A stretch of DNA of 64,000 nucleotides from Sulfurovum lithotrophicum (GTDB taxonomy: Bacteria > Campylobacterota > Campylobacteria > Campylobacterales > Sulfurovaceae). Positions 1-64,000 of the stretch are shown here, piece after piece (position 1 is the first letter of the stretch; each line of letters opens with the position of its first letter). The notes under the pieces are model-generated. The model was not told the DNA's origin, did no database searches, and worked only from the letters and a program-made list of their open reading frames with translations. The stretch covers positions 1,488,001 to 1,552,000 of the forward strand of contig NZ_CP011308.1 in the NCBI RefSeq assembly GCF_000987835.1. Reading direction: 5' to 3'. The position numbers were made by a program, and so were the translations under genes.

Positions 1-792
1 TTTAACGGTGGCAGCAGTGCCATATTCTCCTTCTTTCGGGAACTCTCAACCGCAATATCTGTATGCACAATCTATTCACCTGCCTATCTCGAATACAAAA
101 AAGCAGCCACTCTTTTTGGATACAGGCTCCACCTTATCGACAGGTTCACGCACCTGGACACAAAGATACCAGGAGAAAGCCTTGTAATCTTTGTTAACCC
201 TGCTACCCCAGATGGAAAATTCTATGACATGGAACCCCTGCTTGAGATGTGGCACGCCCAAGAGTGCCTCGTGCTCATAGACGAATCATTCATAGAATTC
301 ACGTCTCATCCTTCAGCGACCAGGTTCCTGAAACAGTACCCCAACCTCACCATCCTCAAGTCAATGACCAAGTTTTTCGGTGCGGCAGGCATACGTATGG
401 GCACACTCATTTCACACCCGGACAACATTACCAGACTGAGGGCGAAAGAACCGTTGTGGAAACTCTCGGCCTTCGACAGTACCTACATACAGCTTGCCCT
501 GAAAGACAGCGGTTTCAAGGAACGTTCGGACAGAGAAAACCACCTTGCCAGAACATTCCTTCTCGACAGTCTTGAAAACAGCCCGCTCGTAGAGAAGATC
601 TACCCCTCAGAAGCGAACTACATACTTGTCAGACTCCACATCAGTACCGGGGAATTCCAGCAGAAACTTATCACGCACAGGCTATTGGTACGCAACTGCA
701 TGAACTTCGACGGACTGGACGACCATCATGTACGCATTGCCGTTAAAAGCATTGGAGAACTCAGACAGCTGAAAGAGGTGCTCCATGCATAA
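1..792 (+). CDS. cobD: L-threonine-O-3-phosphate decarboxylase (CobD), 5' end outside window
   Basis: This PLP-dependent class I/II aminotransferase-fold enzyme is expected to decarboxylate L-threonine-O-3-phosphate to (R)-1-amino-2-propanol phosphate, the linker of the cobalamin nucleotide loop. The reading frame is open from base 1, so the N-terminus lies upstream. The visible part has an NGGSSAIF stretch, VNPATPDGK in the place of the usual NPNNPTG, DES, and SMTKFFG with the PLP lysine codon at 370-372, followed by GIRMG. It overlaps cobQ by 8 bases. Its place at the head of a run of late cobalamin genes supports CobD over histidinol-phosphate aminotransferase. A related enzyme in some Campylobacterota decarboxylates serine phosphate, so exact substrate is inferred. 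Confidence 0.85.
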   Translation, partial: FNGGSSAIFSFFRELSTAISVCTIYSPAYLEYKKAATLFGYRLHLIDRFTHLDTKIPGESLVIFVNPATPDGKFYDMEPLLEMWHAQECLVLIDESFIEFTSHPSATRFLKQYPNLTILKSMTKFFGAAGIRMGTLISHPDNITRLRAKEPLWKLSAFDSTYIQLALKDSGFKERSDRENHLARTFLLDSLENSPLVEKIYPSEANYILVRLHISTGEFQQKLITHRLLVRNCMNFDGLDDHHVRIAVKSIGELRQLKEVLHA

Positions 793-2113
793 CTTCAGTA
801 TCTTTGGCAGCAGTTCAGATGCAGGGAAAAGTACACTCACCTGGGTCATCGGACGAATTTTACAGGAAGCAGGCTACAGCATTGCCCCTTTCAAGGCACA
901 GAATGTCTCCAACAATGCACACGTTGCGGATGACGGTTCCGAAATAGCCGTTGCGCAGTATTTTCAGGCAAAAGCACTCGGGGTATCAACCTCATGGCAC
1001 AACAATCCCATTTTACTCAAGTCCGGTCAGGGCTCGTCCGCTTCACTCATTGTAAGCGGCAAGAGCATTGCAGACAAAGATGTCAGAGCCTACTACCGGG
1101 AACTCGACAGCCTCAAACCCGTTGTCAAAGAAGCCTTTGAATGGCTTGATGCGCGTTATGATATAGTCATCGCTGAGGGAGCAGGTTCCCCGGTAGAGCT
1201 CAACCTGATGGATAAGGATCTCTCCAATATCTTCATTGCTACTGAGTTCAATACCCGCATCATCCTCGTAGCCGACATTGAAAAAGGTGGTGTTTTCGCT
1301 TCGATATACGGGGTTTACAATTTACTGCCAAAGCAGCTGAAAGAAAATGTCATAGGCGTCATTATCAATAAGTTCAGGGGTGATATCAGCCTCTTTGACG
1401 AGGGCATACACATCATTGAAAAGGAGTTTGGTATCCCGGTACTCGGTGTCCTCCCCTACCTGCCGTTCAACCTCGGCTTTGAGGACTCGCAGAGTCTGAC
1501 AGGGTACACCCAGGACTGTACCCGATCCACTAGACACGTTGCCGTCATCGCCTACCCAACCATGAGCAACTACACCGATTTTGAACCGCTACTGGCCGAC
1601 CCAAACACCTGTGTGGAGTTTATAAAGGCCAATGTCAACCTCTCCGGTTTTGAGTGTATTATACTTCCCGGTTCCAAACGCGTCATCGATGATCTCCGAT
1701 GGCTCAAACACAACAGCCTCTTTTCACAGCTACAGCGACATTACAAAGAAGGAAAGATACATCTCATCGGTATCTGCGGCGGGTATCAGATGATGTTTGA
1801 ACATATCCAGGATAAAGAGGGTGTGGAGGCAAATGGATCGGCAAATGAAGAGGCACTTGGTTTTATAGACGACACCATCGTTTTCAGGAAAGAAAAGGTT
1901 CTTGAACGCTGCAATGATACCTACGAGATACACCATGGTATTTCAAAAAAGTATCCGGACGGATACAAAAAAGGCAAACTCTACGGTACTTTTTCACACG
2001 GACTGTTCATCGATGACTGGTTCAAGACGTACGAGCAGGAGCAGATCAAAGCTTTTACCCAGAAAATGAAAGCACATCTGGACACTGAAAGGATCATACA
2101 AAATGTATGTTGA
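785..2113 (+). CDS. cobQ: Cobyric acid synthase CobQ
   Basis: CobQ amidates cobyrinic acid a,c-diamide side chains to give adenosylcobyric acid, using glutamine and ATP. The N-terminal dethiobiotin-synthetase-like domain begins with GSSSDAGKSTLT (P-loop) and PFKAQNVSNNA. The C-terminal glutamine amidotransferase domain carries GICGGYQMMF with the nucleophilic cysteine and FSHGLF with the catalytic histidine. At 442 residues it is somewhat shorter than typical CobQ of about 480-500, but all key motifs are present. An AGAGGTG sequence lies about 6 bases before the ATG, inside the end of cobD. It overlaps cbiB by 11 bases, so the genes are translationally linked. Confidence 0.93.
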   Translation: MHNFSIFGSSSDAGKSTLTWVIGRILQEAGYSIAPFKAQNVSNNAHVADDGSEIAVAQYFQAKALGVSTSWHNNPILLKSGQGSSASLIVSGKSIADKDVRAYYRELDSLKPVVKEAFEWLDARYDIVIAEGAGSPVELNLMDKDLSNIFIATEFNTRIILVADIEKGGVFASIYGVYNLLPKQLKENVIGVIINKFRGDISLFDEGIHIIEKEFGIPVLGVLPYLPFNLGFEDSQSLTGYTQDCTRSTRHVAVIAYPTMSNYTDFEPLLADPNTCVEFIKANVNLSGFECIILPGSKRVIDDLRWLKHNSLFSQLQRHYKEGKIHLIGICGGYQMMFEHIQDKEGVEANGSANEEALGFIDDTIVFRKEKVLERCNDTYEIHHGISKKYPDGYKKGKLYGTFSHGLFIDDWFKTYEQEQIKAFTQKMKAHLDTERIIQNVC

Positions 2114-3008
2114 CACCAGCATTATCGCCTATCTTTTCGACCGGGTATTCGGTGAATTCAACTTTATCCGCCATCCTGTCGTACTGATGGGAGATTATAT
2201 TTTATGGTTTGAAAAACGGTTTTATCAAAGCTCAGTTATTCGTGGGATATGGCTTGCCGTATCACTTGTGGCGGTAGTGTTTTCTCTCTCCTGCGGGGTA
2301 CAATATTTGCTGTCAGAATGGCTACACCCTACTCTGCAAATACTTGTATCCGGCATCATTGGTTCCGTAACCATTGCTTCCAAAATGCTGTATGACTCTG
2401 TCAAAGATATTATTGTCAATCCACAAGACATTAACTATCTTGTGAGTCGTGATACGAAACATCTCAGCGCTTCAGATATCCACAGAGCCGCAATTGAAAC
2501 CTATGCGGAAAATCTCTCCGACGGAGTCATTGCTCCCTTTTTATATCTACTGATTTTTGGAATTCCCGGAGCATTTGTCTATAAATCCATCAATACACTT
2601 GATTCTATGGTAGGCTATAAAAACAAACGGTATGAAAAGTTTGGTAAATTTTCAGCACGGCTTGATGATATTGCCAACTATATCCCTGCAAGAATTACCG
2701 CTATTTTGATTACACTTGTGATGCCAAAAAACAAAAATTCAGTAAAAAATATACCCCTCTACAGATTTTACCGATATGGCAGACGGCATGACAGTCCCAA
2801 TGCCGGACACCCTATTGCTGCCATGGCACTCTCTCTTGGCATTAAACTTGGTGGACCTGCTTCCTATTTTGGAAAGATCAAAAAGAAAGCATGGTTTGGA
2901 GAAGGCAGAGAATCGATCACGGAAAATGACATTACCCGGGCACTCTCTTTTCAACGACGTTTCAATATACTTTTCCTTTTATGTTCAGGATTACTTTTAT
3001 GGGTATAA
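2103..3008 (+). CDS. cbiB: Adenosylcobinamide-phosphate synthase CbiB
   Basis: CbiB is an integral membrane protein that joins adenosylcobyric acid to aminopropanol phosphate (the CobD product). The 301-residue protein shows hydrophobic segments near residues 40-85 and 150-175, and family stretches such as HPVVLMGDYI, AIETYAENLSDGVIAPFLY, NTLDSMVGYKN and SPNAGHPIAAMA. AAGGA precedes the ATG by about 9 bases. It is sandwiched between cobQ and the kinase gene with overlaps on both sides. The name cobD is used for this family in some organisms and should not be confused with the decarboxylase upstream. Confidence 0.92.
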   Translation: MYVDTSIIAYLFDRVFGEFNFIRHPVVLMGDYILWFEKRFYQSSVIRGIWLAVSLVAVVFSLSCGVQYLLSEWLHPTLQILVSGIIGSVTIASKMLYDSVKDIIVNPQDINYLVSRDTKHLSASDIHRAAIETYAENLSDGVIAPFLYLLIFGIPGAFVYKSINTLDSMVGYKNKRYEKFGKFSARLDDIANYIPARITAILITLVMPKNKNSVKNIPLYRFYRYGRRHDSPNAGHPIAAMALSLGIKLGGPASYFGKIKKKAWFGEGRESITENDITRALSFQRRFNILFLLCSGLLLWV

Positions 3009-3790
3009 AAACCGCCATAACACATGCAGACCTGCCAGACAGATACAGACATTTGGAACTCATCCCTACAGTAAACGGTATTATGGAAAGTGTCTATCTT
3101 TTAAGCCATCTCTATGTGCTTAAAATTTTCAAAAATACAATTTCATACTCAACCATAGAAAATGAAACAGCCCTTCTCTGGGCTCTTGATGGTTTCCCTG
3201 TGCCAAAAGTGGTCGATCAGTTCACCATCAACACTCATCCTGCAATCGTCTATACACAAATACCCGGAACAAGTATTGTTAAGCCAGGCACTAGACATAT
3301 CAAAGAAATTGCCCTTTTTCTCAAGGCATTTCATACAAAAAGCCAACATATCAAACTCCCCTTCCGCCTGGAAAAATATAGCAGGACATCACTTCAAGAA
3401 ATGATAGATACACTACAGGATCCATTGATGGATCACTACTTTCACACTATTGATATCTCTTTAAAAAATGAGGGGATCATTCATGGAGACCTGTTCCCCG
3501 ATAACTGCAAATTCAACAAAGACAGATTAAGCGGTGTCTTTGATTTTTCCGACAGTGCACTTGGAGATTTTCACTTTGATCTGGCCGTAGTCGCTGTAGG
3601 ATGGTGCTTTGAGGGTACCACACTCTGCATCCACAAAGTCTCTATACTGCTGAAGTACTATGGCTCTCCACTGGATATGACTGCTTTCAAAACCTATATA
3701 CGCTATGCACTGCTCTATTATGCTACGACCAGATATATCAGCGATCAAAACTACACAGAGCTGCTGCAGCGACTGAAAGGTATCCTATGA
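2999..3790 (+). CDS. APH/homoserine-kinase-type II fold kinase in cobalamin operon
   Basis: The protein belongs to the aminoglycoside-phosphotransferase/ThrB2-like kinase fold. The catalytic loop is IIHGDLFPDNCKF (Brenner-type HxDxxxxN), followed by GVFDFSDSALGDFHFDLA, matching the metal-binding DFG-equivalent of homoserine kinase type II. I place the start at 2999 (MGIKTAI), because AGGA lies 8 bases upstream; a longer start at 2981 has no such site. It overlaps cbiB by 10 bases and cobS by 4. The family phosphorylates small hydroxylated amino acids or amines. In this operon, phosphorylation of L-threonine to feed CobD is the attractive reading, but that is inference; homoserine kinase for threonine synthesis is the alternative. 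Confidence 0.75.
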   Translation: MGIKTAITHADLPDRYRHLELIPTVNGIMESVYLLSHLYVLKIFKNTISYSTIENETALLWALDGFPVPKVVDQFTINTHPAIVYTQIPGTSIVKPGTRHIKEIALFLKAFHTKSQHIKLPFRLEKYSRTSLQEMIDTLQDPLMDHYFHTIDISLKNEGIIHGDLFPDNCKFNKDRLSGVFDFSDSALGDFHFDLAVVAVGWCFEGTTLCIHKVSILLKYYGSPLDMTAFKTYIRYALLYYATTRYISDQNYTELLQRLKGIL

Positions 3791-4569
3791 AACACGACAA
3801 GCCAGAGAGCAGAAAGTCTTCTGTAAAAGATCTCTATACAGGGCTGAAGTTCGCTTTCTCCTACTTCTCCATACTGCCTGTGCGTCTCAAGACAGCCGAT
3901 GATCCAAGTTCTTCCGGTGCATTAGGTGCAATGCTGTTTTTCTTTCCGCTTGTCGGTATGGTTCTGGGACTGCTTGTTATCGGGCTGTTCTATCTGCTCT
4001 CACCCCTTGGCTGGTATGCTGCGGTGTTCTCTTCCGTTACCTATATGATACTTTACGGATTTTTACATACTGAAGCTGTAATGGATGTGGCAGATGCCAT
4101 TTATGCTTCCCACAGCGGAAAAAATGCCTATGAGACAATTAAAAAACCTGATGTAGGAGCTATGGGTGTACTCTGGGGAATTGCCGTAGTATTCTTAAAA
4201 ACCTCCGGAATTACTTTTTTACTGTTACACCATCTCTTTTCTCTGTTTCTCTCAGTACTTATCGTCAGCCGCCTGGCACTGTTGATGCTCTTTTATACAC
4301 AGACATTCAGATCTACATTTTTAACACAGCTTAAAAAAGCATTTTCTCCGATATATTTTACTACTGCATTTTTTCTCTTTACTACAGGCAGTCTGCTGGC
4401 AATAGGAATGCACTTTATACTCCTGCTTTCCTTTGGTCTGATGATCGCCTGGTTTATAACAAAAACCCTGCAAAAAAAACTAGGATTTATCAACGGTGAT
4501 GTTCTGGGAACAACACTTGAGAGTGTAGAGATACTTCTTTTTGTAACAGGAGTCCTGCTATGGCTTTGA
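3787..4569 (+). CDS. cobS: Adenosylcobinamide-GDP ribazoletransferase (cobalamin synthase) CobS
   Basis: CobS condenses adenosylcobinamide-GDP with alpha-ribazole (phosphate) at the inner membrane. The 260-residue protein has a soluble start (residues 1-30) followed by about six hydrophobic segments. Family features are FSYFSILPVR near residue 25, LHTEAVMDVADAIYASHSG with the acidic metal-binding residues near residue 95-110, KKPDVGAMG, and NGDVLGTTLESVE near the C-terminus. It overlaps the kinase gene by 4 bases and cobC by 10 bases. Confidence 0.93.
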   Translation: MKHDKPESRKSSVKDLYTGLKFAFSYFSILPVRLKTADDPSSSGALGAMLFFFPLVGMVLGLLVIGLFYLLSPLGWYAAVFSSVTYMILYGFLHTEAVMDVADAIYASHSGKNAYETIKKPDVGAMGVLWGIAVVFLKTSGITFLLLHHLFSLFLSVLIVSRLALLMLFYTQTFRSTFLTQLKKAFSPIYFTTAFFLFTTGSLLAIGMHFILLLSFGLMIAWFITKTLQKKLGFINGDVLGTTLESVEILLFVTGVLLWL

Positions 4570-5090
4570 CCTTTTTGCGCCATGCCTCGCTGTCTTCAAA
4601 GTATCAGGGTCGTTACAACGGATGGACCGACCTCCCCATAGCTCCCTCCCTGTTTGACAGACAACGTATCGCCATCCTCCAAAAACAAAAATTTGACCTT
4701 GTCTACAGTTCCGATCTTCTACGCTGTACCCAAACACTTGAAATGATGGGGATAAAAGAGTACCGGCAGGACAAAAGACTCAGGGAAGTACGTTTCAAAA
4801 TCCACATAGAGGGAAAGAATTTTGATGAGGTAAGCCGTCTTTCGGACTACAATGCTTCTCTTCTGGAAGAAAGAGGGAGATGGCATAACTTCCTCTGTGC
4901 AGAATCAGAGTATACTTTCGAGCGGCGCATCAAACAGTTTATAACCCAATTACCACATGATAAAGAGATACTTATATGTACACATGCCGGAACATTACAA
5001 AAAATATTCCATCTGCTTGGATTACCGTATAACAAGATGGACTATCTAGAATTTAAAAGGATCGAATATGGATTACAGCACCTGGTTTAA
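4560..5090 (+). CDS. cobC: Histidine-phosphatase family protein, likely alpha-ribazole phosphatase CobC
   Basis: A phosphoglycerate-mutase-like phosphatase of 176 residues. The N-terminal catalytic motif is FLRHASL (RH) with YQGRYNGWTDLP, and the second histidine is in ICTHAGTLQKI near residue 140; YSSDLLRCTQT supplies another conserved arginine. The expected reaction is removal of the 5'-phosphate from alpha-ribazole phosphate or adenosylcobalamin phosphate. AGGAG precedes the ATG by 7 bases within the cobS end. The assignment to CobC rather than a general phosphatase rests on the operon position after cobS. Confidence 0.82.
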   Translation: MALTFLRHASLSSKYQGRYNGWTDLPIAPSLFDRQRIAILQKQKFDLVYSSDLLRCTQTLEMMGIKEYRQDKRLREVRFKIHIEGKNFDEVSRLSDYNASLLEERGRWHNFLCAESEYTFERRIKQFITQLPHDKEILICTHAGTLQKIFHLLGLPYNKMDYLEFKRIEYGLQHLV

Positions 5091-5493
5091 AAAGCACGGA
5101 GAAAAACACCGGAAAATCATGAAAAAACTCACTGAGCTGTCTGATGAAGAGATCATTGAATATTTCCGTTTTGAGAACATGGCTGAAAAAGAGCCGGAGT
5201 TCTGCCCACTTTATGCCCAGAAGAAAAAATGTCACGATATGGAAGTACTGAACTGCTATCTCTGTGCCTGTCCCTACTTCAGGTTCGATGATAATGGACT
5301 GTATAAGAAAGAAGGCAAAACCTACTATAGTACATGCAGTATCAATGCAAAGGAAGGAAAGAAATTCGTTTCAGACAATGCAGTACATCAGGACTGCAGC
5401 GGCTGCCTTTTACCGCATAAAGAGCCCTTTATCCGAAAAGTATTCAACCGAAACTGGTTCGAGATAATGAAGAACAGCAACCATTCTCAGTAA
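5068..5493 (+). CDS. Cysteine-rich small-domain protein of cobalamin operon
   Basis: A 141-residue soluble protein with many cysteines, arranged as FCPLYAQKKKCHD, NCYLCACPYF, YYSTCSINA and HQDCSGCLLPH. This resembles the cysteine-rich small domain family that is often encoded beside or fused to CbiB-type proteins, and it probably binds a metal or a cluster. AAGGA lies 7 bases before the ATG, and the gene overlaps cobC by 23 bases. Its biochemical role is not established. It is the last gene of the operon and overlaps the convergent L,D-transpeptidase gene by 7 bases. Confidence 0.8.
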   Translation: MDYSTWFKKHGEKHRKIMKKLTELSDEEIIEYFRFENMAEKEPEFCPLYAQKKKCHDMEVLNCYLCACPYFRFDDNGLYKKEGKTYYSTCSINAKEGKKFVSDNAVHQDCSGCLLPHKEPFIRKVFNRNWFEIMKNSNHSQ

Positions 5494-5981
5494 GCATCTA
5501 CGATAACATACTCATCATAATAACTTTTGATACGCCTGCGTTGGTGCATGGCATACCAGTCCTCTATATCCCCTTCGACATAGACAGAGGTTCCTACCCT
5601 CGCCCACTCATACATACGCTGCGCGAAACCGCTTTTCATCCTGATACATCCATGGGAAGCGGGCCCGCTTTTTGGAACGTGCCCCAGATGCATCGCGATA
5701 CCGCTGTTGGTCAAACGCAGCATATAGTTCATCTTCGCACCGCCATCGGGTTTGGGCCAGAGATTCGATCTGTGGTATTTCTTCTTCTGCAGTATCCGGT
5801 ATTCGCCCTGGGGTGTTTCGCGTCCGCGTACCCCTGAAGAGACAGGACCGTCAAACATGATTTGCCCATCCTCTATGGCATAGGCACGCTGTTCGGAAAG
5901 ATCGATGACAATCTCCTTGTAGGCAAAAAGATCTGATGAAAATACAAACAGCATGAAAAACAGTGCTATGCTTTTTCTCAT
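5487..5981 (-). CDS. Small secreted L,D-transpeptidase (YkuD domain)
   Basis: A 164-residue protein with an N-terminal signal peptide (residues 1-20, ALFFMLFVFSSDLFA) followed by one YkuD domain. The catalytic signature is MHLGHVPKSGPASHGCIRM with the catalytic histidine and cysteine in SHGCIRM near residue 120. YkuD enzymes make 3-3 peptidoglycan cross-links, attach proteins, or trim tetrapeptides. The gene is 21 bases downstream of the peptidoglycan-binding gene at 6003-6782 and is probably co-transcribed with it, which supports periplasmic peptidoglycan work. Confidence 0.86.
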   Translation of the reverse strand: MRKSIALFFMLFVFSSDLFAYKEIVIDLSEQRAYAIEDGQIMFDGPVSSGVRGRETPQGEYRILQKKKYHRSNLWPKPDGGAKMNYMLRLTNSGIAMHLGHVPKSGPASHGCIRMKSGFAQRMYEWARVGTSVYVEGDIEDWYAMHQRRRIKSYYDEYVIVDAY

Positions 5982-6002
5982 GCCGCTCTCCTTTGCAGAA
6001 AC

Positions 6003-6782
6003 TTATTTTATCAGTATCGTATTATTGGTCGGTGCCTGCGCTGCAGGGGGTACAGATGGCTGGGTAGGCGCCTGTGTCTGCCCGGTTCCTCTCCCTTTAA
6101 GCGTAGCGATCGTATCATCAATATTCTTGTCATTCATCTGTTTGGCAGAGCTGATCAGCTGGTACTCTTCCTCATAATCCAGAGCAGAACCATACGACAA
6201 GCCGTTTGCCGCTTTATACTCAGCGATCGCCTTTCTGGTACCCGGCCCGACCGCACCGTCTATTTTGGAAAAATAAAAACCGTGTATCTTTAATGCCGTC
6301 TGAAGCTTCCTCCCTTTGGTACGTTTGTCTGTTCCCCTGGCTATAAGATTTCTGTCAAATTCAAAAAGCGTACCCAGATAGATCAATGCATCCCTTGTTT
6401 CAGGTTTCAAAGAGGCGCTGTTGCCTATTTCGTATGTCCTGTTCAACTCTTTGATCGCAGAACGTGTCTCATATGAGTTGATCTCTCCATCGATCTTGCC
6501 ATGGTAGAACCCCAGACTTGTCAGTGCCCGCTGTATCTTCATTTCCGGTGTATCTTTCGGGACTATTGCATATTTTTTATGTCTCTTCTTCGATTTGTAA
6601 TGACGCTGTGCCGGCGGCCGATTGCTTGCACGGTTACTGTTATAAACCTCGTTAGTGATCACGGAACCGACCGCACCCCCTACCATTCCTCCGACCACGG
6701 CATCACCAAAATTCGCATAAGCTACATTTACAGCCAGTAAAGTACTGACTGCTGAAATAGATATTTTTTTCATACTAAACAT
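6003..6782 (-). CDS. Periplasmic protein with two peptidoglycan-binding domains and glycine zipper
   Basis: The 259-residue protein has a signal peptide (residues 1-23), a glycine-zipper stretch GGMVGGAVGSVIT near residue 32, a basic linker, and two PG_binding_1-type repeats. The first is near residues 82-120 (QRALTSLGFYHGKIDG) and the second near residues 155-195 (LQTALKIHGFYFSKIDG). The C-terminal 40 residues are rich in Q, P, A and T. No catalytic domain is visible, so it probably anchors to or senses peptidoglycan. A good sigma-70-type promoter lies just upstream (6805-6833), and the small L,D-transpeptidase follows in the same direction. Confidence 0.82.
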   Translation of the reverse strand: MFSMKKISISAVSTLLAVNVAYANFGDAVVGGMVGGAVGSVITNEVYNSNRASNRPPAQRHYKSKKRHKKYAIVPKDTPEMKIQRALTSLGFYHGKIDGEINSYETRSAIKELNRTYEIGNSASLKPETRDALIYLGTLFEFDRNLIARGTDKRTKGRKLQTALKIHGFYFSKIDGAVGPGTRKAIAEYKAANGLSYGSALDYEEEYQLISSAKQMNDKNIDDTIATLKGRGTGQTQAPTQPSVPPAAQAPTNNTILIK

Positions 6783-6804
6783 GTTTTCTTCCTTTTTTTA
6801 GCTT

Positions 6805-6833
6805 ATTATAGTGCTTCTTTCGTTCAAGGTCAA
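6805..6833 (-). promoter_or_regulatory. Sigma-70-type promoter for the peptidoglycan-binding gene
   Basis: On the minus strand TTGACC (6828-6833) is separated by exactly 17 bases from TATAAT (6805-6810). The -10 box is 22 bases from the start codon at 6782, in an intergenic gap shared with the divergent phosphate transporter gene. On the plus strand a TATAAT at 6887-6892 may serve that gene, but I see no good -35 for it. Confidence 0.72.
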
Positions 6834-6932
6834 GGCAGAGTACAGGCAAAATGCCAACTTGTTCCTGTTTCTATTAATATTAGGAGTATAATAAAAAGTT
6901 AAAGTGAGATAAAATCATACAAGAGGGGGATC

Positions 6933-8765
6933 GTGCTTTCAATGTTCATGCATCGTCTTTTTAGAAATTTTACCGCTTCGATTATTGTACTTTTTGTATT
7001 GGGGGCACTGTTTCTTTTGGAAAACCATCCCAACATCAGTACGATCTTCGGAGGTGTCGCCCTTTTTCTCATTGGTATGGAATATATGGAGAACGGCTTC
7101 AAGGCATTCAGCGGCTCTCTGCTTGAGAAAATATTGGAAAGATTCACCAACAATACTCCCAAAGCTATTTTTACCGGTTTTATTGTCACTGCGATCATCC
7201 AGAGTTCAAGTCTGGTCTCCATTATCGTCATCTCTTTCCTCTCTGCAGAACTGATGGGCCTGACCTCGGCAGTCGGCGTGATATTCGGATCGAACATCGG
7301 GACCACGGCAACAGCCTGGCTGGTCTCTGCCTTCGGCCTGAAGATCAAGATATCTGCCTACGCCATGCCCATGATCGTTCTGGGTATATTCATCCCTCTC
7401 TTCCTGAAGTCTGGCAGCTGGAAGGGTATCGCTTCCATTCTTATCGGCCTGGGCATCATTTTTCTAGGTATCGGCTATATGAAGGAGGGGTTCGAAACGC
7501 TGAAAGAGGGTCTCGATCTTGCCCAGTACGCCATAGCCGGATATACAGGTATTTTCGTCTATGTGCTCATCGGTGCGGCCGCTACGGTGATCATACAGTC
7601 AAGCTCCGCCACCATGGCTATCATCATCACCGCACTGGCCACAGGACAGATCGAATATGCCAACGCACTGGCCCTGGCCATCGGCGCCAATATCGGTACA
7701 ACGGTAACAGCGGCACTGGGTTCCCTGAAATCCAATGAAAACGGTAAACGTCTTGCTGTTGCCCACTTCATTTTCAATCTCACGACCGCCGTCATCGCCA
7801 TTCTCTTCATCTATCAGCTTGCCGAACTCGTGGACCGTCTGGCTGTCATGCTCGGTATCGGTGTCGAGAATTATGCGATGAAGCTTTCTCTGTTCCATAC
7901 GATCTTCAACGTGATAGGTGTATTAGCCGTCTCGCCGTTCATCCATCCGCTGGTCAGCTTCCTCAATACCCTCTTCATACCCAAAGGTGCAACAAAAGGC
8001 AAACCAAAATATCTGGATGATGCAGCACTGGCACTTCCTTCAACAGCGCTCTCCGCCATTGTCATGGAGACAAAACACCTGTATGAGAATGCCGTCGATA
8101 TCATTGCACACGGTCTGAATCTGAAAAAAAAGAATCTCCTCTCCTCCATGGACCTCGATGAAGTCATCGAAGATGTTTATACTCACGGTTCCTTTGATAT
8201 CGACGAGTTCTACAACCACTGGATCAAGGGGATCTACGGCGAGATCATCGACTTTTCCACTAAGGCACAGGCAAACATGCCTACTGACTATATAGAAGAG
8301 CTTTACAAACTCAAGCTGGCAAGCAGAGACATTGTCGAAGCGATCAAAGACACGAAACATTTGCAAAAGAACCTGCTAATATATACAAACAGCAGCAATC
8401 CTTATATCAGGGAGCAGTACAATGACATCAGAAAAGGTCTGGCAGAACTGCTCAGAACCATCAACACCATAGCCACAACGGAGGAGGAAGATGTTATTAT
8501 GCTGTTACTTTCCAAAGCCAAGGTCCATGCCAAACGGTATGATATTGTCACAAACGGCACGCTTGACAAACTGATCCGAAAGGGGCTGATCACCAAAAAG
8601 ATGGCCACTTCTCTGATGAACGACAGCGATTACGCCTACAACATCAGCCAAAAGCTCATCGCTATGGCGGAAATCCTTTTCATCGATATCAGAAGTGATC
8701 TGAAAAAACTCAATGAAGAAATGTCCGTCAGCGATGAAGAGGTTGAAGAACTTATGAAAGGATAA
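6933..8765 (+). CDS. Na+/phosphate cotransporter (NptA/PNaS family) with PhoU-like C-terminal domain
   Basis: The 610-residue membrane protein has two Na/Pi cotransporter II repeats, each with the QSSS signature: IIQSSSLVS near residue 90 and VIIQSSSATMA near residue 220, plus SNIGTTATA and GANIGTTVTA. The C-terminal 240 residues are soluble, helical and PhoU-like, which is common in this family. The start is taken as GTG at 6933 because AAGAGG lies 6 bases upstream; ATG at 6942 is possible. It likely imports phosphate or adjusts phosphate flux. A small lysine-rich gene follows after 3 bases. Confidence 0.88.
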   Translation: MLSMFMHRLFRNFTASIIVLFVLGALFLLENHPNISTIFGGVALFLIGMEYMENGFKAFSGSLLEKILERFTNNTPKAIFTGFIVTAIIQSSSLVSIIVISFLSAELMGLTSAVGVIFGSNIGTTATAWLVSAFGLKIKISAYAMPMIVLGIFIPLFLKSGSWKGIASILIGLGIIFLGIGYMKEGFETLKEGLDLAQYAIAGYTGIFVYVLIGAAATVIIQSSSATMAIIITALATGQIEYANALALAIGANIGTTVTAALGSLKSNENGKRLAVAHFIFNLTTAVIAILFIYQLAELVDRLAVMLGIGVENYAMKLSLFHTIFNVIGVLAVSPFIHPLVSFLNTLFIPKGATKGKPKYLDDAALALPSTALSAIVMETKHLYENAVDIIAHGLNLKKKNLLSSMDLDEVIEDVYTHGSFDIDEFYNHWIKGIYGEIIDFSTKAQANMPTDYIEELYKLKLASRDIVEAIKDTKHLQKNLLIYTNSSNPYIREQYNDIRKGLAELLRTINTIATTEEEDVIMLLLSKAKVHAKRYDIVTNGTLDKLIRKGLITKKMATSLMNDSDYAYNISQKLIAMAEILFIDIRSDLKKLNEEMSVSDEEVEELMKG

Positions 8766-8768
8766 GAG

Positions 8769-9071
8769 ATGGATATCAAAAAATTCATAGAAAGTGTCAA
8801 AGAATCTTTAAACTTGGAGGGGTTCGAAAAAAAGGGGAAAAAGAAGTCCCTGAAACGTCTGCTGGAAAAACTGAAATCCAGAAGAGAGATACTTCACAAA
8901 GTACCAAAGAAAAAGCTGAGTAAAAAAGAGAGAAAAGCCTATGAGGAAGAACTGGCGATCATCACGCTGCAGATTAAAAAAGCGGAAAAGATCCTGGAAG
9001 AGCTGAACGGCAACACAAAAAACCCAAAAGGAGAAAAGAGTAGAGATCATGGATGCATAACGGATAGGTAG
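8769..9071 (+). CDS. Small lysine-rich coiled-coil protein downstream of phosphate transporter
   Basis: A 100-residue, strongly charged protein with no membrane segment. Residues 15-80 are predicted by eye to be helical, with runs such as KKGKKKSLKRLLEKLKSRRE and LQIKKAEKILEEL. I do not recognise a named family. It begins 3 bases after the transporter stop, so it is very likely co-translated with it, and it may interact with the PhoU-like domain; that is inference. AAAGGATAAGAG provides a ribosome binding site. Confidence 0.62.
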   Translation: MDIKKFIESVKESLNLEGFEKKGKKKSLKRLLEKLKSRREILHKVPKKKLSKKERKAYEEELAIITLQIKKAEKILEELNGNTKNPKGEKSRDHGCITDR

Positions 9072-9142
9072 TGGGAAAAATCTCTATATTTTCACTATAT
9101 CGGCCAAGGCAAAAGAGACGTTCAGCCTCAGTATTTCTGATA

Positions 9143-10885
9143 TTATGACTCCTTCGTATTTAAAAACAACATACACAGCCTGATATCATCATAACCCACT
9201 TCACCGTCGAGGGCATCAAATACAGCCTTGAGCTTCAACCTGCCATCCTCGGAAAAATTCTCCTTTAGCTTTTTGGTTACGAGTTTCAGTACTACTGTAT
9301 CTACACGTTCAAAAAGTGCCTCGTCCGGTTTGTATTTGATTAGGTCTGTTTCCGGTTCTTCCTCTTTGATACGTTGCAGATGGTTAATGATCGTACCCTT
9401 GCTCACACCTCTCTTTTGCGCCAGCTTGATGATGCTGCCGCACTTTGGCAAAAGGTGTCTGGTTTTCATATGCGCAGGAGTCACATAGGCAGAGTGTGAA
9501 GGTTTTCCCTCCTTGATATTCTTCTTCTCCTCGTCTATCTTCTCTTTGGAGACAATACCGCCCAAGCGTGTAATATGTTGTTCAAACTCCTGCTCCAAAG
9601 CTTCAGGAGAAAGACTCTCTATGCGTTCAGCCGCTTTCTGTGAAGCTGCTTTGATGCGTCCGTCAATATGCAAAATGAGCGGGTCTACACGCAGTGCCAT
9701 AGGATTCAGTCCCATCAGACGCAAGCCTTCAATATTTTTTATACGCGAAAGCGCCACATACCCCTGCCCTGTTTCAAAGGTTTTACTCAAGTCCATCTCG
9801 GCAGCATCAAGAGTCATTCCCTGCGACTTATGAACAGTGATCGCCCATGCCAGGCGCAGTGGCACCTGTGAAACCGTAGCGACTACTTTGCCACTGTCAT
9901 TTTCCAAAGACCATTCTTCCGGTTCCAGCTTTATCTTTCTGCCTTCTGTAGTACGAACAATGGGCATGTTGTCTATAGGAGAAAAGCTTTCCACCGTACC
10001 GGTAGTACCGTTAACATACCCTGCCTCAGCATTGTTCTTGATAAAAATAACCACTGCACTTTTTTTCAACGTCAACTCCTCCATCACCAGAGAGGACTTG
10101 AATACCTTTTCAATGTTCTTTTGGCTCCCCTTTGATTCATAGACAAAAAGTTTTTCCTCGCCTTCAAGCTTTTCGAGTTCAGAGAGGTTGATACGGTCGA
10201 CATCGACATTGTGCGTGTAGAGTTTGGTGGGATTAAAATGGGAAGGAAGCGCCTTCTCAAGCCTACTGTCCAACAATTTCTCCGAATGCGCAGTCATGGT
10301 TCCCGAGCGGATATCATCGAGTATCTGTATGAGTTGAGAATCATCCTGTCTGAATTTCTCTTCAAGATAACAGGTCTGCAGATCCAGTGCTTTCCAGACA
10401 GGAGACTGCCAGGCAAAACGCTTCTCTTTCGGTTCTTTGCTCACCGGAGGCAGCTGAAAGAAATCTCCCGATATCACCACCTGCACCCCGCCAAACGGCA
10501 CATCCGTCCCCTTGAACCCGCGCAGTATCAGGTCCATCGAAGAAAAAAGCTCCGGAGAGATCATCGAAACTTCATCGATGATAAGGATGTCAAGTTTGGA
10601 AAAGCGGGTCTTCAGGTACTTCTTGTCCAGCAAAAATTCCACATACCCCTCATCGATGCTTTCACGAATGCCCAGTGCAAAAAATGAGTGAATAGTCTGC
10701 CCGCCCAAATGTGAAGCGGCGATGCCCGTAGGTGCTACAACGGTCGGATAGATCCTGCGTTCTTTCAAGTATTGTGTATATTCATTCAAAAGATAGGTCT
10801 TCCCTGTTCCTGCCGAACCGGTCATAAAGACATTTTTGCCTGATTTGAGTATGTTGAGTGCTGTTTGCTGTTTCATGGAGAGCAT
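9143..10885 (-). CDS. Pif1-like superfamily 1B helicase
   Basis: The 580-residue protein carries the Walker A motif GSAGTGKTYLL near residue 20, APTGIAASHLGGQTIHSFF (motif Ia), IIDEVSMIS (Walker B), GGVQVVISGDFFQLPPV (motif III) and the C-terminal RLAWAITVHKSQGMTLDAAEMDL with VALSRIKNIEGLRL (motifs V and VI). This is the Pif1/RecD2-type arrangement. The C-terminal 150 residues include a helix-turn-helix-like GVSKGTIINHLQRI. The expected role is 5'-3' DNA unwinding. The start at 10885 or at 10876 (second Met) cannot be separated; neither has a strong ribosome binding site. Confidence 0.87.
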   Translation of the reverse strand: MLSMKQQTALNILKSGKNVFMTGSAGTGKTYLLNEYTQYLKERRIYPTVVAPTGIAASHLGGQTIHSFFALGIRESIDEGYVEFLLDKKYLKTRFSKLDILIIDEVSMISPELFSSMDLILRGFKGTDVPFGGVQVVISGDFFQLPPVSKEPKEKRFAWQSPVWKALDLQTCYLEEKFRQDDSQLIQILDDIRSGTMTAHSEKLLDSRLEKALPSHFNPTKLYTHNVDVDRINLSELEKLEGEEKLFVYESKGSQKNIEKVFKSSLVMEELTLKKSAVVIFIKNNAEAGYVNGTTGTVESFSPIDNMPIVRTTEGRKIKLEPEEWSLENDSGKVVATVSQVPLRLAWAITVHKSQGMTLDAAEMDLSKTFETGQGYVALSRIKNIEGLRLMGLNPMALRVDPLILHIDGRIKAASQKAAERIESLSPEALEQEFEQHITRLGGIVSKEKIDEEKKNIKEGKPSHSAYVTPAHMKTRHLLPKCGSIIKLAQKRGVSKGTIINHLQRIKEEEPETDLIKYKPDEALFERVDTVVLKLVTKKLKENFSEDGRLKLKAVFDALDGEVGYDDIRLCMLFLNTKES

Positions 10886-10939
10886 TATAGCCTACTGTTG
10901 GTATAATCTATGAGCAAGACAACCATCAATATGAGGATA

Positions 10940-10958
10940 GATTATATTAATTATAATC
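10940..10958. promoter_or_regulatory. AT-rich palindrome between helicase and cytochrome genes
   Basis: The arms GATTATA and TATAATC are separated by 5 bases, in the 104-base gap between divergent genes. TATAAT repeats overlap it (10961-10966 is a candidate -10 for the cytochrome gene). It may be an operator or simply AT-rich promoter DNA. Confidence 0.3.
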
Positions 10959-10989
10959 TGATATAATCAATAAAAACGAAGGATATATA

Positions 10990-11706
10990 ATGAAATCAAT
11001 AGTATGGTATAGTATATTGCTTATGGCAGCATTGTTCTTTTCAGGATGCGGAAAGACAGAAAAAACACATAAACATTATGATGGAGAAGCACTGATAAAA
11101 CAAAAATGTGCTGCATGTCACAACCTTGACATACCACCCAAAATAAGTGATGACGAGAAAGCCCCTCCGATGTATACAGTCACCGTCCATCTTCGTGACT
11201 GGATGAAAGGCGGAACCACTTCCGAGAAGGAGGCAAACTTTGTGGCATTTGTACAGTCCTATGTACTTTCACCGAGCAAAGAGAAATCCTACTGCATTAA
11301 AGAGGTACTTCAACAATACGGATTGATGCCTTCGCAAAAAGGAAATGTCAACAAAGAAGAACTTGGTGCCATTGCCCGATATGCGTTACTCACCTACGAT
11401 CAGAAAAAATTGCTTGAAATGATGAAAGAGCAAAACCGTATTGCGGCAATGAAGCCTTATGAGCAGGTACTTGCCCTTAAAGACTGCAAACTGTGTCATA
11501 TCGACGGGAACGGTAAAGTAGGACCGCTTTTCAGCCAGATCGCCGCCAAATATACCAGTAACGATCTCAATACGATCAAAGATGCCATTGTCCACGGCAG
11601 CAAAGGCAGATGGCCAAACTACCACATGCCCATGCGTGCCTACAAAGACTTGACTCCAAAACAACTTGATGGGATTGCAAAGTGGATTTTGTCACAGAAG
11701 AAGTAG
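10990..11706 (+). CDS. Dihaem c-type cytochrome lipoprotein
   Basis: A 238-residue exported protein. A lipobox-like FFSGCGK near residue 20 suggests a lipoprotein. Two CXXCH haem-binding sites are seen: CAACH near residue 38 and CKLCH near residue 160, the latter in a normal class I cytochrome c domain ending with MPMRAYKDLTPKQLDGIAKWIL, where the methionine of MPMRAY is the likely axial ligand. An electron-transfer role in the periplasm is expected. The following 235-base gap holds a long palindrome. Confidence 0.86.
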   Translation: MKSIVWYSILLMAALFFSGCGKTEKTHKHYDGEALIKQKCAACHNLDIPPKISDDEKAPPMYTVTVHLRDWMKGGTTSEKEANFVAFVQSYVLSPSKEKSYCIKEVLQQYGLMPSQKGNVNKEELGAIARYALLTYDQKKLLEMMKEQNRIAAMKPYEQVLALKDCKLCHIDGNGKVGPLFSQIAAKYTSNDLNTIKDAIVHGSKGRWPNYHMPMRAYKDLTPKQLDGIAKWILSQKK

Positions 11707-11738
11707 CAAGAACGGCTTCTTCTGATGGGGACTTTTAT

Positions 11739-11900
11739 CCCGGATTTTGCAATAGAATCACAAAATATCTTGCTGATGCTTGTCTTATGGGTGTTTACAA
11801 AGAATTTGAAGTTAACCCGTAGGTTAAGCGATGATTCTTTGTGAATGTCCATGAGGCAATGATCTGTGAGAGATTGCTGATCTCTATTGCAAAATCCGGG
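11739..11900. repeat. 162-bp imperfect palindrome with 18-bp perfect ends
   Basis: Bases 11739-11756 and 11883-11900 are an exact 18-bp inverted repeat (outer sequence CCCGGATTTTGCAATAGA). The centre at 11819.5 is shared by an inner pair, TTAACC (11812-11817) and GGTTAA (11822-11827), and by a matching pair ACAAAGAAT/ATTCTTTGT. The whole unit can therefore fold into one long interrupted hairpin. It lies between the cytochrome gene and hrpB. It has no coding potential. A small non-autonomous mobile element is the leading reading; an RNA structure is the alternative. Confidence 0.85.
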
Positions 11901-11941
11901 TTTATTATTCCCCCGTAACCTAAAAACAGTATAATCCCACT

Positions 11942-14425
11942 ATGCAAACTTTGCCCATCACCCACGTCCTTCCCAAAGTCAAAGAGAAACTGATTCACCA
12001 TAACCGTCTTGTACTGCAGGCGCCTCCGGGAGCCGGCAAAACCACTGCTTTGCCTCTGGCACTGCTTGACGAACCGTGGCTGGAAGGCAAACAGATCATC
12101 ATGCTCGAGCCGCGTCGTTTGGCAGTGCGTTCTTCGGCTGCGCGTATGGCGGAACTTCTGGGAGAAAAGGTGGGTCAGCGTGTCGGGTATCAGATAAAGA
12201 TGGAGTCGGTGCAGAGCAAAGCGACCAAGATACTCATCGTCACAGAAGGGATACTCACACGCAAACTGCAAAACGACCCGGCACTGGAAAGTGTGGCGCT
12301 GATCATCTTTGACGAGTTTCATGAACGCTCCCTGCATGCTGACCTCTCTTTGGCTTTGGCTCTGGAGTCACAGTCCGTGTTGCGGGAAGATATGAAAATA
12401 CTCGTTATGTCCGCCACCCTGAATACAGCGGCGATCTCCACACTTTTGGACAATGCACCCGTCATTGAAAGTCAGGGGCGGGCTTTTCCTGTGGAGCGTA
12501 TATACCTGGATGCCGGTACACCACAGCCGACACTCAAAACTCTACCCTCCTACATTCATAAACTTCTGCTCAAATTGCTTGCAGAAGAGGAAGGAAACAT
12601 CCTCGTCTTTCTTCCTGGAGTCCGACAGATCAAAGCAGTGGAAAAACTGCTCAATGAAAGCAGGATCAAAAATACCTACGTCTCTACACTCTACGGGAAC
12701 CTCAGCAAAGAGGCACAGGACAGAGCCATAAAAGCACCACCAAAAGGCACAGGGAAAGTGGTACTCTCCACCAACATCGCACAGACTTCTCTGACCATTG
12801 AGGGTATTAAGATCGTTATAGATTCCGGACTTCAGAATGTTTCTGTCTTTAATCCCTTTTCGGGCATGAACAAGCTTGAGAGCAAATTCATCTCCAAAGA
12901 CGCTGCCATCCAAAGAGCAGGACGGGCAGGACGGCTTTCAGCCGGGAAGGCCTACCACCTGTGGCACAAGTCCAGGATACTACAGAAACACGATACACCC
13001 GAAATACTCTCTGCAGACCTCAGTCAGCTTGTTCTGGAACTGGCACAATGGGGGAATGATGACATAAATGCTCTTTCCTGGATGGACACCCCGCCTATCA
13101 CTGCCATACACCATGCCCGGACACTCCTCAAACAACTCGGGGCACTCGATAGCAACGGACACATCACCTCCCACGGGGAAGCCATGGGCAGCTACGGACT
13201 TCACCCCAGACTTGCCCATATGATGCTCAAAGCCAAAGAGATGGATCTCTCCTATGAAGCGTCTCTTTTGGCAGTGCTGGTCTCGGAGAAAGATATCTAC
13301 AGTAGCGCTTACACCTCTGCCGATCTACGTGAACGGGTCATCACCCTGCACGACGTTGCCCAAAAAGCAAATGTTTCATCTAAATATGTCGATATAAAAC
13401 AGTGCCGATATCTGCTTGAAAATGCCAGACGCATTGAAAAGAACCAAACCTCCACACTCCATACGGAACAGCTTGGCATCCTGCTTGCATTTGCCTACCC
13501 TGACCGCATCGCACAGCTTCGCCACAGAAACAAAGGTACCTACCTGCTTTCCAACGGAAAAGGAGCATATCTGCACAGCGATGACACTCTCTTTAACAGT
13601 CCGTATCTGGCCATTTCGGACTTGGATGCCAAAAGCACCAATGCTACCATCTACAAAGCCATAGCACTGAGTCTTGCAGACATAGAAACCTATCTGGGAA
13701 CAGAAACACAGGAGAGGGTTACCTGGAACGAGGAAGAGGCACGGGTAGAGGTGCGAAAAGTAGAACGCTTTGGCAAACTCACACTCAAAGAGACACAACT
13801 GAAAAGTACCGACAGTCCGGAAGTACTTGAGGTACTTTTGGATGAAATCGAAGCATTGGGTTTAAATATTTTACATTGGAACAAGGAAGCAAAAAAGTTT
13901 AGAGAAAGAGTAAATTTTCTGCATCTTCACGATGAAAGTTTTCCTGATTTTTCCGATGAAAACCTGCTTGACACTATGGACAAGTGGCTGGCACCCTACC
14001 TTCAAAATGTAACGACACTCAAAGCCTGCCGGAACCTGAATCTGTATAATATCCTTCTGGGACTTCTCAGCTACGAAGAGCTCCAAAAACTCAACCACCT
14101 CGTCCCGGCTAAACATAAAGTTGCCAGTGGTTCACAGATCAACATTGACTACAGTGATCCTCAACAACCAGTACTTGCAGTACGCCTGCAGGAGCTTTTT
14201 GGCACACACGACACCCCTGCTGTACTCGGAGGCAAAGTCAAACTGATGCTCCACCTGCTCTCCCCTGCTTCACGTCCTATGCAGGTGACGAGAGACTTAA
14301 AAAGTTTTTGGGAAAACACCTATGATGAAGTCAAAAAAGAGTTGAGAGGAAAATACAAAAAACACTACTGGCCGGATGATCCGCTTGAAGCCAAAGCGAC
14401 TTCAAAAACGAAAAAAAATATGTGA
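11942..14425 (+). CDS. hrpB: ATP-dependent helicase HrpB
   Basis: An 827-residue DEAH-box helicase. Motifs in order are APPGAGKTTALPLALL (Walker A, near residue 26), LEPRRLAVRSSAARMA (Ia), DEFHERS (DEFH box, near residue 128), MSATLN (III), VVLSTNIAQTSLTIEG (V) and QRAGRAGRL (VI). The C-terminal part matches the HrpB-specific extension, including LLSPASRPMQVTRDLKSFWENTYDEVKKELRGKYKKHYWPDDP. The length is that of typical HrpB. Its cellular role in most bacteria is poorly defined, probably RNA or RNP remodelling. It stands alone between a palindrome and a convergent gene. Confidence 0.94.
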   Translation: MQTLPITHVLPKVKEKLIHHNRLVLQAPPGAGKTTALPLALLDEPWLEGKQIIMLEPRRLAVRSSAARMAELLGEKVGQRVGYQIKMESVQSKATKILIVTEGILTRKLQNDPALESVALIIFDEFHERSLHADLSLALALESQSVLREDMKILVMSATLNTAAISTLLDNAPVIESQGRAFPVERIYLDAGTPQPTLKTLPSYIHKLLLKLLAEEEGNILVFLPGVRQIKAVEKLLNESRIKNTYVSTLYGNLSKEAQDRAIKAPPKGTGKVVLSTNIAQTSLTIEGIKIVIDSGLQNVSVFNPFSGMNKLESKFISKDAAIQRAGRAGRLSAGKAYHLWHKSRILQKHDTPEILSADLSQLVLELAQWGNDDINALSWMDTPPITAIHHARTLLKQLGALDSNGHITSHGEAMGSYGLHPRLAHMMLKAKEMDLSYEASLLAVLVSEKDIYSSAYTSADLRERVITLHDVAQKANVSSKYVDIKQCRYLLENARRIEKNQTSTLHTEQLGILLAFAYPDRIAQLRHRNKGTYLLSNGKGAYLHSDDTLFNSPYLAISDLDAKSTNATIYKAIALSLADIETYLGTETQERVTWNEEEARVEVRKVERFGKLTLKETQLKSTDSPEVLEVLLDEIEALGLNILHWNKEAKKFRERVNFLHLHDESFPDFSDENLLDTMDKWLAPYLQNVTTLKACRNLNLYNILLGLLSYEELQKLNHLVPAKHKVASGSQINIDYSDPQQPVLAVRLQELFGTHDTPAVLGGKVKLMLHLLSPASRPMQVTRDLKSFWENTYDEVKKELRGKYKKHYWPDDPLEAKATSKTKKNM

Positions 14426-14439
14426 GTTAAATAGGTATA

Positions 14440-14874
14440 CTACTCAAGATCAAAGGCAGCTTCTGTTGTCCACGCTTTTAAAGCTTCTTTATCGGCATCA
14501 CTGAGTTTTGCCTCTTTATGCATGATCAGATAGCTTTTCATCGGCATCTTGTCCTGAATCGCTTTTGGTATCTTCTCAAGATACTTGAGCTTTTTTTCAT
14601 CGTCATACGAATTCCAAGTAGAGAAGTTCATCTTTTCTCTTCCCTCTTTGACATGCTCTTTTGTGAACCATGAAACAGGAGCGATACTGCTGTACCACGG
14701 GAATGTCGTATGACTTGAATGGCAGTCGAAACAAGAACGTTTAAGTATTGCCTGTACATTTTCGGGAGCCTCTAAAGCATCTCCTTCTTTCACAGGCAAA
14801 TCAGCGGGTACATTCATAGGAACAAATTGTATTCCCACGAAAACAAGTATTAGTAGTATTAATAATTTTTTCAT
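14440..14874 (-). CDS. Haem-binding domain protein, periplasmic
   Basis: A 144-residue protein with an N-terminal hydrophobic signal/anchor (LLILLILVFVGIQFVPM) and the haem-binding motif CFDCHSSHTTFPWYSSIAPVSW near residue 50, typical of the short haem-binding domain family found beside cytochromes. The C-terminal SDADKEALKAWTTEAA is typical too. Its function is not established beyond covalent haem binding. It is convergent with hrpB across a 14-base gap. Confidence 0.82.
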   Translation of the reverse strand: MKKLLILLILVFVGIQFVPMNVPADLPVKEGDALEAPENVQAILKRSCFDCHSSHTTFPWYSSIAPVSWFTKEHVKEGREKMNFSTWNSYDDEKKLKYLEKIPKAIQDKMPMKSYLIMHKEAKLSDADKEALKAWTTEAAFDLE

Positions 14875-14947
14875 AGGAAAAATAATACAGCCTACTTGCT
14901 TAAACGAAGGTTTATAAAATAATATCTATTATTTTAATAAAAAATAA

Positions 14948-14976
14948 TTGACAGATATCAACATATACATTATAAG
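14948..14976 (+). promoter_or_regulatory. Sigma-70-type promoter for the cupin gene
   Basis: A perfect TTGACA (14948-14953) is followed after 17 bases by TATAAG (14971-14976), 34 bases before the ATG at 15011. It is one of the best -35/-10 matches in the window. The region is very AT-rich and also holds the divergent start of the haem-binding gene. Confidence 0.7.
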
Positions 14977-15010
14977 GTATAGATATAATTTCCTAAAATA
15001 AAGGATAAAG

Positions 15011-15352
15011 ATGCAAACAGCTTCATTTTACAACGATCTGAAATTTTCAGAGGAGAGTGTAGTCATTACACCCATGCTTGAGAGTGATTTTGGCAAAGAG
15101 ATACGCATAGCCTTCAAAGAAGGTCAGATCATGAAAAAGCACAAAACCAAATTTCCCATTACTGTCATGACACTCAGGGGTTCCATCGAGTTTGGCGTGG
15201 GAGAGAAAAAAGTGATCCTGAATGAGGGAGATGTTATTGCTTTGGAAGGGAATGTCATGCATGAGCTCAAGGCCCTCACAGAGTCCGTCGTGCGTTTAAG
15301 CCTACACAAGGGAGACAGTGTTGCACGTGTCAAAGGGGTATTAAAACTCTGA
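15011..15352 (+). CDS. Small cupin-domain protein
   Basis: A 113-residue single-domain protein with a cupin-like beta-barrel pattern: FKEGQIMKKHKTKFPITVMTLRGSIEFGVGEKKVILNEGD spread over residues 36-80, ending ALEGNVMHELKALTESVVRLSLHKGD. The usual metal-binding histidines are only partly present (KHK and MHE), so metal binding is uncertain. No partner gene is adjacent. AAAGGA lies 7 bases before the ATG and a strong promoter is upstream. Confidence 0.77.
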   Translation: MQTASFYNDLKFSEESVVITPMLESDFGKEIRIAFKEGQIMKKHKTKFPITVMTLRGSIEFGVGEKKVILNEGDVIALEGNVMHELKALTESVVRLSLHKGDSVARVKGVLKL

Positions 15353-15360
15353 TGCACTGC

Positions 15361-15385
15361 GTAGGGTGGATGAGATCCACCCTGC
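15361..15385. repeat. REP-like hairpin, GTAGGGTG family (copy 1)
   Basis: AGGGTGGAT (15363-15371) pairs exactly with ATCCACCCT (15375-15383) around a GAG loop, and the unit begins with GTAG. It shares the GTAGGGTG...CACCCT pattern with elements at 49283, 56010 and 59140. It lies between the convergent ends of the cupin gene and accD and may also act as a transcript-end hairpin, though it lacks a T-run. Confidence 0.65.
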
Positions 15386-15388
15386 AGA

Positions 15389-16285
15389 CTACTCTTCTTC
15401 TACGGCTGCAACTTCTGCATGCTCTCCGCTGTCCATAGCTTCCAGTTTAGCCGGACTGTTCTCTTTTGAAAAGAGTTTCAACAGATCAGAAAGTGTCTGC
15501 TTCATATTCCCGCGGTCAACAACCATGTCGATAAGACCGTGCTCAAGCAGGAATTCCGAACGCTGGAAGCCTTCAGGGAGGTCGACACCCACTGTCTGCT
15601 TGATAACCCTTTGCCCTGCAAACCCGATCAGGGCACCGGGCTCAGCCATAATGATATCACCAAGCATAGCAAAGGAAGCGGAAACACCTCCCATCGTAGG
15701 ATCTGTCAGTACAGAGATGAAAGGAAGACCTTTGTCGCTGAGTCTCTTAAGTGCTGCAGAAGTTTTACTCATTTGCAGCAGCGCATAGGTACTCTCCTGC
15801 ATTCTAGCACCGCCTGAAGCACTCACGATGATCACACCGCATCTTCTCTCAATAGCTCTGTCAACGGCACGGACAATCTTCTCACCTTCAACCGAACCGA
15901 GACTCCCTCCCATGAATGCAAAATCAAATACGACCAGTTCCACATCCTGACCGTCAATTGTACAGCTTCCGCTTACGACAGAAGAGTTTTTTCCTGTTTT
16001 TGTCTTCGCCTCGTCAATACGCTTTTTATATGACTTTTTATCGGTAAATTTCAGCGGGTCAACCGGAGCGAGATTGGCATCATGCTCTGTGAAGCTTCCT
16101 TCATCGGCTAAATAAGATATCCTCTTGTCTGCACTGATACGGAAATGGTGGTTACACTTGGGACAGACATTGTGAATGGCCTCTACTTCTTTATAGTACA
16201 TCAGGGAGGTACATTTTGGACATTTTATCCACTGGTTGGGTGTTTCATTCTTTACTTCATCTTTTTTAAACAGGTTACTGAACAT
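15389..16285 (-). CDS. accD: Acetyl-CoA carboxylase carboxyltransferase subunit beta
   Basis: AccD with AccA transfers the carboxyl group from biotin to acetyl-CoA, the first step of fatty acid synthesis. The 298-residue protein has the N-terminal zinc ribbon ([15 protein letters not shown] and [11 protein letters not shown], four cysteines near residues 23-45) and the carboxyltransferase core with [42 protein letters not shown] and [23 protein letters not shown] lies about 8 bases before the ATG. Four bases separate it from the upstream inositol-monophosphatase-family gene, suggesting one transcript. Confidence 0.96.
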
Positions 16286-16289
16286 GCTA

Positions 16290-17024
16290 TTATTCCTCTC
16301 TCAGGTCTTTGACCAGTTGTTCTATCTTGTCTGCGACGTTTTTTCGTTTCGATACTATAACATAATCCGCCTCAACAATCACTTCAAGGCCTTCACAAAG
16401 TGCCAGTCCCGCTGCAAAATCATAAATACGGAACGGTCCGACAAAAAGGACGTATTCGACTGTATGCGCATAGGCCAGCGAAAGCGCTATGGCGCCCGGA
16501 GCCCTGAATTTAAACCCCAGCTTATCCAGTGCCGCAACCAGTAAGGGATGGGCATAGGCTTTCTCAAAAAGCCCTATCTCCGAAGCAGAAGAGACATGAC
16601 CGGGATGAAATTCTGCACTGAAAAGTCGTCCCTGCAATACATCATCTTTTCCTGATTTGACAAAGAGATCGCCATTGGCAAGATTGCAGACCACCGCTGC
16701 ATCGAGAAGGCCGTCTGCATTCACTCTGGCAACAGAAGTTCCGTAATAGGGGAAAAAGGAAAGGGCATTGGAAGAGCCGTCTATGGGATCGATGATGATC
16801 TTGACATCACCCTCTCCCATGATCCCGGACTCTTCAGACTCGATATGTCCGAAAGAGGAAAGATATTTAAAAAAAATTTGTTCCGCAAAGAGATCAAGTT
16901 TTGAACTGACATCCCCACCTGCACCTACTTCGGTCTTTTCATACCAGGACGTATCAAAGCCCTTTTCAAGCGCCGAAGCGATCTCTTCGTTAGCCCTGAT
17001 GCATGCTTCGATAAATGGGTTCAA
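16290..17024 (-). CDS. Inositol-monophosphatase-family sugar phosphatase
   Basis: A 244-residue lithium-sensitive-type phosphatase. Motifs are [16 protein letters not shown] (residues 32-47), ESEESG (metal-binding glutamates), [17 protein letters not shown] (the DPIDGS metal site near residue 78) and [15 protein letters not shown] (C-terminal WD-like site near residue 198). The family hydrolyses inositol phosphates, fructose-1,6-bisphosphate or related sugar phosphates; the substrate cannot be told here. It lies between gltB and accD on the same strand. Confidence 0.86.
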
Positions 17025-17100
17025 TGCTTACCTCCAGATAGAAGCTTTTCATATGAAAAGCATACCGACATTCTTCACTATTCGTTATTCACTCTTCACT

Positions 17101-17117
17101 TCATCGCAACGCGATGA
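17101..17117 (-). other. Stem-loop just after gltB stop
   Basis: TCATCGC and GCGATGA form a 7-bp stem around a 3-base loop, one base beyond the gltB stop codon. No T-run follows on the minus strand, so it is a weak terminator or an RNA 3'-end stabiliser. A second palindrome, GCTTTTCATATGAAAAGC (17044-17061), lies in the same 94-base gap. Confidence 0.4.
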
Positions 17118-17118
17118 T

Positions 17119-20100
17119 TTACTCGCCTTTTTTACTGGCATCGAGTGACGGTCTTGCACCACGCGGTACGACCAGCCAGAATTTACGCATACATACTCTG
17201 GCATTGTCAAGGATATCCTGCGCTTTTTTACTGCCGGTTTTTTCAATATAGTCTTTCAGAAGTCTTTTGAGTCCAAACATTTCAAAATCCAGCTCATCGG
17301 TATCTATACGCAGTGCTTCTACCAGCTCGGGGTTGAGCTTTTCGTAAAAGGTACCTTCTTCATCATAGACAAATGCTTTACCGCCTGTCATACCCGCTCC
17401 AAAATTCACACCAGTATTGCCCAGGATGACAACTGTACCGCCTGTCATATATTCACAAGGATGATCCCCTGTACCTTCAACCACTGTAACTGCACCGGAG
17501 TTACGTACCGCAAAACGTTCGCCCACCTGGCCACTGATATAGAGTGTACCACCGGTGGCACCGTACAGACAGGTGTTCCCGCCCAGTGCGAATTCAGAAC
17601 CGGACTTCGTAGAGGTAATGACGATACGTCCGCCATTCATTCCTTTACCGATATAGTCATTCCCCGCACCATCAACATTAATGGTTATACCTTCAGAGAG
17701 GAATGCTCCCAGAGACTGTCCTACAACCCCTTTGAGGTTGATCGTGATCGTATCTTCAGGGAGTCCTTTATTCCCGTGGTATTCCGCGATCTCACCGGAG
17801 ATCCTTGTACCGAAACTTCTGTTCAGATTGCTGATCTTTTTATTCAGAACAATCGGCTTTGACGGATCTTTGATGGTCGGCATCAACTCTTTAATGATCT
17901 CTTTTTCATACTCGTTCTGGTCGTACGGTTCGTTGAACGGTACCTGGCAGGTATCGACACCCTCCACTTTTTCCAGGAACTGTTCAAAGTCGAATTTTTT
18001 GGCATACTCGTCATCTATAATCTTGAGCAGTTCTGTTTTACCGACGATCTCTTCAAGAGATCTGTACCCAAGAGAAGCAAGGATCTCACGTACCTCTTCT
18101 GCAAGGAGCGTAAAGTAGTTGACCACTTTCCGGACATTTCCCTTGAAACGCTCTCTCAGATGCGGATTCTGTGTCGCAACACCGACACCACAGGTGTTCA
18201 GGTGACAGACACGAAGCATGATACATCCGACGATGACCAGTGCCCCCGTACCAAAAGCGTACTCTTCAGCACCAAAGATAGCTGCTTTGACGACATCAAG
18301 CGCTGTCTTGAGTCCACCATCCGTTTCGACAGTGACATTACCTCTAAGGTTGTTCGCTTTGAGTGAATTGTGCGCTTCATGGAGCCCAAGCTCCCACGGG
18401 TTACCCGCAAAACGGATAGAACCGATCGGTGCCGCGCCCGTTCCGCCATCTCCGCCGGAGATGATGATCTTATCCGCATAGGCTTTCGCCACACCTGCTG
18501 CGATCGTTCCTACACCGGCTGTCGAGACGAGCTTAACTGCGATCCTGGCTTTTGGGTTGATCTGCTTAAGGTCGAAGATAAGCTGGGCCAGATCCTCGAT
18601 GGAGTAGATATCGTGATGCGGTGGCGGTGAAATAAGTGTGACACCCGGTTTGGTATATCGCAGTGACGCGATGAGCGGGGAGACTTTGCTTCCGGGAAGC
18701 TGGCCTCCCTCACCCGGTTTTGCCCCCTGTGCCACTTTGATCTGAAGTTCTTCAGCCGAACGCAGATATTCCGGTGTTACACCGAAACGTCCTGAAGCAA
18801 TCTGTTTGATCTTGGAATTTTTGATGGTTCCGTAACGTTTCGGGTCTTCCCCACCCTCACCCGAGTTGGACTTCGCACCGATGGTATTCATCGCTTCAGC
18901 CAGCACTTCATGTGCTTCGGGAGAGATGGATCCCATGGACATCGCCGCAGAAGAGAAACGTTTAAGTATCGCCGAAGCAGGTTCGACCTCATCGATACTG
19001 ACAGGTTCCCTTGCAGAATTAAGCTCAAAGAAATCACGAATGAACTTCTTGTCTCTTTTATCTACCAACTCTTCGAGTTTTTTGTAATCCTCTTTGCTTC
19101 CGCTCAACGCACACTGCTGGATAGCAGCAATAGTCGGCCTGGAAAAGTCGTGGAATTCCTCGCCTTTTTTATATTTGTAGTATCCACCCTTGTAGAGCGC
19201 TTTGCTTTTACCTTCAAAAGCATCCGTGAAAGCACGCTCATGGTTGCTGTTGAGTCTGGCATCGATATCGCTGTATCCCAGTCCTTTCAGAAGTCCTCGA
19301 GTACCGCTGAAACACTCGGAGACAATCTCATCACTCAGTCCGATAGCATCGAAGAGTTTTGAATTTCTGTAGGAAGAGACAGTCGAAATACCCATTTTGG
19401 ACATGATCTTGAGCAAACCGCCACCCATAGCACGTCTGATACGCTTGAGTGTGATCGCCATATCATCATCTTCGTTCGCAAGTTGTTCCACTGTGTAGTA
19501 AAGCAGGTACGGATATATCGCCGCTACACCGTAACCGATCATACAGGCTGCAGAATGCGGGTCGAACACTTCACCCGTTACTGCAACGATACTGGTCAAA
19601 TGTCTGAGCTTTTCTTCAAGCAGTACGGTATTGAGACGTCCTATCACCATCAGTATTGGCAATACCTTGGTCTCTGCCGAAAGCTCCCTGTCATCAAGGA
19701 TAACGGTTCTGACACCGTTCCTGCGAACATCCTCAACAATCTTTTCGACCAGCTTATTGAGGCTCTCTTTAAGGTCATGCACATAGGTCGTGCTGTAGCT
19801 TGCTGCTTTGTATGCCGGGTCGTATTTTTCATTGCCCGGGGTACCGAACTCTTTGAGTACAGCGAATTTCTCTGCCGACATGATGGGCAATACAGTCTTG
19901 AGACGTTTTGCATGCTCCGCATCATCCGAGAGAACGTTTCTAATCTCACCAAAACCGGTATTCAGACTGGTCACACTCTTTTCACGGATCGGGTCGATCG
20001 GCGGGTTGGTCACCTGGGCGAACTTCTGTTTGAAGAAATCGGTAAAATTTCGCTGTTGGGTAGAGAATGCGGCGATAGGTGTGTCATCACCCATGGCACC

Positions 20101-21534
20101 TGTCGTCTCTTTTCCCTCTATCATCATAGGCTTGATGACTTCTCTCATCAGCTCAAGCGTATAATTGAAGTAACGCTGTTTTGCTTCCATCACCGTATGG
20201 TCGCTAGAGACCTTCTCCACATATGTATTGGGTACATGCTCCTGAAGATAGCTCATATTCTTACCCATCCACTTGTTATACGGAAACATCGATTTGAGGT
20301 AGTTGTCTATATCGCCTGACATCAGTACTTTACCGTACTTGAGGTCAACTCCCATCATCTCTCCCGACTGCAGACGGCCGCGCTGAACGATCTGTTCTTC
20401 AGGAATTTCAAGTACACCGTACTCAGAAGAGATCAGAAGTCTGTTATCGGTGGTAACAATATATTTTGAAGGTCTCAACCCGTTCCTGTCAAGTACACAG
20501 CCGACATATCGGCCGTCTGTCATACTGACTGCCGCCGGACCGTCCCACGGTTCGAAACAGGTACTGGCATACTCATAGAAACCTTTGAGGTCCGAGTCCA
20601 TCTGTGGCGCATTGTGCCACGGCGCAGGAATGAGTGAACGTGCCGCCTTGAAGAAGTCCACACCATTGACTCTGAGAAATTCCATAAAGTTGTCCAGACT
20701 GGCAGAGTCACTCATACCATCCTGTATCACATCTGTCAGTCGTTCCATCTCCTTCTCGGTAAAGACTTCGGATTTCACTGCCGCCATCTTGGCTTTGACA
20801 TTGAAACGGTTGGCGGTCACGGAGTTGATCTCACCGTTGTGGGCGATCATACGGAAAGGTTGTGCCAGTCTCCATTCAGGCAGTGTATTGGTAGAGAAAC
20901 GCTGGTGGAAAAGACAGAAAGAGATTTTGAAGTGCTCGTCGGCAAGGTCTTTGTAGAACTCTTTGATGTGCGTAGGCATGACAAGCCCTTTGTACGAAAC
21001 CACCTTGGTTGAAAAAGAAGGAATGTAGAAGTCTCTGTCATCTTTGAGCGCATGCTCAATCTCTTTGCGTGAAAGATAGATAAGGGCTTCAAAACGTTCG
21101 GTTGCAACCACGCTTCTCGGTACGACAAAGACCTGTTTGATCATGGGAAGCGTTGCAAGCGCCTGCTCTCCGAGCGCATTGGTATCAACAGGTACTGTAC
21201 GTGTATAGATTACCTTCAGGTCATTGTTGGCACAGATCCTTTCAATCACGTCAAAGTCTGATTCATTACGGGAAAAGACCATGGCCACGGCATACTGTTC
21301 TGGAAGATCCATCCCATCCTTGGCTGCCACATACTCGAAGAATGATCTGGGCAGAGAGAGAAGAAGTCCGGAACCATCACCTGTTTTTCCGTCCGCTGCA
21401 ATCGCTCCTCTGTGCATCATACGCGACAGTGATGTAACGGCATCTTCCAAGTTTTGATGGGTAGGTGTATTGTCGATGGAGCAGAGAAGCCCGAATCCAC
21501 AATTGTCCTTGAAGGAGGTAAATAAATCTCTCAT
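17119..21534 (-). CDS. gltB: Glutamate synthase large subunit
   Basis: GltB makes glutamate from glutamine and 2-oxoglutarate. At 1471 residues it has the standard length and order: a short propeptide of 11 residues followed by the N-terminal nucleophile cysteine (NCGFGLL), the class II amidotransferase domain (HQRFSTNTLPEWRLAQPFRMIAHNGEINS region), the FMN-binding synthase domain (KPGEGGQLPG, HHDIYSIEDL, ISGGDGGTGAAP), iron-sulfur cysteines in GCIMLRVCHLNTCGVG, and the C-terminal glycine-rich beta-helix. No gltD small subunit is adjacent, which is unusual for the bacterial NADPH enzyme. It diverges from recO. Confidence 0.96.
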   Translation of the reverse strand: MRDLFTSFKDNCGFGLLCSIDNTPTHQNLEDAVTSLSRMMHRGAIAADGKTGDGSGLLLSLPRSFFEYVAAKDGMDLPEQYAVAMVFSRNESDFDVIERICANNDLKVIYTRTVPVDTNALGEQALATLPMIKQVFVVPRSVVATERFEALIYLSRKEIEHALKDDRDFYIPSFSTKVVSYKGLVMPTHIKEFYKDLADEHFKISFCLFHQRFSTNTLPEWRLAQPFRMIAHNGEINSVTANRFNVKAKMAAVKSEVFTEKEMERLTDVIQDGMSDSASLDNFMEFLRVNGVDFFKAARSLIPAPWHNAPQMDSDLKGFYEYASTCFEPWDGPAAVSMTDGRYVGCVLDRNGLRPSKYIVTTDNRLLISSEYGVLEIPEEQIVQRGRLQSGEMMGVDLKYGKVLMSGDIDNYLKSMFPYNKWMGKNMSYLQEHVPNTYVEKVSSDHTVMEAKQRYFNYTLELMREVIKPMMIEGKETTGAMGDDTPIAAFSTQQRNFTDFFKQKFAQVTNPPIDPIREKSVTSLNTGFGEIRNVLSDDAEHAKRLKTVLPIMSAEKFAVLKEFGTPGNEKYDPAYKAASYSTTYVHDLKESLNKLVEKIVEDVRRNGVRTVILDDRELSAETKVLPILMVIGRLNTVLLEEKLRHLTSIVAVTGEVFDPHSAACMIGYGVAAIYPYLLYYTVEQLANEDDDMAITLKRIRRAMGGGLLKIMSKMGISTVSSYRNSKLFDAIGLSDEIVSECFSGTRGLLKGLGYSDIDARLNSNHERAFTDAFEGKSKALYKGGYYKYKKGEEFHDFSRPTIAAIQQCALSGSKEDYKKLEELVDKRDKKFIRDFFELNSAREPVSIDEVEPASAILKRFSSAAMSMGSISPEAHEVLAEAMNTIGAKSNSGEGGEDPKRYGTIKNSKIKQIASGRFGVTPEYLRSAEELQIKVAQGAKPGEGGQLPGSKVSPLIASLRYTKPGVTLISPPPHHDIYSIEDLAQLIFDLKQINPKARIAVKLVSTAGVGTIAAGVAKAYADKIIISGGDGGTGAAPIGSIRFAGNPWELGLHEAHNSLKANNLRGNVTVETDGGLKTALDVVKAAIFGAEEYAFGTGALVIVGCIMLRVCHLNTCGVGVATQNPHLRERFKGNVRKVVNYFTLLAEEVREILASLGYRSLEEIVGKTELLKIIDDEYAKKFDFEQFLEKVEGVDTCQVPFNEPYDQNEYEKEIIKELMPTIKDPSKPIVLNKKISNLNRSFGTRISGEIAEYHGNKGLPEDTITINLKGVVGQSLGAFLSEGITINVDGAGNDYIGKGMNGGRIVITSTKSGSEFALGGNTCLYGATGGTLYISGQVGERFAVRNSGAVTVVEGTGDHPCEYMTGGTVVILGNTGVNFGAGMTGGKAFVYDEEGTFYEKLNPELVEALRIDTDELDFEMFGLKRLLKDYIEKTGSKKAQDILDNARVCMRKFWLVVPRGARPSLDASKKGE

Positions 21535-21734
21535 ATGTCAACCTTAAAAATAGTGTAGTAGAACAACCGATAGCGCAACTATAAGTGTTCAAAATGGGGA
21601 TGATTATACTTAAATATACGTTAGATTTAAATTAAAATGGCTCCCTGTCCCCTCATTCAGGGCTTGGCGACTGCCTGCTTTTTAACAACATTTTTACTAT
21701 AATATAAAACAATTATTTTAAAGAGAGGTATCAC

Positions 21735-22352
21735 ATTAAAGGCTTCATACTGAGTGTGCGCAAAGTGAAGAACGAAGACTCCATCGCTATGGTACTTACT
21801 GCACGAGATGTCAGGGTCTACTACCGTTTTTTTGGTGCAAGACACTCCATTCTACAGTTGGGGAACCTCATCGATTTCGAGGTCGAGGGGGAAGACGGCC
21901 GTTTTCTGCCTCGGCTGCGTTCACTCTCCCACATCGGCTTCCCCTGGCTCTTCGATAAGAACAGACTGCTTGTCTGGCACAACTTCATCAGGCTTTTTGA
22001 ACCGCATCTAAAGGAAGCCGAAGAGATCGACAGTTTTTATTATGACCTGCTGCTGAGTGCAGCAAAAAAATGGGAGAAACAGAACCCCAAACGCATCATC
22101 TGTGAAAGCTACATCAGACTACTGGAGTATGAAGGAAGGCTCTCTCCTGAGAAGCACTGCTATATCTGTGAGCAGCCTATTGCAGAAGAGATCGCCCTTA
22201 TGCAGGCTTTCAAGCCTGCACACCCTTCCTGCATCTACAGTTCCGCACTTCCCACCAAAAAAGTTTTAGATTTTTTTCAAACAAAAAAAACCCTTAATAT
22301 GGAAGACCATGAGGTGGATTACCTCTTTAATATCGTCATAAAAGGGTTGTGA
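21735..22352 (+). CDS. recO: RecO recombination mediator, epsilon type, apparent ATT start
   Basis: RecO loads RecA onto SSB-coated DNA with RecR. The protein starts, by family, with M-K-G-F-I-L-S-V, and exactly this sequence is read from ATT at 21735 (ATT AAA GGC TTC ATA CTG). AAGAGAGGT at 21721-21729 is about 5 bases upstream of the ATT. GTG at 21756 is the first conventional start, but it would remove the first strand of the OB fold. A TATAAT lies at 21698-21703. The body has an OB-like start, FARLR-like LPRLRSLSHIGFPW, helical LFEPHLKEAEEIDSFYYDLL, and a zinc-like HCYICEQPI pair of cysteines. Confidence 0.85.
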   Translation: MKGFILSVRKVKNEDSIAMVLTARDVRVYYRFFGARHSILQLGNLIDFEVEGEDGRFLPRLRSLSHIGFPWLFDKNRLLVWHNFIRLFEPHLKEAEEIDSFYYDLLLSAAKKWEKQNPKRIICESYIRLLEYEGRLSPEKHCYICEQPIAEEIALMQAFKPAHPSCIYSSALPTKKVLDFFQTKKTLNMEDHEVDYLFNIVIKGL

Positions 22353-22389
22353 TTCGCAAAATAGTGAAATAATCAAGCGCCCAAAAGAC

Positions 22390-22734
22390 TTAAGCCTTTT
22401 TCACAAACTCCTGCTTGAGCTTGATCGCACCGACACCAGGTACCTTACAGTCGATATTGTGTCCGTCACTGCCTTCGACAAGATGGATACCTTTGATCTT
22501 GGTACCGACTTTGATACCGCCGCTGCTTCCTTTGACCTTGAGGTCTTTGATAACGGTGACCGTGTCACCCTCTTCAAGGATATTGCCGTTGGCATCTCTG
22601 ACCACCAGTCCCTCTTCCGCTTCTGCCGCCGCATCTTTGCTCCACTCATAGGCACACTCCGGGCAGATATAGAGACTGCCGTCCTCGTAGGTATATTCGC
22701 TGCCGCATTTTGGACAATTAGGGATGTTTTCCAT
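22390..22734 (-). CDS. yjdM: YjdM/PhnA-type zinc-ribbon protein
   Basis: A 114-residue protein with an N-terminal zinc ribbon ([11 protein letters not shown] and [10 protein letters not shown]) and a C-terminal KOW/SH3-like domain ([63 protein letters not shown]). The family was formerly called alkylphosphonate utilisation PhnA, but it is not tied to phosphonate metabolism here. It is convergent with recO across 37 bases. Confidence 0.9.
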
Positions 22735-22789
22735 ATGTTTTTCCTTTATATATTAATCTTGGGGCGTATTTTACTCTTATTTTTTTAAT

Positions 22790-23278
22790 TTACTCGATAA
22801 GTGCCATTCGGGCAAGCAGACCTGCTGTCGTGGTATAGCCTACTTCCGTAAATTTCAATGTGCCTTTGGCATCGTAGATAAAGGTGGTTGGAAAAGCCTG
22901 CACCCTGAAGGTTCGTGCCCACTTTCCCTCTTTGTCGTTTAAAACCCTGAAGTCAAGAGATCGCTCCTGAAGATAGCGTTTTATCTTTTCATCCTCTCCG
23001 GAGTTGACAGCGACTGTCAATACTTCATACTTTCGGGAAACACGTTCTATATTTGCCGCTTCCAGTTTGCAGGTCGGACACCAGATTGCCCAAAAATGGA
23101 TAATGACCGGTTTTCCTTTGCTGAACGCATAAGTATCACCATTTACAAGACGTACCGTCGCTGCCGGCAGTAGCACTGAATCCAGATCCGGTTGACGTAT
23201 ATAGCTTATTATATTGGATAATATAAACATGGCTGCCACCCCTATTGCTACCTCTTTGATCCATTTTTTAATATTCAT
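22790..23278 (-). CDS. Membrane-anchored TlpA/ResA-like thioredoxin
   Basis: A 162-residue protein with one N-terminal transmembrane anchor (residues 10-27) and a thioredoxin-fold domain facing the periplasm. The redox motif is WCPTC in VIIHFWAIWCPTCKLEA near residue 68, and the cis-proline is in VQAFPTTFIYDAKGTL near residue 130. The family reduces disulfides, for example in apocytochrome c maturation. It lies downstream of the moxR pair with an 88-base gap that contains a small stem (GCCGAT/ATCGGC, 23344-23357). Confidence 0.87.
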   Translation of the reverse strand: MNIKKWIKEVAIGVAAMFILSNIISYIRQPDLDSVLLPAATVRLVNGDTYAFSKGKPVIIHFWAIWCPTCKLEAANIERVSRKYEVLTVAVNSGEDEKIKRYLQERSLDFRVLNDKEGKWARTFRVQAFPTTFIYDAKGTLKFTEVGYTTTAGLLARMALIE

Positions 23279-23366
23279 TTCATACTTTCAACTTCCTGTG
23301 TCGTTTTCCCGGCAAATGACTGCATCGACCCAAAGAAGATAGCGCCGATAAATCGGCACTTTCGTT

Positions 23367-23585
23367 TCAGAGTTCCACTCCCTCCCAAAACTCATCATAG
23401 TCCAGATTGGTCATGGAAGCATCCTCTTCAATACCTTTTTCTATCAGTTTCTTCTGCTCCTCTTCAAAATAGTGTCGCAATGCCTCTTCAAGCATCATAT
23501 TGATATCTTTGCCAAGGAGTTCAGAAAAAGCCTGCAAATTGTCTACGGTATCCTGTCTAAGTGAAATCTCTATCTGTTCCATCAT
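23367..23585 (-). CDS. Small ribbon-helix-helix-like protein coupled to moxR
   Basis: A 72-residue protein. Residues 3-40 (QIEISLRQDTVDNLQAFSELLGKDINMMLEEALRHYFEEEQ) fit a ribbon-helix-helix DNA-binding fold like that of many antitoxins: one beta-strand then two helices. The acidic tail ends NLDYDEFWEGVEL. No toxin gene is adjacent. The start overlaps the moxR stop by 4 bases (ATGA), so it is translated together with moxR. A regulator of its own operon is the simplest reading; antitoxin is possible. Confidence 0.68.
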   Translation of the reverse strand: MMEQIEISLRQDTVDNLQAFSELLGKDINMMLEEALRHYFEEEQKKLIEKGIEEDASMTNLDYDEFWEGVEL

Positions 23586-24568
23586 GATGGCCTTTTGAAT
23601 TCTACTTCGGGTTCCGGTACATGTTCTATGATGATATCGATGATCTCGTCATTCTCTATTCCGCTGAACTTCGTATGTTCACTCTTGATAAGGCGGTGTC
23701 GGAACACATCATGGATCACAGACTTGACATCCTCACCCGTCACCTCACGTCTTCCTCGCATCCAGGCATGTACCTGCGCACATTTGGTGAGTGCCAGAGA
23801 GCCCCTGGGGCTTACCCCCACTTCGATCATCACTTCAAGCTGTTTGCTGTAACGCAGCGGGTATCGTGTGGCAAATACAAGTTCAACCATATATTTTCCC
23901 ATCTCTTCACTGATCTCGACTGTCTTAACCTCTTCTCTTGCACCAAAGATCAACTGCTGCGGTATCCTGTTCTCATAGGGCTCTTTTCTATGACCTTCAT
24001 TGAGAACCTGCTTGACCATTCTATACTCGTCATCCATTTTTACATAGTCTATCTTCACGTGCATCAAGAAACGGTCTTTCTGTGCTTCTGGCAACGGGTA
24101 GGTTCCTTTTTGTTCCAGTGGATTCTGTGTCGCAAGAACGACAAAGAGCTCAGGAAGATCACGTGTAACACCCGCAACGGTCACCTGTTTCTCTTCCATG
24201 GCCTCAAGCAGGGCTGACTGTACTTTTGCCGGTGCCCTGTTGATCTCATCAGCCAAAATAATATTTCCAAAAATGGGGCCTTCATGGAATTCATAGTAGC
24301 GCTTACCGTTCTCTTCATAGACACGCTCTTCCCCCACTACGTCCGAAGGTTCAAGATCTGGAGTGAACTGTATGCGGGAGAATTTTGCCTCGATCGCATT
24401 GGCCATGGAACGTACAGCACGGGTCTTTGCCAGTCCGGGAAGTCCCTCTACAAGCATATTGCCATCAGCCAGCATTCCCATAATGAAACGCTCGACAATA
24501 TGCTCCTGTCCGATGATCTCTTTGTTCATTCTGTCAAAAAGTAATTTTATGGCTTCTCTGGGTGTCAT
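23582..24568 (-). CDS. MoxR-family AAA+ ATPase
   Basis: A 328-residue AAA+ protein of the MoxR/RavA clade. Motifs are GLPGLAKTRAV (Walker A, near residue 43), IILADEINRAPAKVQSALLEAMEE (Walker B and following helix), VLATQNPLEQKGTYPLPEAQKDRF (sensor 1 with arginine finger) and the C-terminal lid GVSPRGSLALTKCAQVHAWMRGR. MoxR proteins act as chaperone-like ATPases for von Willebrand A-domain partners. The usual DUF58 or VWA genes are not adjacent; instead a small ribbon-helix-helix gene overlaps its 3' end. Confidence 0.91.
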   Translation of the reverse strand: MTPREAIKLLFDRMNKEIIGQEHIVERFIMGMLADGNMLVEGLPGLAKTRAVRSMANAIEAKFSRIQFTPDLEPSDVVGEERVYEENGKRYYEFHEGPIFGNIILADEINRAPAKVQSALLEAMEEKQVTVAGVTRDLPELFVVLATQNPLEQKGTYPLPEAQKDRFLMHVKIDYVKMDDEYRMVKQVLNEGHRKEPYENRIPQQLIFGAREEVKTVEISEEMGKYMVELVFATRYPLRYSKQLEVMIEVGVSPRGSLALTKCAQVHAWMRGRREVTGEDVKSVIHDVFRHRLIKSEHTKFSGIENDEIIDIIIEHVPEPEVEFKRPS

Positions 24569-24599
24569 TTTTTACCTTACGAAATGTTTAGAGAGATTA

Positions 24600-24794
24600 T
24601 ACCACGAATGGTTGAAAAGGTCTTTGGAGGCATGGCAGCTTCAGGTTCTGCTACTCGAAGCCGCCATGCCTTCGGCAATGCTCAGTGTTGTTCTTGCCAA
24701 ACGTTACGGCTGTGATGCCAATCTGGCCGCAAAACTTGTTTTCATTACACTTGTAGGCAGTCTTTTTACTATTGTATTCATGATGAATCTTTAA
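24600..24794 (+). pseudogene. C-terminal remnant of an AEC-family (auxin efflux carrier-like) transporter
   Basis: The plus-strand frame reads LQVLLLEAAMPSAMLSVVLA, then KRYGCDANLAAKL and VFITLVGSLFTIVFMMNL to a stop at 24794. This is the normal end of AEC transporters (last two membrane helices with AMPSA and a YGxD motif). The frame runs upstream into the antisense of moxR, and nothing upstream resembles the rest of a transporter (about 300 residues expected). It is therefore read as a decayed fragment of a gene that once lay here, partly replaced by the moxR end. Confidence 0.6.
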
Positions 24795-24807
24795 TGTCTT
24801 ACCATTT

Positions 24808-26430
24808 TCAGTGTATCACCTTCAATCGTCCATCCACCGGCTTTGGATCCATAACTGTATGTTTTTCCAGATATCCTGCCATAACAGTATAGAATGTCGT
24901 ATAGGTATTCTTTTTGTCTGTACCGTACTGTTCAAACCAGAAGTAACCGTCTCCGGCATGAGTGACAAGATAAGCATTTGATAACACTTTATATACCTTG
25001 TCATCTTCCACAGGTGCCAGTGACCCGTCTGGCATGACGATACCTATATTGCTTACCCGCTCCCCTGCCTGCTCAATGCTCCATGAACCGTCATCATTAT
25101 GTTTGATCACCTGTGGCTGTTTACTGAGATCTATCGTATAGTGTATGCCGGAAACCTGCATCAACCCACCTCGCCCATAGGAAGCCGCGCTGTGCTCAAG
25201 TATCTGGCGCAGATATTTTCCTTCGATGTTCATCATATATGCATTGTTTGAAAATTCATCGATCTCATGAAGCATGGTATCGGTAATGTTACCCGGAGGA
25301 TAAACCTTTTTGCCTCTGAAAGCACCTCCATTGTTCATGACAATATCTACAGAAAACTTATCGCGCAACAGGTCATTTATCAGGTCGGCTACACTGGATT
25401 CACCTTTTCTCAATGCATCTGTCGTCAAGTCCCATTCAACGGTTGTTTTTCCCAAAATAACTGTTGCTGGCAATTGTGCTTTATAGGCTTCAAGTATTGC
25501 CTCTACTTTTTTATCTGCAGTGATAGGGTCAATGACAGGGATCAGAAAATATTCAGCCTCTTCTTTTTTGATACGATGATTGTTGTCAAGAGGAAGAAGC
25601 AATTTAAGCACATAGGATCCCTCTTCTCCGCCATTTACGATCAGTGTATCACCTACCCGAACCAGCTGTTTGGTCACTTCATGGGAGTGGCCTCCGAATA
25701 TTACATCGATACCTTCTACTTTTTGGGCAATTGATTTGTCCTGATCCAACCCTATATGTGTTACAGCTATAATGATATCACATTGTTCACCTTTCAGTAT
25801 TTCAACCATCTTCCTGGCCGATACAGTATTGTCAGCACTGAGCTTGACTTTTCCCGGGCTTGTAATAAGGGGAAGATCTTCAGTCATCAGAGAGAAAAAA
25901 CCTATTTTAGCACCATTGGCATTGACGATCTTATAGGGAATACACTTCCCTTCCAGTGCAGTACTTTCCACCATCAGGTCTGAACATATCGTATCAAACG
26001 AGGCATATTTCAAGGCATTGGCAAACACCTCTGTACCCTTGTCAAACTCATGATTACCAGGGGCATACACTCCATAGCCGCTTTCACTCATTAGCGAATA
26101 AATGGCTTTCCCCTTGAATGTATGAAAATACCGCCCCATCAGGTCATCTCCGCTTGAAAGAACAAAGGTACCGGAGGGGTTTTCTGATTTGGCCTGCTTT
26201 AGAACAGAGGCTATCCTGCTGATACCTCCGCCCATTATCTCCACTTTAGAGCCATTGATCTCGTATTCCTGTTCAAACGGTTCTATCAAACCCTGTATAT
26301 CAGCTGTTCCTACAATGGTAATTTGATCTTTCTGTGAAGTTGCAGAAGTAGATCCTGAAAAAGTGATATATGTAAGGAAAATAATTGAAAAAAAGAGCAT
26401 AAAATGTTGTTTTTGTTTTAATATGGGCAT
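24808..26430 (-). CDS. Secreted UshA-type 5'-nucleotidase / metallophosphatase
   Basis: About 540 residues with a signal peptide (MLFFSIIFLTYITFSGSTSA). The N-terminal metallophosphoesterase domain shows ADIQGLIEPF in place of the usual D-x-H, SSGDDLMG, APGNHEFDKG (GNHE), IAVTHIGLD and IFGGHSHE. The C-terminal 5'-nucleotidase domain includes NNGGAFRGKKVYPPGNIT and GDGYFWF. The start is taken as ATG 26430, since GAAAGGA lies 6 bases upstream around the SpoIIE stop; a TTG at 26445 is also in frame. It is the last gene of the partner-switching operon, an unusual neighbour for a nucleotidase. Confidence 0.88.
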   Translation of the reverse strand: MPILKQKQHFMLFFSIIFLTYITFSGSTSATSQKDQITIVGTADIQGLIEPFEQEYEINGSKVEIMGGGISRIASVLKQAKSENPSGTFVLSSGDDLMGRYFHTFKGKAIYSLMSESGYGVYAPGNHEFDKGTEVFANALKYASFDTICSDLMVESTALEGKCIPYKIVNANGAKIGFFSLMTEDLPLITSPGKVKLSADNTVSARKMVEILKGEQCDIIIAVTHIGLDQDKSIAQKVEGIDVIFGGHSHEVTKQLVRVGDTLIVNGGEEGSYVLKLLLPLDNNHRIKKEEAEYFLIPVIDPITADKKVEAILEAYKAQLPATVILGKTTVEWDLTTDALRKGESSVADLINDLLRDKFSVDIVMNNGGAFRGKKVYPPGNITDTMLHEIDEFSNNAYMMNIEGKYLRQILEHSAASYGRGGLMQVSGIHYTIDLSKQPQVIKHNDDGSWSIEQAGERVSNIGIVMPDGSLAPVEDDKVYKVLSNAYLVTHAGDGYFWFEQYGTDKKNTYTTFYTVMAGYLEKHTVMDPKPVDGRLKVIH

Positions 26431-26441
26431 GAATAGTCCTT

Positions 26442-28193
26442 TCAAGTTTCACCGATATTCTTTATAATCCTGAATTCCAAAATAGTAATATCATCATTTG
26501 GTGGATTGTTTTCGATAAATCCACCAATACTTTCCAATAAATATTTCAAACTGAATTCCCTCTCCAGACTTTTCGCCACCCTATCTATACCGAACATCTC
26601 CTGCTTACTGTTCTCTGCTTCCGTTACACCATCGGTAAAACAGATAAGCTGAAATGGATCTTTCATTGTCATGATATTGTTGTCATATACTGTATTACTA
26701 AAAGTATTAACAGGAGGATGGATATTACTGATGGGGGAAAACAACCGATCAGTTTTTACAATGAAGCCAGGGTGTCCTGCATTACAGAACGTCAATGTAT
26801 GTGTCTTGAAATCATATTTGATAACCAAAAGTGTAACGAACATGCCATTGCTGCTCATCTCCAAAAGCTTACTGTTTGTCAGGGTTATGATCTCTGCGGG
26901 GTCATCTGTTGTGTCGATTGCATTTTTCAAAAGTATCTGTGTCGCCATCATGAACAAAGCGGCAGGGATGCCTTTTCCGGAGACATCTCCAACATAGAAA
27001 ATGATACTCTTATCCAACTCTTTATAGCCATAAAGATCTCCTCCAACTTTTTTTGCCGCTTTTAAATATGAATGTAGCTCAAACCTGTCTGTTTCAATAT
27101 TTTTATGTACCGGCAAAAAACTCATTTGTATTTTTCTGGCCAGTTCGAGATCGTTCCTGAGCTTGGTTTTCTTTACGATATCTTTTTTAAATTGTTTCAA
27201 TATGATGAAGATCATCAGCAGTATGAGCAGAATGTCAATAATCACTATAACGATAAATTTTTGTTTAAGTTCAAAAAGTGACCGATACAAAAAAGCATTG
27301 TTCAGGAAAGTCATAATTTTAAAATCACTGTAAGGCATTGTCGAATAGTAAAGCGTAAATTCCTCATCCCCAATATTGACCGTATAAATACCTCTGTCTG
27401 TTTCAAGTATATGTGGAATTGCATTTAAAAGTGTCTCTGAATGTACATTTTTGGCATAGGTGATTGCAGTTTGTTTCATTGCATATTTATCATCGGGGTG
27501 AGAGAGTAAAAATCCGTTTTTATCCAATACAAATACAAAATGTTCTTTGGAAAATGTCATTTTTTGAATTTTTAGAGACAATACATCTATCTTTATATCT
27601 GCCGTTATAACCCCTGAAAAATGATCATACTTGTCTAACATGGGATAGGAAAAAGTACTCATAAAAACCTCCCCTCCTCCTTCGTCAAAATAAGGTTTGC
27701 TCCACTCACCTTTTTTTGACTCTCTGACTTTTGTATACCAGTTCTGATGAAGATAGTCATATGCCGGAGGCAACAGCCACTTTTCTTTGACTGTGGCATT
27801 GTTTTCATAATAGTATTTACAATAGAGCCCGTTTAATGAAGAGGAAGGGTCAATCGCCAGTGCACTTCCATATACATTCGGATTGTTTTTGACATGTTTT
27901 TTTAAAAAAGGTAAAACAGCTATGTATTCATGGGGGTGCAGCTTTAGCATATAGGAAGCTTCCTTGGTAAACGCAGAAGCATCTTCCAAATACTGTTTTA
28001 TTTCTGACATGATTTCAGTATTTATATGGGAGGCCTTCTGCTTCGCAGACCTTGTCAATTCACTGCCACCCACATCTTGAATAAAATACAACGAGAAGAG
28101 CAACAGTGGTATGGTAATGACTAAAATATAGAAAATAACTTTTTTCTGTATCCTGTCCAGTTTAAATCGTGAGTTTATAAATACTTTTGCCAT
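26442..28193 (-). CDS. Cache-domain membrane PP2C/SpoIIE-type phosphatase (RsbU-like)
   Basis: A 583-residue receptor phosphatase. Residues 18-38 form a first membrane helix; residues 45-290 are an extracytoplasmic double-Cache-like sensor (LLPPAYDYLHQNWYTKVRES, SGVITADIKIDVLSLKI, FVLDKNGFLLSHPDD); a second helix lies near 305-325; then comes a short helical linker and the SpoIIE domain with FELHSYLKAAKKVGGDLYGY, FYVGDVSGKGIPAALFM and ICFTDGVTEAEN, which hold the metal-binding aspartates. It should dephosphorylate the STAS antagonist encoded two genes upstream, in response to an external ligand. Confidence 0.92.
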   Translation of the reverse strand: MAKVFINSRFKLDRIQKKVIFYILVITIPLLLFSLYFIQDVGGSELTRSAKQKASHINTEIMSEIKQYLEDASAFTKEASYMLKLHPHEYIAVLPFLKKHVKNNPNVYGSALAIDPSSSLNGLYCKYYYENNATVKEKWLLPPAYDYLHQNWYTKVRESKKGEWSKPYFDEGGGEVFMSTFSYPMLDKYDHFSGVITADIKIDVLSLKIQKMTFSKEHFVFVLDKNGFLLSHPDDKYAMKQTAITYAKNVHSETLLNAIPHILETDRGIYTVNIGDEEFTLYYSTMPYSDFKIMTFLNNAFLYRSLFELKQKFIVIVIIDILLILLMIFIILKQFKKDIVKKTKLRNDLELARKIQMSFLPVHKNIETDRFELHSYLKAAKKVGGDLYGYKELDKSIIFYVGDVSGKGIPAALFMMATQILLKNAIDTTDDPAEIITLTNSKLLEMSSNGMFVTLLVIKYDFKTHTLTFCNAGHPGFIVKTDRLFSPISNIHPPVNTFSNTVYDNNIMTMKDPFQLICFTDGVTEAENSKQEMFGIDRVAKSLEREFSLKYLLESIGGFIENNPPNDDITILEFRIIKNIGET

Positions 28194-28518
28194 TTTGATG
28201 CCGGTAACTAAACGTTTCAGTCATTGACTCAACCAAAAACAGTCCCAGCCCTCCCTCTCGTAACTCTGCAATATCTTTTTGATCCGGTTTCTTTACAGTA
28301 AGGTCAAAACTATCAGACAGATACTCCAGATCTATCTCTATCTGTTTTGAATGCCTGATAGTCAATGAAAATTCCTTTGCCTCTGTATATTTGAACATAT
28401 TGGTTACCAACTCTTCGGTAACCAGCCTGACCTTATAGCACAGATCATCACTTAGTGTATGTTTCGCACAGAACTCTTCCAAATAACGATCAACTGCATC
28501 GATCGATGTGAAATTCAT
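28162..28518 (-). CDS. RsbW-like anti-sigma/switch HATPase kinase
   Basis: A short HATPase_c protein of 118 residues when started at ATG 28518 (MNFTSIDAVDRYL), which overlaps the STAS stop by 4 bases as ATGA; a longer frame to 28599 is open but would lie within the STAS gene. The N-box is RLVTEELVTNMFKY and the G-box is EGGLGLFLVESM with DFDLTVKKPD-like intermediate residues. Such proteins phosphorylate STAS antagonists and bind a sigma factor or another output. Its C-terminus overlaps the phosphatase gene start by 32 bases. No sigma factor gene is present in the window. Confidence 0.86.
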   Translation of the reverse strand: MNFTSIDAVDRYLEEFCAKHTLSDDLCYKVRLVTEELVTNMFKYTEAKEFSLTIRHSKQIEIDLEYLSDSFDLTVKKPDQKDIAELREGGLGLFLVESMTETFSYRHQNGKSIYKLTI

Positions 28519-28814
28519 TCTATCTCTTTTAAAAAAGTCAAAAAACCCGAGACTTGAAAAATCTCTTTTACCGTTCCGTGCGCTCCTTTTAAAAAACACT
28601 CTTTATCGTTCTCCTGTGCCAGTTTTGCACATTTCAGAATGACTTGCAGGCCTGCCGAACTGATATAGTCCAGATCACTGACATCGATCACAATATCACG
28701 ATCGATATCTACCAGCTTTTTATCTACGGTTTCTTTTGCCTCATCCGCATTCATGGCATCGAGCCTGTGACTCAAAATGACAAAAAAGCTCTCATCTTTT
28801 TGTATCTCTATCAT
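28515..28814 (-). CDS. STAS-domain anti-sigma factor antagonist (RsbV-like)
   Basis: A 99-residue single STAS domain. The phosphorylation loop is VIDVSDLDYISSAGLQVILKCAKLAQ, with the expected target serine in YISSAGL near residue 58. AAGGAAA lies about 7 bases before the ATG. It overlaps the GNAT-fusion stop by 4 bases and the HATPase start by 4 bases. It is the expected shared substrate of the HATPase kinase and the SpoIIE phosphatase of the operon. Confidence 0.9.
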   Translation of the reverse strand: MIEIQKDESFFVILSHRLDAMNADEAKETVDKKLVDIDRDIVIDVSDLDYISSAGLQVILKCAKLAQENDKECFLKGAHGTVKEIFQVSGFLTFLKEIE

Positions 28815-30250
28815 ACTGCTTTCCTTTTTTCATTTGAGATATACTCCACCAGTGCTTTGGCCCTGTCAGCATAGATCTCGACTTTTGACTCATCAATATC
28901 CTGAGGTAAAAACTCATACACCAGCACATCTTTACCCTCCACAAAAGAGGGCAGTATGCCGGAGAAGAAAAACTTTTCATCTTCCGCCTGCAAGACCAGT
29001 CTTTCAACATTCTGATCTTCTATGACGATATAAAGCAATATCACTTCCGCTTTCATCCTGAACAGAAGGTTGAAGAATGCTTCCTTGATATAACTTATAT
29101 TGTCTTTGCCTATCTCTGTGACAAAAATTGAACCTAGTTCAAAATTTGGAGCGTATGAACTTTTAACTATACCATTTTCTCTAAGATTGCATTCTTCCTT
29201 TTGAAATGAATAGTCCAGTTTCAAATCTCTATAGATCGCTTCTATCACCTCTCTATGTTTAGCCGGAACAGACAAAACCCTTTTTCTATTCTTCAGCGGC
29301 AGGTAGTAGTACATGCAGCTACCCCTTTGGGAAGAGTCGGCTTCAATCTTTTTGAATTTTTTTACAGGCGAAACACCAAAACCCATTCCTACAGGCACAG
29401 CACCGAGGGCTTCATTGGTTTTTTGGGAAAAAAGATGCACTGTCACAGGCTTGGACATAATACCTTCAAGCCCCAGTTCTTTGCCAATTTCCTGGGTTTT
29501 AACACGTATCTTTTTCATTAAGCCAAGCCCTCTGTACTTTGGCACTACAACTGCCTGTCCTATCTCCGCCACACTTCCGAGGTCTTCTCTTTCCAGCGCA
29601 TAATGCCCGGCGATCCTGTCTCTTTTTGTATCGTACGCAACGACCGAGACCAACTGCCCGCTTTCATTGAGCGAGATGATCCTCTCCGGGAAATAAAGAT
29701 CCTCATTGGGGTAACTGTATCCATACGCTTCATAAATAATCTGGGAGATCTCCATAGCCCATCTCTCTTCAAACTGTTTGATCACGATGTCATCGATGGA
29801 GGCTTCAAAATTCTCATCCTCTTCTGTTTCAGGCAGGGTGTATATCGCCTGCTGGGGCAGTTCAAAATAGAGTTTGAATTCCCTGCCCTCTTTTCCATGA
29901 TTAAGCCACTCAGCCTTATGACTGAATTTTTTAATCAGAAGCAACTCTAGTGTCTGAGTATCTATCGACTTGAGGCCATCTGCTGTTGTTTGGGGGAAAG
30001 TTATATCGATAGGCAAACCGCTGTCAATGAACGAGAGGATAAAGTATCTTTCACTGATCTCTATGGATATCTCTATATCACCCTCTTCATCCCTGTAGGA
30101 ATTCCGGAGTATATAGACAAATGCTTCTTCGGCACACAACTCGATCTTGTCCTGGATCTGCCGGACGTCAAAAACTTCACTGCTCACATTGACAAAGCTG
30201 TTCAGCAGGGGTAAAAACTTTTTATAGCTCGGGATGATCAATTTTAACAT
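28811..30250 (-). CDS. HATPase-GNAT fusion protein at head of partner-switching operon
   Basis: About 479 residues in three parts. Residues 1-135 form an RsbW-like HATPase_c domain (KIELCAEEAFVYILRNSYRD as N-box, LSFIDSGLPID). Residues 150-330 form a GNAT acetyltransferase domain with the acetyl-CoA loop in QAVVVPKYRGLGLMKKI. The last 150 residues form a second alpha/beta domain without a family I recognise. The start is ATG 30250 with AAGGTGG about 7 bases upstream; an upstream TTG at 30295 is less likely. Fusing a switch kinase to an acetyltransferase suggests that acetylation of a target is the output; the target is unknown. Confidence 0.82.
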   Translation of the reverse strand: MLKLIIPSYKKFLPLLNSFVNVSSEVFDVRQIQDKIELCAEEAFVYILRNSYRDEEGDIEISIEISERYFILSFIDSGLPIDITFPQTTADGLKSIDTQTLELLLIKKFSHKAEWLNHGKEGREFKLYFELPQQAIYTLPETEEDENFEASIDDIVIKQFEERWAMEISQIIYEAYGYSYPNEDLYFPERIISLNESGQLVSVVAYDTKRDRIAGHYALEREDLGSVAEIGQAVVVPKYRGLGLMKKIRVKTQEIGKELGLEGIMSKPVTVHLFSQKTNEALGAVPVGMGFGVSPVKKFKKIEADSSQRGSCMYYYLPLKNRKRVLSVPAKHREVIEAIYRDLKLDYSFQKEECNLRENGIVKSSYAPNFELGSIFVTEIGKDNISYIKEAFFNLLFRMKAEVILLYIVIEDQNVERLVLQAEDEKFFFSGILPSFVEGKDVLVYEFLPQDIDESKVEIYADRAKALVEYISNEKRKAV

Positions 30251-30317
30251 TCTGTACCACCTTTTCCCAGATAAGCTCCGCACCTTCTTTATCAAATCTA
30301 TAGAGAATCTTTTTCAT
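30222..30317 (-). CDS. Possible 31-residue leader/small protein before the HATPase-GNAT gene
   Basis: ATG at 30317 opens a frame that reads MKKILYRFDKEGAELIWEKV and ends ...DHPEL at a TAA at 30222-30224. It overlaps the start of the HATPase-GNAT gene by 29 bases in another frame. AGAGGG lies about 11 bases upstream. The sequence has a protein-like composition and a plausible amphipathic helix. It could be a translationally coupled leader or a real small protein. Nothing but length, start signal and composition supports it. Confidence 0.38.
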   Translation of the reverse strand: MKKILYRFDKEGAELIWEKVVQNVKIDHPEL

Positions 30318-30376
30318 AAGGAATTATCCCTCTTCTCATTTATACTTATGATATCAATATTGACCTGACAGCAACC

Positions 30377-31000
30377 TCAATCACCCTTTATCCCTTCAAA
30401 AAAATAGCGATGCATCCATACAGCGGTCATGATGCCGACAAAGGCGCCAAACAGCACATCACTGGGATAATGTGCGGTCACAACCACCCGGCTTGCGCCG
30501 ACCATCAATGCAAGAAACATAAAAAGAGGCATAGTGTGTTTATACAAAAACCCTAAAGCGGTAAAAAAAGAAAATGCTCTTATGGTATGATCGGACGGTG
30601 TAGAGTTCAATACCCATTTTGTAGTAAAAAAGTGCAACCCGTATTCACCATGTTCAAAGAACATTATGGGCCTGTAACGCCCAAGCAGATACTTGAATCC
30701 CTCACCTATCATAATGGCAACAGTGACAGTAATAATGATATAAAAAAGTTTTTTTGTGCTTTTTTTCCTTATGCCCGGATCAACGATGACGATATATCCA
30801 AAAGCACACAAAAGAGCAATATTGACATAGAGCAATGAAGCCAGTACCGAGATCTGCTTCCCAATCGATTCTGCTGCTTTACCCAGCATATGGTGATGCA
30901 TCCAAAGATCGATATTTCTATCGAAAAATAGAAACAGGATCACATAAAGTGCAGCCGTTGCAAGTGTGGTGTAAATAATTTTTTCTCTTGTGTTTTTCAT
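30377..31000 (-). CDS. PAP2-family membrane phosphatase
   Basis: A 207-residue protein with about five membrane helices and the three PAP2 motifs: KYLLGRYRP (K-x6-RP, near residue 105), STPSDHTIRAFSF (PSGH-equivalent, with S-D-H, near residue 135) and SRVVVTAHYPSDVLFGAFVG (SR-x5-H-x3-D, near residue 170). The family dephosphorylates lipid phosphates such as phosphatidic acid, lipid A or undecaprenyl pyrophosphate; the substrate is not clear. It stands apart from its neighbours. Confidence 0.87.
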   Translation of the reverse strand: MKNTREKIIYTTLATAALYVILFLFFDRNIDLWMHHHMLGKAAESIGKQISVLASLLYVNIALLCAFGYIVIVDPGIRKKSTKKLFYIIITVTVAIMIGEGFKYLLGRYRPIMFFEHGEYGLHFFTTKWVLNSTPSDHTIRAFSFFTALGFLYKHTMPLFMFLALMVGASRVVVTAHYPSDVLFGAFVGIMTAVWMHRYFFEGIKGD

Positions 31001-31083
31001 TTTCCTTTCCCTCTTCCTATAAAATATTTCTCTATATCGTAAAGTATTACCACACCAAGCAGTTCTTGATAAATCTCTCTTTT

Positions 31084-32367
31084 CTACAAGAAGAAAAAAA
31101 GAAGAATAGCAATTCCCGCCAAGGCTATCATTCCCTTGCTGATCTCTTGCATCTCTCCATTCATTACTTTCACTGCTACATAGACCAAAGCTCCAAGCAT
31201 CAAACCATCCGTGATCGAATAGGTCATGGGCATCCCCAGGACGGTAAAGAAAGTACTGTACTGCATAGCCGGATCATCGTAGTTGATGGAGCGCAATTCG
31301 GAGAACATCATCGTACCTACCAGTATCAGAACCGGGTAGATGGCGAAGGAGGGAATGGCTTTGAAGAACGGCAAGGCAAACAGGGGCAGGATGAACAGCA
31401 GCGCCGTCACCAATGCCGTCAGTCCGGTACGGCCTCCTGCTTCTACTCCGGCGGCACTCTCGATGAACGGTGTTGTGCTGGTCACCCCGGCAAAACCACT
31501 TAGAAAGGTTCCTGCCGCATCAGCTTCAATACTCTTTTCAAGTGCCACAGAGCGTTTCCCTTCGAAAAGCCCGGCCCTCAGGCCAAGCCCCGTCAATGTT
31601 CCTATCGTATCGAAGATATCGGTAATCAGGAAGGTTAGCAGTACCGGAACCATCGACAACTTCAGCACCTCCATGATATCCATTTTGAACAGAATGGGAG
31701 ACATCGATGCCGGCATGGAAATAAAACTTTTGGGCAACTCAGAAATACCCAGCAGCCATGCCAACACTGTCGTAGCCGCGATAGAGACAATGAAAGCGCC
31801 CTGCACCTTTCGCAACAGCAGAAACAGTGCCAGAAGCAGGGAAAATATCCCCATCAGTACCGGTGCCTCATTTAGCTTCCCGAGTGTGACCAGTGTCGCA
31901 TCACTCTTGACGATGATATGCAGCTGTTCCAGCCCGATAAATGAAATAAACGCACCGATACCCGCACTGACAGCCCGCTTGAAATCCATCGGCATCGTCT
32001 CGATGAGCCAGCGCCGAAGCGGGGTCATTGTCACCAATACATACAGCGTACTGGAGACCACTTCCACACCCAGCGCCGTCTGCCAGGTCATCCCCATTCC
32101 TTTGACCAATCCAAAAGTGAAGAAGGCATTGAGTCCCATCCCGACACTCATGGCTACAGGGGTATTGGACCAGAAAGCATTGATAAGTGTGGCAAGAATC
32201 GTCATTACTGCCGTTGCGGTCACCAAAGCATCATAAGGTATATCCGCTTCACTCATGATGGCTGCATTGACCGGAATGATGTAGAGCATGGCAAGAAACG
32301 TACTGACTCCGGCTATCACTTCTGTTTTAACATCAGTTCCATGCTCTTTGAGTTTGAAAAATCCCAT
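31084..32367 (-). CDS. NCS2 purine permease, AzgA/guanine-hypoxanthine type
   Basis: A 427-residue membrane protein with 12 or more hydrophobic segments. Features of the AzgA clade are TEVIAGVSTFLAMLYIIPVN at the start, SVGMGLNAFFTFGLVKGMG, and FLSGFAGVTSTTPFIESAAGVEAGGRTGLTAL. It should import adenine, hypoxanthine or guanine by proton symport. It starts 2 bases after the adenine deaminase stop, with AGGAGAT upstream, so uptake and deamination of adenine form one unit. Confidence 0.92.
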   Translation of the reverse strand: MGFFKLKEHGTDVKTEVIAGVSTFLAMLYIIPVNAAIMSEADIPYDALVTATAVMTILATLINAFWSNTPVAMSVGMGLNAFFTFGLVKGMGMTWQTALGVEVVSSTLYVLVTMTPLRRWLIETMPMDFKRAVSAGIGAFISFIGLEQLHIIVKSDATLVTLGKLNEAPVLMGIFSLLLALFLLLRKVQGAFIVSIAATTVLAWLLGISELPKSFISMPASMSPILFKMDIMEVLKLSMVPVLLTFLITDIFDTIGTLTGLGLRAGLFEGKRSVALEKSIEADAAGTFLSGFAGVTSTTPFIESAAGVEAGGRTGLTALVTALLFILPLFALPFFKAIPSFAIYPVLILVGTMMFSELRSINYDDPAMQYSTFFTVLGMPMTYSITDGLMLGALVYVAVKVMNGEMQEISKGMIALAGIAILLFFFL

Positions 32368-32369
32368 AT

Positions 32370-33971
32370 CTATCTCCTGCAGGAATCTATAAAATGAAAG
32401 CTGCGTCCATCAAACAACCCTTTGTCGCTTAGTTTGAGTTCAGGAATGACCAGAAGTGCCATGAAAGAGAGTGTCATGAAAGGTGCGCTTAGAGGCGAAG
32501 CGAAATCTTCCCGTACCATCCTGTCAAGATCAGCGTAACGATTTGCCACTTCAAAACCGTCTTTGTCACTCATTAACCCCGCAATCGGAAGACTCAGAAC
32601 TTCAATTTCTTCTTCTGTTACTGCACAGATCCCGCCCCGGTTCCCGATGATTGTATTGACCGCTTTGGCGATGAGCGTATCACTGCACCCTACCGCAATG
32701 ATATTGTGAGAATCATGCGCCACACTTGAGGCAATGGCACCTTTCTTGAGACCGAACCCATGCACGTACGCTACAGCCGGCTTTGCATCTTCATAACGGT
32801 TGACCACCGTGATCTTCAGTATATCTTCGGCTTTTCCTGAAGCGGCATTGACGATCTCCTCCTCTGTCATCAGTGAGTGGTCAATGGCATGGATCACTTC
32901 CGTCTGTGCACACCAATCTAAAGCAAATTCTTTTGCTTGTTTCAATCCAGTATGAAAATGGTTGGGAGTTTCCACAGTAACGGAATCGATCAGCGGTTTC
33001 TTTCCTCTGGCGACGATCTCTCCATCGATAACCGTTTGAAGGACATTAAAATCTTTCAGGTCTTCTACTACAATGAAATCAGCCGCATCCCCAAGTCTCA
33101 GCAACCCGACTTCAAGCCCGTAATGCTCAACAGGATTGACCGAAGCGATCTTGAGCACATCAAAGAGGTCATACCCTTTGGCGACCGCCCGTCTGACATG
33201 CCCGTCAATGTGCTCTCTGGCAAGATCATTGGGATGCCGATCGTCTGAACAGAACATCAGTTTGTCCGGATAGTCGGGAATGAGCGGTGCAAGCGCTTCA
33301 AAATTCTTGGCTGCCGAACCTTCCCTAATCAGTATCTTCATCCCCTTCTGCAGCTTTTCCAGCCCCTCTTCATAACTGAATGCTTCATGGTCAGTCTCAA
33401 TACCTGCCTCAATATATTTCGTCAGCGCATCCCCCCTCAGTCCCGGGGCATGTCCGTCAATGCGTTTATGCAGTGTTTTTGCCTTTGCGATCTTGGCAAG
33501 CATATCAGGGTCACCGTTGATCACACCGGGAAAATTCATCACTTCGGAAAGATACTTGATCTGCGGCATTTTCAACAGGCTTTCTACCTCGTCGGCTCCC
33601 AGTGTCGCACCGCTGGTCTCGAATGTTGTAGCTGGCACACAGGGAGAAGCGCCAAAATAGAATTTGAACGGTGTCATTTCACTGTTGTCCCGCATATATT
33701 TAACACCCGGAATACCAAGAACATTGGCGATCTCATGCGGATCTGACATGGTAGCAACCGTACCGTGACAGACGGCAAGACGCGCAAATTCACTGGGAGG
33801 AAGCATAGAGCTCTCGATGTGTATGTGCGCATCAACAAATCCGGGAAGTATGTAGGTATCACAAGGTGTATCAATTCTTTCTACGGAAGCGATCTTTCCT
33901 TTTTCAACTCTGACCTTTGCAGGGAATATCTCCCGTTTGAAAATATCTACATAATTGCTTTTAATCTCCAT
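32370..33971 (-). CDS. ade: Adenine deaminase
   Basis: Ade hydrolyses adenine to hypoxanthine and ammonia. The 533-residue amidohydrolase shows PGFVDAHIHIESSMLPPSEFAR (HxH metal site near residue 48), HGTVATMSDPHEIANVLG, KRIDGHAPGL, GIETDHEAFSYEE and MFCSDDRHPNDL, plus the C-terminal ade-specific part HDSHNIIAVG and the NRGGICAV region. The length is that of bacterial ade. It precedes the purine permease with 2 bases between them. AAGGAGAG lies just before the ATG. Confidence 0.96.
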   Translation of the reverse strand: MEIKSNYVDIFKREIFPAKVRVEKGKIASVERIDTPCDTYILPGFVDAHIHIESSMLPPSEFARLAVCHGTVATMSDPHEIANVLGIPGVKYMRDNSEMTPFKFYFGASPCVPATTFETSGATLGADEVESLLKMPQIKYLSEVMNFPGVINGDPDMLAKIAKAKTLHKRIDGHAPGLRGDALTKYIEAGIETDHEAFSYEEGLEKLQKGMKILIREGSAAKNFEALAPLIPDYPDKLMFCSDDRHPNDLAREHIDGHVRRAVAKGYDLFDVLKIASVNPVEHYGLEVGLLRLGDAADFIVVEDLKDFNVLQTVIDGEIVARGKKPLIDSVTVETPNHFHTGLKQAKEFALDWCAQTEVIHAIDHSLMTEEEIVNAASGKAEDILKITVVNRYEDAKPAVAYVHGFGLKKGAIASSVAHDSHNIIAVGCSDTLIAKAVNTIIGNRGGICAVTEEEIEVLSLPIAGLMSDKDGFEVANRYADLDRMVREDFASPLSAPFMTLSFMALLVIPELKLSDKGLFDGRSFHFIDSCRR

Positions 33972-34032
33972 CTTCTCTCCTTATCTCTTAATAAATTATA
34001 GCATGTAATGAAAAGAAAGCTATACTTTTACC

Positions 34033-34386
34033 ATGGAACTTACAGATAAAAACTACGAAACGATCATCAAGAACAATGAAAAGCCCGTTTTCATTGACTT
34101 CTACTCCCCTACCTGCGGGCCATGCCAGATGCTGATGCAGCTGATAGACGAGAGACTGGAGAAGTATGGGGAGGAAAACGGAATTCCTGTTGTAAAGTGT
34201 GATGTAAGCAAAAACCCGAAACTGGCTTCCGCATTCAAGATAGAGTCCGTACCCTTCACTATTGTGGTGATGCCTGACGGGAAACTCAAGTACCCAGAAC
34301 TGGGACTGAAAAACGAAACATATTATTTTGAACTGATAGACAAACTGGCGGGCAGAGGATCGTTCTTTAGTCGTTTGTTCACTTGA
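34033..34386 (+). CDS. Thioredoxin-family protein
   Basis: A 117-residue cytoplasmic thioredoxin-fold protein. The redox site is FYSPTCGPCQML (CGPC, near residue 28) and the cis-proline is in ESVPFTIVVMPDGK near residue 76. It is a general disulfide reductase or a specialised one; the C-terminal RGSFFSRLFT extension is not in classical TrxA. It is divergent from ade and convergent with the TRAP gene. Confidence 0.86.
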   Translation: MELTDKNYETIIKNNEKPVFIDFYSPTCGPCQMLMQLIDERLEKYGEENGIPVVKCDVSKNPKLASAFKIESVPFTIVVMPDGKLKYPELGLKNETYYFELIDKLAGRGSFFSRLFT

Positions 34387-34413
34387 CGATCCACGGATTG
34401 ATCAATATGCTCA

Positions 34414-36294
34414 TCACTTTCCAAAAAGGTAAATCAGGTCGGGAAAGAGAACGATGATCCCCAGTGCCACGACCTGCAAGATAATGAACGGGACCACGCC
34501 ACGGTAGATCGCAGCCGTGGTCACTTTATCGCCTGCGGCACCCTTCAGATAGAAAAGTGCGAAACCGAATGGTGGTGTCAAAAAGGATGCCTGAAGGTTC
34601 ATCGCAATGAGAATGGCGAACCAGACAGGGTCTATGCCAAAGCTTGCCACAATGGGTACAAGTATCGGTACGACCACAAAAGCGATCTCGATGAAATCGA
34701 TAAAAAATCCAAGCAGGAAGATTACCATCATTGCAATGAGTATAAAGGTCCATTTGCTGCCCACATCTCCGGTAAAAAATTGCAAAGCCATATCACCGCC
34801 GCCCAGTTCATTGAAGACCAGAGAAAATGCCGTCGCCCCAATGAGGATCATGAAGATCATCGCTGTGAGTTTGACAGTTTCTACAGCAGCATAGCGTACC
34901 AGCTCAAAATCCAGCACACGGTTATAGGCTGCCAATGCAAATGCACCCAGCACACCAATGGCTGCAGACTCGGTTGGCGATGCAATACCGGCAAAGATAG
35001 ACCCCAACACTGCTGCAATGAGCAGCAGCGGCGGAAGGATGGCTTTGAAAGCCGCTTTGGCCACTGTTTTGTAGGGTTCATCCGAAATGATGGCGGGTGC
35101 CGCTTCTTTCCTCAAGAACGCGAAGATCAGAATGTACAGGATGTAAAGAATGATCAGCAGAATACCGGGAACAACAGCTGCCTTGAAAAGATCGCCCACA
35201 GAGAGATGCATTTGATCACCAAGGACGATGAGCACAATGGAAGGAGGAATAAGCTGGCCAAGTGTTCCCGAAGCAGCGATACTCCCGGAAGCCAGTGCAG
35301 GTGAATAGTTATGCTTCAGCATCAGCGGCAGTGCGATGAGACTCATCATCACCACCGATGCCCCTACGATACCGGTACTGGCAGCCAATATCGCACCCAC
35401 CAGAACCACGGAGATCGCCAAGCCGCCGCGTACGGAACCAAAAAGTTTTCCCATCGAGCTCAGCAGGTTCTCCGCCATTTTGGACTTTTCCAGTATCAGC
35501 CCCATCAGGATGAAAAGCGGTACAGCCATCAGTGTAATATTTCCCATAATGCCGTAGGTCCGATACGGCAGCATTTCCAGGACATGCAGACCCACTTCAT
35601 CGGAAATCATCGCAAAAAAGAGCGCCACACCACCAAAGACAAAAGCGACCTGAAAACCAAGCATCAGGAGTACCAGTGCCATAGCAAACATCAAAAAGAC
35701 CGGGTCGAACCAGAATGCCATACGGTTGTACCAGGCAAGATAGACCATAGCTCCCAATACAGCCACGACAGCGAGGACACGCCATAGTTTGCTTTTGCTC
35801 TCCAACTGATGCCAGGCTTTGAGCACTTCACTGACAGCCTGCAAAATGAGCAGAACAAATGCGAGAACAAGTACCGCTTTGATGACCCACCGGCTTCCCA
35901 AACCTCCCGGATCGGGAGAGACTTCATGCTGCAGGAAACTCTGATACGCCATATCGAAGGCATCCGAGACGAACAGCAAGGAAAAGGGAATGACCAGCAA
36001 CAGCATCGAGAGTATCTGTACAACTGCTTTGGTATCACGTGAATAGCGTTCGAAGAAGATGTCCACCCGCACATGCTTGTCATGCTTTAGTGCATAGGAG
36101 AGCCCCAGCAGGAAAACAATATCGAAAAGATGCCACTCCACTTCCTGCAGGGCAATGGAACCGGCAGAGAAAAGATAGCGCATCATTGCATCGTAGGCGA
36201 CCAGCAAAGAGAGCGCTACGACAAGAACCGCTGCTATGAGTCCTGCGTATTTGGAAATTCTATCCAGATAGTAACTAAAATCAAACTGCATCAT
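34414..36294 (-). CDS. Fused TRAP transporter DctQM subunit
   Basis: A single protein of about 626 residues joins the small DctQ-type membrane subunit (residues 1-170, with VEWHLFDIVFLLGLSYALKHDKHVRVDIF) to the large DctM permease (residues 195-626, with GVALFFAMIS, AAILAASTGIVGASVVMMSLIALPLML, SGTLGQLIPPSI, GIASPTESAAIGVLGAFALAA and EIAFVVVPILVPI). TRAP systems take up organic acids with sodium and need a periplasmic DctP/TAXI protein. None is encoded next to it in this window. The start is ATG 36294, as AAAGGA is 10 bases before it. Confidence 0.91.
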   Translation of the reverse strand: MMQFDFSYYLDRISKYAGLIAAVLVVALSLLVAYDAMMRYLFSAGSIALQEVEWHLFDIVFLLGLSYALKHDKHVRVDIFFERYSRDTKAVVQILSMLLLVIPFSLLFVSDAFDMAYQSFLQHEVSPDPGGLGSRWVIKAVLVLAFVLLILQAVSEVLKAWHQLESKSKLWRVLAVVAVLGAMVYLAWYNRMAFWFDPVFLMFAMALVLLMLGFQVAFVFGGVALFFAMISDEVGLHVLEMLPYRTYGIMGNITLMAVPLFILMGLILEKSKMAENLLSSMGKLFGSVRGGLAISVVLVGAILAASTGIVGASVVMMSLIALPLMLKHNYSPALASGSIAASGTLGQLIPPSIVLIVLGDQMHLSVGDLFKAAVVPGILLIILYILYILIFAFLRKEAAPAIISDEPYKTVAKAAFKAILPPLLLIAAVLGSIFAGIASPTESAAIGVLGAFALAAYNRVLDFELVRYAAVETVKLTAMIFMILIGATAFSLVFNELGGGDMALQFFTGDVGSKWTFILIAMMVIFLLGFFIDFIEIAFVVVPILVPIVASFGIDPVWFAILIAMNLQASFLTPPFGFALFYLKGAAGDKVTTAAIYRGVVPFIILQVVALGIIVLFPDLIYLFGK

Positions 36295-36367
36295 AGAGAT
36301 CATATCCTTTCTTAAAACAGCGAAATTATAACGTATTTAGGGTTATTAGAGGTGCCCGTACTTCAAA

Positions 36368-37162
36368 CTATTTCCAGTACGTATCCAGACGAACGTTCCA
36401 CCCTCTTCTCCAACGTTCTTCACCCCGCGCAGGAGGAGAGTTCTTTATGCGGCGGGAGAGCATCGCTTTGGCGGAGTCGGCAAAGGCTTTATATTTGTTT
36501 GGATTCTTCTCGTCAAGATGTTCCAGCACCTGAAACAGTCCCCAACCCTGCCCTTTGTAGCGTTCGATCTTGAGCGTTCCTTCTCCTTTGAAGTTGGTGT
36601 AGTCAAGCAGGATGTAGAGCCCTCTTTCATCTATCTTTCCGTTCTTTTTGTAGAGCATATGGTTGAAGCGGCGTTCTATCATCACTGCTTTTTTCGGGTC
36701 TTTTATTGTGCCAAGCATCTGGGGAAGTGCCTGTTTGAGGCGTTCTGTCATAAACTCTGCCTGTTGGGGCATGGTTCGCTTGAGGAAAGAAAAAAGTTCC
36801 GTGTACCGTTTCGTTTTTTGCTTTTTGGCCACAAAGAATTCAGCCTTTGTCTGCCAGGGGAGATCAGTATTTGGGTTCAGCCACTTTGGCATCTGCACAC
36901 CCTTTTTCTGCATAAAAGCCACCACCATCGGGAACACTTCCCTGAAACGCTCAGTATGTCCTTTGGGAAACCAGATGAAATGCCCTATGCCAAGCGAAGC
37001 AAAATCCTCACCTTTGTTCCACCAGACAAGGTACTTGTCCTTGCCCGCCCCTTCATTCTGCCATACTTTTTTGGCTATGTAGTCTGCCTGCTGCTTTGTC
37101 AGATGGATCTCCGAAGAAAAAAGAGCCGTGGTTAACAAATAGATAAACAGTACCGTTCTCAT
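36368..37162 (-). CDS. Secreted protein of unknown function
   Basis: A 264-residue protein with a signal peptide (FIYLLTTALFSSEI). The N-terminal part has KKVWQNEGAGKDKYLVWWNKGEDFASLGIGHFIWFPKGH spread over residues 31-70, a striking, strongly conserved-looking segment rich in W, E, D and H that may form an active site. The rest is helical with many lysines and arginines. I have seen similar hypothetical proteins described only as unknown; a peptidoglycan or glycan-hydrolase-like role is speculation. It stands between the TRAP gene and a divergent META gene. Confidence 0.75.
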   Translation of the reverse strand: MRTVLFIYLLTTALFSSEIHLTKQQADYIAKKVWQNEGAGKDKYLVWWNKGEDFASLGIGHFIWFPKGHTERFREVFPMVVAFMQKKGVQMPKWLNPNTDLPWQTKAEFFVAKKQKTKRYTELFSFLKRTMPQQAEFMTERLKQALPQMLGTIKDPKKAVMIERRFNHMLYKKNGKIDERGLYILLDYTNFKGEGTLKIERYKGQGWGLFQVLEHLDEKNPNKYKAFADSAKAMLSRRIKNSPPARGEERWRRGWNVRLDTYWK

Positions 37163-37218
37163 ACATACTCCATTAATCGAGATTTATTATACTATCGAAA
37201 AAATCAAGAGAGGTACTT

Positions 37219-37683
37219 ATGTTCCCAAAAAAACTGCTTTTCATCTCTTTGATATCGACACTTTTTTTCGCCTCTGCAGATTCCATACCACTCAACAGCC
37301 TTGAAGGAAGCTGGATCCTTCGTACCATGGACGGATACAAAGTATTGTCTGCAAGAGCCATACTCGACTTCCATGCCAAACACAGAAAGATTGACGGATA
37401 CGACGGATGCAACCGTATCGAAGGCAAACTCAAGCTCCATACGGACGATCGGTACTCTTCCAAACTGAAGACCTACCGTTACGAATGTCTCAACTCCACA
37501 AAACGCTTTGTCAGCACACGCCTCCACCAAGCCATAGGAGAAGGATTCATCATCCAAAAAGGCAAAATGAAAGATGAAGAGGGTATCGTTCTCAAAAGCG
37601 AACACCATACACTCTTTTTCAAAAAACTGGGTAAAAGCTCTATTATTGATCATATCAAAACCAAAATTCCAGGATTGAAATAA
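37219..37683 (+). CDS. Secreted META/HslJ-type domain protein
   Basis: A 154-residue protein with a signal peptide (LLFISLISTLFFASA) and a META-domain pattern: LEGSWILRTMDGYKV near residue 28, ILDFHAKHRKIDGYDGCNRIEGKL near residue 50 (GxxGCNxxxG type), and TLFFKKLGK near the C-terminus. HslJ-like proteins are outer-membrane or periplasmic stress proteins of unclear mechanism. It ends just before a long palindrome that separates it from convergent murF. Confidence 0.77.
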   Translation: MFPKKLLFISLISTLFFASADSIPLNSLEGSWILRTMDGYKVLSARAILDFHAKHRKIDGYDGCNRIEGKLKLHTDDRYSSKLKTYRYECLNSTKRFVSTRLHQAIGEGFIIQKGKMKDEEGIVLKSEHHTLFFKKLGKSSIIDHIKTKIPGLK

Positions 37684-37691
37684 AAGCATCC

Positions 37692-37806
37692 GTGTAAGTT
37701 TGCTGTAGATTTGGTCGAACGGCGTGAGTGGAGAGAGGGAGCATACATTTCAGTATGTGACCGAACAAAACGAAGCCGTTCGGCCGAAGATGCAGTAAAA
37801 TTACAC
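37692..37806. repeat. 115-bp imperfect palindrome overlapping the murF stop
   Basis: The pairs GTGTAA/TTACAC (37692-37697, 37801-37806), GAACGGC/GCCGTTC (37717-37723, 37775-37781) and CATAC/GTATG (37742-37746, 37753-37757) share one centre near 37749. The whole unit can fold as a long interrupted hairpin. Its right edge includes the murF stop codon. It differs in sequence from the 11739 palindrome and from the GTAGGGTG family. Confidence 0.82.
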
Positions 37807-39258
37807 GAAAGAAGGGGCGTCGTTGGCAAAGAGGATCAGATCTCCGGGCAACGTCTGCTCCACAAGCATACTCTCCATCTCACCCTTACTCGCAAGCTTC
37901 ACCAGTTTCTCTGGGTCGACATGCTCTTTGAAAATAGCATAGTTCAAATCACCCGTCACTACTACCAGGTCAAAGACCTCATTGGCCCTTTTTGCCACCT
38001 GCACGTTCAGCTCGTCGTCCACTTCGACCAGGCCTGGTGTAATGACCACTTTTCTACCCTCATAGGTGGATGCGAGATCAAAAGATGCCATCATCCCGTC
38101 TATGTTTCCGTTAAAAGAGTCATCGAGAATGACCTTTCCTCCCGCATCCATACGCTGCAGCCTGTGATCGACCGCTTTGAGCGTGGAGAGTCCCTGCTGT
38201 ATCTCTTCATCACTGAGGCCAAGCTTTTTAGCCACCAGTACGGCAGCAGCCAGGTTCATGGCATTGAAGGCACCCAGTATACTTGCCGAGTAGCGCACGC
38301 CGTTCAGTCTGAAAGAGGTGGCATCCAGGGTTGCTTCGACATCTTCTATGAGATATTCGGGCGCAGGAAGCCCGGTTTTCATGTCCAGGTTCTCCCCGGT
38401 ACCGAATACATGGATGTTCTTTTCAGGTTTTACCATCGCACTTTCGTGGATCCATGCTTCTTTGAGACGGCCACTTCGGAGTATCTCCATTTTGGTGTTT
38501 CGGATGTTCTCCATGGTCCTAAAGTACTCGATATGCGCTGGGCCTATCTTGCCGACCACGACATACTGCGGGTTGACAAACGTGGTGATCTCGGCAATGT
38601 CACCCTCGCCTCTCGCACCCATTTCGACCACATAAACTTCCGTATCTTCAGGCAGGTCGTCATTGATATCTTTCATGACCCCGCCGAGCGTATTGACCGA
38701 ACGCGGGGTAGCATAAGTCCTGTACTTTGCTTTAAGCAGATGCTCAATGTAGTTCTTGATGCTGGTTTTCCCGTAACTTGCAGTGATCCCAATTACCGTG
38801 AGATCTTTCATATCGTCTATCTTCTTCTGTGCTTTGACCTTAAAGCCGTGGAAGAGCATCTTTTCGATGAAGAGAGAGATGAAATAAGCCAGGAAGATGG
38901 GTATGAGCACTGCAAAATGGTTGAATGCAAAAATGACAAAGAGTGCCAAAAAGACCATCAAAGCATAAAAGCGTTTCACCCTGCCTGTCCATACCAGAGG
39001 CTTGTCCAGGCCTTTGTACCATCGGTAGAACAGTGCCAGATAGGCGATTACGACCACAAAACCGAATTGAGGCGCAGCATAACTTACCAGTATATACAGC
39101 ACATAGGGAATCAGAAAATAGACAAAATGCCACCATGTCTTGGTATGGTGGAACATCACCCTTTCAAGTTTGTAGCTGTACCACTGAAGGTTGGTGATGG
39201 CGTAGTAACCCATCGCCAGAAGAAAAAGTGCATAAAAAAGATAGTTTACGATGATCAT
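37801..39258 (-). CDS. murF: UDP-N-acetylmuramoyl-tripeptide--D-alanyl-D-alanine ligase, membrane-anchored form
   Basis: MurF adds D-Ala-D-Ala to the peptidoglycan precursor. The protein has about 485 residues. Residues 1-130 hold four or five hydrophobic helices, a feature of epsilonproteobacterial MurF. The ligase part follows with ITASYGKTSIKNYIEHLL (ATP loop), TPRSVNTLGGVMKDIN, VVEMGARGEGDIAEI, LGAFNAMNLAAAVLVAKKLG and DHRLQRMDAGGKVILDDSFNGN. The start is ATG 39258, with AAGGA 9 bases upstream, giving an ATGA overlap with the hydrolase gene. Its last codons fall in the palindrome at 37692-37806. Confidence 0.93.
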   Translation of the reverse strand: MIIVNYLFYALFLLAMGYYAITNLQWYSYKLERVMFHHTKTWWHFVYFLIPYVLYILVSYAAPQFGFVVVIAYLALFYRWYKGLDKPLVWTGRVKRFYALMVFLALFVIFAFNHFAVLIPIFLAYFISLFIEKMLFHGFKVKAQKKIDDMKDLTVIGITASYGKTSIKNYIEHLLKAKYRTYATPRSVNTLGGVMKDINDDLPEDTEVYVVEMGARGEGDIAEITTFVNPQYVVVGKIGPAHIEYFRTMENIRNTKMEILRSGRLKEAWIHESAMVKPEKNIHVFGTGENLDMKTGLPAPEYLIEDVEATLDATSFRLNGVRYSASILGAFNAMNLAAAVLVAKKLGLSDEEIQQGLSTLKAVDHRLQRMDAGGKVILDDSFNGNIDGMMASFDLASTYEGRKVVITPGLVEVDDELNVQVAKRANEVFDLVVVTGDLNYAIFKEHVDPEKLVKLASKGEMESMLVEQTLPGDLILFANDAPSFV

Positions 39259-39986
39259 GAGTTGCCGTCCTTGCATTGGTCTGTAATGGTCTGAGCGATG
39301 AACGGTGCATGTTTCAGAAAGAAGAAGTGGTCACCCTCGAGCGGATAGAGCTGTGCGCCGGGGATCATACCTTGTATCTTCTCCGCCGTCCAGAGCGGTG
39401 TTGCGGTATCTGCCTTGCCCCAGAAGAGCAGTGCTTTGCCTGAAACCCTGGAAAAATTGTGTTCAAACTCTTCATTGACCACATTTTTGAATGTTTCGTA
39501 CATCTCGTGGCTCATTCCCTCCACATCTTTGGAAGCGAACAGTTTGCGTATCCATGCGAATTTAAAAGGCTTGAGCATTTTAGTCAGGGCGATCTTGACT
39601 TTTACATCCATGGGTTTGGGAACGAGTATCCCCGAAGAGGAGAGCAGTACCAGACAGGGAGAGTTGAGCAGTGTCGAAACCTTCCCGCCGAAAGAGTGTC
39701 CCATGGCGATCTTGACTTTTACATTCAAGGCATCGAGAAAAAGCTGTACGATGGCGGCATAGTCTTCTGTCGTAAGCACCATATCATTGCTGCTCTTCCC
39801 GAACCCGGGCATATCAAGGTAAATGTGTTTGTACCCGGACAGCTCTTTGCCGAATGCCTGTTTCATGATCTCTTTGTTGCTTCCCCAGCCGTGCAGAACC
39901 AGCAATACTTCTTCCTGTGAAGGATTTGCCAGCTCATACGAGAGTTGAAAAGCATGCCCTTTGTAGTCTATCTCTTTGGATGCCAT
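39255..39986 (-). CDS. Alpha/beta hydrolase
   Basis: A 243-residue serine hydrolase: VLLVLHGWGSNKE (oxyanion region, near residue 30), MGHSFGGKVS (nucleophile elbow with serine near residue 98), a short lid, FWGKADTATPL (acid) and EGDHFFFL (histidine). The substrate is unknown. It overlaps murF by 4 bases, so it is translated together with it; in several Campylobacterota a hydrolase sits next to murF. Confidence 0.87.
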   Translation of the reverse strand: MASKEIDYKGHAFQLSYELANPSQEEVLLVLHGWGSNKEIMKQAFGKELSGYKHIYLDMPGFGKSSNDMVLTTEDYAAIVQLFLDALNVKVKIAMGHSFGGKVSTLLNSPCLVLLSSSGILVPKPMDVKVKIALTKMLKPFKFAWIRKLFASKDVEGMSHEMYETFKNVVNEEFEHNFSRVSGKALLFWGKADTATPLWTAEKIQGMIPGAQLYPLEGDHFFFLKHAPFIAQTITDQCKDGNS

Positions 39987-40059
39987 AGTTCACCATTGTT
40001 TTGAATTGGAATATTTTAACATATTAATATGGAGAAATGTCATTATATACATCTATTTT

Positions 40060-40926
40060 CTACTCATCTGTTTCGTAGATACTGTAGCGTTTGTTCTTTA
40101 CACCAATATGGGGCGGCAGATGTTCTGCTTCGAAATAGTCATATCCCTCCTTGAGATTTTCCCAGAAACTGTACCAGCGGTAGTGGGAATAGGCTGACAT
40201 ATTCTCTTTGGTCATACGGAAAGGATAAATGTGCACCTGCACCTTTTTCTGGCCTTTCTTCAGTGCTTCTTCCACCAGCGAATAAATCTCTTCTATCTTC
40301 TCATCGGTCATTGCGTAACAGCCTATGGAAACACAGTTACCATGTACCATCAGGTATGATCCGGTCCGTCCGTAGGCCCTGTCGTAGGCATTGGGATAAC
40401 CAAGATTGAAAGAGAGATGGAACTTGCTGTTGGGATTAAGGCTGCTTCTGGTAACGCTGTAGAAGCCTTCAGGTGCCTGTCTGTCACCCTCTTTAAGCTT
40501 GGGACCTAGTCTGCCGGAGTAGGCACAGACCTTGTATGCTTTAAGAAATCGGTATGCTCCATCTTCCTTTATCCAAACATCCAGAATGGCTTCACGTTTG
40601 AAGATACGGATAAACACCGGATCTCCCGATTTGGCACCGGCAAGTACAAGGGCTTCCTCAAGGGGAACATCCCTGAATCTTTCTATGGGTACGTATGCTG
40701 TTTTATTTACTTCCTGTGCCATACGCCTAAGATCCTCTACGGTCATGGTGTAGTTTGTTTCCGGTATCGCTATTCCGTACTGCGGGAGTGTAAGGTTTTG
40801 TTCCAGAGGATGGATCTTTACCGGTTTTAGCCCTCCTTTGGGCGGATAAAGATAATAAAATATGAAAGAGACGAGAAGCAACAGCGTGACAAGGATATCG
40901 CCCAGTATCAGCCATGCCCTTGTCAT
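40060..40926 (-). CDS. YafK/DpaA-type YkuD-domain protein
   Basis: A 288-residue protein with a short N-terminal membrane anchor (residues 7-27). The YkuD domain has IFKREAILDVWIKEDG, LGPKLKEGDRQAPEGFY, PNSKFHLSFNLGYPNAYDRA and the catalytic SYLMVHGNCVSIGCYAMTDEKI near residue 200 (histidine and second cysteine). This arrangement is that of YafK/DpaA, which in Escherichia coli releases Lpp from peptidoglycan; in related helical epsilonproteobacteria YkuD enzymes trim tetrapeptides. Which reaction applies here is inference. It precedes the larger L,D-transpeptidase on the opposite, downstream side. Confidence 0.87.
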   Translation of the reverse strand: MTRAWLILGDILVTLLLLVSFIFYYLYPPKGGLKPVKIHPLEQNLTLPQYGIAIPETNYTMTVEDLRRMAQEVNKTAYVPIERFRDVPLEEALVLAGAKSGDPVFIRIFKREAILDVWIKEDGAYRFLKAYKVCAYSGRLGPKLKEGDRQAPEGFYSVTRSSLNPNSKFHLSFNLGYPNAYDRAYGRTGSYLMVHGNCVSIGCYAMTDEKIEEIYSLVEEALKKGQKKVQVHIYPFRMTKENMSAYSHYRWYSFWENLKEGYDYFEAEHLPPHIGVKNKRYSIYETDE

Positions 40927-40942
40927 CTTTTCATTCTGTTAA

Positions 40943-42160
40943 TCAGAAGTTCAGTTTTTGTTTGCGGTCAAGACCGTAAATATCGGGGAAGAGTCTCAGT
41001 GTACCGTCTTCTTCCACATAAGCGGTCAGGTAGGCAGTATGTACCCAGAGCGGTTTGACGATCTTCATGTATGCTGTCTTGAGACTGTCATACTTTTTCA
41101 TCGCCTCTTCAAAACTGTAATCGGTATAATGCTCCGTCAGGTATTGCAGCATCCGTTTGGGATCCTGGAGCCTTACACATCCGTGGCTGTAGGCACGCAC
41201 TTTCCTTTTGAAAAGATACTTCGTCGGCGTGTCGTGCATATAGACCGAATGGTGGTTCGGGAAGATAAACTTGACACGCCCCAGGGCATTTCTGTTTGAC
41301 GGTACTTCAATGAACTTGAACGGCACATCACCCTTTCCACCCTTGTAAGCGGCAAGATTTACAGAGTCTTGATTCAATGCCGATGAATCAAGATTGTAGT
41401 CTTTGCGCATGACCAAACGATGCTTTTTCAGATAAGCCGGATCTCTGAGCAGTTTTGGAATTACTTCATTCCTTGCGATACTGTCAGGCACATTCCATGT
41501 CGGGTTCAGAACGATATACTGCAGTCTTTCACTAAAAACTGGAGTTGGATGTTTTTTCTTTCCCGTGATCACACCCATCGATACCGATGTCCTGTCATTC
41601 TCGATGACTCTCACTTTAAACTCAGGGATATTCACAAGCACATAGGTCTTGCCGAGACCCGGTCTCATCAGTTTGATACGCTCAAGACTCATACGTACTT
41701 TATGCAGTGCTTCAGCCGATGTTTCCGGTGTTCTCTGCAGGGCTTTGTATTTGGCCAGTAAAAGTCCAAACTGCTTATATTCGGGAATATAAGGTTTGAG
41801 AATGGTCTCGATACTCTGTCCTGCCCTCAATTTCATCTGGATATCGGAAGTGCCGACCTTCTGCCAGTAGGCATCATACTCTTTACCGAGCGTACTGCTG
41901 TCTATACAACTGTTGGCAAGATTATCTGTGTAGCCAACAAGCAGTTTGGTCATCAGTCTGGAATTTTGGCTCTGTCTTACCTTGTCATACAGCGGTTTCT
42001 GGTTACACAAAGAGACATACTTGTCCGAAGAAAGTATTTTCATAAACTCTCTCTTTTGTGAAGAGCTCCATCCTTCGGCATCTCTTGGCCCGACACATCC
42101 GCTCAGTATAGCAGCGAACAATACTGCCAACACTATTCTTGTTTTCATCCCTATATTCAT
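40943..42160 (-). CDS. Large L,D-transpeptidase, YcbB-like, lipoprotein
   Basis: About 405 residues, started at ATG 42160 with GGGAGGCAAAG upstream, giving an ATGA overlap with the flavoprotein gene. A lipobox AAILSGCVG is near residue 20. The YkuD domain lies in the C-terminal half: VLVNIPEFKVRVIEND, GKKKHPTPVFSERLQYIVLNPTW, SVYMHDTPTK and the catalytic YSHGCVRLQDP near residue 345. The size and spacing fit the YcbB/LdtD class, which makes 3-3 cross-links. The YafK-type gene follows after 16 bases. Confidence 0.9.
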   Translation of the reverse strand: MNIGMKTRIVLAVLFAAILSGCVGPRDAEGWSSSQKREFMKILSSDKYVSLCNQKPLYDKVRQSQNSRLMTKLLVGYTDNLANSCIDSSTLGKEYDAYWQKVGTSDIQMKLRAGQSIETILKPYIPEYKQFGLLLAKYKALQRTPETSAEALHKVRMSLERIKLMRPGLGKTYVLVNIPEFKVRVIENDRTSVSMGVITGKKKHPTPVFSERLQYIVLNPTWNVPDSIARNEVIPKLLRDPAYLKKHRLVMRKDYNLDSSALNQDSVNLAAYKGGKGDVPFKFIEVPSNRNALGRVKFIFPNHHSVYMHDTPTKYLFKRKVRAYSHGCVRLQDPKRMLQYLTEHYTDYSFEEAMKKYDSLKTAYMKIVKPLWVHTAYLTAYVEEDGTLRLFPDIYGLDRKQKLNF

Positions 42161-43308
42161 CTTTGCCTCCCAGTAAAGAATCGTGCACAACTTGCTGCAC
42201 TTGAAAAGGCCCACTGGAAGTTGTACCCGCCCAGTCGGCCTGTTACATCCAGTACTTCCCCTGTAAAAAAAAGTCCTTCACACTTTTTACTCATCATCGT
42301 CCGGCTATCCACCTCTGTCGTATCAACCCCGCCTTTGGTCACTTCCGCTTTGGAGTAACCAAATGTCCCGGCAGGAGCAAAACTGTAGTGGTTCAAGCCT
42401 TTTAAAATAAGCAGTTCCCTGTCCGTGATCCTGTTTCCTGTTTTGTCATGAAGCTTTAATTGTAGCAGAAATGCCTTAGTAACACGTTTGGGCATCGGCA
42501 GCAGGGATGAAAGCTGCTTGGGGCTTTTCCTTATACTTTCCCAGGAAAAACCGGGCAGGAAGTCTATTTCCATCTTTCCTTTTTCCCAGTAAAGCGAAGC
42601 ATCCAGCACTGCCGGACCGCTGATGCCTTTATGGGCAAAAAGCAGGGAACCTTTGCACTTTTGGCCATTCACGGTAATGACCACTTCCGTAGAAGCACCG
42701 CTGAGCTCCTTAAAGAAGAATTGCTCTTTTTGTACCGTAAAACCTACAAGCCCTGGAGCAGTTTTCACAATGTTGTGCCCAAAATGCCCGGCGATCTCAT
42801 AACCAATGCCGCCGGCACCCAGCCTCGGAAAACTCAGCCCGCCTGAAGCTACCATCACGGCATCGGCGGTAAGCATCCTTTTGTCGGTTTTGATATAAAA
42901 ATGTCCTTCCCTTTTATTGACAGAGAGAACTGTCTCGCTGTAAAAAAAGGTCTGTTTCCTGCTCTCCTTTTGCAATAGCGACAGGAGTTCACGGGAAGAC
43001 TCTTTACAGAAGTACTGGCTTCCTTTTTTCAGTACCGGTTCAAGTCCGCGCCTTTTCAACCACCGCAGCAGGTCCTTCTCGTTAAATGCCTCAAGAGCGG
43101 GTGTAACAAATGACGTGTCTGCCAGAAAAAAGTCCGGAGACATCACCGCATTGGTAATGTTGCACTTTCCTCCGCCCGATACCACTATTTTCGCTCCGGG
43201 TGCAGCATTCTTTTCAATGACGGTAGCAGATTTTTTGGGGAGCAATGAAGCCAGCATCAGCGCACTGGCTCCTCCACCTATAATAACGATCTGTTTATTC
43301 ATAAGCAT
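42157..43308 (-). CDS. BaiN/HI0933-family FAD-dependent oxidoreductase
   Basis: A 383-residue flavoprotein. The N-terminal dinucleotide-binding fold is IVIIGGGASALMLASLL, followed by EKNAAPGAKIVVSGGGKCNITNA (family signature), VMVASGGLSFPRLGAGGIGYEIA, and the C-terminal EVTKGGVDTTEVDSRTMMSKKCEGLFFTGEVLDVTGRLGGYNFQWAFSSA region. The reaction in most bacteria is unknown. It overlaps the large L,D-transpeptidase gene by 4 bases. Confidence 0.9.
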   Translation of the reverse strand: MLMNKQIVIIGGGASALMLASLLPKKSATVIEKNAAPGAKIVVSGGGKCNITNAVMSPDFFLADTSFVTPALEAFNEKDLLRWLKRRGLEPVLKKGSQYFCKESSRELLSLLQKESRKQTFFYSETVLSVNKREGHFYIKTDKRMLTADAVMVASGGLSFPRLGAGGIGYEIAGHFGHNIVKTAPGLVGFTVQKEQFFFKELSGASTEVVITVNGQKCKGSLLFAHKGISGPAVLDASLYWEKGKMEIDFLPGFSWESIRKSPKQLSSLLPMPKRVTKAFLLQLKLHDKTGNRITDRELLILKGLNHYSFAPAGTFGYSKAEVTKGGVDTTEVDSRTMMSKKCEGLFFTGEVLDVTGRLGGYNFQWAFSSAASCARFFTGRQR

Positions 43309-43453
43309 ATTATATCTTTTTGATTTCCTCTTTAGCTTTGATTACCCTGTCCGGTACATCCGGGAAAACAGGATTATTTTCAAAATACTACACATACAAT
43401 GCACAAAAATACACTATGATCTATCCAATAAAGAATATACGAAGGTAAAAATT

Positions 43454-43807
43454 ATGAAAAAAATTCTTATAGGCACAATGGTCATTGGCGGCTTCTTCAC
43501 TCTCTCACATGCAGCCGAAAAATATGATACACGGGCATTCAGGATCGTCACAAAGCTTTGTACCTCTTGTCACGGTACCCCTTTTTATATGGCAAAACAG
43601 CTCGACAGTGACGACTGGGCTTACTTTTTCGACAATGAAAAGAAAATGATGAAAATCCATAAAAACAAACCCAAGGGAATGGCCAGCCTGAAGAACAAAC
43701 TCTTCCAGAACCATAAAAAACGGCTGAAGAAATTCTTTGTGAAAAATTCCAAAGACTCCGGGGCCGTTCATGGATGTGATGCAAACTTTTGCGGAACACA
43801 TCATTAA
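43454..43807 (+). CDS. Small monohaem c-type cytochrome-like protein
   Basis: A 117-residue protein with a signal peptide (MKKILIGTMVIGGFFTLSHA) and one CXXCH site, LCTSCHGTPFYMAK near residue 38. It ends with a basic stretch and a tail GCDANFCGTHH with two further cysteines and histidines, which could bind metal. A full class I cytochrome fold is not evident at this length. A ribosome binding site GAAGGT lies about 8 bases before the ATG. Confidence 0.77.
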   Translation: MKKILIGTMVIGGFFTLSHAAEKYDTRAFRIVTKLCTSCHGTPFYMAKQLDSDDWAYFFDNEKKMMKIHKNKPKGMASLKNKLFQNHKKRLKKFFVKNSKDSGAVHGCDANFCGTHH

Positions 43808-43894
43808 AAAATTACCTTTAACTGCTTTTATTTCCTCTTAAAGTTCATTTTGATATTATGGGATATCAAGGAATTTTATAGAAGAGGATAAGGG

Positions 43895-44593
43895 ATGAAC
43901 AAACTACTGATATTGTCTGTGCTTCTCTTCAGTGCATCCAATGCAAACCTCTTTACTATCACAGATCCGGGCAAGAATATCGTCATCAGCAAAACGCTCG
44001 AACACAGGGAAAATGACTGCCTCAACCAGAAAGAGACGGAATACTCCCTGCAGGCGATCTATGATGAATTGCATCGTGAAGAGAATCTCGCACACAGAGC
44101 AGAGGCTGCGAGACTGAGAGCCAACCGTATCAGCAGAGAGATGATCCTGGCCAAAAAAGCCGGTAAAGAGTACCATATATCAGCCGTAGACAGGCAGAAA
44201 CTTCTTGAAGACGCCAAATTCTTCAAAGGGGGAAAGTATGTCTGGGGCGGGACTTCACCCAAAGGCTTTGACTGTTCAGGCTATGTACAGTACCTCTACA
44301 AAAAACATAACGTCAACCTCCCCCGCACGGCATGGGCACAGTCAAAAAAGGGTGAACCCGTTGCTATTCAGAACCTGCGGAAAGGTGACCTGCTTTTCTT
44401 CCTGACCGATAGAAAACGGGGTATCCCCGTCACGCATGTCGGTATCTACCTTGGAGACGGGAAGTTCATCCATGCCGCTTCGAGGAAAAAAGGGATCATC
44501 ATCTCCCCTATCGACCACGGATACTATGCCCGGAAATTCGTCTCGGCGCGCCGTGTGATAGAACCCGACAGGCAAACCATATCTTCACTATAG
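43895..44593 (+). CDS. NlpC/P60-family peptidase
   Basis: A 232-residue exported protein: signal peptide (residues 1-18), a helical linker (residues 50-90), and a C-terminal NlpC/P60 domain. The catalytic cysteine is in GGTSPKGFDCSGYVQYLYKK near residue 132, the histidine in PVTHVGIYLGDGKFIHAA near residue 180. These enzymes cleave gamma-D-Glu-diaminopimelate bonds in peptidoglycan. The HEPN-like gene begins 2 bases after its stop. Confidence 0.9.
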   Translation: MNKLLILSVLLFSASNANLFTITDPGKNIVISKTLEHRENDCLNQKETEYSLQAIYDELHREENLAHRAEAARLRANRISREMILAKKAGKEYHISAVDRQKLLEDAKFFKGGKYVWGGTSPKGFDCSGYVQYLYKKHNVNLPRTAWAQSKKGEPVAIQNLRKGDLLFFLTDRKRGIPVTHVGIYLGDGKFIHAASRKKGIIISPIDHGYYARKFVSARRVIEPDRQTISSL

Positions 44594-44595
44594 GC

Positions 44596-45171
44596 ATGAA
44601 AAATATAGACATTAGCTATCTGGATGAAGACAACCATGCCTATGCCATCCACCTTGCAACCAAACAGAAGATACTCAGCTACAAAAACGGTCTTTTCAGA
44701 CTTGCCGATATTCCTGATGAAGACGCATTCGAAGCGGTAGATTTCTGGCGGAACGCTTCATTGGCTGCCGAGATACTCCTGAAAGCCTGTCTGCTCAGAC
44801 ACCACATTCCTTTTTTCAGGAAAAGAGCCCATGGCGAATACGGGAAGAAAGTCACTGCCCACAGCAATACCTGGCTCAGTCAGACACTGGAGGATCTGCA
44901 AATAAGCTATATTGCAGAGATCAATACAGGAACCATCAGTACAGCGCTCAGAAGTGCCGAAGAGACATTATTTGAAAAGGTCTCTTTTCCTTCCGACAAA
45001 GCGGCACTTATCTCGGAGATGATCTATATTATCATCCGTACAAGGCGTAACAGGAACAACCACTTCTTTTTTCCCAACCAGGGGTACATTGAAACAGCGG
45101 AAGTTGAAATGCTCTATCTTCCGCTGTTGAATCTGCTTGAAGAACTGTGGAACACCCCAAAAAGAAACTAA
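44596..45171 (+). CDS. HEPN-like helical protein of unknown function
   Basis: A 191-residue helical protein without signal peptide. Residues 45-65 read FWRNASLAAEILLKACLLRHH, like the first helix pair of HEPN domains, and residues 150-156 read RRNRNNHFFF, an R-x4-H motif as used by HEPN ribonucleases. Both are seen in the sequence; membership of HEPN is my inference. No nucleotidyltransferase (MNT) partner is adjacent. It is co-transcribed with the NlpC/P60 gene (2-base gap), which argues against a simple toxin-antitoxin pair. Confidence 0.65.
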   Translation: MKNIDISYLDEDNHAYAIHLATKQKILSYKNGLFRLADIPDEDAFEAVDFWRNASLAAEILLKACLLRHHIPFFRKRAHGEYGKKVTAHSNTWLSQTLEDLQISYIAEINTGTISTALRSAEETLFEKVSFPSDKAALISEMIYIIIRTRRNRNNHFFFPNQGYIETAEVEMLYLPLLNLLEELWNTPKRN

Positions 45172-45217
45172 CGCTTTTTCACCTGCTGCTGTGCAATAAT
45201 CATGCAAATACCACGCA

Positions 45218-45775
45218 TCACAGTCTCTGAAGCTTTTTTAAACCTTCCTTTACCAGAGTGCTTGTATCGCCTGAACACCCGGAAAGTGCTTTCTGAATAG
45301 CATCTTTCTTGAACCCGAGGCTTTCAAGCGCCATAACCGCTTCACCCAGTGCACCGCTGTTACCCTCTGTTGCATCTCCGTCAACAATGAAGTCCGCCAA
45401 TTCTACCAAAATGCGGCTGGCTGCCTTGGGGCCGATGCCGGGCACTCTCTTGAGCATACTGACATCTTTGGAAGCGACCACTTTTGCAAAGGTTTCCGGC
45501 GTAAAGGTCGAACAGATGGCAAGCCCCACTTTGGGCCCTACTCCATTGATCTTCAGAACGGTATCGAACATTTTCTTCTCGTTGGTATCCATAAAGCCGA
45601 ACAGCAGGTTGGCATCTTCCCGTATCACCTGCGTAATGAAAAGCTTTACACGCTTCTCCTGTATGGCATTGGAAGTATTGATGGAAACCTGTACTTCATA
45701 GATGATCCCGTTCACATTCAAATGAATAAATGTCGGGTCACGTCTCTCCACTGCTCCTTCCATACCTACGATCAT
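45218..45775 (-). CDS. ruvA: Holliday junction DNA helicase subunit RuvA
   Basis: A 185-residue RuvA with its three domains: an OB fold ([28 protein letters not shown]), a double helix-hairpin-helix region ([16 protein letters not shown] and [19 protein letters not shown]), and the C-terminal RuvB-binding helices ([20 protein letters not shown]). RuvB and RuvC are not in this window. It diverges from the lipoprotein gene across 164 bases. Confidence 0.95.
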
Positions 45776-45882
45776 TTCCGCTCCTTACGCTCGATTTTTA
45801 TAAGTATATCAACAGTTTCTATGATTTATCAAAAAATATGACATATTGACATGTTTTACCCTGCCAGCCAAACACCAGAACC

Positions 45883-45910
45883 CTGACTTTCACAAAAAAA
45901 CTGCTATAAT
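45883..45910 (+). promoter_or_regulatory. Probable promoter of the lipoprotein/murJ pair
   Basis: TATAAT at 45905-45910 is preceded after 16 bases by CTGACT (45883-45888), a 4 of 6 match to the -35 consensus. It lies 30 bases before the lipoprotein ATG. The rest of the 164-base gap shows nothing further. Confidence 0.42.
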
Positions 45911-45939
45911 TTTCAAACTAAAAAAAACGGACCTTTCTT

Positions 45940-46332
45940 ATGAAACTTTTAAGCCCTCTGTTCATCGGTACCTCCATTCTACTCTTTACCGGATGCAGTA
46001 CTTTCACTGCACAGTCGATCTATAACAAGAATATCGTCTTTGTCCAGGGCAAACCCTACCTGGTCCCTCACGGAGCAGAATTCAGCAATGCGCCTGTCAA
46101 AAGCGATGTAACCGTCAAAGACTATCGGCAGGCCGGAGTCGACTGTCAAAAAGGCTATATCACCTGGACTTCGCCCAAAACTGCCGTAGAACTCAAAAAG
46201 ACTTACCGTACCGACGGGGCCGATGCATTTTCATACGCCTACCAAAGTGCCATCAGAGACCGTAAAATGGGATGTGCCAGACCACTCAGCAACAGTGAGT
46301 ACGAATATTATAAAACACACTCCGGCCAGTAG
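45940..46332 (+). CDS. Small lipoprotein of unknown function
   Basis: A 130-residue protein with a lipoprotein signal (LFIGTSILLFTGCSTF, lipid-modified cysteine near residue 19). The rest has no motif that I recognise; it contains two further cysteines (DCQKGYITW and GCARPLS) that may form a disulfide. It begins upstream of murJ in the same direction with a 21-base gap and is probably co-transcribed with it. Confidence 0.75.
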   Translation: MKLLSPLFIGTSILLFTGCSTFTAQSIYNKNIVFVQGKPYLVPHGAEFSNAPVKSDVTVKDYRQAGVDCQKGYITWTSPKTAVELKKTYRTDGADAFSYAYQSAIRDRKMGCARPLSNSEYEYYKTHSGQ

Positions 46333-46353
46333 AAGCCGACAACAAAGAGACGC

Positions 46354-47760
46354 ATGAGATTACGCTCCATATTTACCAACAGCTTCGGCATACTTTTTTC
46401 ACGCGTAACGGGTCTGGGACGCGATGTCCTGATGGCTTCCGCACTTGGAGCTTCGGTCTGGAGCGATATGTTCTTTGTCGCATTCAAACTCCCCAATCTT
46501 TTCAGGCGTATCTTTGCCGAAGGTGCTTTTACACAGGCTTTCATGCCCTCTTTTGTGGCTTCCAGACACAAAGGGGTCTTTGCTACGGCCATCTTCCTGA
46601 GATTTCTTATCTTCCTTGTGGCTGTGTCACTGCTGATCACCTTTTTCCCAGAACCTATCACCAAACTGCTCGCCTGGGGCTGGGACAGTGAACAGATAGC
46701 CAAAACCGCACCGATGACTGCCATAAACTTCTGGTATCTGGACCTCATTTTCATTGTGACATTTCTGGCAACCCTGCTTCAGTACAGAGAGCATTTTGCC
46801 ACCACGGCCATGTCCACTGCACTGCTGAACATTTCGATGATCACCGCACTCTGGCTCTATATGAAAGAAGACCCGAAAACAGTAGCCTATGCAGTCAGTT
46901 ATGCCGTACTCATCGGCGGTGCTTTACAGGTATTTGCACATCTTGTCACTTTACATAATTTTAAACTCCATAAGCTGCTCATAGGCGGATGGAAATACCG
47001 AAAGAGTAAAGATGTGGAAGAGGAGAAGAAGCATTTTCAGTCACTTTTCCTGCCCGGCATCCTCGGAAACTCCACCCCGCAGATTTCCGCATTCATTGAC
47101 ACGATACTGGCTACCTTCCTGATGACAGGTTCTGTCTCGTTCCTCTTCTATGCCAACCGGGTCTTCCAGCTTCCCCTTGCCATCATTGCCATCGCGACGG
47201 CAACCGTACTCTTTCCCACTGTCTCCAAAGCACTCAACAATGGCAATGAAACCGAAGCCTACAAAAACCTCAACCAGGCCTTCTGGCTTCTTTCCTTCCT
47301 TCTTGGAGCAGCCATGCTGGGAGGTATGCTGCTTGCCGAACCAATCGTATGGCTACTCTTTGAGAGAGGCAAATTTACACAGGCTGAAACACTCCAGACC
47401 GTCAGTGTACTGCGTATGTACATGATAGGCCTGCTGCCTTTCGGCCTGGCGAAACTCTTTTCACTCTTTCTCTATGCCTCTCACCGCCACAAAAAAGCTG
47501 CCATCATCGCAGTCTATTCACTCATCGCTTCAGTGACATCTTCTCTTATACTTATGCATCCTCTGGGCGCATCAGGTCTGGCACTGGCCGGAAGTATCGG
47601 GGGATGGGTCCTTTTCGTTTTCACGGTCAAAGAGGTAGGGACAGAAAGATTCATGGAGATCATCAAACACAAAAAACTGTTCTATTTTCTGATCATGATG
47701 TGTCTGCTTGCTGCTGTACTCTACTATGCGAATAGCTGGTTAGTGACGCTCATACGATAG
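46354..47760 (+). CDS. murJ: Lipid II flippase MurJ
   Basis: MurJ moves lipid II across the inner membrane for peptidoglycan synthesis. The 468-residue protein has about 13 hydrophobic helices and typical stretches: SFGILFSRVTGLGRDVLMASALGAS, FFVAFKLPNLFRRIFAEGAFTQAFMPSF, ISAFIDTILATFLMTGSVSFLFYANRVFQLPLAIIAIATATVLFPTVSK and LLFERGKFTQAETLQT. It shares the local cell-wall theme with murF and three YkuD enzymes. cysS follows 69 bases downstream with its own TATAAT near 47793. Confidence 0.95.
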   Translation: MRLRSIFTNSFGILFSRVTGLGRDVLMASALGASVWSDMFFVAFKLPNLFRRIFAEGAFTQAFMPSFVASRHKGVFATAIFLRFLIFLVAVSLLITFFPEPITKLLAWGWDSEQIAKTAPMTAINFWYLDLIFIVTFLATLLQYREHFATTAMSTALLNISMITALWLYMKEDPKTVAYAVSYAVLIGGALQVFAHLVTLHNFKLHKLLIGGWKYRKSKDVEEEKKHFQSLFLPGILGNSTPQISAFIDTILATFLMTGSVSFLFYANRVFQLPLAIIAIATATVLFPTVSKALNNGNETEAYKNLNQAFWLLSFLLGAAMLGGMLLAEPIVWLLFERGKFTQAETLQTVSVLRMYMIGLLPFGLAKLFSLFLYASHRHKKAAIIAVYSLIASVTSSLILMHPLGASGLALAGSIGGWVLFVFTVKEVGTERFMEIIKHKKLFYFLIMMCLLAAVLYYANSWLVTLIR

Positions 47761-47829
47761 CTACCAAGCTAAAAACTGTTTAGGATACTTTAGCTATAAT
47801 CCCGATATCAATTACAAAGAGGCGGACAG

Positions 47830-49227
47830 ATGCAGATCTTCGACAGTGTACAGAAAACCAAAGTGACATTTAAACCCATCCGGGAAGGTGAAGCCAGCAT
47901 CTATGTCTGCGGTCCTACCGTCTATGACGATGCCCACCTGGGACATGCAAGATCTTCTCTGGCTTTCGACCTGCTCTCCCGTACCCTCAGAACACTCGGC
48001 TACAAAGTGACCCTCGCAAAGAATTTCACCGATATAGACGACAAGATAATCAAAAAAGTGGAAGAGACCGGCAAAAGCATGCAGGAGATCACCGACTATT
48101 ACATTAACCGTTATCTTGAAGAGATGGCCGCTCTGGGAGTTGCCCGTGCAGACATCGAGCCCAAAGCGACCGAATCGCTTGATGCCATCGAAGAGATGAT
48201 ACAAAGACTCATTGACAAAAATTGCGCCTATATCGTCTCCGGCGGCGATGTCTACTTCGACACTGCAAAAGACAGCCATTACGGTGACATCTCGCACAAG
48301 GTCAGCGATGACGACACACAAAGCCGGGTAGAACACAACAGTGATAAGCACAACCCCAAGGATTTTGCCCTCTGGAAAGCCTGTAAAGGCGAAGAGGACA
48401 TCTGCTTCGCTGCACCTTTTTCTTCCGGGCGTCCGGGCTGGCATATCGAATGTTCCGCGATGATAGAGAAGTACTTCAAAGGCAACGGCCAATACAGCAT
48501 CGACATCCACGGCGGAGGTGCCGACCTGCTCTTCCCCCACCATGAGAATGAAGCGGCACAGAGCCGCTGTGCTACAGGCCATGAACTTGCCAAATACTGG
48601 ATGCACAACGGCTTCGTACAGATAGACGGAGAGAAGATGAGCAAATCACTGGGCAACTCTTTCTTCCTCAAAGATGCACTCGAAGTCTATGACGGTGAGA
48701 TACTTCGCTATTATCTCAACTCTGTACACTACAGAAATGACTTCAACTTCAATGAAGAGGACCTGCTGACAGCCAAAAAAAGGCTGGACAAGCTCTACCG
48801 GCTCAAAAAGAGAGTCCTGCCTGGCAAAGCCTCTGCTGTCAACAAAACATTCAAGCAGGCGCTGCTCGATGCGATGAGTGATGACCTGAACATTTCTGTT
48901 GCACTGGCTGTTATAGACGAAATGGTTGCAGAGACCAATGAGAAGCTCGATGCGAATCCCAAAGACAAGGCCCTTAAAAAAGAGACCATCGCCAACATAG
49001 AGTTCATCGACACTCTGCTTGGCTTTGGCGGCAAAGAGCCTTTCTCCTACTTCCAGATAGGGGTAGACGAAGCCCTCAAGGAAAAGATAGAAACACTGCT
49101 TCAAAAACGCACCGAAGCCAAAAAAGCCAAAGACTTCGCCACCTCCGACGCCATCCGTGACGAACTTACAGCAATAGGCATTTCCATTATGGATACGGCA
49201 GAAGGCACCGTTTGGGAAAAAGCGTAG
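47830..49227 (+). CDS. cysS: Cysteinyl-tRNA synthetase
   Basis: A 465-residue class I synthetase. Motifs are YVCGPTVYDDAHLGHARSS (zinc cysteine and the HIGH-equivalent HLGH near residue 37), GWHIECSAM and HHENEAAQS (zinc ligands), and KMSKSLGN (near residue 265). The C-terminal tail DAIRDELTAIGISIMDTAEGTVWEK is normal. The last 37 bases of the gene plus 3 more (49191-49230) are repeated exactly at 52070-52109, which marks the edge of an inserted island. Confidence 0.97.
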   Translation: MQIFDSVQKTKVTFKPIREGEASIYVCGPTVYDDAHLGHARSSLAFDLLSRTLRTLGYKVTLAKNFTDIDDKIIKKVEETGKSMQEITDYYINRYLEEMAALGVARADIEPKATESLDAIEEMIQRLIDKNCAYIVSGGDVYFDTAKDSHYGDISHKVSDDDTQSRVEHNSDKHNPKDFALWKACKGEEDICFAAPFSSGRPGWHIECSAMIEKYFKGNGQYSIDIHGGGADLLFPHHENEAAQSRCATGHELAKYWMHNGFVQIDGEKMSKSLGNSFFLKDALEVYDGEILRYYLNSVHYRNDFNFNEEDLLTAKKRLDKLYRLKKRVLPGKASAVNKTFKQALLDAMSDDLNISVALAVIDEMVAETNEKLDANPKDKALKKETIANIEFIDTLLGFGGKEPFSYFQIGVDEALKEKIETLLQKRTEAKKAKDFATSDAIRDELTAIGISIMDTAEGTVWEKA

Positions 49228-49230
49228 ATA
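49191..49230. repeat. 40-bp direct repeat, left copy (cysS 3' end)
   Basis: These 40 bases, covering the cysS C-terminus, its stop codon and the 3 bases after, recur without mismatch and in the same orientation at 52070-52109. The two copies bracket 2839 bases of mobile and accessory DNA. Confidence 0.95.
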
Positions 49231-49282
49231 TTTTTTTTCTCATTTATAAGGTACATTGTTTTATCATACATATTCGGTACAC

Positions 49283-49308
49283 GTAGGGTGTGCAATTGCA
49301 CACCCTAC
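49283..49308. repeat. REP-like perfect palindrome, GTAGGGTG family (copy 2)
   Basis: A perfect 26-bp palindrome with outer arms GTAGGGTG (49283-49290) and CACCCTAC (49301-49308) around TGCAATTGCA. It lies 8 bases beyond the transposase stop at 49316 and carries the GTAG tetranucleotide characteristic of REP elements. Confidence 0.88.
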
Positions 49309-49315
49309 TATGCTG

Positions 49316-50098
49316 CTAAGGGTCAGGCGTTGAATATACACTTTTGACGATCTTTGAAACAAGTGAACGGGATACACTCAAATGCTTTGCGATCTGGGCT
49401 TGTGTGTATCCGTCATCACAGGCATTGATAATACTGGTATTTCTCTCATTCCTAGTTTTACTGTCTCCGAAATGTTCCTTCAGTGTTTTCAAATAAGCAG
49501 GCTGATGCCTATTTTCTTTAGTGATCACTTTTTGTTTTTTGATCGTATCAAGTATCTTCAGTTCCTCTTTTTGCAGAGTTACACCTATGAGTTCCTGTAT
49601 ATTTTCATAATCCAGTTCTGCCAGTAATTTGGATTTTTTTGCACAGGGTACGGGTATTTGTTTATTGGCAATCACCGCTCCCAATGTATAGGGGTATTCA
49701 CCCACCCTCTCTACCATATTTGCTTCTATCGGATTTTGTTCTATATAACGTATGAGTGTATAGTAATACGCTTCATTGTTGATGTATCGTGAGTAAAATC
49801 TTCCCTGCCAGAAGTGCCCGGATCTTTTTTGTTTTTTATTTGCGTAGATCGCGTAATTACTGTTAACCTGTTTCATAAAGAGTGAAAGATTGTCCAGTTC
49901 TGTTTCGACCAGCAGATGAAAATGATTGTGCAACAGACAATAATCATGCACCACTACTCTATATGCCCTGCATGCTTTACAAAGGATCTTTAAAAACATT
50001 GCATAGTCATCATCCGATCTGAAGATATCCGAACGGTTCACTCCACGATTGATAATATGATGATACCCTGCCAGGTTTATACGCGGTCTCCTTGACAT
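49316..50098 (-). CDS. REP-associated tyrosine (HUH/Y1) transposase, RAYT type
   Basis: About 260 residues. The Y1 transposase core starts RRPRINLAGYHHIINRGVNR, and the HUH motif is in LLHNHFHLLVETEL near residue 70. NYAIYANKKQKRSGHFWQGRFYS and LIRYIEQNPIEANMV are typical of the family. A C-terminal helix-turn-helix follows (DDGYTQAQIAKHLSVSRSLVSKI), which RAYTs often carry. Such enzymes cut single-stranded DNA at REP hairpins. The start is ATG 50098, as AAGGAG lies 6 bases before it (a second ATG is at 50101). The gene appears intact. Confidence 0.9.
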   Translation of the reverse strand: MSRRPRINLAGYHHIINRGVNRSDIFRSDDDYAMFLKILCKACRAYRVVVHDYCLLHNHFHLLVETELDNLSLFMKQVNSNYAIYANKKQKRSGHFWQGRFYSRYINNEAYYYTLIRYIEQNPIEANMVERVGEYPYTLGAVIANKQIPVPCAKKSKLLAELDYENIQELIGVTLQKEELKILDTIKKQKVITKENRHQPAYLKTLKEHFGDSKTRNERNTSIINACDDGYTQAQIAKHLSVSRSLVSKIVKSVYSTPDP

Positions 50099-50155
50099 CA
50101 TCTACTCCTTGTTTTCTAAAAGTATAGCAAAAAAAGTGTATATTCAACGCCTGAC
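49321..50155 (-). mobile_element. REP-associated transposase unit with inverted ends
   Basis: The left end (49321-49345, starting GGTCAGGCGTTGAATATAC) is repeated in inverted form at 50132-50155 with 24 exact bases. The left copy lies within the last codons of the transposase, the right copy in its promoter region. Classical Y1 transposons lack inverted ends, so the role of these repeats is unknown. A GTAGGGTG palindrome flanks the unit on the left and a degenerate half element on the right. Confidence 0.7.
50121..50147 (-). promoter_or_regulatory. Likely promoter of the RAYT gene, inside its inverted end
   Basis: On the minus strand TTGAAT (50142-50147) is followed after 15 bases by TATACT (50121-50126). 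The -35 part overlaps the right inverted repeat (50132-50155), so binding of transposase to its end could repress its own gene. Spacing is shorter than ideal. Confidence 0.45.
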
Positions 50156-50188
50156 TCCTATTTTTTTGTGGCTATTTTTATTTAGGTC

Positions 50189-50203
50189 TTTAGTTGGTGC
50201 CGT
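50189..50203. repeat. Partial GTAGGGTG-family element right of RAYT
   Basis: TTTAGTTGGTGCCGT (15 bases) is identical to the inner half of the element at 59140-59214 read on the other strand. It is followed by a diverged CAGCA stretch. It is a broken copy. Confidence 0.5.
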
Positions 50204-50256
50204 AATATTACAGCATTAAGATTCATTAAGAAAGAGGTAAAAGTTGTTCTCACTCC

Positions 50257-50271
50257 CACGCTGTGCGTGGA
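50257..50271. repeat. Short CCACGC/GCGTGG hairpin
   Basis: CCACGC and GCGTGG form a 6-bp stem around TGT, in a context (TCCCACGCTGTGCGTGGAAA) like a widespread class of bacterial REP palindromes. It is 40 bases beyond the stop codon of the outer-membrane gene and might serve as its transcript end. Confidence 0.4.
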
Positions 50272-50310
50272 AATGAAAAACATCCTTCCAGCGAAGAAAA
50301 CCTTCAGGTA

Positions 50311-50973
50311 TCAGAAGCGGTAACTGACCCCAAGCATCAAGTTGCTGGAATCGTAATCGACATGCGACGGGCCTGCATGAAAGAAATCTGCTGTGTTATA
50401 ATTTGTATAACGATATTGAATTCTCGCATGAAGATTTTCATTGATCTTCTTTTCAATACCAGCGCCGATCGTCCAGCCTGTAACAGTATCGGTTCTGCCA
50501 CCCCAGTTGTCAGGAATATATGTTGTCTCTAGCTCCGTCCAGGCTACTCCACCGGTGATATAGGGCATCATGTCTCCCATGACTTTTCCGGCTCTAAGCA
50601 AGAGGGCGGCATCCCAGTTCTGTTCCACTTTATATCTTTCGCCACCACTTCCACCGCTAAGACCATCATCATCTGCAGACATCCAATTGTACACACCTTC
50701 AACGCCAAGCAGCAAGTTATCCTCCAGCAGCCAGTTGTATCCCATATAGAGGCCGCCGGCAAATCCGCTTGGGTCAAGACTGAAATTAGACGGATATGCC
50801 GGAATACTGACATCTGCATCTCCAAAAACGCCACCCGCCTGGATTCCGGCATATGGACCACTCCATGTGTCTACAACTTCTACAACCGGTTCTACCGGTG
50901 CTATGTCTCCACCTGCCATTGAAAATGTACTCATTGCCAAAATTGTTGCTAATGAAAGAGAAAATTTTTTCAT
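50311..50973 (-). CDS. Outer-membrane beta-barrel protein
   Basis: A 220-residue protein with a signal peptide (residues 1-20) and the mature start AGGDIAPVEPVVEVV, then an eight-stranded barrel pattern: GPYAGIQAGGVFGDADV, GFAGGLYMGYNWLL, NLLLGVEGVYNW, QNWDAALLLRAGKVM, MPYITGGVAWTELE, GWTIGAGIEKKINENLHARIQYRYTNYN and NLMLGVSYRF with a terminal aromatic. It is of the small OmpA/Opa-like porin type. The gene lies inside the 40-bp-repeat island. AAGGAAG precedes the ATG by 5 bases. Confidence 0.88.
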   Translation of the reverse strand: MKKFSLSLATILAMSTFSMAGGDIAPVEPVVEVVDTWSGPYAGIQAGGVFGDADVSIPAYPSNFSLDPSGFAGGLYMGYNWLLEDNLLLGVEGVYNWMSADDDGLSGGSGGERYKVEQNWDAALLLRAGKVMGDMMPYITGGVAWTELETTYIPDNWGGRTDTVTGWTIGAGIEKKINENLHARIQYRYTNYNTADFFHAGPSHVDYDSSNLMLGVSYRF

Positions 50974-51113
50974 AACACTTCCTTTTATTTAATTTTTTTA
51001 CATTTCTATACTATCACTTTTAACCTTAAAACCCAAATTTTGCAATCAAAATTGACAAATCTCCGATAAGCCCCTAAAATACGAAAATAGCATCATAGTG
51101 AAAGGTTCACCAA

Positions 51114-51836
51114 ATGGGTGAGTTCAAGATCGTTTATTCGGATAAAAAGGAAGAAAGTCCCATCATCCGCTCATTGCCTTTATTTCACAAACAAAAATGG
51201 TCGCCAATGCTTGGATGAGAGCCGGTAATACCTCTGACCATAATAACTATGAAGCCTTTTTGAATAAAACCTTCGATCAGGTACTTAAAGAGAACAAAAT
51301 CAGATTGGTCAGAGCTGACAGCGGTTTTTACTCCAATGCCTTTCTGGAATGGTTTGAGAAAAGAAAACTCAACTATATCATTACGGTCAAATTTTATGAG
51401 AACATCAAATATCAGATCGGAGCGATAGAACAGTGGGTGAAGATCAATGATGGTCTGGATGTCTGCAATCTCTACTTCAAACCACAAAATGGTAAAAAGA
51501 GGCGCTATATCATCATACGAAAAAGAATCAGTAAATATCCCAACAGCGGAGGAAAACTTCTCTTTGATGCGCCTGCATACCGTTATAGTGCCTATGTCAC
51601 CAATATGGATCTGCCTGTAGATCAGATGTACAATCTCTACAACAGCAGGGCTGATTGTGAGAACAGGATCAAAGAGCCCAAATACGACTTTGGTGCGGAC
51701 AATTTCTGTCTAAGCAGCTTCTTCTTTACCACGGAAGCTTCTTTTAGATTCATACTGCTTGCCTACAATCTGATGGTACTTTTCAAACATCAGGTGCTGC
51801 AGTCAACTATGCAGCTAAAGACACTCAGAGCCTATT
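51114..51836 (+). pseudogene. Decayed IS1380-type transposase
   Basis: The 5' piece (51114-51215, MGEFKIVYSDKKEESP) and the 3' piece (from about 51197, NAWMRAGNTSDHNNYEAF, then RLVRADSGFY, YNSRADCENRIKEPKYDFG and FILLAYNLMVLFKH) are in different frames. About half of a transposase of the expected 430-470 residues, including the first catalytic aspartate region, is missing. Its 3' end is replaced at about 51837 by a fragment of the RAYT gene. It is not functional. Confidence 0.8.
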
Positions 51837-51964
51837 GCTTTGCAAAGGATCTTTAAAAACATTGCATAGTCATCATCCGACCTGAAGGTATCCGAACGGT
51901 TCACTCCACGATTGACAATATGATGATACCCTGCCAGATCTATACGCGGTCTTCTTGACATCAT
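51837..51964 (-). pseudogene. Truncated second copy of the RAYT gene (5' part only)
   Basis: Bases 51837-52026 match 49974-50166, covering the first 40 or so codons of RAYT, its ribosome binding site region and its promoter/inverted end, with a few substitutions (for example the AAGGAG is changed to AAGTAG). The rest of the gene is absent, the break being fused to the IS1380 remnant. Confidence 0.88.
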
Positions 51965-52015
51965 CTACTACTTGTTTTCTAAAAGTATAGCAGAAAAGTG
52001 TATATTCAACGCCTG

Positions 52016-52058
52016 ACCCCTATTTTGTACCCCTATTTTGATTTTAGACCCCTATTTT
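52016..52058. repeat. Three ACCCCTATTTT direct repeats
   Basis: ACCCCTATTTT occurs at 52016-52026, 52029-52039 and 52048-52058, between the outer end of the RAYT fragment and the right 40-bp repeat. The intact RAYT end has one diverged version (ACTCCTATTTT at 50154-50164). Confidence 0.8.
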
Positions 52059-52069
52059 TTCTATTTTTG

Positions 52070-52109
52070 GGATACGGCAGAAGGCACCGTTTGGGAAAAA
52101 GCGTAGATA
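52070..52109. repeat. 40-bp direct repeat, right copy
   Basis: An exact copy of the cysS 3' end at 49191-49230, including the TAG. No further cysS sequence lies to its left. It closes the mobile island and interrupts what looks like the end of an ABC-ATPase gene. Confidence 0.95.
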
Positions 52110-52244
52110 ACTTTTCTTTACTATATCAAATTTCGACAATTCTGCCAAATCCCTATCTATGATTATTTGTTCATTCCGCATAATGTATATACGATCTAGA
52201 GAATTTGCTGTATTGATTTCTTGGAAAATTGAGGAAGATATCAA
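52110..52244 (-). pseudogene. Possible C-terminal remnant of an ABC transporter ATPase
   Basis: The minus-strand frame from TTG 52244 reads QEINTANSLDRIYIMRNEQI, then IIDRDLAELSKFDIVKKSYL, which resembles the end of exporter-type ABC ATPases (H-loop region, then NADRIYVLDNGKIVEEGTHDEL). A stop codon lies just upstream, and the downstream side runs into the 40-bp repeat. It is short and the similarity is judged by eye. Confidence 0.4.
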
Positions 52245-52275
52245 CCTGTAATCTTACATTAACTAACTCGAAAGT

Positions 52276-53274
52276 CTATTGAGAAAAAATACGTTTTCTG
52301 AAACGACGTAGAGAAATATGTGCTTTTTTAAGCGAAGAGTAGTTCATTATTCTATGGTAATACTTTCGGTATTTTTTTGGAAAATCTGTTTTTTTCAATT
52401 TCATATTTGCAATAATATTTTGTGCCATTTTCGCATACATTTTGCTGTTCTCAACCACATACATTGGCGAGGATAGCTCTTTTACATAATATATAAAAAC
52501 AGTTTCGGGCTCAATAGCGTTTTTCCGACAGTTATCTGCCAAATCATCCCATGTTTTAAAGCTGTCAAAATATACATCCGTATTTGTTTCTGCTTGTGCA
52601 GAAATTGATTCAGGGAAAAAGCGATGAGTGTATAATGCCTCATCTATATATTCAATTCGTTTCGCAAACAGCAAAGAGAGATAATGAAAGAGAACATCAT
52701 CAAATTTATTATACTCTCTTTCGGAAAACCGTATATCGTAATGCTTAACCATATCACGCTTGACAATTTTTGTCCAGGGAGGGATAAATTGTCCATAGGA
52801 ATGCAGCTTCTCTTCGAGAGAATCAAAATTCATAGGTTTGGGCCTCCACAGCATAGAGGGAGGATCGTAAAGAGTGAATGTTTCATGCGTTGTTTCATTG
52901 TATTCCACTGCATTGCAGAATACAATATCAGCATTGGACGTCTGGGCCTTCTGAACCATTTTTTCATACTTTGTCAGATCCTGCCAATCGTCATGATCCA
53001 TCAGAGTTACATATCGTCCCGTTGCTAAATTCAATCCTTCGTTTCGCGTAGCACCGGGACCAATATTTTTTTCATGAAATATCGGTTTTATTCGTGAATC
53101 ACGTTTCGCATACTTACGTATAATCTCCGGAGTTGAGTCTCTGGATGCATCATCAATAATAATAATTTCCATATTATGGAAAGTTTGATGAACTACAGAA
53201 TCCAAACATTGCTCGATATGCTTTTCAATGGTAAAGGTCGGAATAATCACTGAAAGGAAAGGGGTGTTATGCAT
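52276..53274 (-). CDS. Family 2 glycosyltransferase
   Basis: A 332-residue GT-A fold enzyme. The N-terminal part is FLSVIIPTFTIEKHIEQCLDSV, then IIIIDDASRDSTPEII (first acidic site), NIGPGATRNEGLNLATGRYVTLMDHDDW (DxD-type site near residue 97). The C-terminal 200 residues are helical and carry no membrane segment. It probably adds a sugar to a surface polysaccharide or glycolipid. It is the second gene of a short pair with the following glycosyltransferase and ends beside the ABC-ATPase remnant. Confidence 0.91.
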   Translation of the reverse strand: MHNTPFLSVIIPTFTIEKHIEQCLDSVVHQTFHNMEIIIIDDASRDSTPEIIRKYAKRDSRIKPIFHEKNIGPGATRNEGLNLATGRYVTLMDHDDWQDLTKYEKMVQKAQTSNADIVFCNAVEYNETTHETFTLYDPPSMLWRPKPMNFDSLEEKLHSYGQFIPPWTKIVKRDMVKHYDIRFSEREYNKFDDVLFHYLSLLFAKRIEYIDEALYTHRFFPESISAQAETNTDVYFDSFKTWDDLADNCRKNAIEPETVFIYYVKELSSPMYVVENSKMYAKMAQNIIANMKLKKTDFPKKYRKYYHRIMNYSSLKKAHISLRRFRKRIFSQ

Positions 53275-53324
53275 TATATTTCACCAGATAATTGATGATC
53301 CGTGATACAGAAACATTCTGCCAA

Positions 53325-54623
53325 TTATGCATGATGTACAAATGAAATCTCCTTGGCAATTTTCACTAACTGATCAACCGCATCTTTTGTCGTCCACTCG
53401 GTATAGGTATGGGCATTAAAAGGCTCATCAGAAAGCCAACGAACAATCTGCTTCTTTATAGCCTTTGCTATTGCTTGTGGATCATCAACTTGCGCTAGAG
53501 AATTCTGGGGCTTGTCAAGCATTTCAAACAGTTCTTGGTTTCTATACAAAAACCCTAGAATAGGGCGACCCATACGCAGATATTCAAAGGTTTTAGCGGG
53601 AATAGTTTCCTGAGCCCAGAATTCAGGATTTTGAATAAGTAGAAGGCAGTCGGTTTCTGCCATATGCTTTAGAGCAATCTCTCTTTTAACCAGACCGTGA
53701 TAGGTCACATTATCTTTCCAAATAGAATCGTTGATGATCTTCTTGGCACTTTTGTCAATAGATCCATACTGATGAATGCAAATAAATTTAGCCCATTCAG
53801 GGTTCTCCTTAAGAACAATATCAAGACCGGAAAACAAATACCCAAAGTGGCGTTTTCCCCCCATTGATCCAAAATGAGAAAAGTTCATTGTAGCACCCTT
53901 GTGATAGGGGCTAATCGAAAGAGTTTTGGGTGATGTTCCCGCATAGATATAATGGCCCTGGTTCCCCAGGTCTGTTCGACGTTGTGCTGCCTCCATGGCT
54001 GCTTTTGTAAGAAATACTACCGCCTGCGCACGATGACAGATCAGCCGTTCGATAAATTTATATTGCCATAATGACCGCCTGCTATACGGCCAAACATCAT
54101 GTACCAAGGGATCCTGAAATTCCGCAATCCAAGGTATGCCGGCGTGGCGGGCAATCTTCATTGCCGCCAAGTGAGCACTAATCGAACCACCTGTCGAGTA
54201 GATACAGCTTGGCTGATACTCCTCGCAAAGAGCTATCCCTTTTTTCCCTACCGAAAAAGTCCAAGACCAACCTGCATCTATGTCCAGCAGTAGTTTTTCT
54301 AGTGCGTAGAATGGGAGTATCGGAATTAGCGCAAAACCTTGGAAAGTCTGCCGTATCCATTTTGTCGCAATACGGCTTTTTAAATAGTTACGGACTCGGC
54401 TTCGCAATGACGATGGCAACAAAGCCTCACTCGTACGATAGTGTGGCACGTCATTATACTGGCCACTGGTAGAGCAAGAGAGCATAATAGGCTGTATACC
54501 ATGCGCTTTCAGATATGGAAGACGGTCATCAATATGATTAGAAACAGCACTACCGGGTTTAGCAGCTGCATGGGAAAGGATTAACCAGCTTGTGTCAGTT
54601 TTTGTGTTTGTCGTATCACTCAT
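53325..54623 (-). CDS. GT-B type glycosyltransferase (group 1-like)
   Basis: About 432 residues, started at ATG 54623 (MSDTTNTKT) with AGAGGA 9 bases upstream. The N-terminal half begins SWLILSHAAAKPGSAVSNHID, and PSCIYSTGGSISAHLAAMKIA with GIPWIAEFQDPLVHDVWPYS are typical of GT-B sugar transferases acting on surface polysaccharides. The C-terminal half has the nucleotide-sugar site with ETIPAKTFEYLRMGRPILGFL near residue 355. The acceptor is unknown. The two glycosyltransferases appear to be an accessory polysaccharide fragment. Confidence 0.85.
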   Translation of the reverse strand: MSDTTNTKTDTSWLILSHAAAKPGSAVSNHIDDRLPYLKAHGIQPIMLSCSTSGQYNDVPHYRTSEALLPSSLRSRVRNYLKSRIATKWIRQTFQGFALIPILPFYALEKLLLDIDAGWSWTFSVGKKGIALCEEYQPSCIYSTGGSISAHLAAMKIARHAGIPWIAEFQDPLVHDVWPYSRRSLWQYKFIERLICHRAQAVVFLTKAAMEAAQRRTDLGNQGHYIYAGTSPKTLSISPYHKGATMNFSHFGSMGGKRHFGYLFSGLDIVLKENPEWAKFICIHQYGSIDKSAKKIINDSIWKDNVTYHGLVKREIALKHMAETDCLLLIQNPEFWAQETIPAKTFEYLRMGRPILGFLYRNQELFEMLDKPQNSLAQVDDPQAIAKAIKKQIVRWLSDEPFNAHTYTEWTTKDAVDQLVKIAKEISFVHHA

Positions 54624-54940
54624 TGCTTCATTCCTCTGTTTGATAATTGTCAATATTCTACGACTTGACTGTACAGCTTCGATCCATTCTAAATAAGACA
54701 AGATAAAACAAAACCAGCGCAAAGTATTTTAGAATAATAAAACATTTCTACTTAATACCTCATCTCCAAATTCCAAAATAGAACTTTCCCTCTGAATAAC
54801 TGGCAAAATTTGCCTATAAACTGCCCCAAAAAAAACAAAAAAGGTTCCAAGTGGCAACAGCAACTCAACCCGTCATTATGACAATCACCTACTATCAACT
54901 TATTTAGCTATAATAGCACCAATTTATCATGGAGAACGCC
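54624..54940. other. 317-base gap with pyrD promoter region
   Basis: No gene is seen. A TATAAT at 54909-54914 is a candidate -10 for pyrD; no matching -35 is evident. The first 100 bases form an open but signal-less extension of the glycosyltransferase frame. Confidence 0.5.
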
Positions 54941-56005
54941 ATGCCACTTTTTTCATACGATACCGTCAAAAAAATACTTTTTAACTTCGATCCTGAAACT
55001 GCTCATACCATTGCAGGTATCGGCCTGAGAGCACTGCCCTGCTTTCCCCCGCTTCAGCACTTTCTGGCAAAACAGTATTTCGTGACCGACCCGATCATCG
55101 AGCAGGAATTCTTTGGAAGAACCTTCAAAAATCCCGTCGGACTGGGTGCCGGTTTTGACAAGAACGGCCAGTACATCACTTCCATGCCGGCACTCGGTTT
55201 CGGTTTTACCGAAATAGGAACGGTGACACCCAAACCACAGCCGGGCAACCCCAAACCAAGACTTTTCAGACTTCTTGAAGACCGGTCCATACAGAATGCC
55301 ATGGGCTTTAACAACAGAGGGATGGGCTATATGCTTGAGCAGCTCAACAAACTCTACTTCTTCGACTACCCTGTCGGCATCAACATCGGAAAGAACAAGG
55401 TAACCCCGGAAGAGAAAGCATTAGAGGACTATGAAACACTTTTCCATGCATTCAAAGACTACGGTGACTACATTGTCATCAACATCTCTTCCCCCAACAC
55501 TCCGGGACTGAGAGATCTGCAGAATGAACAGTTCATCAAAGACATTTTTGCCATGGCAAAACGTATTACCGACCAGCCCGTACTGCTCAAGATCGCACCG
55601 GATATGACGGCTGAAGACGCCATTGCACTGTGCAACACTGCCGTAGATGCCGGTGCAGCGGGGATCATCGCTACCAATACCACCATTGACTACAGCCTTA
55701 CGCCTCATGCCAAAGATTTCGGCGGTATCTCGGGAGCGTTGCTCACAGAAAAGTCTTACCAGCTCTTCAAAGCCATAGGCAAAGAACTGTACGGTAAAAC
55801 CCTGCTTATCTCTGTAGGCGGCATCGACTCGGCCGAAGAAGCCTACAGGCGTATCAAAGCAGGTGCTTCGCTTGTACAGGTTTACAGTATGCTCATATAC
55901 AAAGGCCCTGCGCTCATCAGAGAAATTAACGAGGGACTTATAAAACTGTTAAAAAAAGACGGGTATACTCATATTTCAGAAGCCATCGGCGCTGATTGGA
56001 AATAA
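54941..56005 (+). CDS. pyrD: Dihydroorotate dehydrogenase (quinone), class 2
   Basis: PyrD oxidises dihydroorotate to orotate with quinone in pyrimidine synthesis. The protein has about 354 residues from ATG 54941, which has GGAG 6 bases upstream (an ATG at 54929 is in frame). The N-terminal helical membrane-binding region is typical of class 2. Motifs are NPVGLGAGFDKNGQ, EIGTVTPKPQPGNPKPRLFRL, NAMGFNN, NISSPNTPGLRDLQ (catalytic serine in SPNTPGL), KIAPDMT, TNTTIDY and SVGGIDSAEEAYRRIKAGASLVQVYS. Confidence 0.95.
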   Translation: MPLFSYDTVKKILFNFDPETAHTIAGIGLRALPCFPPLQHFLAKQYFVTDPIIEQEFFGRTFKNPVGLGAGFDKNGQYITSMPALGFGFTEIGTVTPKPQPGNPKPRLFRLLEDRSIQNAMGFNNRGMGYMLEQLNKLYFFDYPVGINIGKNKVTPEEKALEDYETLFHAFKDYGDYIVINISSPNTPGLRDLQNEQFIKDIFAMAKRITDQPVLLKIAPDMTAEDAIALCNTAVDAGAAGIIATNTTIDYSLTPHAKDFGGISGALLTEKSYQLFKAIGKELYGKTLLISVGGIDSAEEAYRRIKAGASLVQVYSMLIYKGPALIREINEGLIKLLKKDGYTHISEAIGADWK

Positions 56006-56009
56006 CCGC

Positions 56010-56064
56010 ATAAGGTGTGTAATCACGCACCACATGTTTAACGATGCGTGATTTCGCACCCTAC
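56010..56064. repeat. REP-like element, GTAGGGTG family (copy 3)
   Basis: An imperfect palindrome centred at 56037. ATCACGCA (56022-56029) pairs with TGCGTGAT (56045-56052), and the outer CACCCTAC (56057-56064) faces a diverged ATAAGGTG. It fills the gap between pyrD and the M16 peptidase; the ribosome binding site of the peptidase (GGAG) begins immediately after it. Confidence 0.75.
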
Positions 56065-56073
56065 GGAGACCAT

Positions 56074-57408
56074 ATGAATTTAAAAACAATCATTAAAAGA
56101 ACAGTATTGGGATTGATACTGTTATCAGGAGTACTCATGGCCAATTCACTGCCAAAACACTATACAAAAACACTTGACAACGGCCTGCAGGTCGTGGTCA
56201 TACCTATGGACAATGATTCGGGTGTCATTACCACCGACATTTACTACAAAGTCGGAAGCAGAAACGAAGTTATGGGTAAAAGCGGCATGGCACATATGCT
56301 TGAGCATTTGAGTTTCAAATCGACCAAAAAGCTCAAAGAGGGCGAATTTGACGTCATTGTCAAAGGGCATGGCGGCGTCAACAACGCATCAACAGGTTTC
56401 GATAAGACACATTATTTCATCAAGACCGCCAGCAAGAACCTCTCCATGACACTCGACCTGTTCAGCGAACTGATGCACAATCTCAAACTCACAGACGAAG
56501 AGTTTCAAAAAGAACGTCAGGTCGTAGCCGAGGAAAGACGTCTCAGAACGGACAACAACCCTATGGGATACCTCTATTTCAGGGCATTCAACACACATTA
56601 TGTCTACCACCCCTACCACTGGCTGCCCATCGGTTTTATGGAAGACATACAGTCGTGGAAGATCGAAGATATCAGAGCGTTCTACCACCGTTACTACCAG
56701 CCTGAAAATGCCATTCTGGTCGTTGCCGGAGATATCAAGCCCGAAACGGTCTTCAGTGAAGCCAAAAAATATTTCGGAAAGATCAAAAATGAGCACAAGA
56801 TCCCCAAAGTCACAGCCATGGAACCCAAAGTGGACGGAGCCAAAAGAGCCATTCTGCACAAAGAGAGCAACCAGGTGGATACCCTTGCCATCCTCTACTC
56901 TATTCCCAACTTCGAAGATGACGACCAGGTGGTCCTTTCCGCTATCAGCCACATCCTGAGCAACGGGAAAAGCAGCCGTTTCGAGAAAAAACTGGTCCAT
57001 GAAAAACAGCTTGTCAACCAGATCTACGGTTACAATATGGAGATGAAAGACCCGGGTGTATTCCTCATCATGGCACTTGTTTCTCCGGGGGTCGAACCTG
57101 AAACCGTTGAAAAAGAGATACTCTCAGAGCTTGAGAAGATCAAGAACGGCGATGTTACACAGGCAGAACTCGACAAAGTAAAGATCAATACCAAAGCAGA
57201 ATTCATTTACTCGCTGGAGAGCTCCAACTCACTGACAAGCCTTTACGGAGACTATCTTGCCAAAGGAAATCTCAAGCCTTTACTTGAATATGAAGAGAAA
57301 TTGGATAAAATTACACTCAAAGAGATCAGTCGGGTAGCCAAAAAGTATTTTGACCATGACTATTCAACCACTGTGATCCTCAAAAAACACGAAGAGAAAA
57401 AACAGTAA
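56074..57408 (+). CDS. Periplasmic M16-family zinc peptidase
   Basis: About 444 residues from ATG 56074 with GGAG 5 bases upstream. A signal sequence ([11 protein letters not shown]) is followed by the N-terminal M16 domain with the inverted zinc motif HMLEHLSFK (HxxEH, near residue 65) and the distal glutamate in [10 protein letters not shown] near residue 145. The C-terminal domain has [12 protein letters not shown] and the [20 protein letters not shown] stretch. It is of the pitrilysin/processing-peptidase type that trims peptides in the periplasm. Confidence 0.91.
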
Positions 57409-57430
57409 GTATCACGTTAGGACAAGAAAG

Positions 57431-58324
57431 ATGAACAACTACATAAGCGGTGCGACCACTGCTATCATTACACCATTCAAGAACGGTACACTGGATGAAG
57501 CGACCTATGCCGCCCTCATCCAGAGACAGATCGACAACAACATCGATGCTATCTGTCCTGTAGGTACCACGGGGGAGAGTGCGACACTCAGCCATGACGA
57601 GCATAAAAGATGCATAGAGATCGCTGTTGAAGTATGCAAAGGCAGCAGGGCAAAAGTCCTTGCAGGTGCGGGAAGCAATGCAACACATGAAGCCATTGAC
57701 ATCGCCAAACATGCCGAAGCCTGCGGTGTCGATGCCCTCTTCTCCGTCAGCCCCTACTACAACAAACCAAGCCAGGAAGGGCTCTACCAGCACTACAAAG
57801 CGATCGCCTCGGCAGTCGAAGTCCCCTTTATGCTTTACAATGTTCCCGGACGGACAGGTGTGGACATCCTCCCCGATACGGTCAAAAGACTTTTTGATGA
57901 TGTATGGAATATCATGGGGATCAAAGAAGCGACAGGTTCCATCGAGAGAACGGTGGAACTCTTGGCAAAAGTACCTGACCTCTATGTCTTCTCCGGTGAT
58001 GATGCGATCGACTTTCCCATTTTGGCAAGCGGTGGAAAAGGAATTACTTCTGTAACAGCCAATCTGCTGCCTGACATGAAAGCGGATCTGACACACGCAG
58101 CGCTTAGAGGGGATTTCAAAACCTCCAAAGCAATCAATGATGAACTCTTTGAGATCAATAAAATTCTCTTCTGTGAAAGCAATCCTATTCCGATCAAGGC
58201 GGCGATGTACATCGCCGGTCTCATCGATACCCTGGAATACAGACTGCCTCTTGTACCGCCAAGCAGCGAGAATATGAAGAAGATAGAAGATGTCATGAAA
58301 AAATATAAAATCGTAGGAGTGTAA
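57431..58324 (+). CDS. dapA: 4-Hydroxy-tetrahydrodipicolinate synthase
   Basis: DapA condenses pyruvate and aspartate semialdehyde for lysine and diaminopimelate synthesis. The 297-residue TIM-barrel protein has [34 protein letters not shown] (pyruvate site), [22 protein letters not shown] (catalytic tyrosine), [12 protein letters not shown], and GIKEATGS with the Schiff-base lysine near residue 163. It precedes the FabL-type gene by 1 base. Confidence 0.96.
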
Positions 58325-58325
58325 C

Positions 58326-59105
58326 ATGGGTGAAATGAAAGGGAAGACCGTTGTTATTACGGGAGCGACGAAGGGAATAGGTAAAGCCTGTGCCGAAAAG
58401 TTCGCTCAGAACGGAGTGAATGTCGCATTCACCTACAACAGCAACAAAGATGCAGCAGATGTGATCGCTCAGGAGCTCATGGATAGTTACGGTATCAAAG
58501 CCAAAGCATATCCCCTCGATATCCTCGATACCGATCAGTTCAAACCGCTTTTTGCTTCTATCGACGAAGATTTTGACAGAGTAGATTTCTTCGTTTCCAA
58601 CGCGATGATCTACGGACGCCCTGTTGTCGGCGGTTACGGTAAGTTCATGAAACTCAGACCCAAAAAAGGTCTGGCAAACATCTATACTGCCACAGTCGGT
58701 GCCTTTGTAGCCGGTTCACAGGAAGCTGCCAAACGCATGGAAAAAGTAGGCGGCGGTGCCATTGTAACGCTTAGCTCTACGGGTAACCTCATCTATATCG
58801 AGAACTATGCCGGCCACGGTACGAACAAAGCCGCAGTGGAAGCCATGGCACGCTATGCAGCTGTTGAGCTTGGCGAAATGGGTATCAGGGTCAATGCCGT
58901 CTCCGGCGGGCCAATCGACACAGATGCCCTCAAAGCATTCACCAATTACGAAGAGGTCAAAGCCGAGACCATCAAACGTTCAGCTGTCAACAGAATGGGA
59001 AGCCCCGAAGACCTCGCCGGTTCAGTCTACTTCCTCTGTACGGACGACGCCAGCTGGATCACCGGACAGACCATTGTAGTGGATGGCGGAACGACATTCC
59101 GCTAA
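58326..59105 (+). CDS. fabL: Enoyl-ACP reductase of FabL type
   Basis: A 259-residue short-chain dehydrogenase. The nucleotide-binding loop is ITGATKGIGKACAEKFA. The catalytic region is YAGHGTNKAAVEAMARYAAVELG, giving Y-x6-K spacing, which marks enoyl-ACP reductases and not ordinary SDRs (Y-x3-K). The tail NAVSGGPIDTDALKAF and GQTIIVDGG-like GQTIVVDGGTTFR matches FabL of Bacillus. It would reduce trans-2-enoyl-ACP in fatty acid elongation. It begins 1 base after dapA, so the two are co-transcribed. Confidence 0.82.
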   Translation: MGEMKGKTVVITGATKGIGKACAEKFAQNGVNVAFTYNSNKDAADVIAQELMDSYGIKAKAYPLDILDTDQFKPLFASIDEDFDRVDFFVSNAMIYGRPVVGGYGKFMKLRPKKGLANIYTATVGAFVAGSQEAAKRMEKVGGGAIVTLSSTGNLIYIENYAGHGTNKAAVEAMARYAAVELGEMGIRVNAVSGGPIDTDALKAFTNYEEVKAETIKRSAVNRMGSPEDLAGSVYFLCTDDASWITGQTIVVDGGTTFR

Positions 59106-59139
59106 GTGGAATGAACGGAGGATTATTTCTCTTCGACCC

Positions 59140-59214
59140 GCGTAGGGTGCTGTCCCCTGACGGCACCAACTAAAATATTGTCTTTTGGTGCTGTGAGGGC
59201 ACAGCACCCTACGC
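59140..59214. repeat. REP-like element, GTAGGGTG family (copy 4, long form)
   Basis: A 75-bp palindrome centred at 59177 with exact outer arms of 14 bases (GCGTAGGGTGCTGT, 59140-59153, and its complement 59201-59214) and inner arms that match at most positions. It has no coding content and fills the gap between the enoyl reductase and pgsA. Confidence 0.88.
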
Positions 59215-59249
59215 ATTTCAATTAATCACGCATATTATAGGAGCAGATG

Positions 59250-59819
59250 ATGGCATCATCACAAATTTTCAATATCCCCAACATCCTTGCCTTCATCCGC
59301 CTCCTCCTCGCACCCCTCATGTTCCTCTTCCTCGTCAATCAAGATGCCAGTATCTTTGAAGGCATTGACAGATCATGGCTGAACTATTTTGCTGCCTTCA
59401 TCTTTGTGGTCGCCTCGGCAACGGACTTCTTCGACGGCTACATAGCCCGTACTTTCAACCAGGTAACCGTTCTGGGTGCCATTCTCGACCCTCTGGCGGA
59501 CAAAATGCTTACCCTTGCAGGTTTTCTTGGGCTGATGATGCTTGACTGGGCATCTCCCTGGGCGATCTTTCTCATTCTTACCAGGGAACTTTTCATTACC
59601 GGCCTTCGTGTCTCTGCCATGAGCCAGGGAATGGATATTTCCGCCTCCTGGATGGGCAAGGTTAAAACCGTGGTGCAGATGATCGCCATTGGTTTTTTAC
59701 TGATGCAGTGGCCCGGAGGTACAGTTCTTTTATGGATTGCCGTCGTCCTTACACTCTACTCCGGCTATGAATATGTCAGAGATTTCTTCCAAAAAATGTC
59801 CCATCATCCAATTGATTAA
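59250..59819 (+). CDS. pgsA: CDP-diacylglycerol--glycerol-3-phosphate 3-phosphatidyltransferase
   Basis: PgsA makes phosphatidylglycerol phosphate at the membrane. The roughly 189-residue protein has the CDP-alcohol phosphotransferase motif spread over ASATDFFDGYIARTFNQVTVLGAILDPLADKML near residues 50-85 (D-G-x2-A-R-x8-G-x3-D-x3-D). Four or five hydrophobic helices are visible. The start is ATG 59250, with AGGAG 6 bases upstream; an ATG at 59247 is in frame. Confidence 0.93.
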   Translation: MASSQIFNIPNILAFIRLLLAPLMFLFLVNQDASIFEGIDRSWLNYFAAFIFVVASATDFFDGYIARTFNQVTVLGAILDPLADKMLTLAGFLGLMMLDWASPWAIFLILTRELFITGLRVSAMSQGMDISASWMGKVKTVVQMIAIGFLLMQWPGGTVLLWIAVVLTLYSGYEYVRDFFQKMSHHPID

Positions 59820-59895
59820 AAATTAATCACTTTTCTCATTTACTTTCCATTCATCTTTGTTATCATACACTTACAAAACAAAACAAGGAAACAAA

Positions 59896-61095
59896 ATGAA
59901 ATTTACAAAATTAAGTCTAGTAGCAACATTGGCTGTAAGTGCTGCAGTAGCAGGTGGAGACATTGCTCCAGCTCCGGTAGTAGTAGAAGAAGCTCCAAAG
60001 ACAACAATCGACGGTAAATTGACGGGGTACTACATTACTGCTGATAATGGGAAACCTACATATGACATGTTTGACAAAGACTGGTCACAGCTCGGTTTGG
60101 CAGCAACACTGAATGTAAACCATAAGTTTACAGACAATATCGCTATGAACCTGGGTGCAGTTGGTTATGTGAATACAAATAGAGATATTCCGTTTGACTA
60201 TATTGGCGAATACTTTGAAGGTCAGGACAATGGCGCATTCATCAACGTAGCAAACATTACAGCTACTCTCATGGACACAACTTTCATTCTTGGTCGTCAA
60301 CTCCTTAATACACCAATGTTGAGTGGTTTCGACTGGTTGCTTGCACCTGGTTCATTCGAGGCTTATACAGTTGCAAACTCTTCTATCGAGAATGTAACGC
60401 TTATCGGTTCATATGTAAGAACATGGAGAGTTAACAATACTGGTGACAACTGGATCAAATTGACAGATATCGATGATGGTAACAACTGGACAGTTAGTGC
60501 AGCATATGATAACAAAACAATATCTGGAAGCATCTGGTTCTATAATGTAGATGCCGGTGCTGCTGTCAGTCCAGATAAATATACACAGATCTATGTTGAT
60601 GGTGGATATGACTTTGGTGTTGCAAAACTTCTTGCACAGTATGTTAATACAAACTACAATACTGACACAATTGATGATTCAAATGTATTCGGTGTAAAAG
60701 GTACTGCTACACTCGGTAGTTTCGATCTTATGGCTGCTTATGTAAACGTTTCTGACAATGTTGCCGGCTGGGTTGGTGTAATGGACGGTCTTTATACAAG
60801 TTCATGGAACACAGCTACAGGTGGTTCTGAAGGAAATAACTTCAAAGTTGAAGCTGCAACTGAATTTGCCGGTATAAGCGCATCTGCAAGCTATGCTTAT
60901 TATGAATACAAAGATAGTGCTGTGAACAACAATGACGGTCATGAAATAGACGTCATTCTTGGATATGACTTCAAAAACACTGATATTGTCGTGATCAAAG
61001 ACATGGATCTCAATGTTGTCTATACAAACACAAACTACGGTGCTGATACAAGCGATATCAACGCTCTTGAAGTTTATGCAAACTACAAGTTTTAA
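59896..61095 (+). CDS. Major outer-membrane porin of Campylobacterota type
   Basis: A protein of about 399 residues from ATG 59896 (MKFTKLSLVATLAVSAAVA), which has AAGGAA 8 bases upstream; an upstream ATG at 59857 is not preferred. The mature protein starts AGGDIAPAPVVVEEAPKTT, then has the many short beta strands rich in G, N, Y and D seen in major porins, ending LEVYANYKF with a terminal aromatic. Codon use is biased to A/T-ending codons in contrast to its neighbours, which fits a highly expressed gene. A clear terminator follows. Confidence 0.88.
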   Translation: MKFTKLSLVATLAVSAAVAGGDIAPAPVVVEEAPKTTIDGKLTGYYITADNGKPTYDMFDKDWSQLGLAATLNVNHKFTDNIAMNLGAVGYVNTNRDIPFDYIGEYFEGQDNGAFINVANITATLMDTTFILGRQLLNTPMLSGFDWLLAPGSFEAYTVANSSIENVTLIGSYVRTWRVNNTGDNWIKLTDIDDGNNWTVSAAYDNKTISGSIWFYNVDAGAAVSPDKYTQIYVDGGYDFGVAKLLAQYVNTNYNTDTIDDSNVFGVKGTATLGSFDLMAAYVNVSDNVAGWVGVMDGLYTSSWNTATGGSEGNNFKVEAATEFAGISASASYAYYEYKDSAVNNNDGHEIDVILGYDFKNTDIVVIKDMDLNVVYTNTNYGADTSDINALEVYANYKF

Positions 61096-61131
61096 TCCTA
61101 CCCTGTAATCTCCCAAACTTTTTGAATACAC

Positions 61132-61163
61132 CACTCTCCTCCGGGAGAGTGTTTGGGCTTTTT
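61132..61163 (+). terminator. Rho-independent terminator of the porin gene
   Basis: CACTCTCC (61132-61139) pairs with GGAGAGTG (61144-61151) around a 4-base loop and is followed by a T-rich tract TTTGGGCTTTTT. This is the clearest terminator in the window, 37 bases after the porin stop codon. Confidence 0.82.
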
Positions 61164-61227
61164 ACTTTCAAAACTTTTCCAAATTTCCCTTCAAGAACAA
61201 ACTTTTTCAAAATTAAAAACTTTTTAT

Positions 61228-61242
61228 TGATAACGACTGTCA
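61228..61242. promoter_or_regulatory. Fur-box-like site 1 before feoB
   Basis: TGATAACGACTGTCA fits the 7-1-7 Fur palindrome TGATAAT-N-ATTATCA at 11 of 14 positions. It lies 105 bases before the feoB start, in the 195-base AT-rich stretch after the porin terminator. Confidence 0.5.
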
Positions 61243-61295
61243 ATTTTAACTTTACTTAAGAATAAAAAGAGTAAATTACTCCTAGCAAAACTAAA

Positions 61296-61310
61296 TGATA
61301 ACAGTTTTCA
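61296..61310. promoter_or_regulatory. Fur-box-like site 2 before feoB
   Basis: TGATAACAGTTTTCA fits the same 7-1-7 pattern at 11 of 14 positions, 37 bases before the feoB ATG, where it would block a promoter. Two such sites 68 bases apart upstream of an iron transporter strengthen each other. Confidence 0.5.
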
Positions 61311-61346
61311 ATTTTACTTTTAAATAAACATAAGGAATCATAATCC

Positions 61347-63470
61347 ATGAAGCAAATAGTCGTTGCACTTGCGGGGCAGCCCAATGTAGGAAAGTCCTCT
61401 CTTATTAATGCGATCTCCAATGCCAAACTCAAAGTCGGTAACTTTTCAGGGGTCACGGTAGACAAGACGGAAGTGGTCTTCAAGATGTGCCACGAACAGT
61501 CATGCGAAGATTACGAGGTACACATTATCGACCTTCCAGGTGCCTATTCGCTGACCGAATATACTATTGAAGAGAAAGTGACCAAAAGTTTCCTTCAGAG
61601 CGATGAATATGACATCATCGTCAATGTGGTGGACTCCACCAATCTGCAAAGAAACCTCCTTTTTACCACCCAGTTGCTTGAAACAGGTAAAAAGGTTGTT
61701 GTAGCGCTCAACATGAGCGATGAAGCCCAAAAAGAAGGCATCGAGATAGATGAAAAGCAGCTCTCTATCATTCTGGGTGTCCCATGTATCAAGACTTCTG
61801 CCAATACCGGTGAAGGTATCGAAGAACTTAAAAAAGCTATCGTAGAGGTTTATGAGAAGAAAGAAACTACTTCAAAAGTGATATACTCTGACCCTATCGA
61901 AGAGGAGATCGCCCATATCGTTGACTTCCTGAAAGAGAAGAACTACAAAAGTGACCTTCCCTACCGTCATCTTGCAGTCAAACTGCTTCAGGAAGATGAA
62001 GATGTCTACAAAAAGATGCATGACGAACCTATCTGGATAGAACTGCTGCCCATCATCAGAGAAGCGCTGCAGCACATCTACCTTCACACGGGAACCAAAA
62101 ACATTGAAGAGATCTTTGCCGATGAACACTTCGCTTTTGCCAAAGGGGCAAAAATGGAAGTTATATCAGTCAAATCCATGAAAGCAAAGAACCTTACACA
62201 AAAGATTGACAATCTGCTTATCAACAAGATCCTCGGTATCCCGCTCTTTCTCTTCTTCATGTGGGCCTTGTTTCAACTCACATTTGAACTGGGTGCCGTA
62301 CCGATGGACTGGATCGATGCCGGATTTGTCTGGCTTGCCGACCAGGCAAGAACGCTGCTCGGAAACGGTGAGATGGCTTCACTCGTTGCAGATGGGATCA
62401 TAGGCGGTGTGGGTGCGGTCATCATGTTTCTTCCGAACATCATCATCCTCTTTGTAGGTATAGCGCTGCTGGAAACTACAGGGTATATGAGCCGTGTCGC
62501 TTTTTTGCTTGACGGTTTTTTCCACAAATTCGGACTTCACGGAAAAAGTTTCATTCCCCTTGTGACCGGGTTCGGATGTTCCGTACCTGCCTACATGGCA
62601 GCAAGAATCCTGAAAAATGAAAAAGACAGGCTCATCACCCTCTTTATCATCGGCTTTATGAGCTGTGGCGCGCGACTGCCCATCTATGTACTCTTTGCCG
62701 GTGCTTTCTTCGGACAGGAGCATGCAGGGAACATCCTTTTCATCATCTATATTTCCGGAGCGATGCTCGGACTCTTCATGGCAAAAGCACTGAAGACATT
62801 CGTTTTCAAGGGAGATGATGAACCGTTTGTTATGGAAATGCCAAAATACCGTATGCCCTCTTTAAAACTCATCTGGCATACAGTCTATGGTCAGGCAAAG
62901 AGCTACCTCAACAAAGCAGGTACATTCATTCTTGCAGCTTCAGTGCTTGTCTGGTTTGCAAGCAACTACCCCAAAGATCCTACTTTGGAAGCACAGTACC
63001 AGACAAAGATAGAGCAGGTACAGAGCAGTGCCAAAAAAGCCGAACTGAACAACGAGCTTCAGTCAAAACTTCTTGAGCAAAGCTACCTTGGAAAGATAGG
63101 CCATGCAAGTGAAGCGTTCTTTGAACCGATTGGTATGGACTGGCGTATGTCCGTGGCGCTGGAAGCAGGACTGGCAGCCAAGGAAGTGGTCGTCTCCACC
63201 CTTGGGGTCCTCTATTCACTGGGCGACCAGGTCGATCAGGAGAGTAACAGCCTCATCGCCCAGATACGCGCACAGATACCTTTTGCTTCCGCCATTGCCT
63301 TCATTGTCTTTGTCATGGTCTACCTACCCTGTTTTGCGGCATCGGCTGTTTTTGCCAAAGAGGCAGGCGGATGGAAGTATCTGGCCTACCTTTTCTTCAT
63401 GACCACGGCCAGTGCGTGGATATTGAGCTTTATTGCTTACAGAGTAACACTATTGATCACAGGAGGATGA
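61347..63470 (+). CDS. feoB: Ferrous iron transporter FeoB
   Basis: A 707-residue ferrous iron permease. The N-terminal G domain has GQPNVGKSSLINAIS (G1), SGVTVDKTE (G2), IIDLPGAYSLTEY (G3) and VALNMSDEA (G4, NMSD near residue 117). The membrane part (from about residue 285) has Gate-type repeats with FIPLVTGFGCSVPAYMAARIL and GMDWRMSVALEAGLAAKEVVVSTLG. AAGGAATC lies about 6 bases before the ATG. FeoA follows after 1 base, the reverse of the common feoA-feoB order. Confidence 0.96.
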   Translation: MKQIVVALAGQPNVGKSSLINAISNAKLKVGNFSGVTVDKTEVVFKMCHEQSCEDYEVHIIDLPGAYSLTEYTIEEKVTKSFLQSDEYDIIVNVVDSTNLQRNLLFTTQLLETGKKVVVALNMSDEAQKEGIEIDEKQLSIILGVPCIKTSANTGEGIEELKKAIVEVYEKKETTSKVIYSDPIEEEIAHIVDFLKEKNYKSDLPYRHLAVKLLQEDEDVYKKMHDEPIWIELLPIIREALQHIYLHTGTKNIEEIFADEHFAFAKGAKMEVISVKSMKAKNLTQKIDNLLINKILGIPLFLFFMWALFQLTFELGAVPMDWIDAGFVWLADQARTLLGNGEMASLVADGIIGGVGAVIMFLPNIIILFVGIALLETTGYMSRVAFLLDGFFHKFGLHGKSFIPLVTGFGCSVPAYMAARILKNEKDRLITLFIIGFMSCGARLPIYVLFAGAFFGQEHAGNILFIIYISGAMLGLFMAKALKTFVFKGDDEPFVMEMPKYRMPSLKLIWHTVYGQAKSYLNKAGTFILAASVLVWFASNYPKDPTLEAQYQTKIEQVQSSAKKAELNNELQSKLLEQSYLGKIGHASEAFFEPIGMDWRMSVALEAGLAAKEVVVSTLGVLYSLGDQVDQESNSLIAQIRAQIPFASAIAFIVFVMVYLPCFAASAVFAKEAGGWKYLAYLFFMTTASAWILSFIAYRVTLLITGG

Positions 63471-63471
63471 A

Positions 63472-63696
63472 ATGAAACTTACAGAATTGACAAAAGGCGA
63501 CAGAGCCGAGATCATAAGAATAGATGCTGACAAAGCACTGAAAGACCGATTGAACTCATTTGGTGTTATGCGTGGGGAGGAACTCACTGTCAAAGGATGT
63601 TCCCTCGCCAAACAGACCATGGAGATAGAGGTTGGCAGCACCTTGATCGCCCTTCGTAAAGAAGAAGCCGAAAAGATAGAAGTCAAAAAAATATAA
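63472..63696 (+). CDS. feoA: Ferrous iron transport protein FeoA
   Basis: A 74-residue SH3-like FeoA. The core reads LTELTKGDRAEIIRIDADKALKDRLNSFGVMRGEELTVKGCSLAKQTMEIEVGSTLIALRKEEAEKIEV over the whole length. AGGAGG lies in the end of feoB. It is translated together with feoB. Confidence 0.91.
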   Translation: MKLTELTKGDRAEIIRIDADKALKDRLNSFGVMRGEELTVKGCSLAKQTMEIEVGSTLIALRKEEAEKIEVKKI

Positions 63697-63728
63697 ACTA
63701 AAAACAGATCAATAAGGGGAATACAGGA

Positions 63729-64000
63729 ATGAATAAAATAGGATCAGGCATACTTTTTTTAGTGATAATGAGTATTGATATATATGGTGAAAATAATCAA
63801 ACCCTATCTTCGCAGGAGAGTGCTGATATTCTCCATCAATCTGTAGAAATCAAAACGGTCAGGGGTATCATGGGAGCCAACAACCCCATAGAGCATACCA
63901 GTGGACAACTGCGTACCGGGTATATCACATTCAAAGAGGATGGAGGCAGTCGTAACAGTGCCTATGCGCTCGGCGGACACTACCACTTTGATTCAAGAAA
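63729..64000 (+). CDS. Exported porin-like protein, 3' end outside window
   Basis: ATG 63729 has CAGGA 3 bases upstream and opens a frame that runs to the window end (90 codons visible). A signal sequence (GILFLVIMSIDIYG) is followed by VEIKTVRGIMGANNPIEHTSGQLRTGYITFKEDG and SAYALGGHYHFDSR, typical of the start of Opr-type epsilonproteobacterial porins. The rest lies outside. It follows feoA by 32 bases and may belong to the iron operon. Confidence 0.68.
   Translation, partial: MNKIGSGILFLVIMSIDIYGENNQTLSSQESADILHQSVEIKTVRGIMGANNPIEHTSGQLRTGYITFKEDGGSRNSAYALGGHYHFDSR

Follow-up and report, generated by a model that had tools for sequence, protein, structure and literature searches.

A probable sigma-less partner-switching module with a candidate acetyltransferase output in Sulfurovum lithotrophicum

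Partner switches and the locus

The RsbU/P-RsbV-RsbW (SigB) and SpoIIE-SpoIIAA-SpoIIAB systems combine a SpoIIE phosphatase, a STAS protein with a phospho-serine and an RsbW-type kinase, and the locus described here has counterparts of all three, that of the kinase being a candidate. Unlike those systems, it has no cognate sigma factor, and the same operon encodes a second RsbW-like domain, with the fold of RsbW/SpoIIAB, fused to a GNAT acetyltransferase. SiaABCD of Pseudomonas aeruginosa resembles the locus in having four genes: a membrane PP2C phosphatase, a kinase and a phospho-switch protein act there on an enzyme that responds to protein contact (PMC7647112, PMC8457831). The output of SiaABCD is a diguanylate cyclase (GGDEF), whereas here it would be the RsbW-GNAT fusion; a profile search of the operon found no GGDEF domain, its switch protein belongs to the STAS and not the SiaC type, and the phosphatase reaches 41.8 bits for similarity to SiaA, against a cut-off of 700. 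SypA/SypE, BtrUVW, RbaVW and HmpUVW of Gram-negative bacteria and cyanobacteria likewise have non-sigma or unassigned outputs, but none is described with an acetyltransferase partner in PMC8256260. We found no partner switch with a GNAT output in the open literature, which does not prove that there is none. The fusion architecture itself is shared with M20-linked RsbW-GNAT proteins of Campylobacterota, including a paralogue in this genome; these differ in forming a two-gene locus with an M20 peptidase, with an intact N-box and no STAS, kinase or SpoIIE gene nearby.

The outputs of many Gram-negative partner switches are not known, and this locus offers a candidate: an enzyme that carries a putative dock for STAS and is encoded at each of the switch-linked loci that we found. 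If this is true, an acetyltransferase can be under the direct control of an Rsb-type switch, with no transcriptional step, and the paralogous family linked to M20, widespread in Campylobacterota, poses a second question within reach of work on purified proteins.

A four-gene operon and the parts of the proposed switch

The window, a stretch of 64,000 nucleotides, spans positions 1488001-1552000 of a single-contig genome of 2,217,891 bases (G000). Its relevant features, in window positions, are the following.

30377..31000, minus strand: PAP2-family phosphatase, 126 bp upstream of FUS (profile match)
28811..30250, minus strand: FUS, RsbW/SpoIIAB-like and GNAT fusion, probable output protein (Pfam, profile search against PDB, AlphaFold)
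28515..28814, minus strand: STAS, RsbV/SpoIIAA-like switch protein (profile match and alignment)
28162..28518, minus strand: HATP, RsbW-type kinase candidate (profile match; ATGA overlap with STAS)
26442..28193, minus strand: SPOIIE, dCache and SpoIIE/PP2C phosphatase (profile match and motif residues)
24808..26430, minus strand: UshA-like secreted 5'-nucleotidase family protein, adjoining here (profile match)

An earlier note on this DNA had described five ORFs encoding HATPase-GNAT, STAS, HATPase, Cache-SpoIIE and UshA-type proteins; all are present on the minus strand and Pfam confirms their domains. It had also counted four translational overlaps, of which we retain three: FUS and STAS share 4 nt, STAS and HATP another 4 nt (the HATP ATG lies over the STAS stop), and HATP and SPOIIE 32 nt. 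FUS starts at the ATG at 30250, preceded by the SD-like AAGGTGG, and HATP at the ATG at 28518 rather than the GTG of the ORF-finder list. The fourth join, between SPOIIE and the nucleotidase, needs a TTG start. The likeliest start of the nucleotidase is ATG 26430, with AAGGA upstream, and its ortholog in a close relative (G024) begins near the equivalent site; since this ATG lies 11 nt past the SpoIIE stop, there is no overlap and the overlapping joins are three. The unit is four genes (FUS, STAS, HATP and SPOIIE; 26442-30250), not five. The joins had been taken to argue for a single complex or pathway; a four-gene partner switch with the fusion as its probable output is supported, with the nucleotidase outside it.

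Ser53 of STAS, invariant in the alignment, lines up with Ser58, the phosphorylated residue of SpoIIAA. HATP keeps the N-box Glu/Asn and the G2 box, and its DxG box is degenerate. SPOIIE matches the SpoIIE profile with 129.9 bits and keeps the GGD, DxSGKG, DG and DD motifs; it also has an extracytoplasmic dCache domain flanked by two hydrophobic segments. A second SpoIIE protein, with a weaker match, is encoded elsewhere in the genome. A defence-system reading was dropped, as PADLOC gave no match.

The fusion protein and its family

Profile search and the predicted structure (AlphaFold, mean pLDDT 85.9) give FUS a clear RsbW-type fold and a clear GNAT fold. Its 494-aa frame divides into an RsbW/SpoIIAB-like domain (~15-147), a GNAT domain (168-340) and a C-terminal GNAT-half-like part (~375-465). 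In Pfam terms HATPase_c_2 falls slightly under its cut-off (26.4 versus 27.4 bits) and Acetyltransf_1 just over (21.3 versus 20.7), while the profile search against PDB matches RsbW at 4e-14. The best solved structure for the N-terminal domain is UsfX-RsfB (Z 16.4, rmsd 2.1, 119 aligned), followed closely by RsbW-RsbV (Z 16.1, rmsd 2.0, 113 aligned) and SpoIIAB-SpoIIAA (Z 15.9, rmsd 2.8, 127 aligned); anti-sigma factors (Z 15-16), several of them solved with their STAS partner, outrank histidine kinases here. The C-terminal part gives a confident model when folded alone (pLDDT 87); its only GNAT likeness, a weak one, is to their second half (Z ~8), level with Nudix and antizyme rows, so that a GNAT-half-like fold is a tentative assignment.

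In the window strain the N-terminal domain is unlikely to act as a kinase, because the Asn of its Mg-ATP N-box is replaced by Tyr61. The same Tyr is found in G024, and Phe in an MFS-linked pair of fusions (L033/L034), while the three fusions from a second genus retain Asn; the residue is lost in four of the seven switch-linked members and present in 35/35 M20-linked RsbW-like domains. Such a loss (4/7 against 0/35) would be expected of a passive dock next to a separate kinase. It is not general, since three switch-linked proteins keep the Asn.

What recurs across genomes is the four-gene set and not the five-gene order. The set occurs at seven loci including this one: four in the same genus (G000, G024, G009 and G012) and three in a second genus (G297, G464 and G449). 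SpoIIE is present in 6/7, and in the seventh, G449, the contig ends inside a SpoIIE-like N-terminus. In G000 and G024 the order is PAP2-FUS-STAS-HATP-SpoIIE with a Cache-SpoIIE as input; the block from PAP2 through SpoIIE (30999-26478) aligns unbroken between the two at 94% DNA identity, and the PAP2 gene, common to this block, is absent beside the other four-gene sets. In G009 FUS-MFS diverges from STAS-HATP-SpoIIE, and G012 has REC-SpoIIE-HATPase, STAS, FUS and an MFS transporter. Another order is LuxE-LuxC/AMP-PaaK-FUS-STAS-HATP-SpoIIE, into which G464 has a Trp/Tyr permease gene inserted, and a Cache-HAMP-SpoIIE goes with the LuxE-LuxC-PaaK or Trp/Tyr permease loci. The four-part set thus persists while sensor input and neighbours vary.

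Co-occurrence of FUS with switch genes is strong. By profile searches, switch-linked loci carry STAS and HATPase genes in 7/7 and an M20 peptidase in 0/7, and the remaining loci of the family carry an M20 peptidase in 80/83 and switch genes in 0/83 (90 fusion loci in total, some genomes being counted twice because they are in two collections). Of the three loci that lack both, L082 runs into a contig end and L101 is truncated on one side, which leaves L116 as a genuine exception. All 200 bootstrap trees place the seven switch-linked proteins on the same side of one branch (support 76/88), a moderate value for the subfamily that they form.

A match to the FUS query was found in 36/397 genomes of the phylum sample. 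An alignment-based scan returned only loci titled as Campylobacterota lineages, many of them Sulfurovum (one titled 'bacterium'), and coverage beyond the phylum consists of two plasmid matches; a family-wide scan with a single FUS protein as query found nothing, and no occurrence was found in phages. The paralogue in this genome (C1:283302-284777) is M20-linked; a premature TGA stop suspected in this second copy was rejected, its ORF being full length (495 aa). An RsbW-GNAT fusion paired with M20, with an intact ATP box and no switch genes, is seen at L029 (8285-9772) and in its kin, in ~80 loci Campylobacterota-wide.

GNAT-only forms (~340 aa) without the RsbW-like domain also occur beside M20, which argues that the GNAT is the effector part of FUS. 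They were considered as the ancestral form and rejected: in the tree they branch within the M20-linked fusions, which makes loss of the RsbW-like domain the likelier course.

What the switch may control

We consider it probable, though by no means certain, that the four genes at 26442-30250 make up a partner switch that has no sigma factor and acts on an enzyme. Wherever we found the switch, an acetyltransferase fused to an anti-sigma-like domain accompanies it, so that direct control of this enzyme, and not of gene reading, is its probable role. An extracytoplasmic ligand would bind the dCache domain and set the activity of the SpoIIE phosphatase, which together with the kinase HATP would determine whether Ser53 of STAS is phosphorylated. 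In its unphosphorylated form STAS would exchange between HATP and the RsbW-like domain of FUS, its proposed dock, turning the fused GNAT on or off, and the GNAT would most likely acylate a small amine or amino-acid-like molecule. The analysis shows the domains, the folds, the key residues, the overlaps between the genes and the joint occurrence of the parts at seven loci. We infer docking of STAS on FUS from fold and linkage only, and the direction of the switch, the GNAT substrate and the Cache ligand are likewise what we infer. A more specific account, which we hold tentatively, is that the place of the sigma factor has been taken by an RsbW-like domain deficient in ATP binding and fused to a metabolic acetyltransferase, that STAS phosphorylation gates the enzyme directly and that its origin was an ancestral M20-linked RsbW-GNAT enzyme.

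Protein acetylation by the fusion, switched by STAS phosphorylation, had been suggested as the output. The fusion as probable output stands, while protein targets are weakened. The GNAT fold is intact, residues 168-340 match solved GNATs with Z ~14, and RimI and Ard1, which are protein N-terminal acetyltransferases, are among the top fold matches, as expected if FUS acetylated lysines or N-termini of target proteins; small-molecule GNATs, however, match equally well. The neighbours of the GNAT family (M20 amidohydrolase/peptidase, the acyl-activating and acyl-reducing LuxE-LuxC-PaaK enzymes, Trp/Tyr permease) suit a metabolite substrate, and because they point to small-molecule acylation we regard a small molecule as the more likely acceptor and protein targets as rather unlikely. 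Two plasmids carry related GNAT genes. A Salmonella plasmid (L130, CP054717.1 105717-111475) has an operon LuxE - LuxC/AMP-binding - PaaK - GNAT, whose enzyme genes match those beside the fusion in G297/G464. On a plasmid of Candidatus Thiodictyon syntrophicum (L131, NZ_CP020371.1) a GNAT homologue without the RsbW-like domain adjoins divergent HATPase and SpoIIE genes, and slightly beyond them lies a STAS gene.

FUS might instead be a scaffold or pseudo-enzyme, its GNAT fold sensing CoA or another ligand while the real output is another STAS partner; to this we give about the same low probability as to protein targets. STAS targets of non-sigma partner switches are often not known (PMC8256260), and in L033/L034 the acetyl-CoA loop is degenerate, its glycine replaced by Arg, so that the GNAT may be inactive there and its activity may not be the output of that pair. 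The window protein argues the other way. Its loop reads R255-G-L-G258-L-M against the consensus R/Q-x-x-G-x-G/A, with Met at the last position instead of G/A, and the loop and the conserved GNAT residues E244, H287 and Q291 are kept in it and in four other members; by sequence, the GNAT of FUS looks intact.

Somewhat less probable still is a switch that remains transcriptional, with HATP (or FUS) binding RpoD, STAS freeing it and FUS as a side branch. According to PMC4552016, an Rsb network acting on the primary sigma factor (sigma66) is reported or proposed in Chlamydia, and one RpoD-type protein is present in this genome. The claim that there is no sigma factor is true at the locus; genome-wide, the sole Sigma70_r2 protein (a 622-aa frame remote from the operon) is one sigma-70. 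The module contains neither a cognate alternative sigma factor nor a transcription regulator, and FUS is linked to STAS and HATPase genes in 7/7 loci, while a switch acting on a sigma factor only would not need it. A partner-switching module without an alternative sigma factor is supported, and control of RpoD is conceivable. The genome has one free-standing STAS, two further STAS matches being parts of a 530-aa and a 375-aa frame; its RsbW-like proteins above cut-off, besides HATP, are FUS, the M20-linked paralogue and one 620-aa protein. With a single sigma-70 as well, the set is nearly closed in this genome, a point in favour of the enzyme-output reading.

The nucleotidase and the Cache ligand

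The secreted nucleotidase had been counted as a member of the system and a nucleotide or its product (nucleoside, phosphate) as the signal; neither proposal held up. In G024 the nucleotidase (93% protein identity) lies 24 kb downstream of the operon, past transposase-like remnants whose type was judged by eye; in G015 an 80% identical nucleotidase occurs without the operon, the only fusion there being M20-linked, and the gene is absent from the remaining four-gene sets. Because these genomes separate the two, the nucleotidase is probably a neighbour in this strain and not a conserved part, and it was rejected as a fifth member.

The Cache domain departs from the published purine motif (dCache_1PU, McpH Y121-R129-W140-F167-D169), mapped here through printed PctC/PctA-type alignments and not McpH itself, in having Thr, not Phe, two before the conserved Asp; a purine-sensing Cache was rejected on this basis, and the nucleotide-signal idea is left unsupported. 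It also departs from the amino-acid motif (dCache_1AA, PctA Y121-R126-W128-Y144-D173): the Tyr, Trp-Tyr, Tyr and Asp positions are kept, and the carboxylate-binding Arg is Gln. The betaine receptor PacA also has Gln at that position (PMC10104139), a weak lead, by analogy, towards an amine as the ligand. A five-gene pathway in which the nucleotidase yields a nucleoside seen by the Cache domain is thus very improbable, given its separate occurrence and the purine motif, even though the nucleotidase directly follows in this strain and an adenine deaminase and purine permease lie upstream.

The deaminase and permease genes (window positions 31084-33971) adjoin each other in G024 too, but ~13 kb upstream of the operon there. 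Elsewhere in the window, a 264-aa ORF without a Pfam match (36371-37162) adjoins a TRAP transporter gene. The genome also encodes a second UshA-like nucleotidase (C1:1665709-1667262), which shares 51% identity with the window's nucleotidase.
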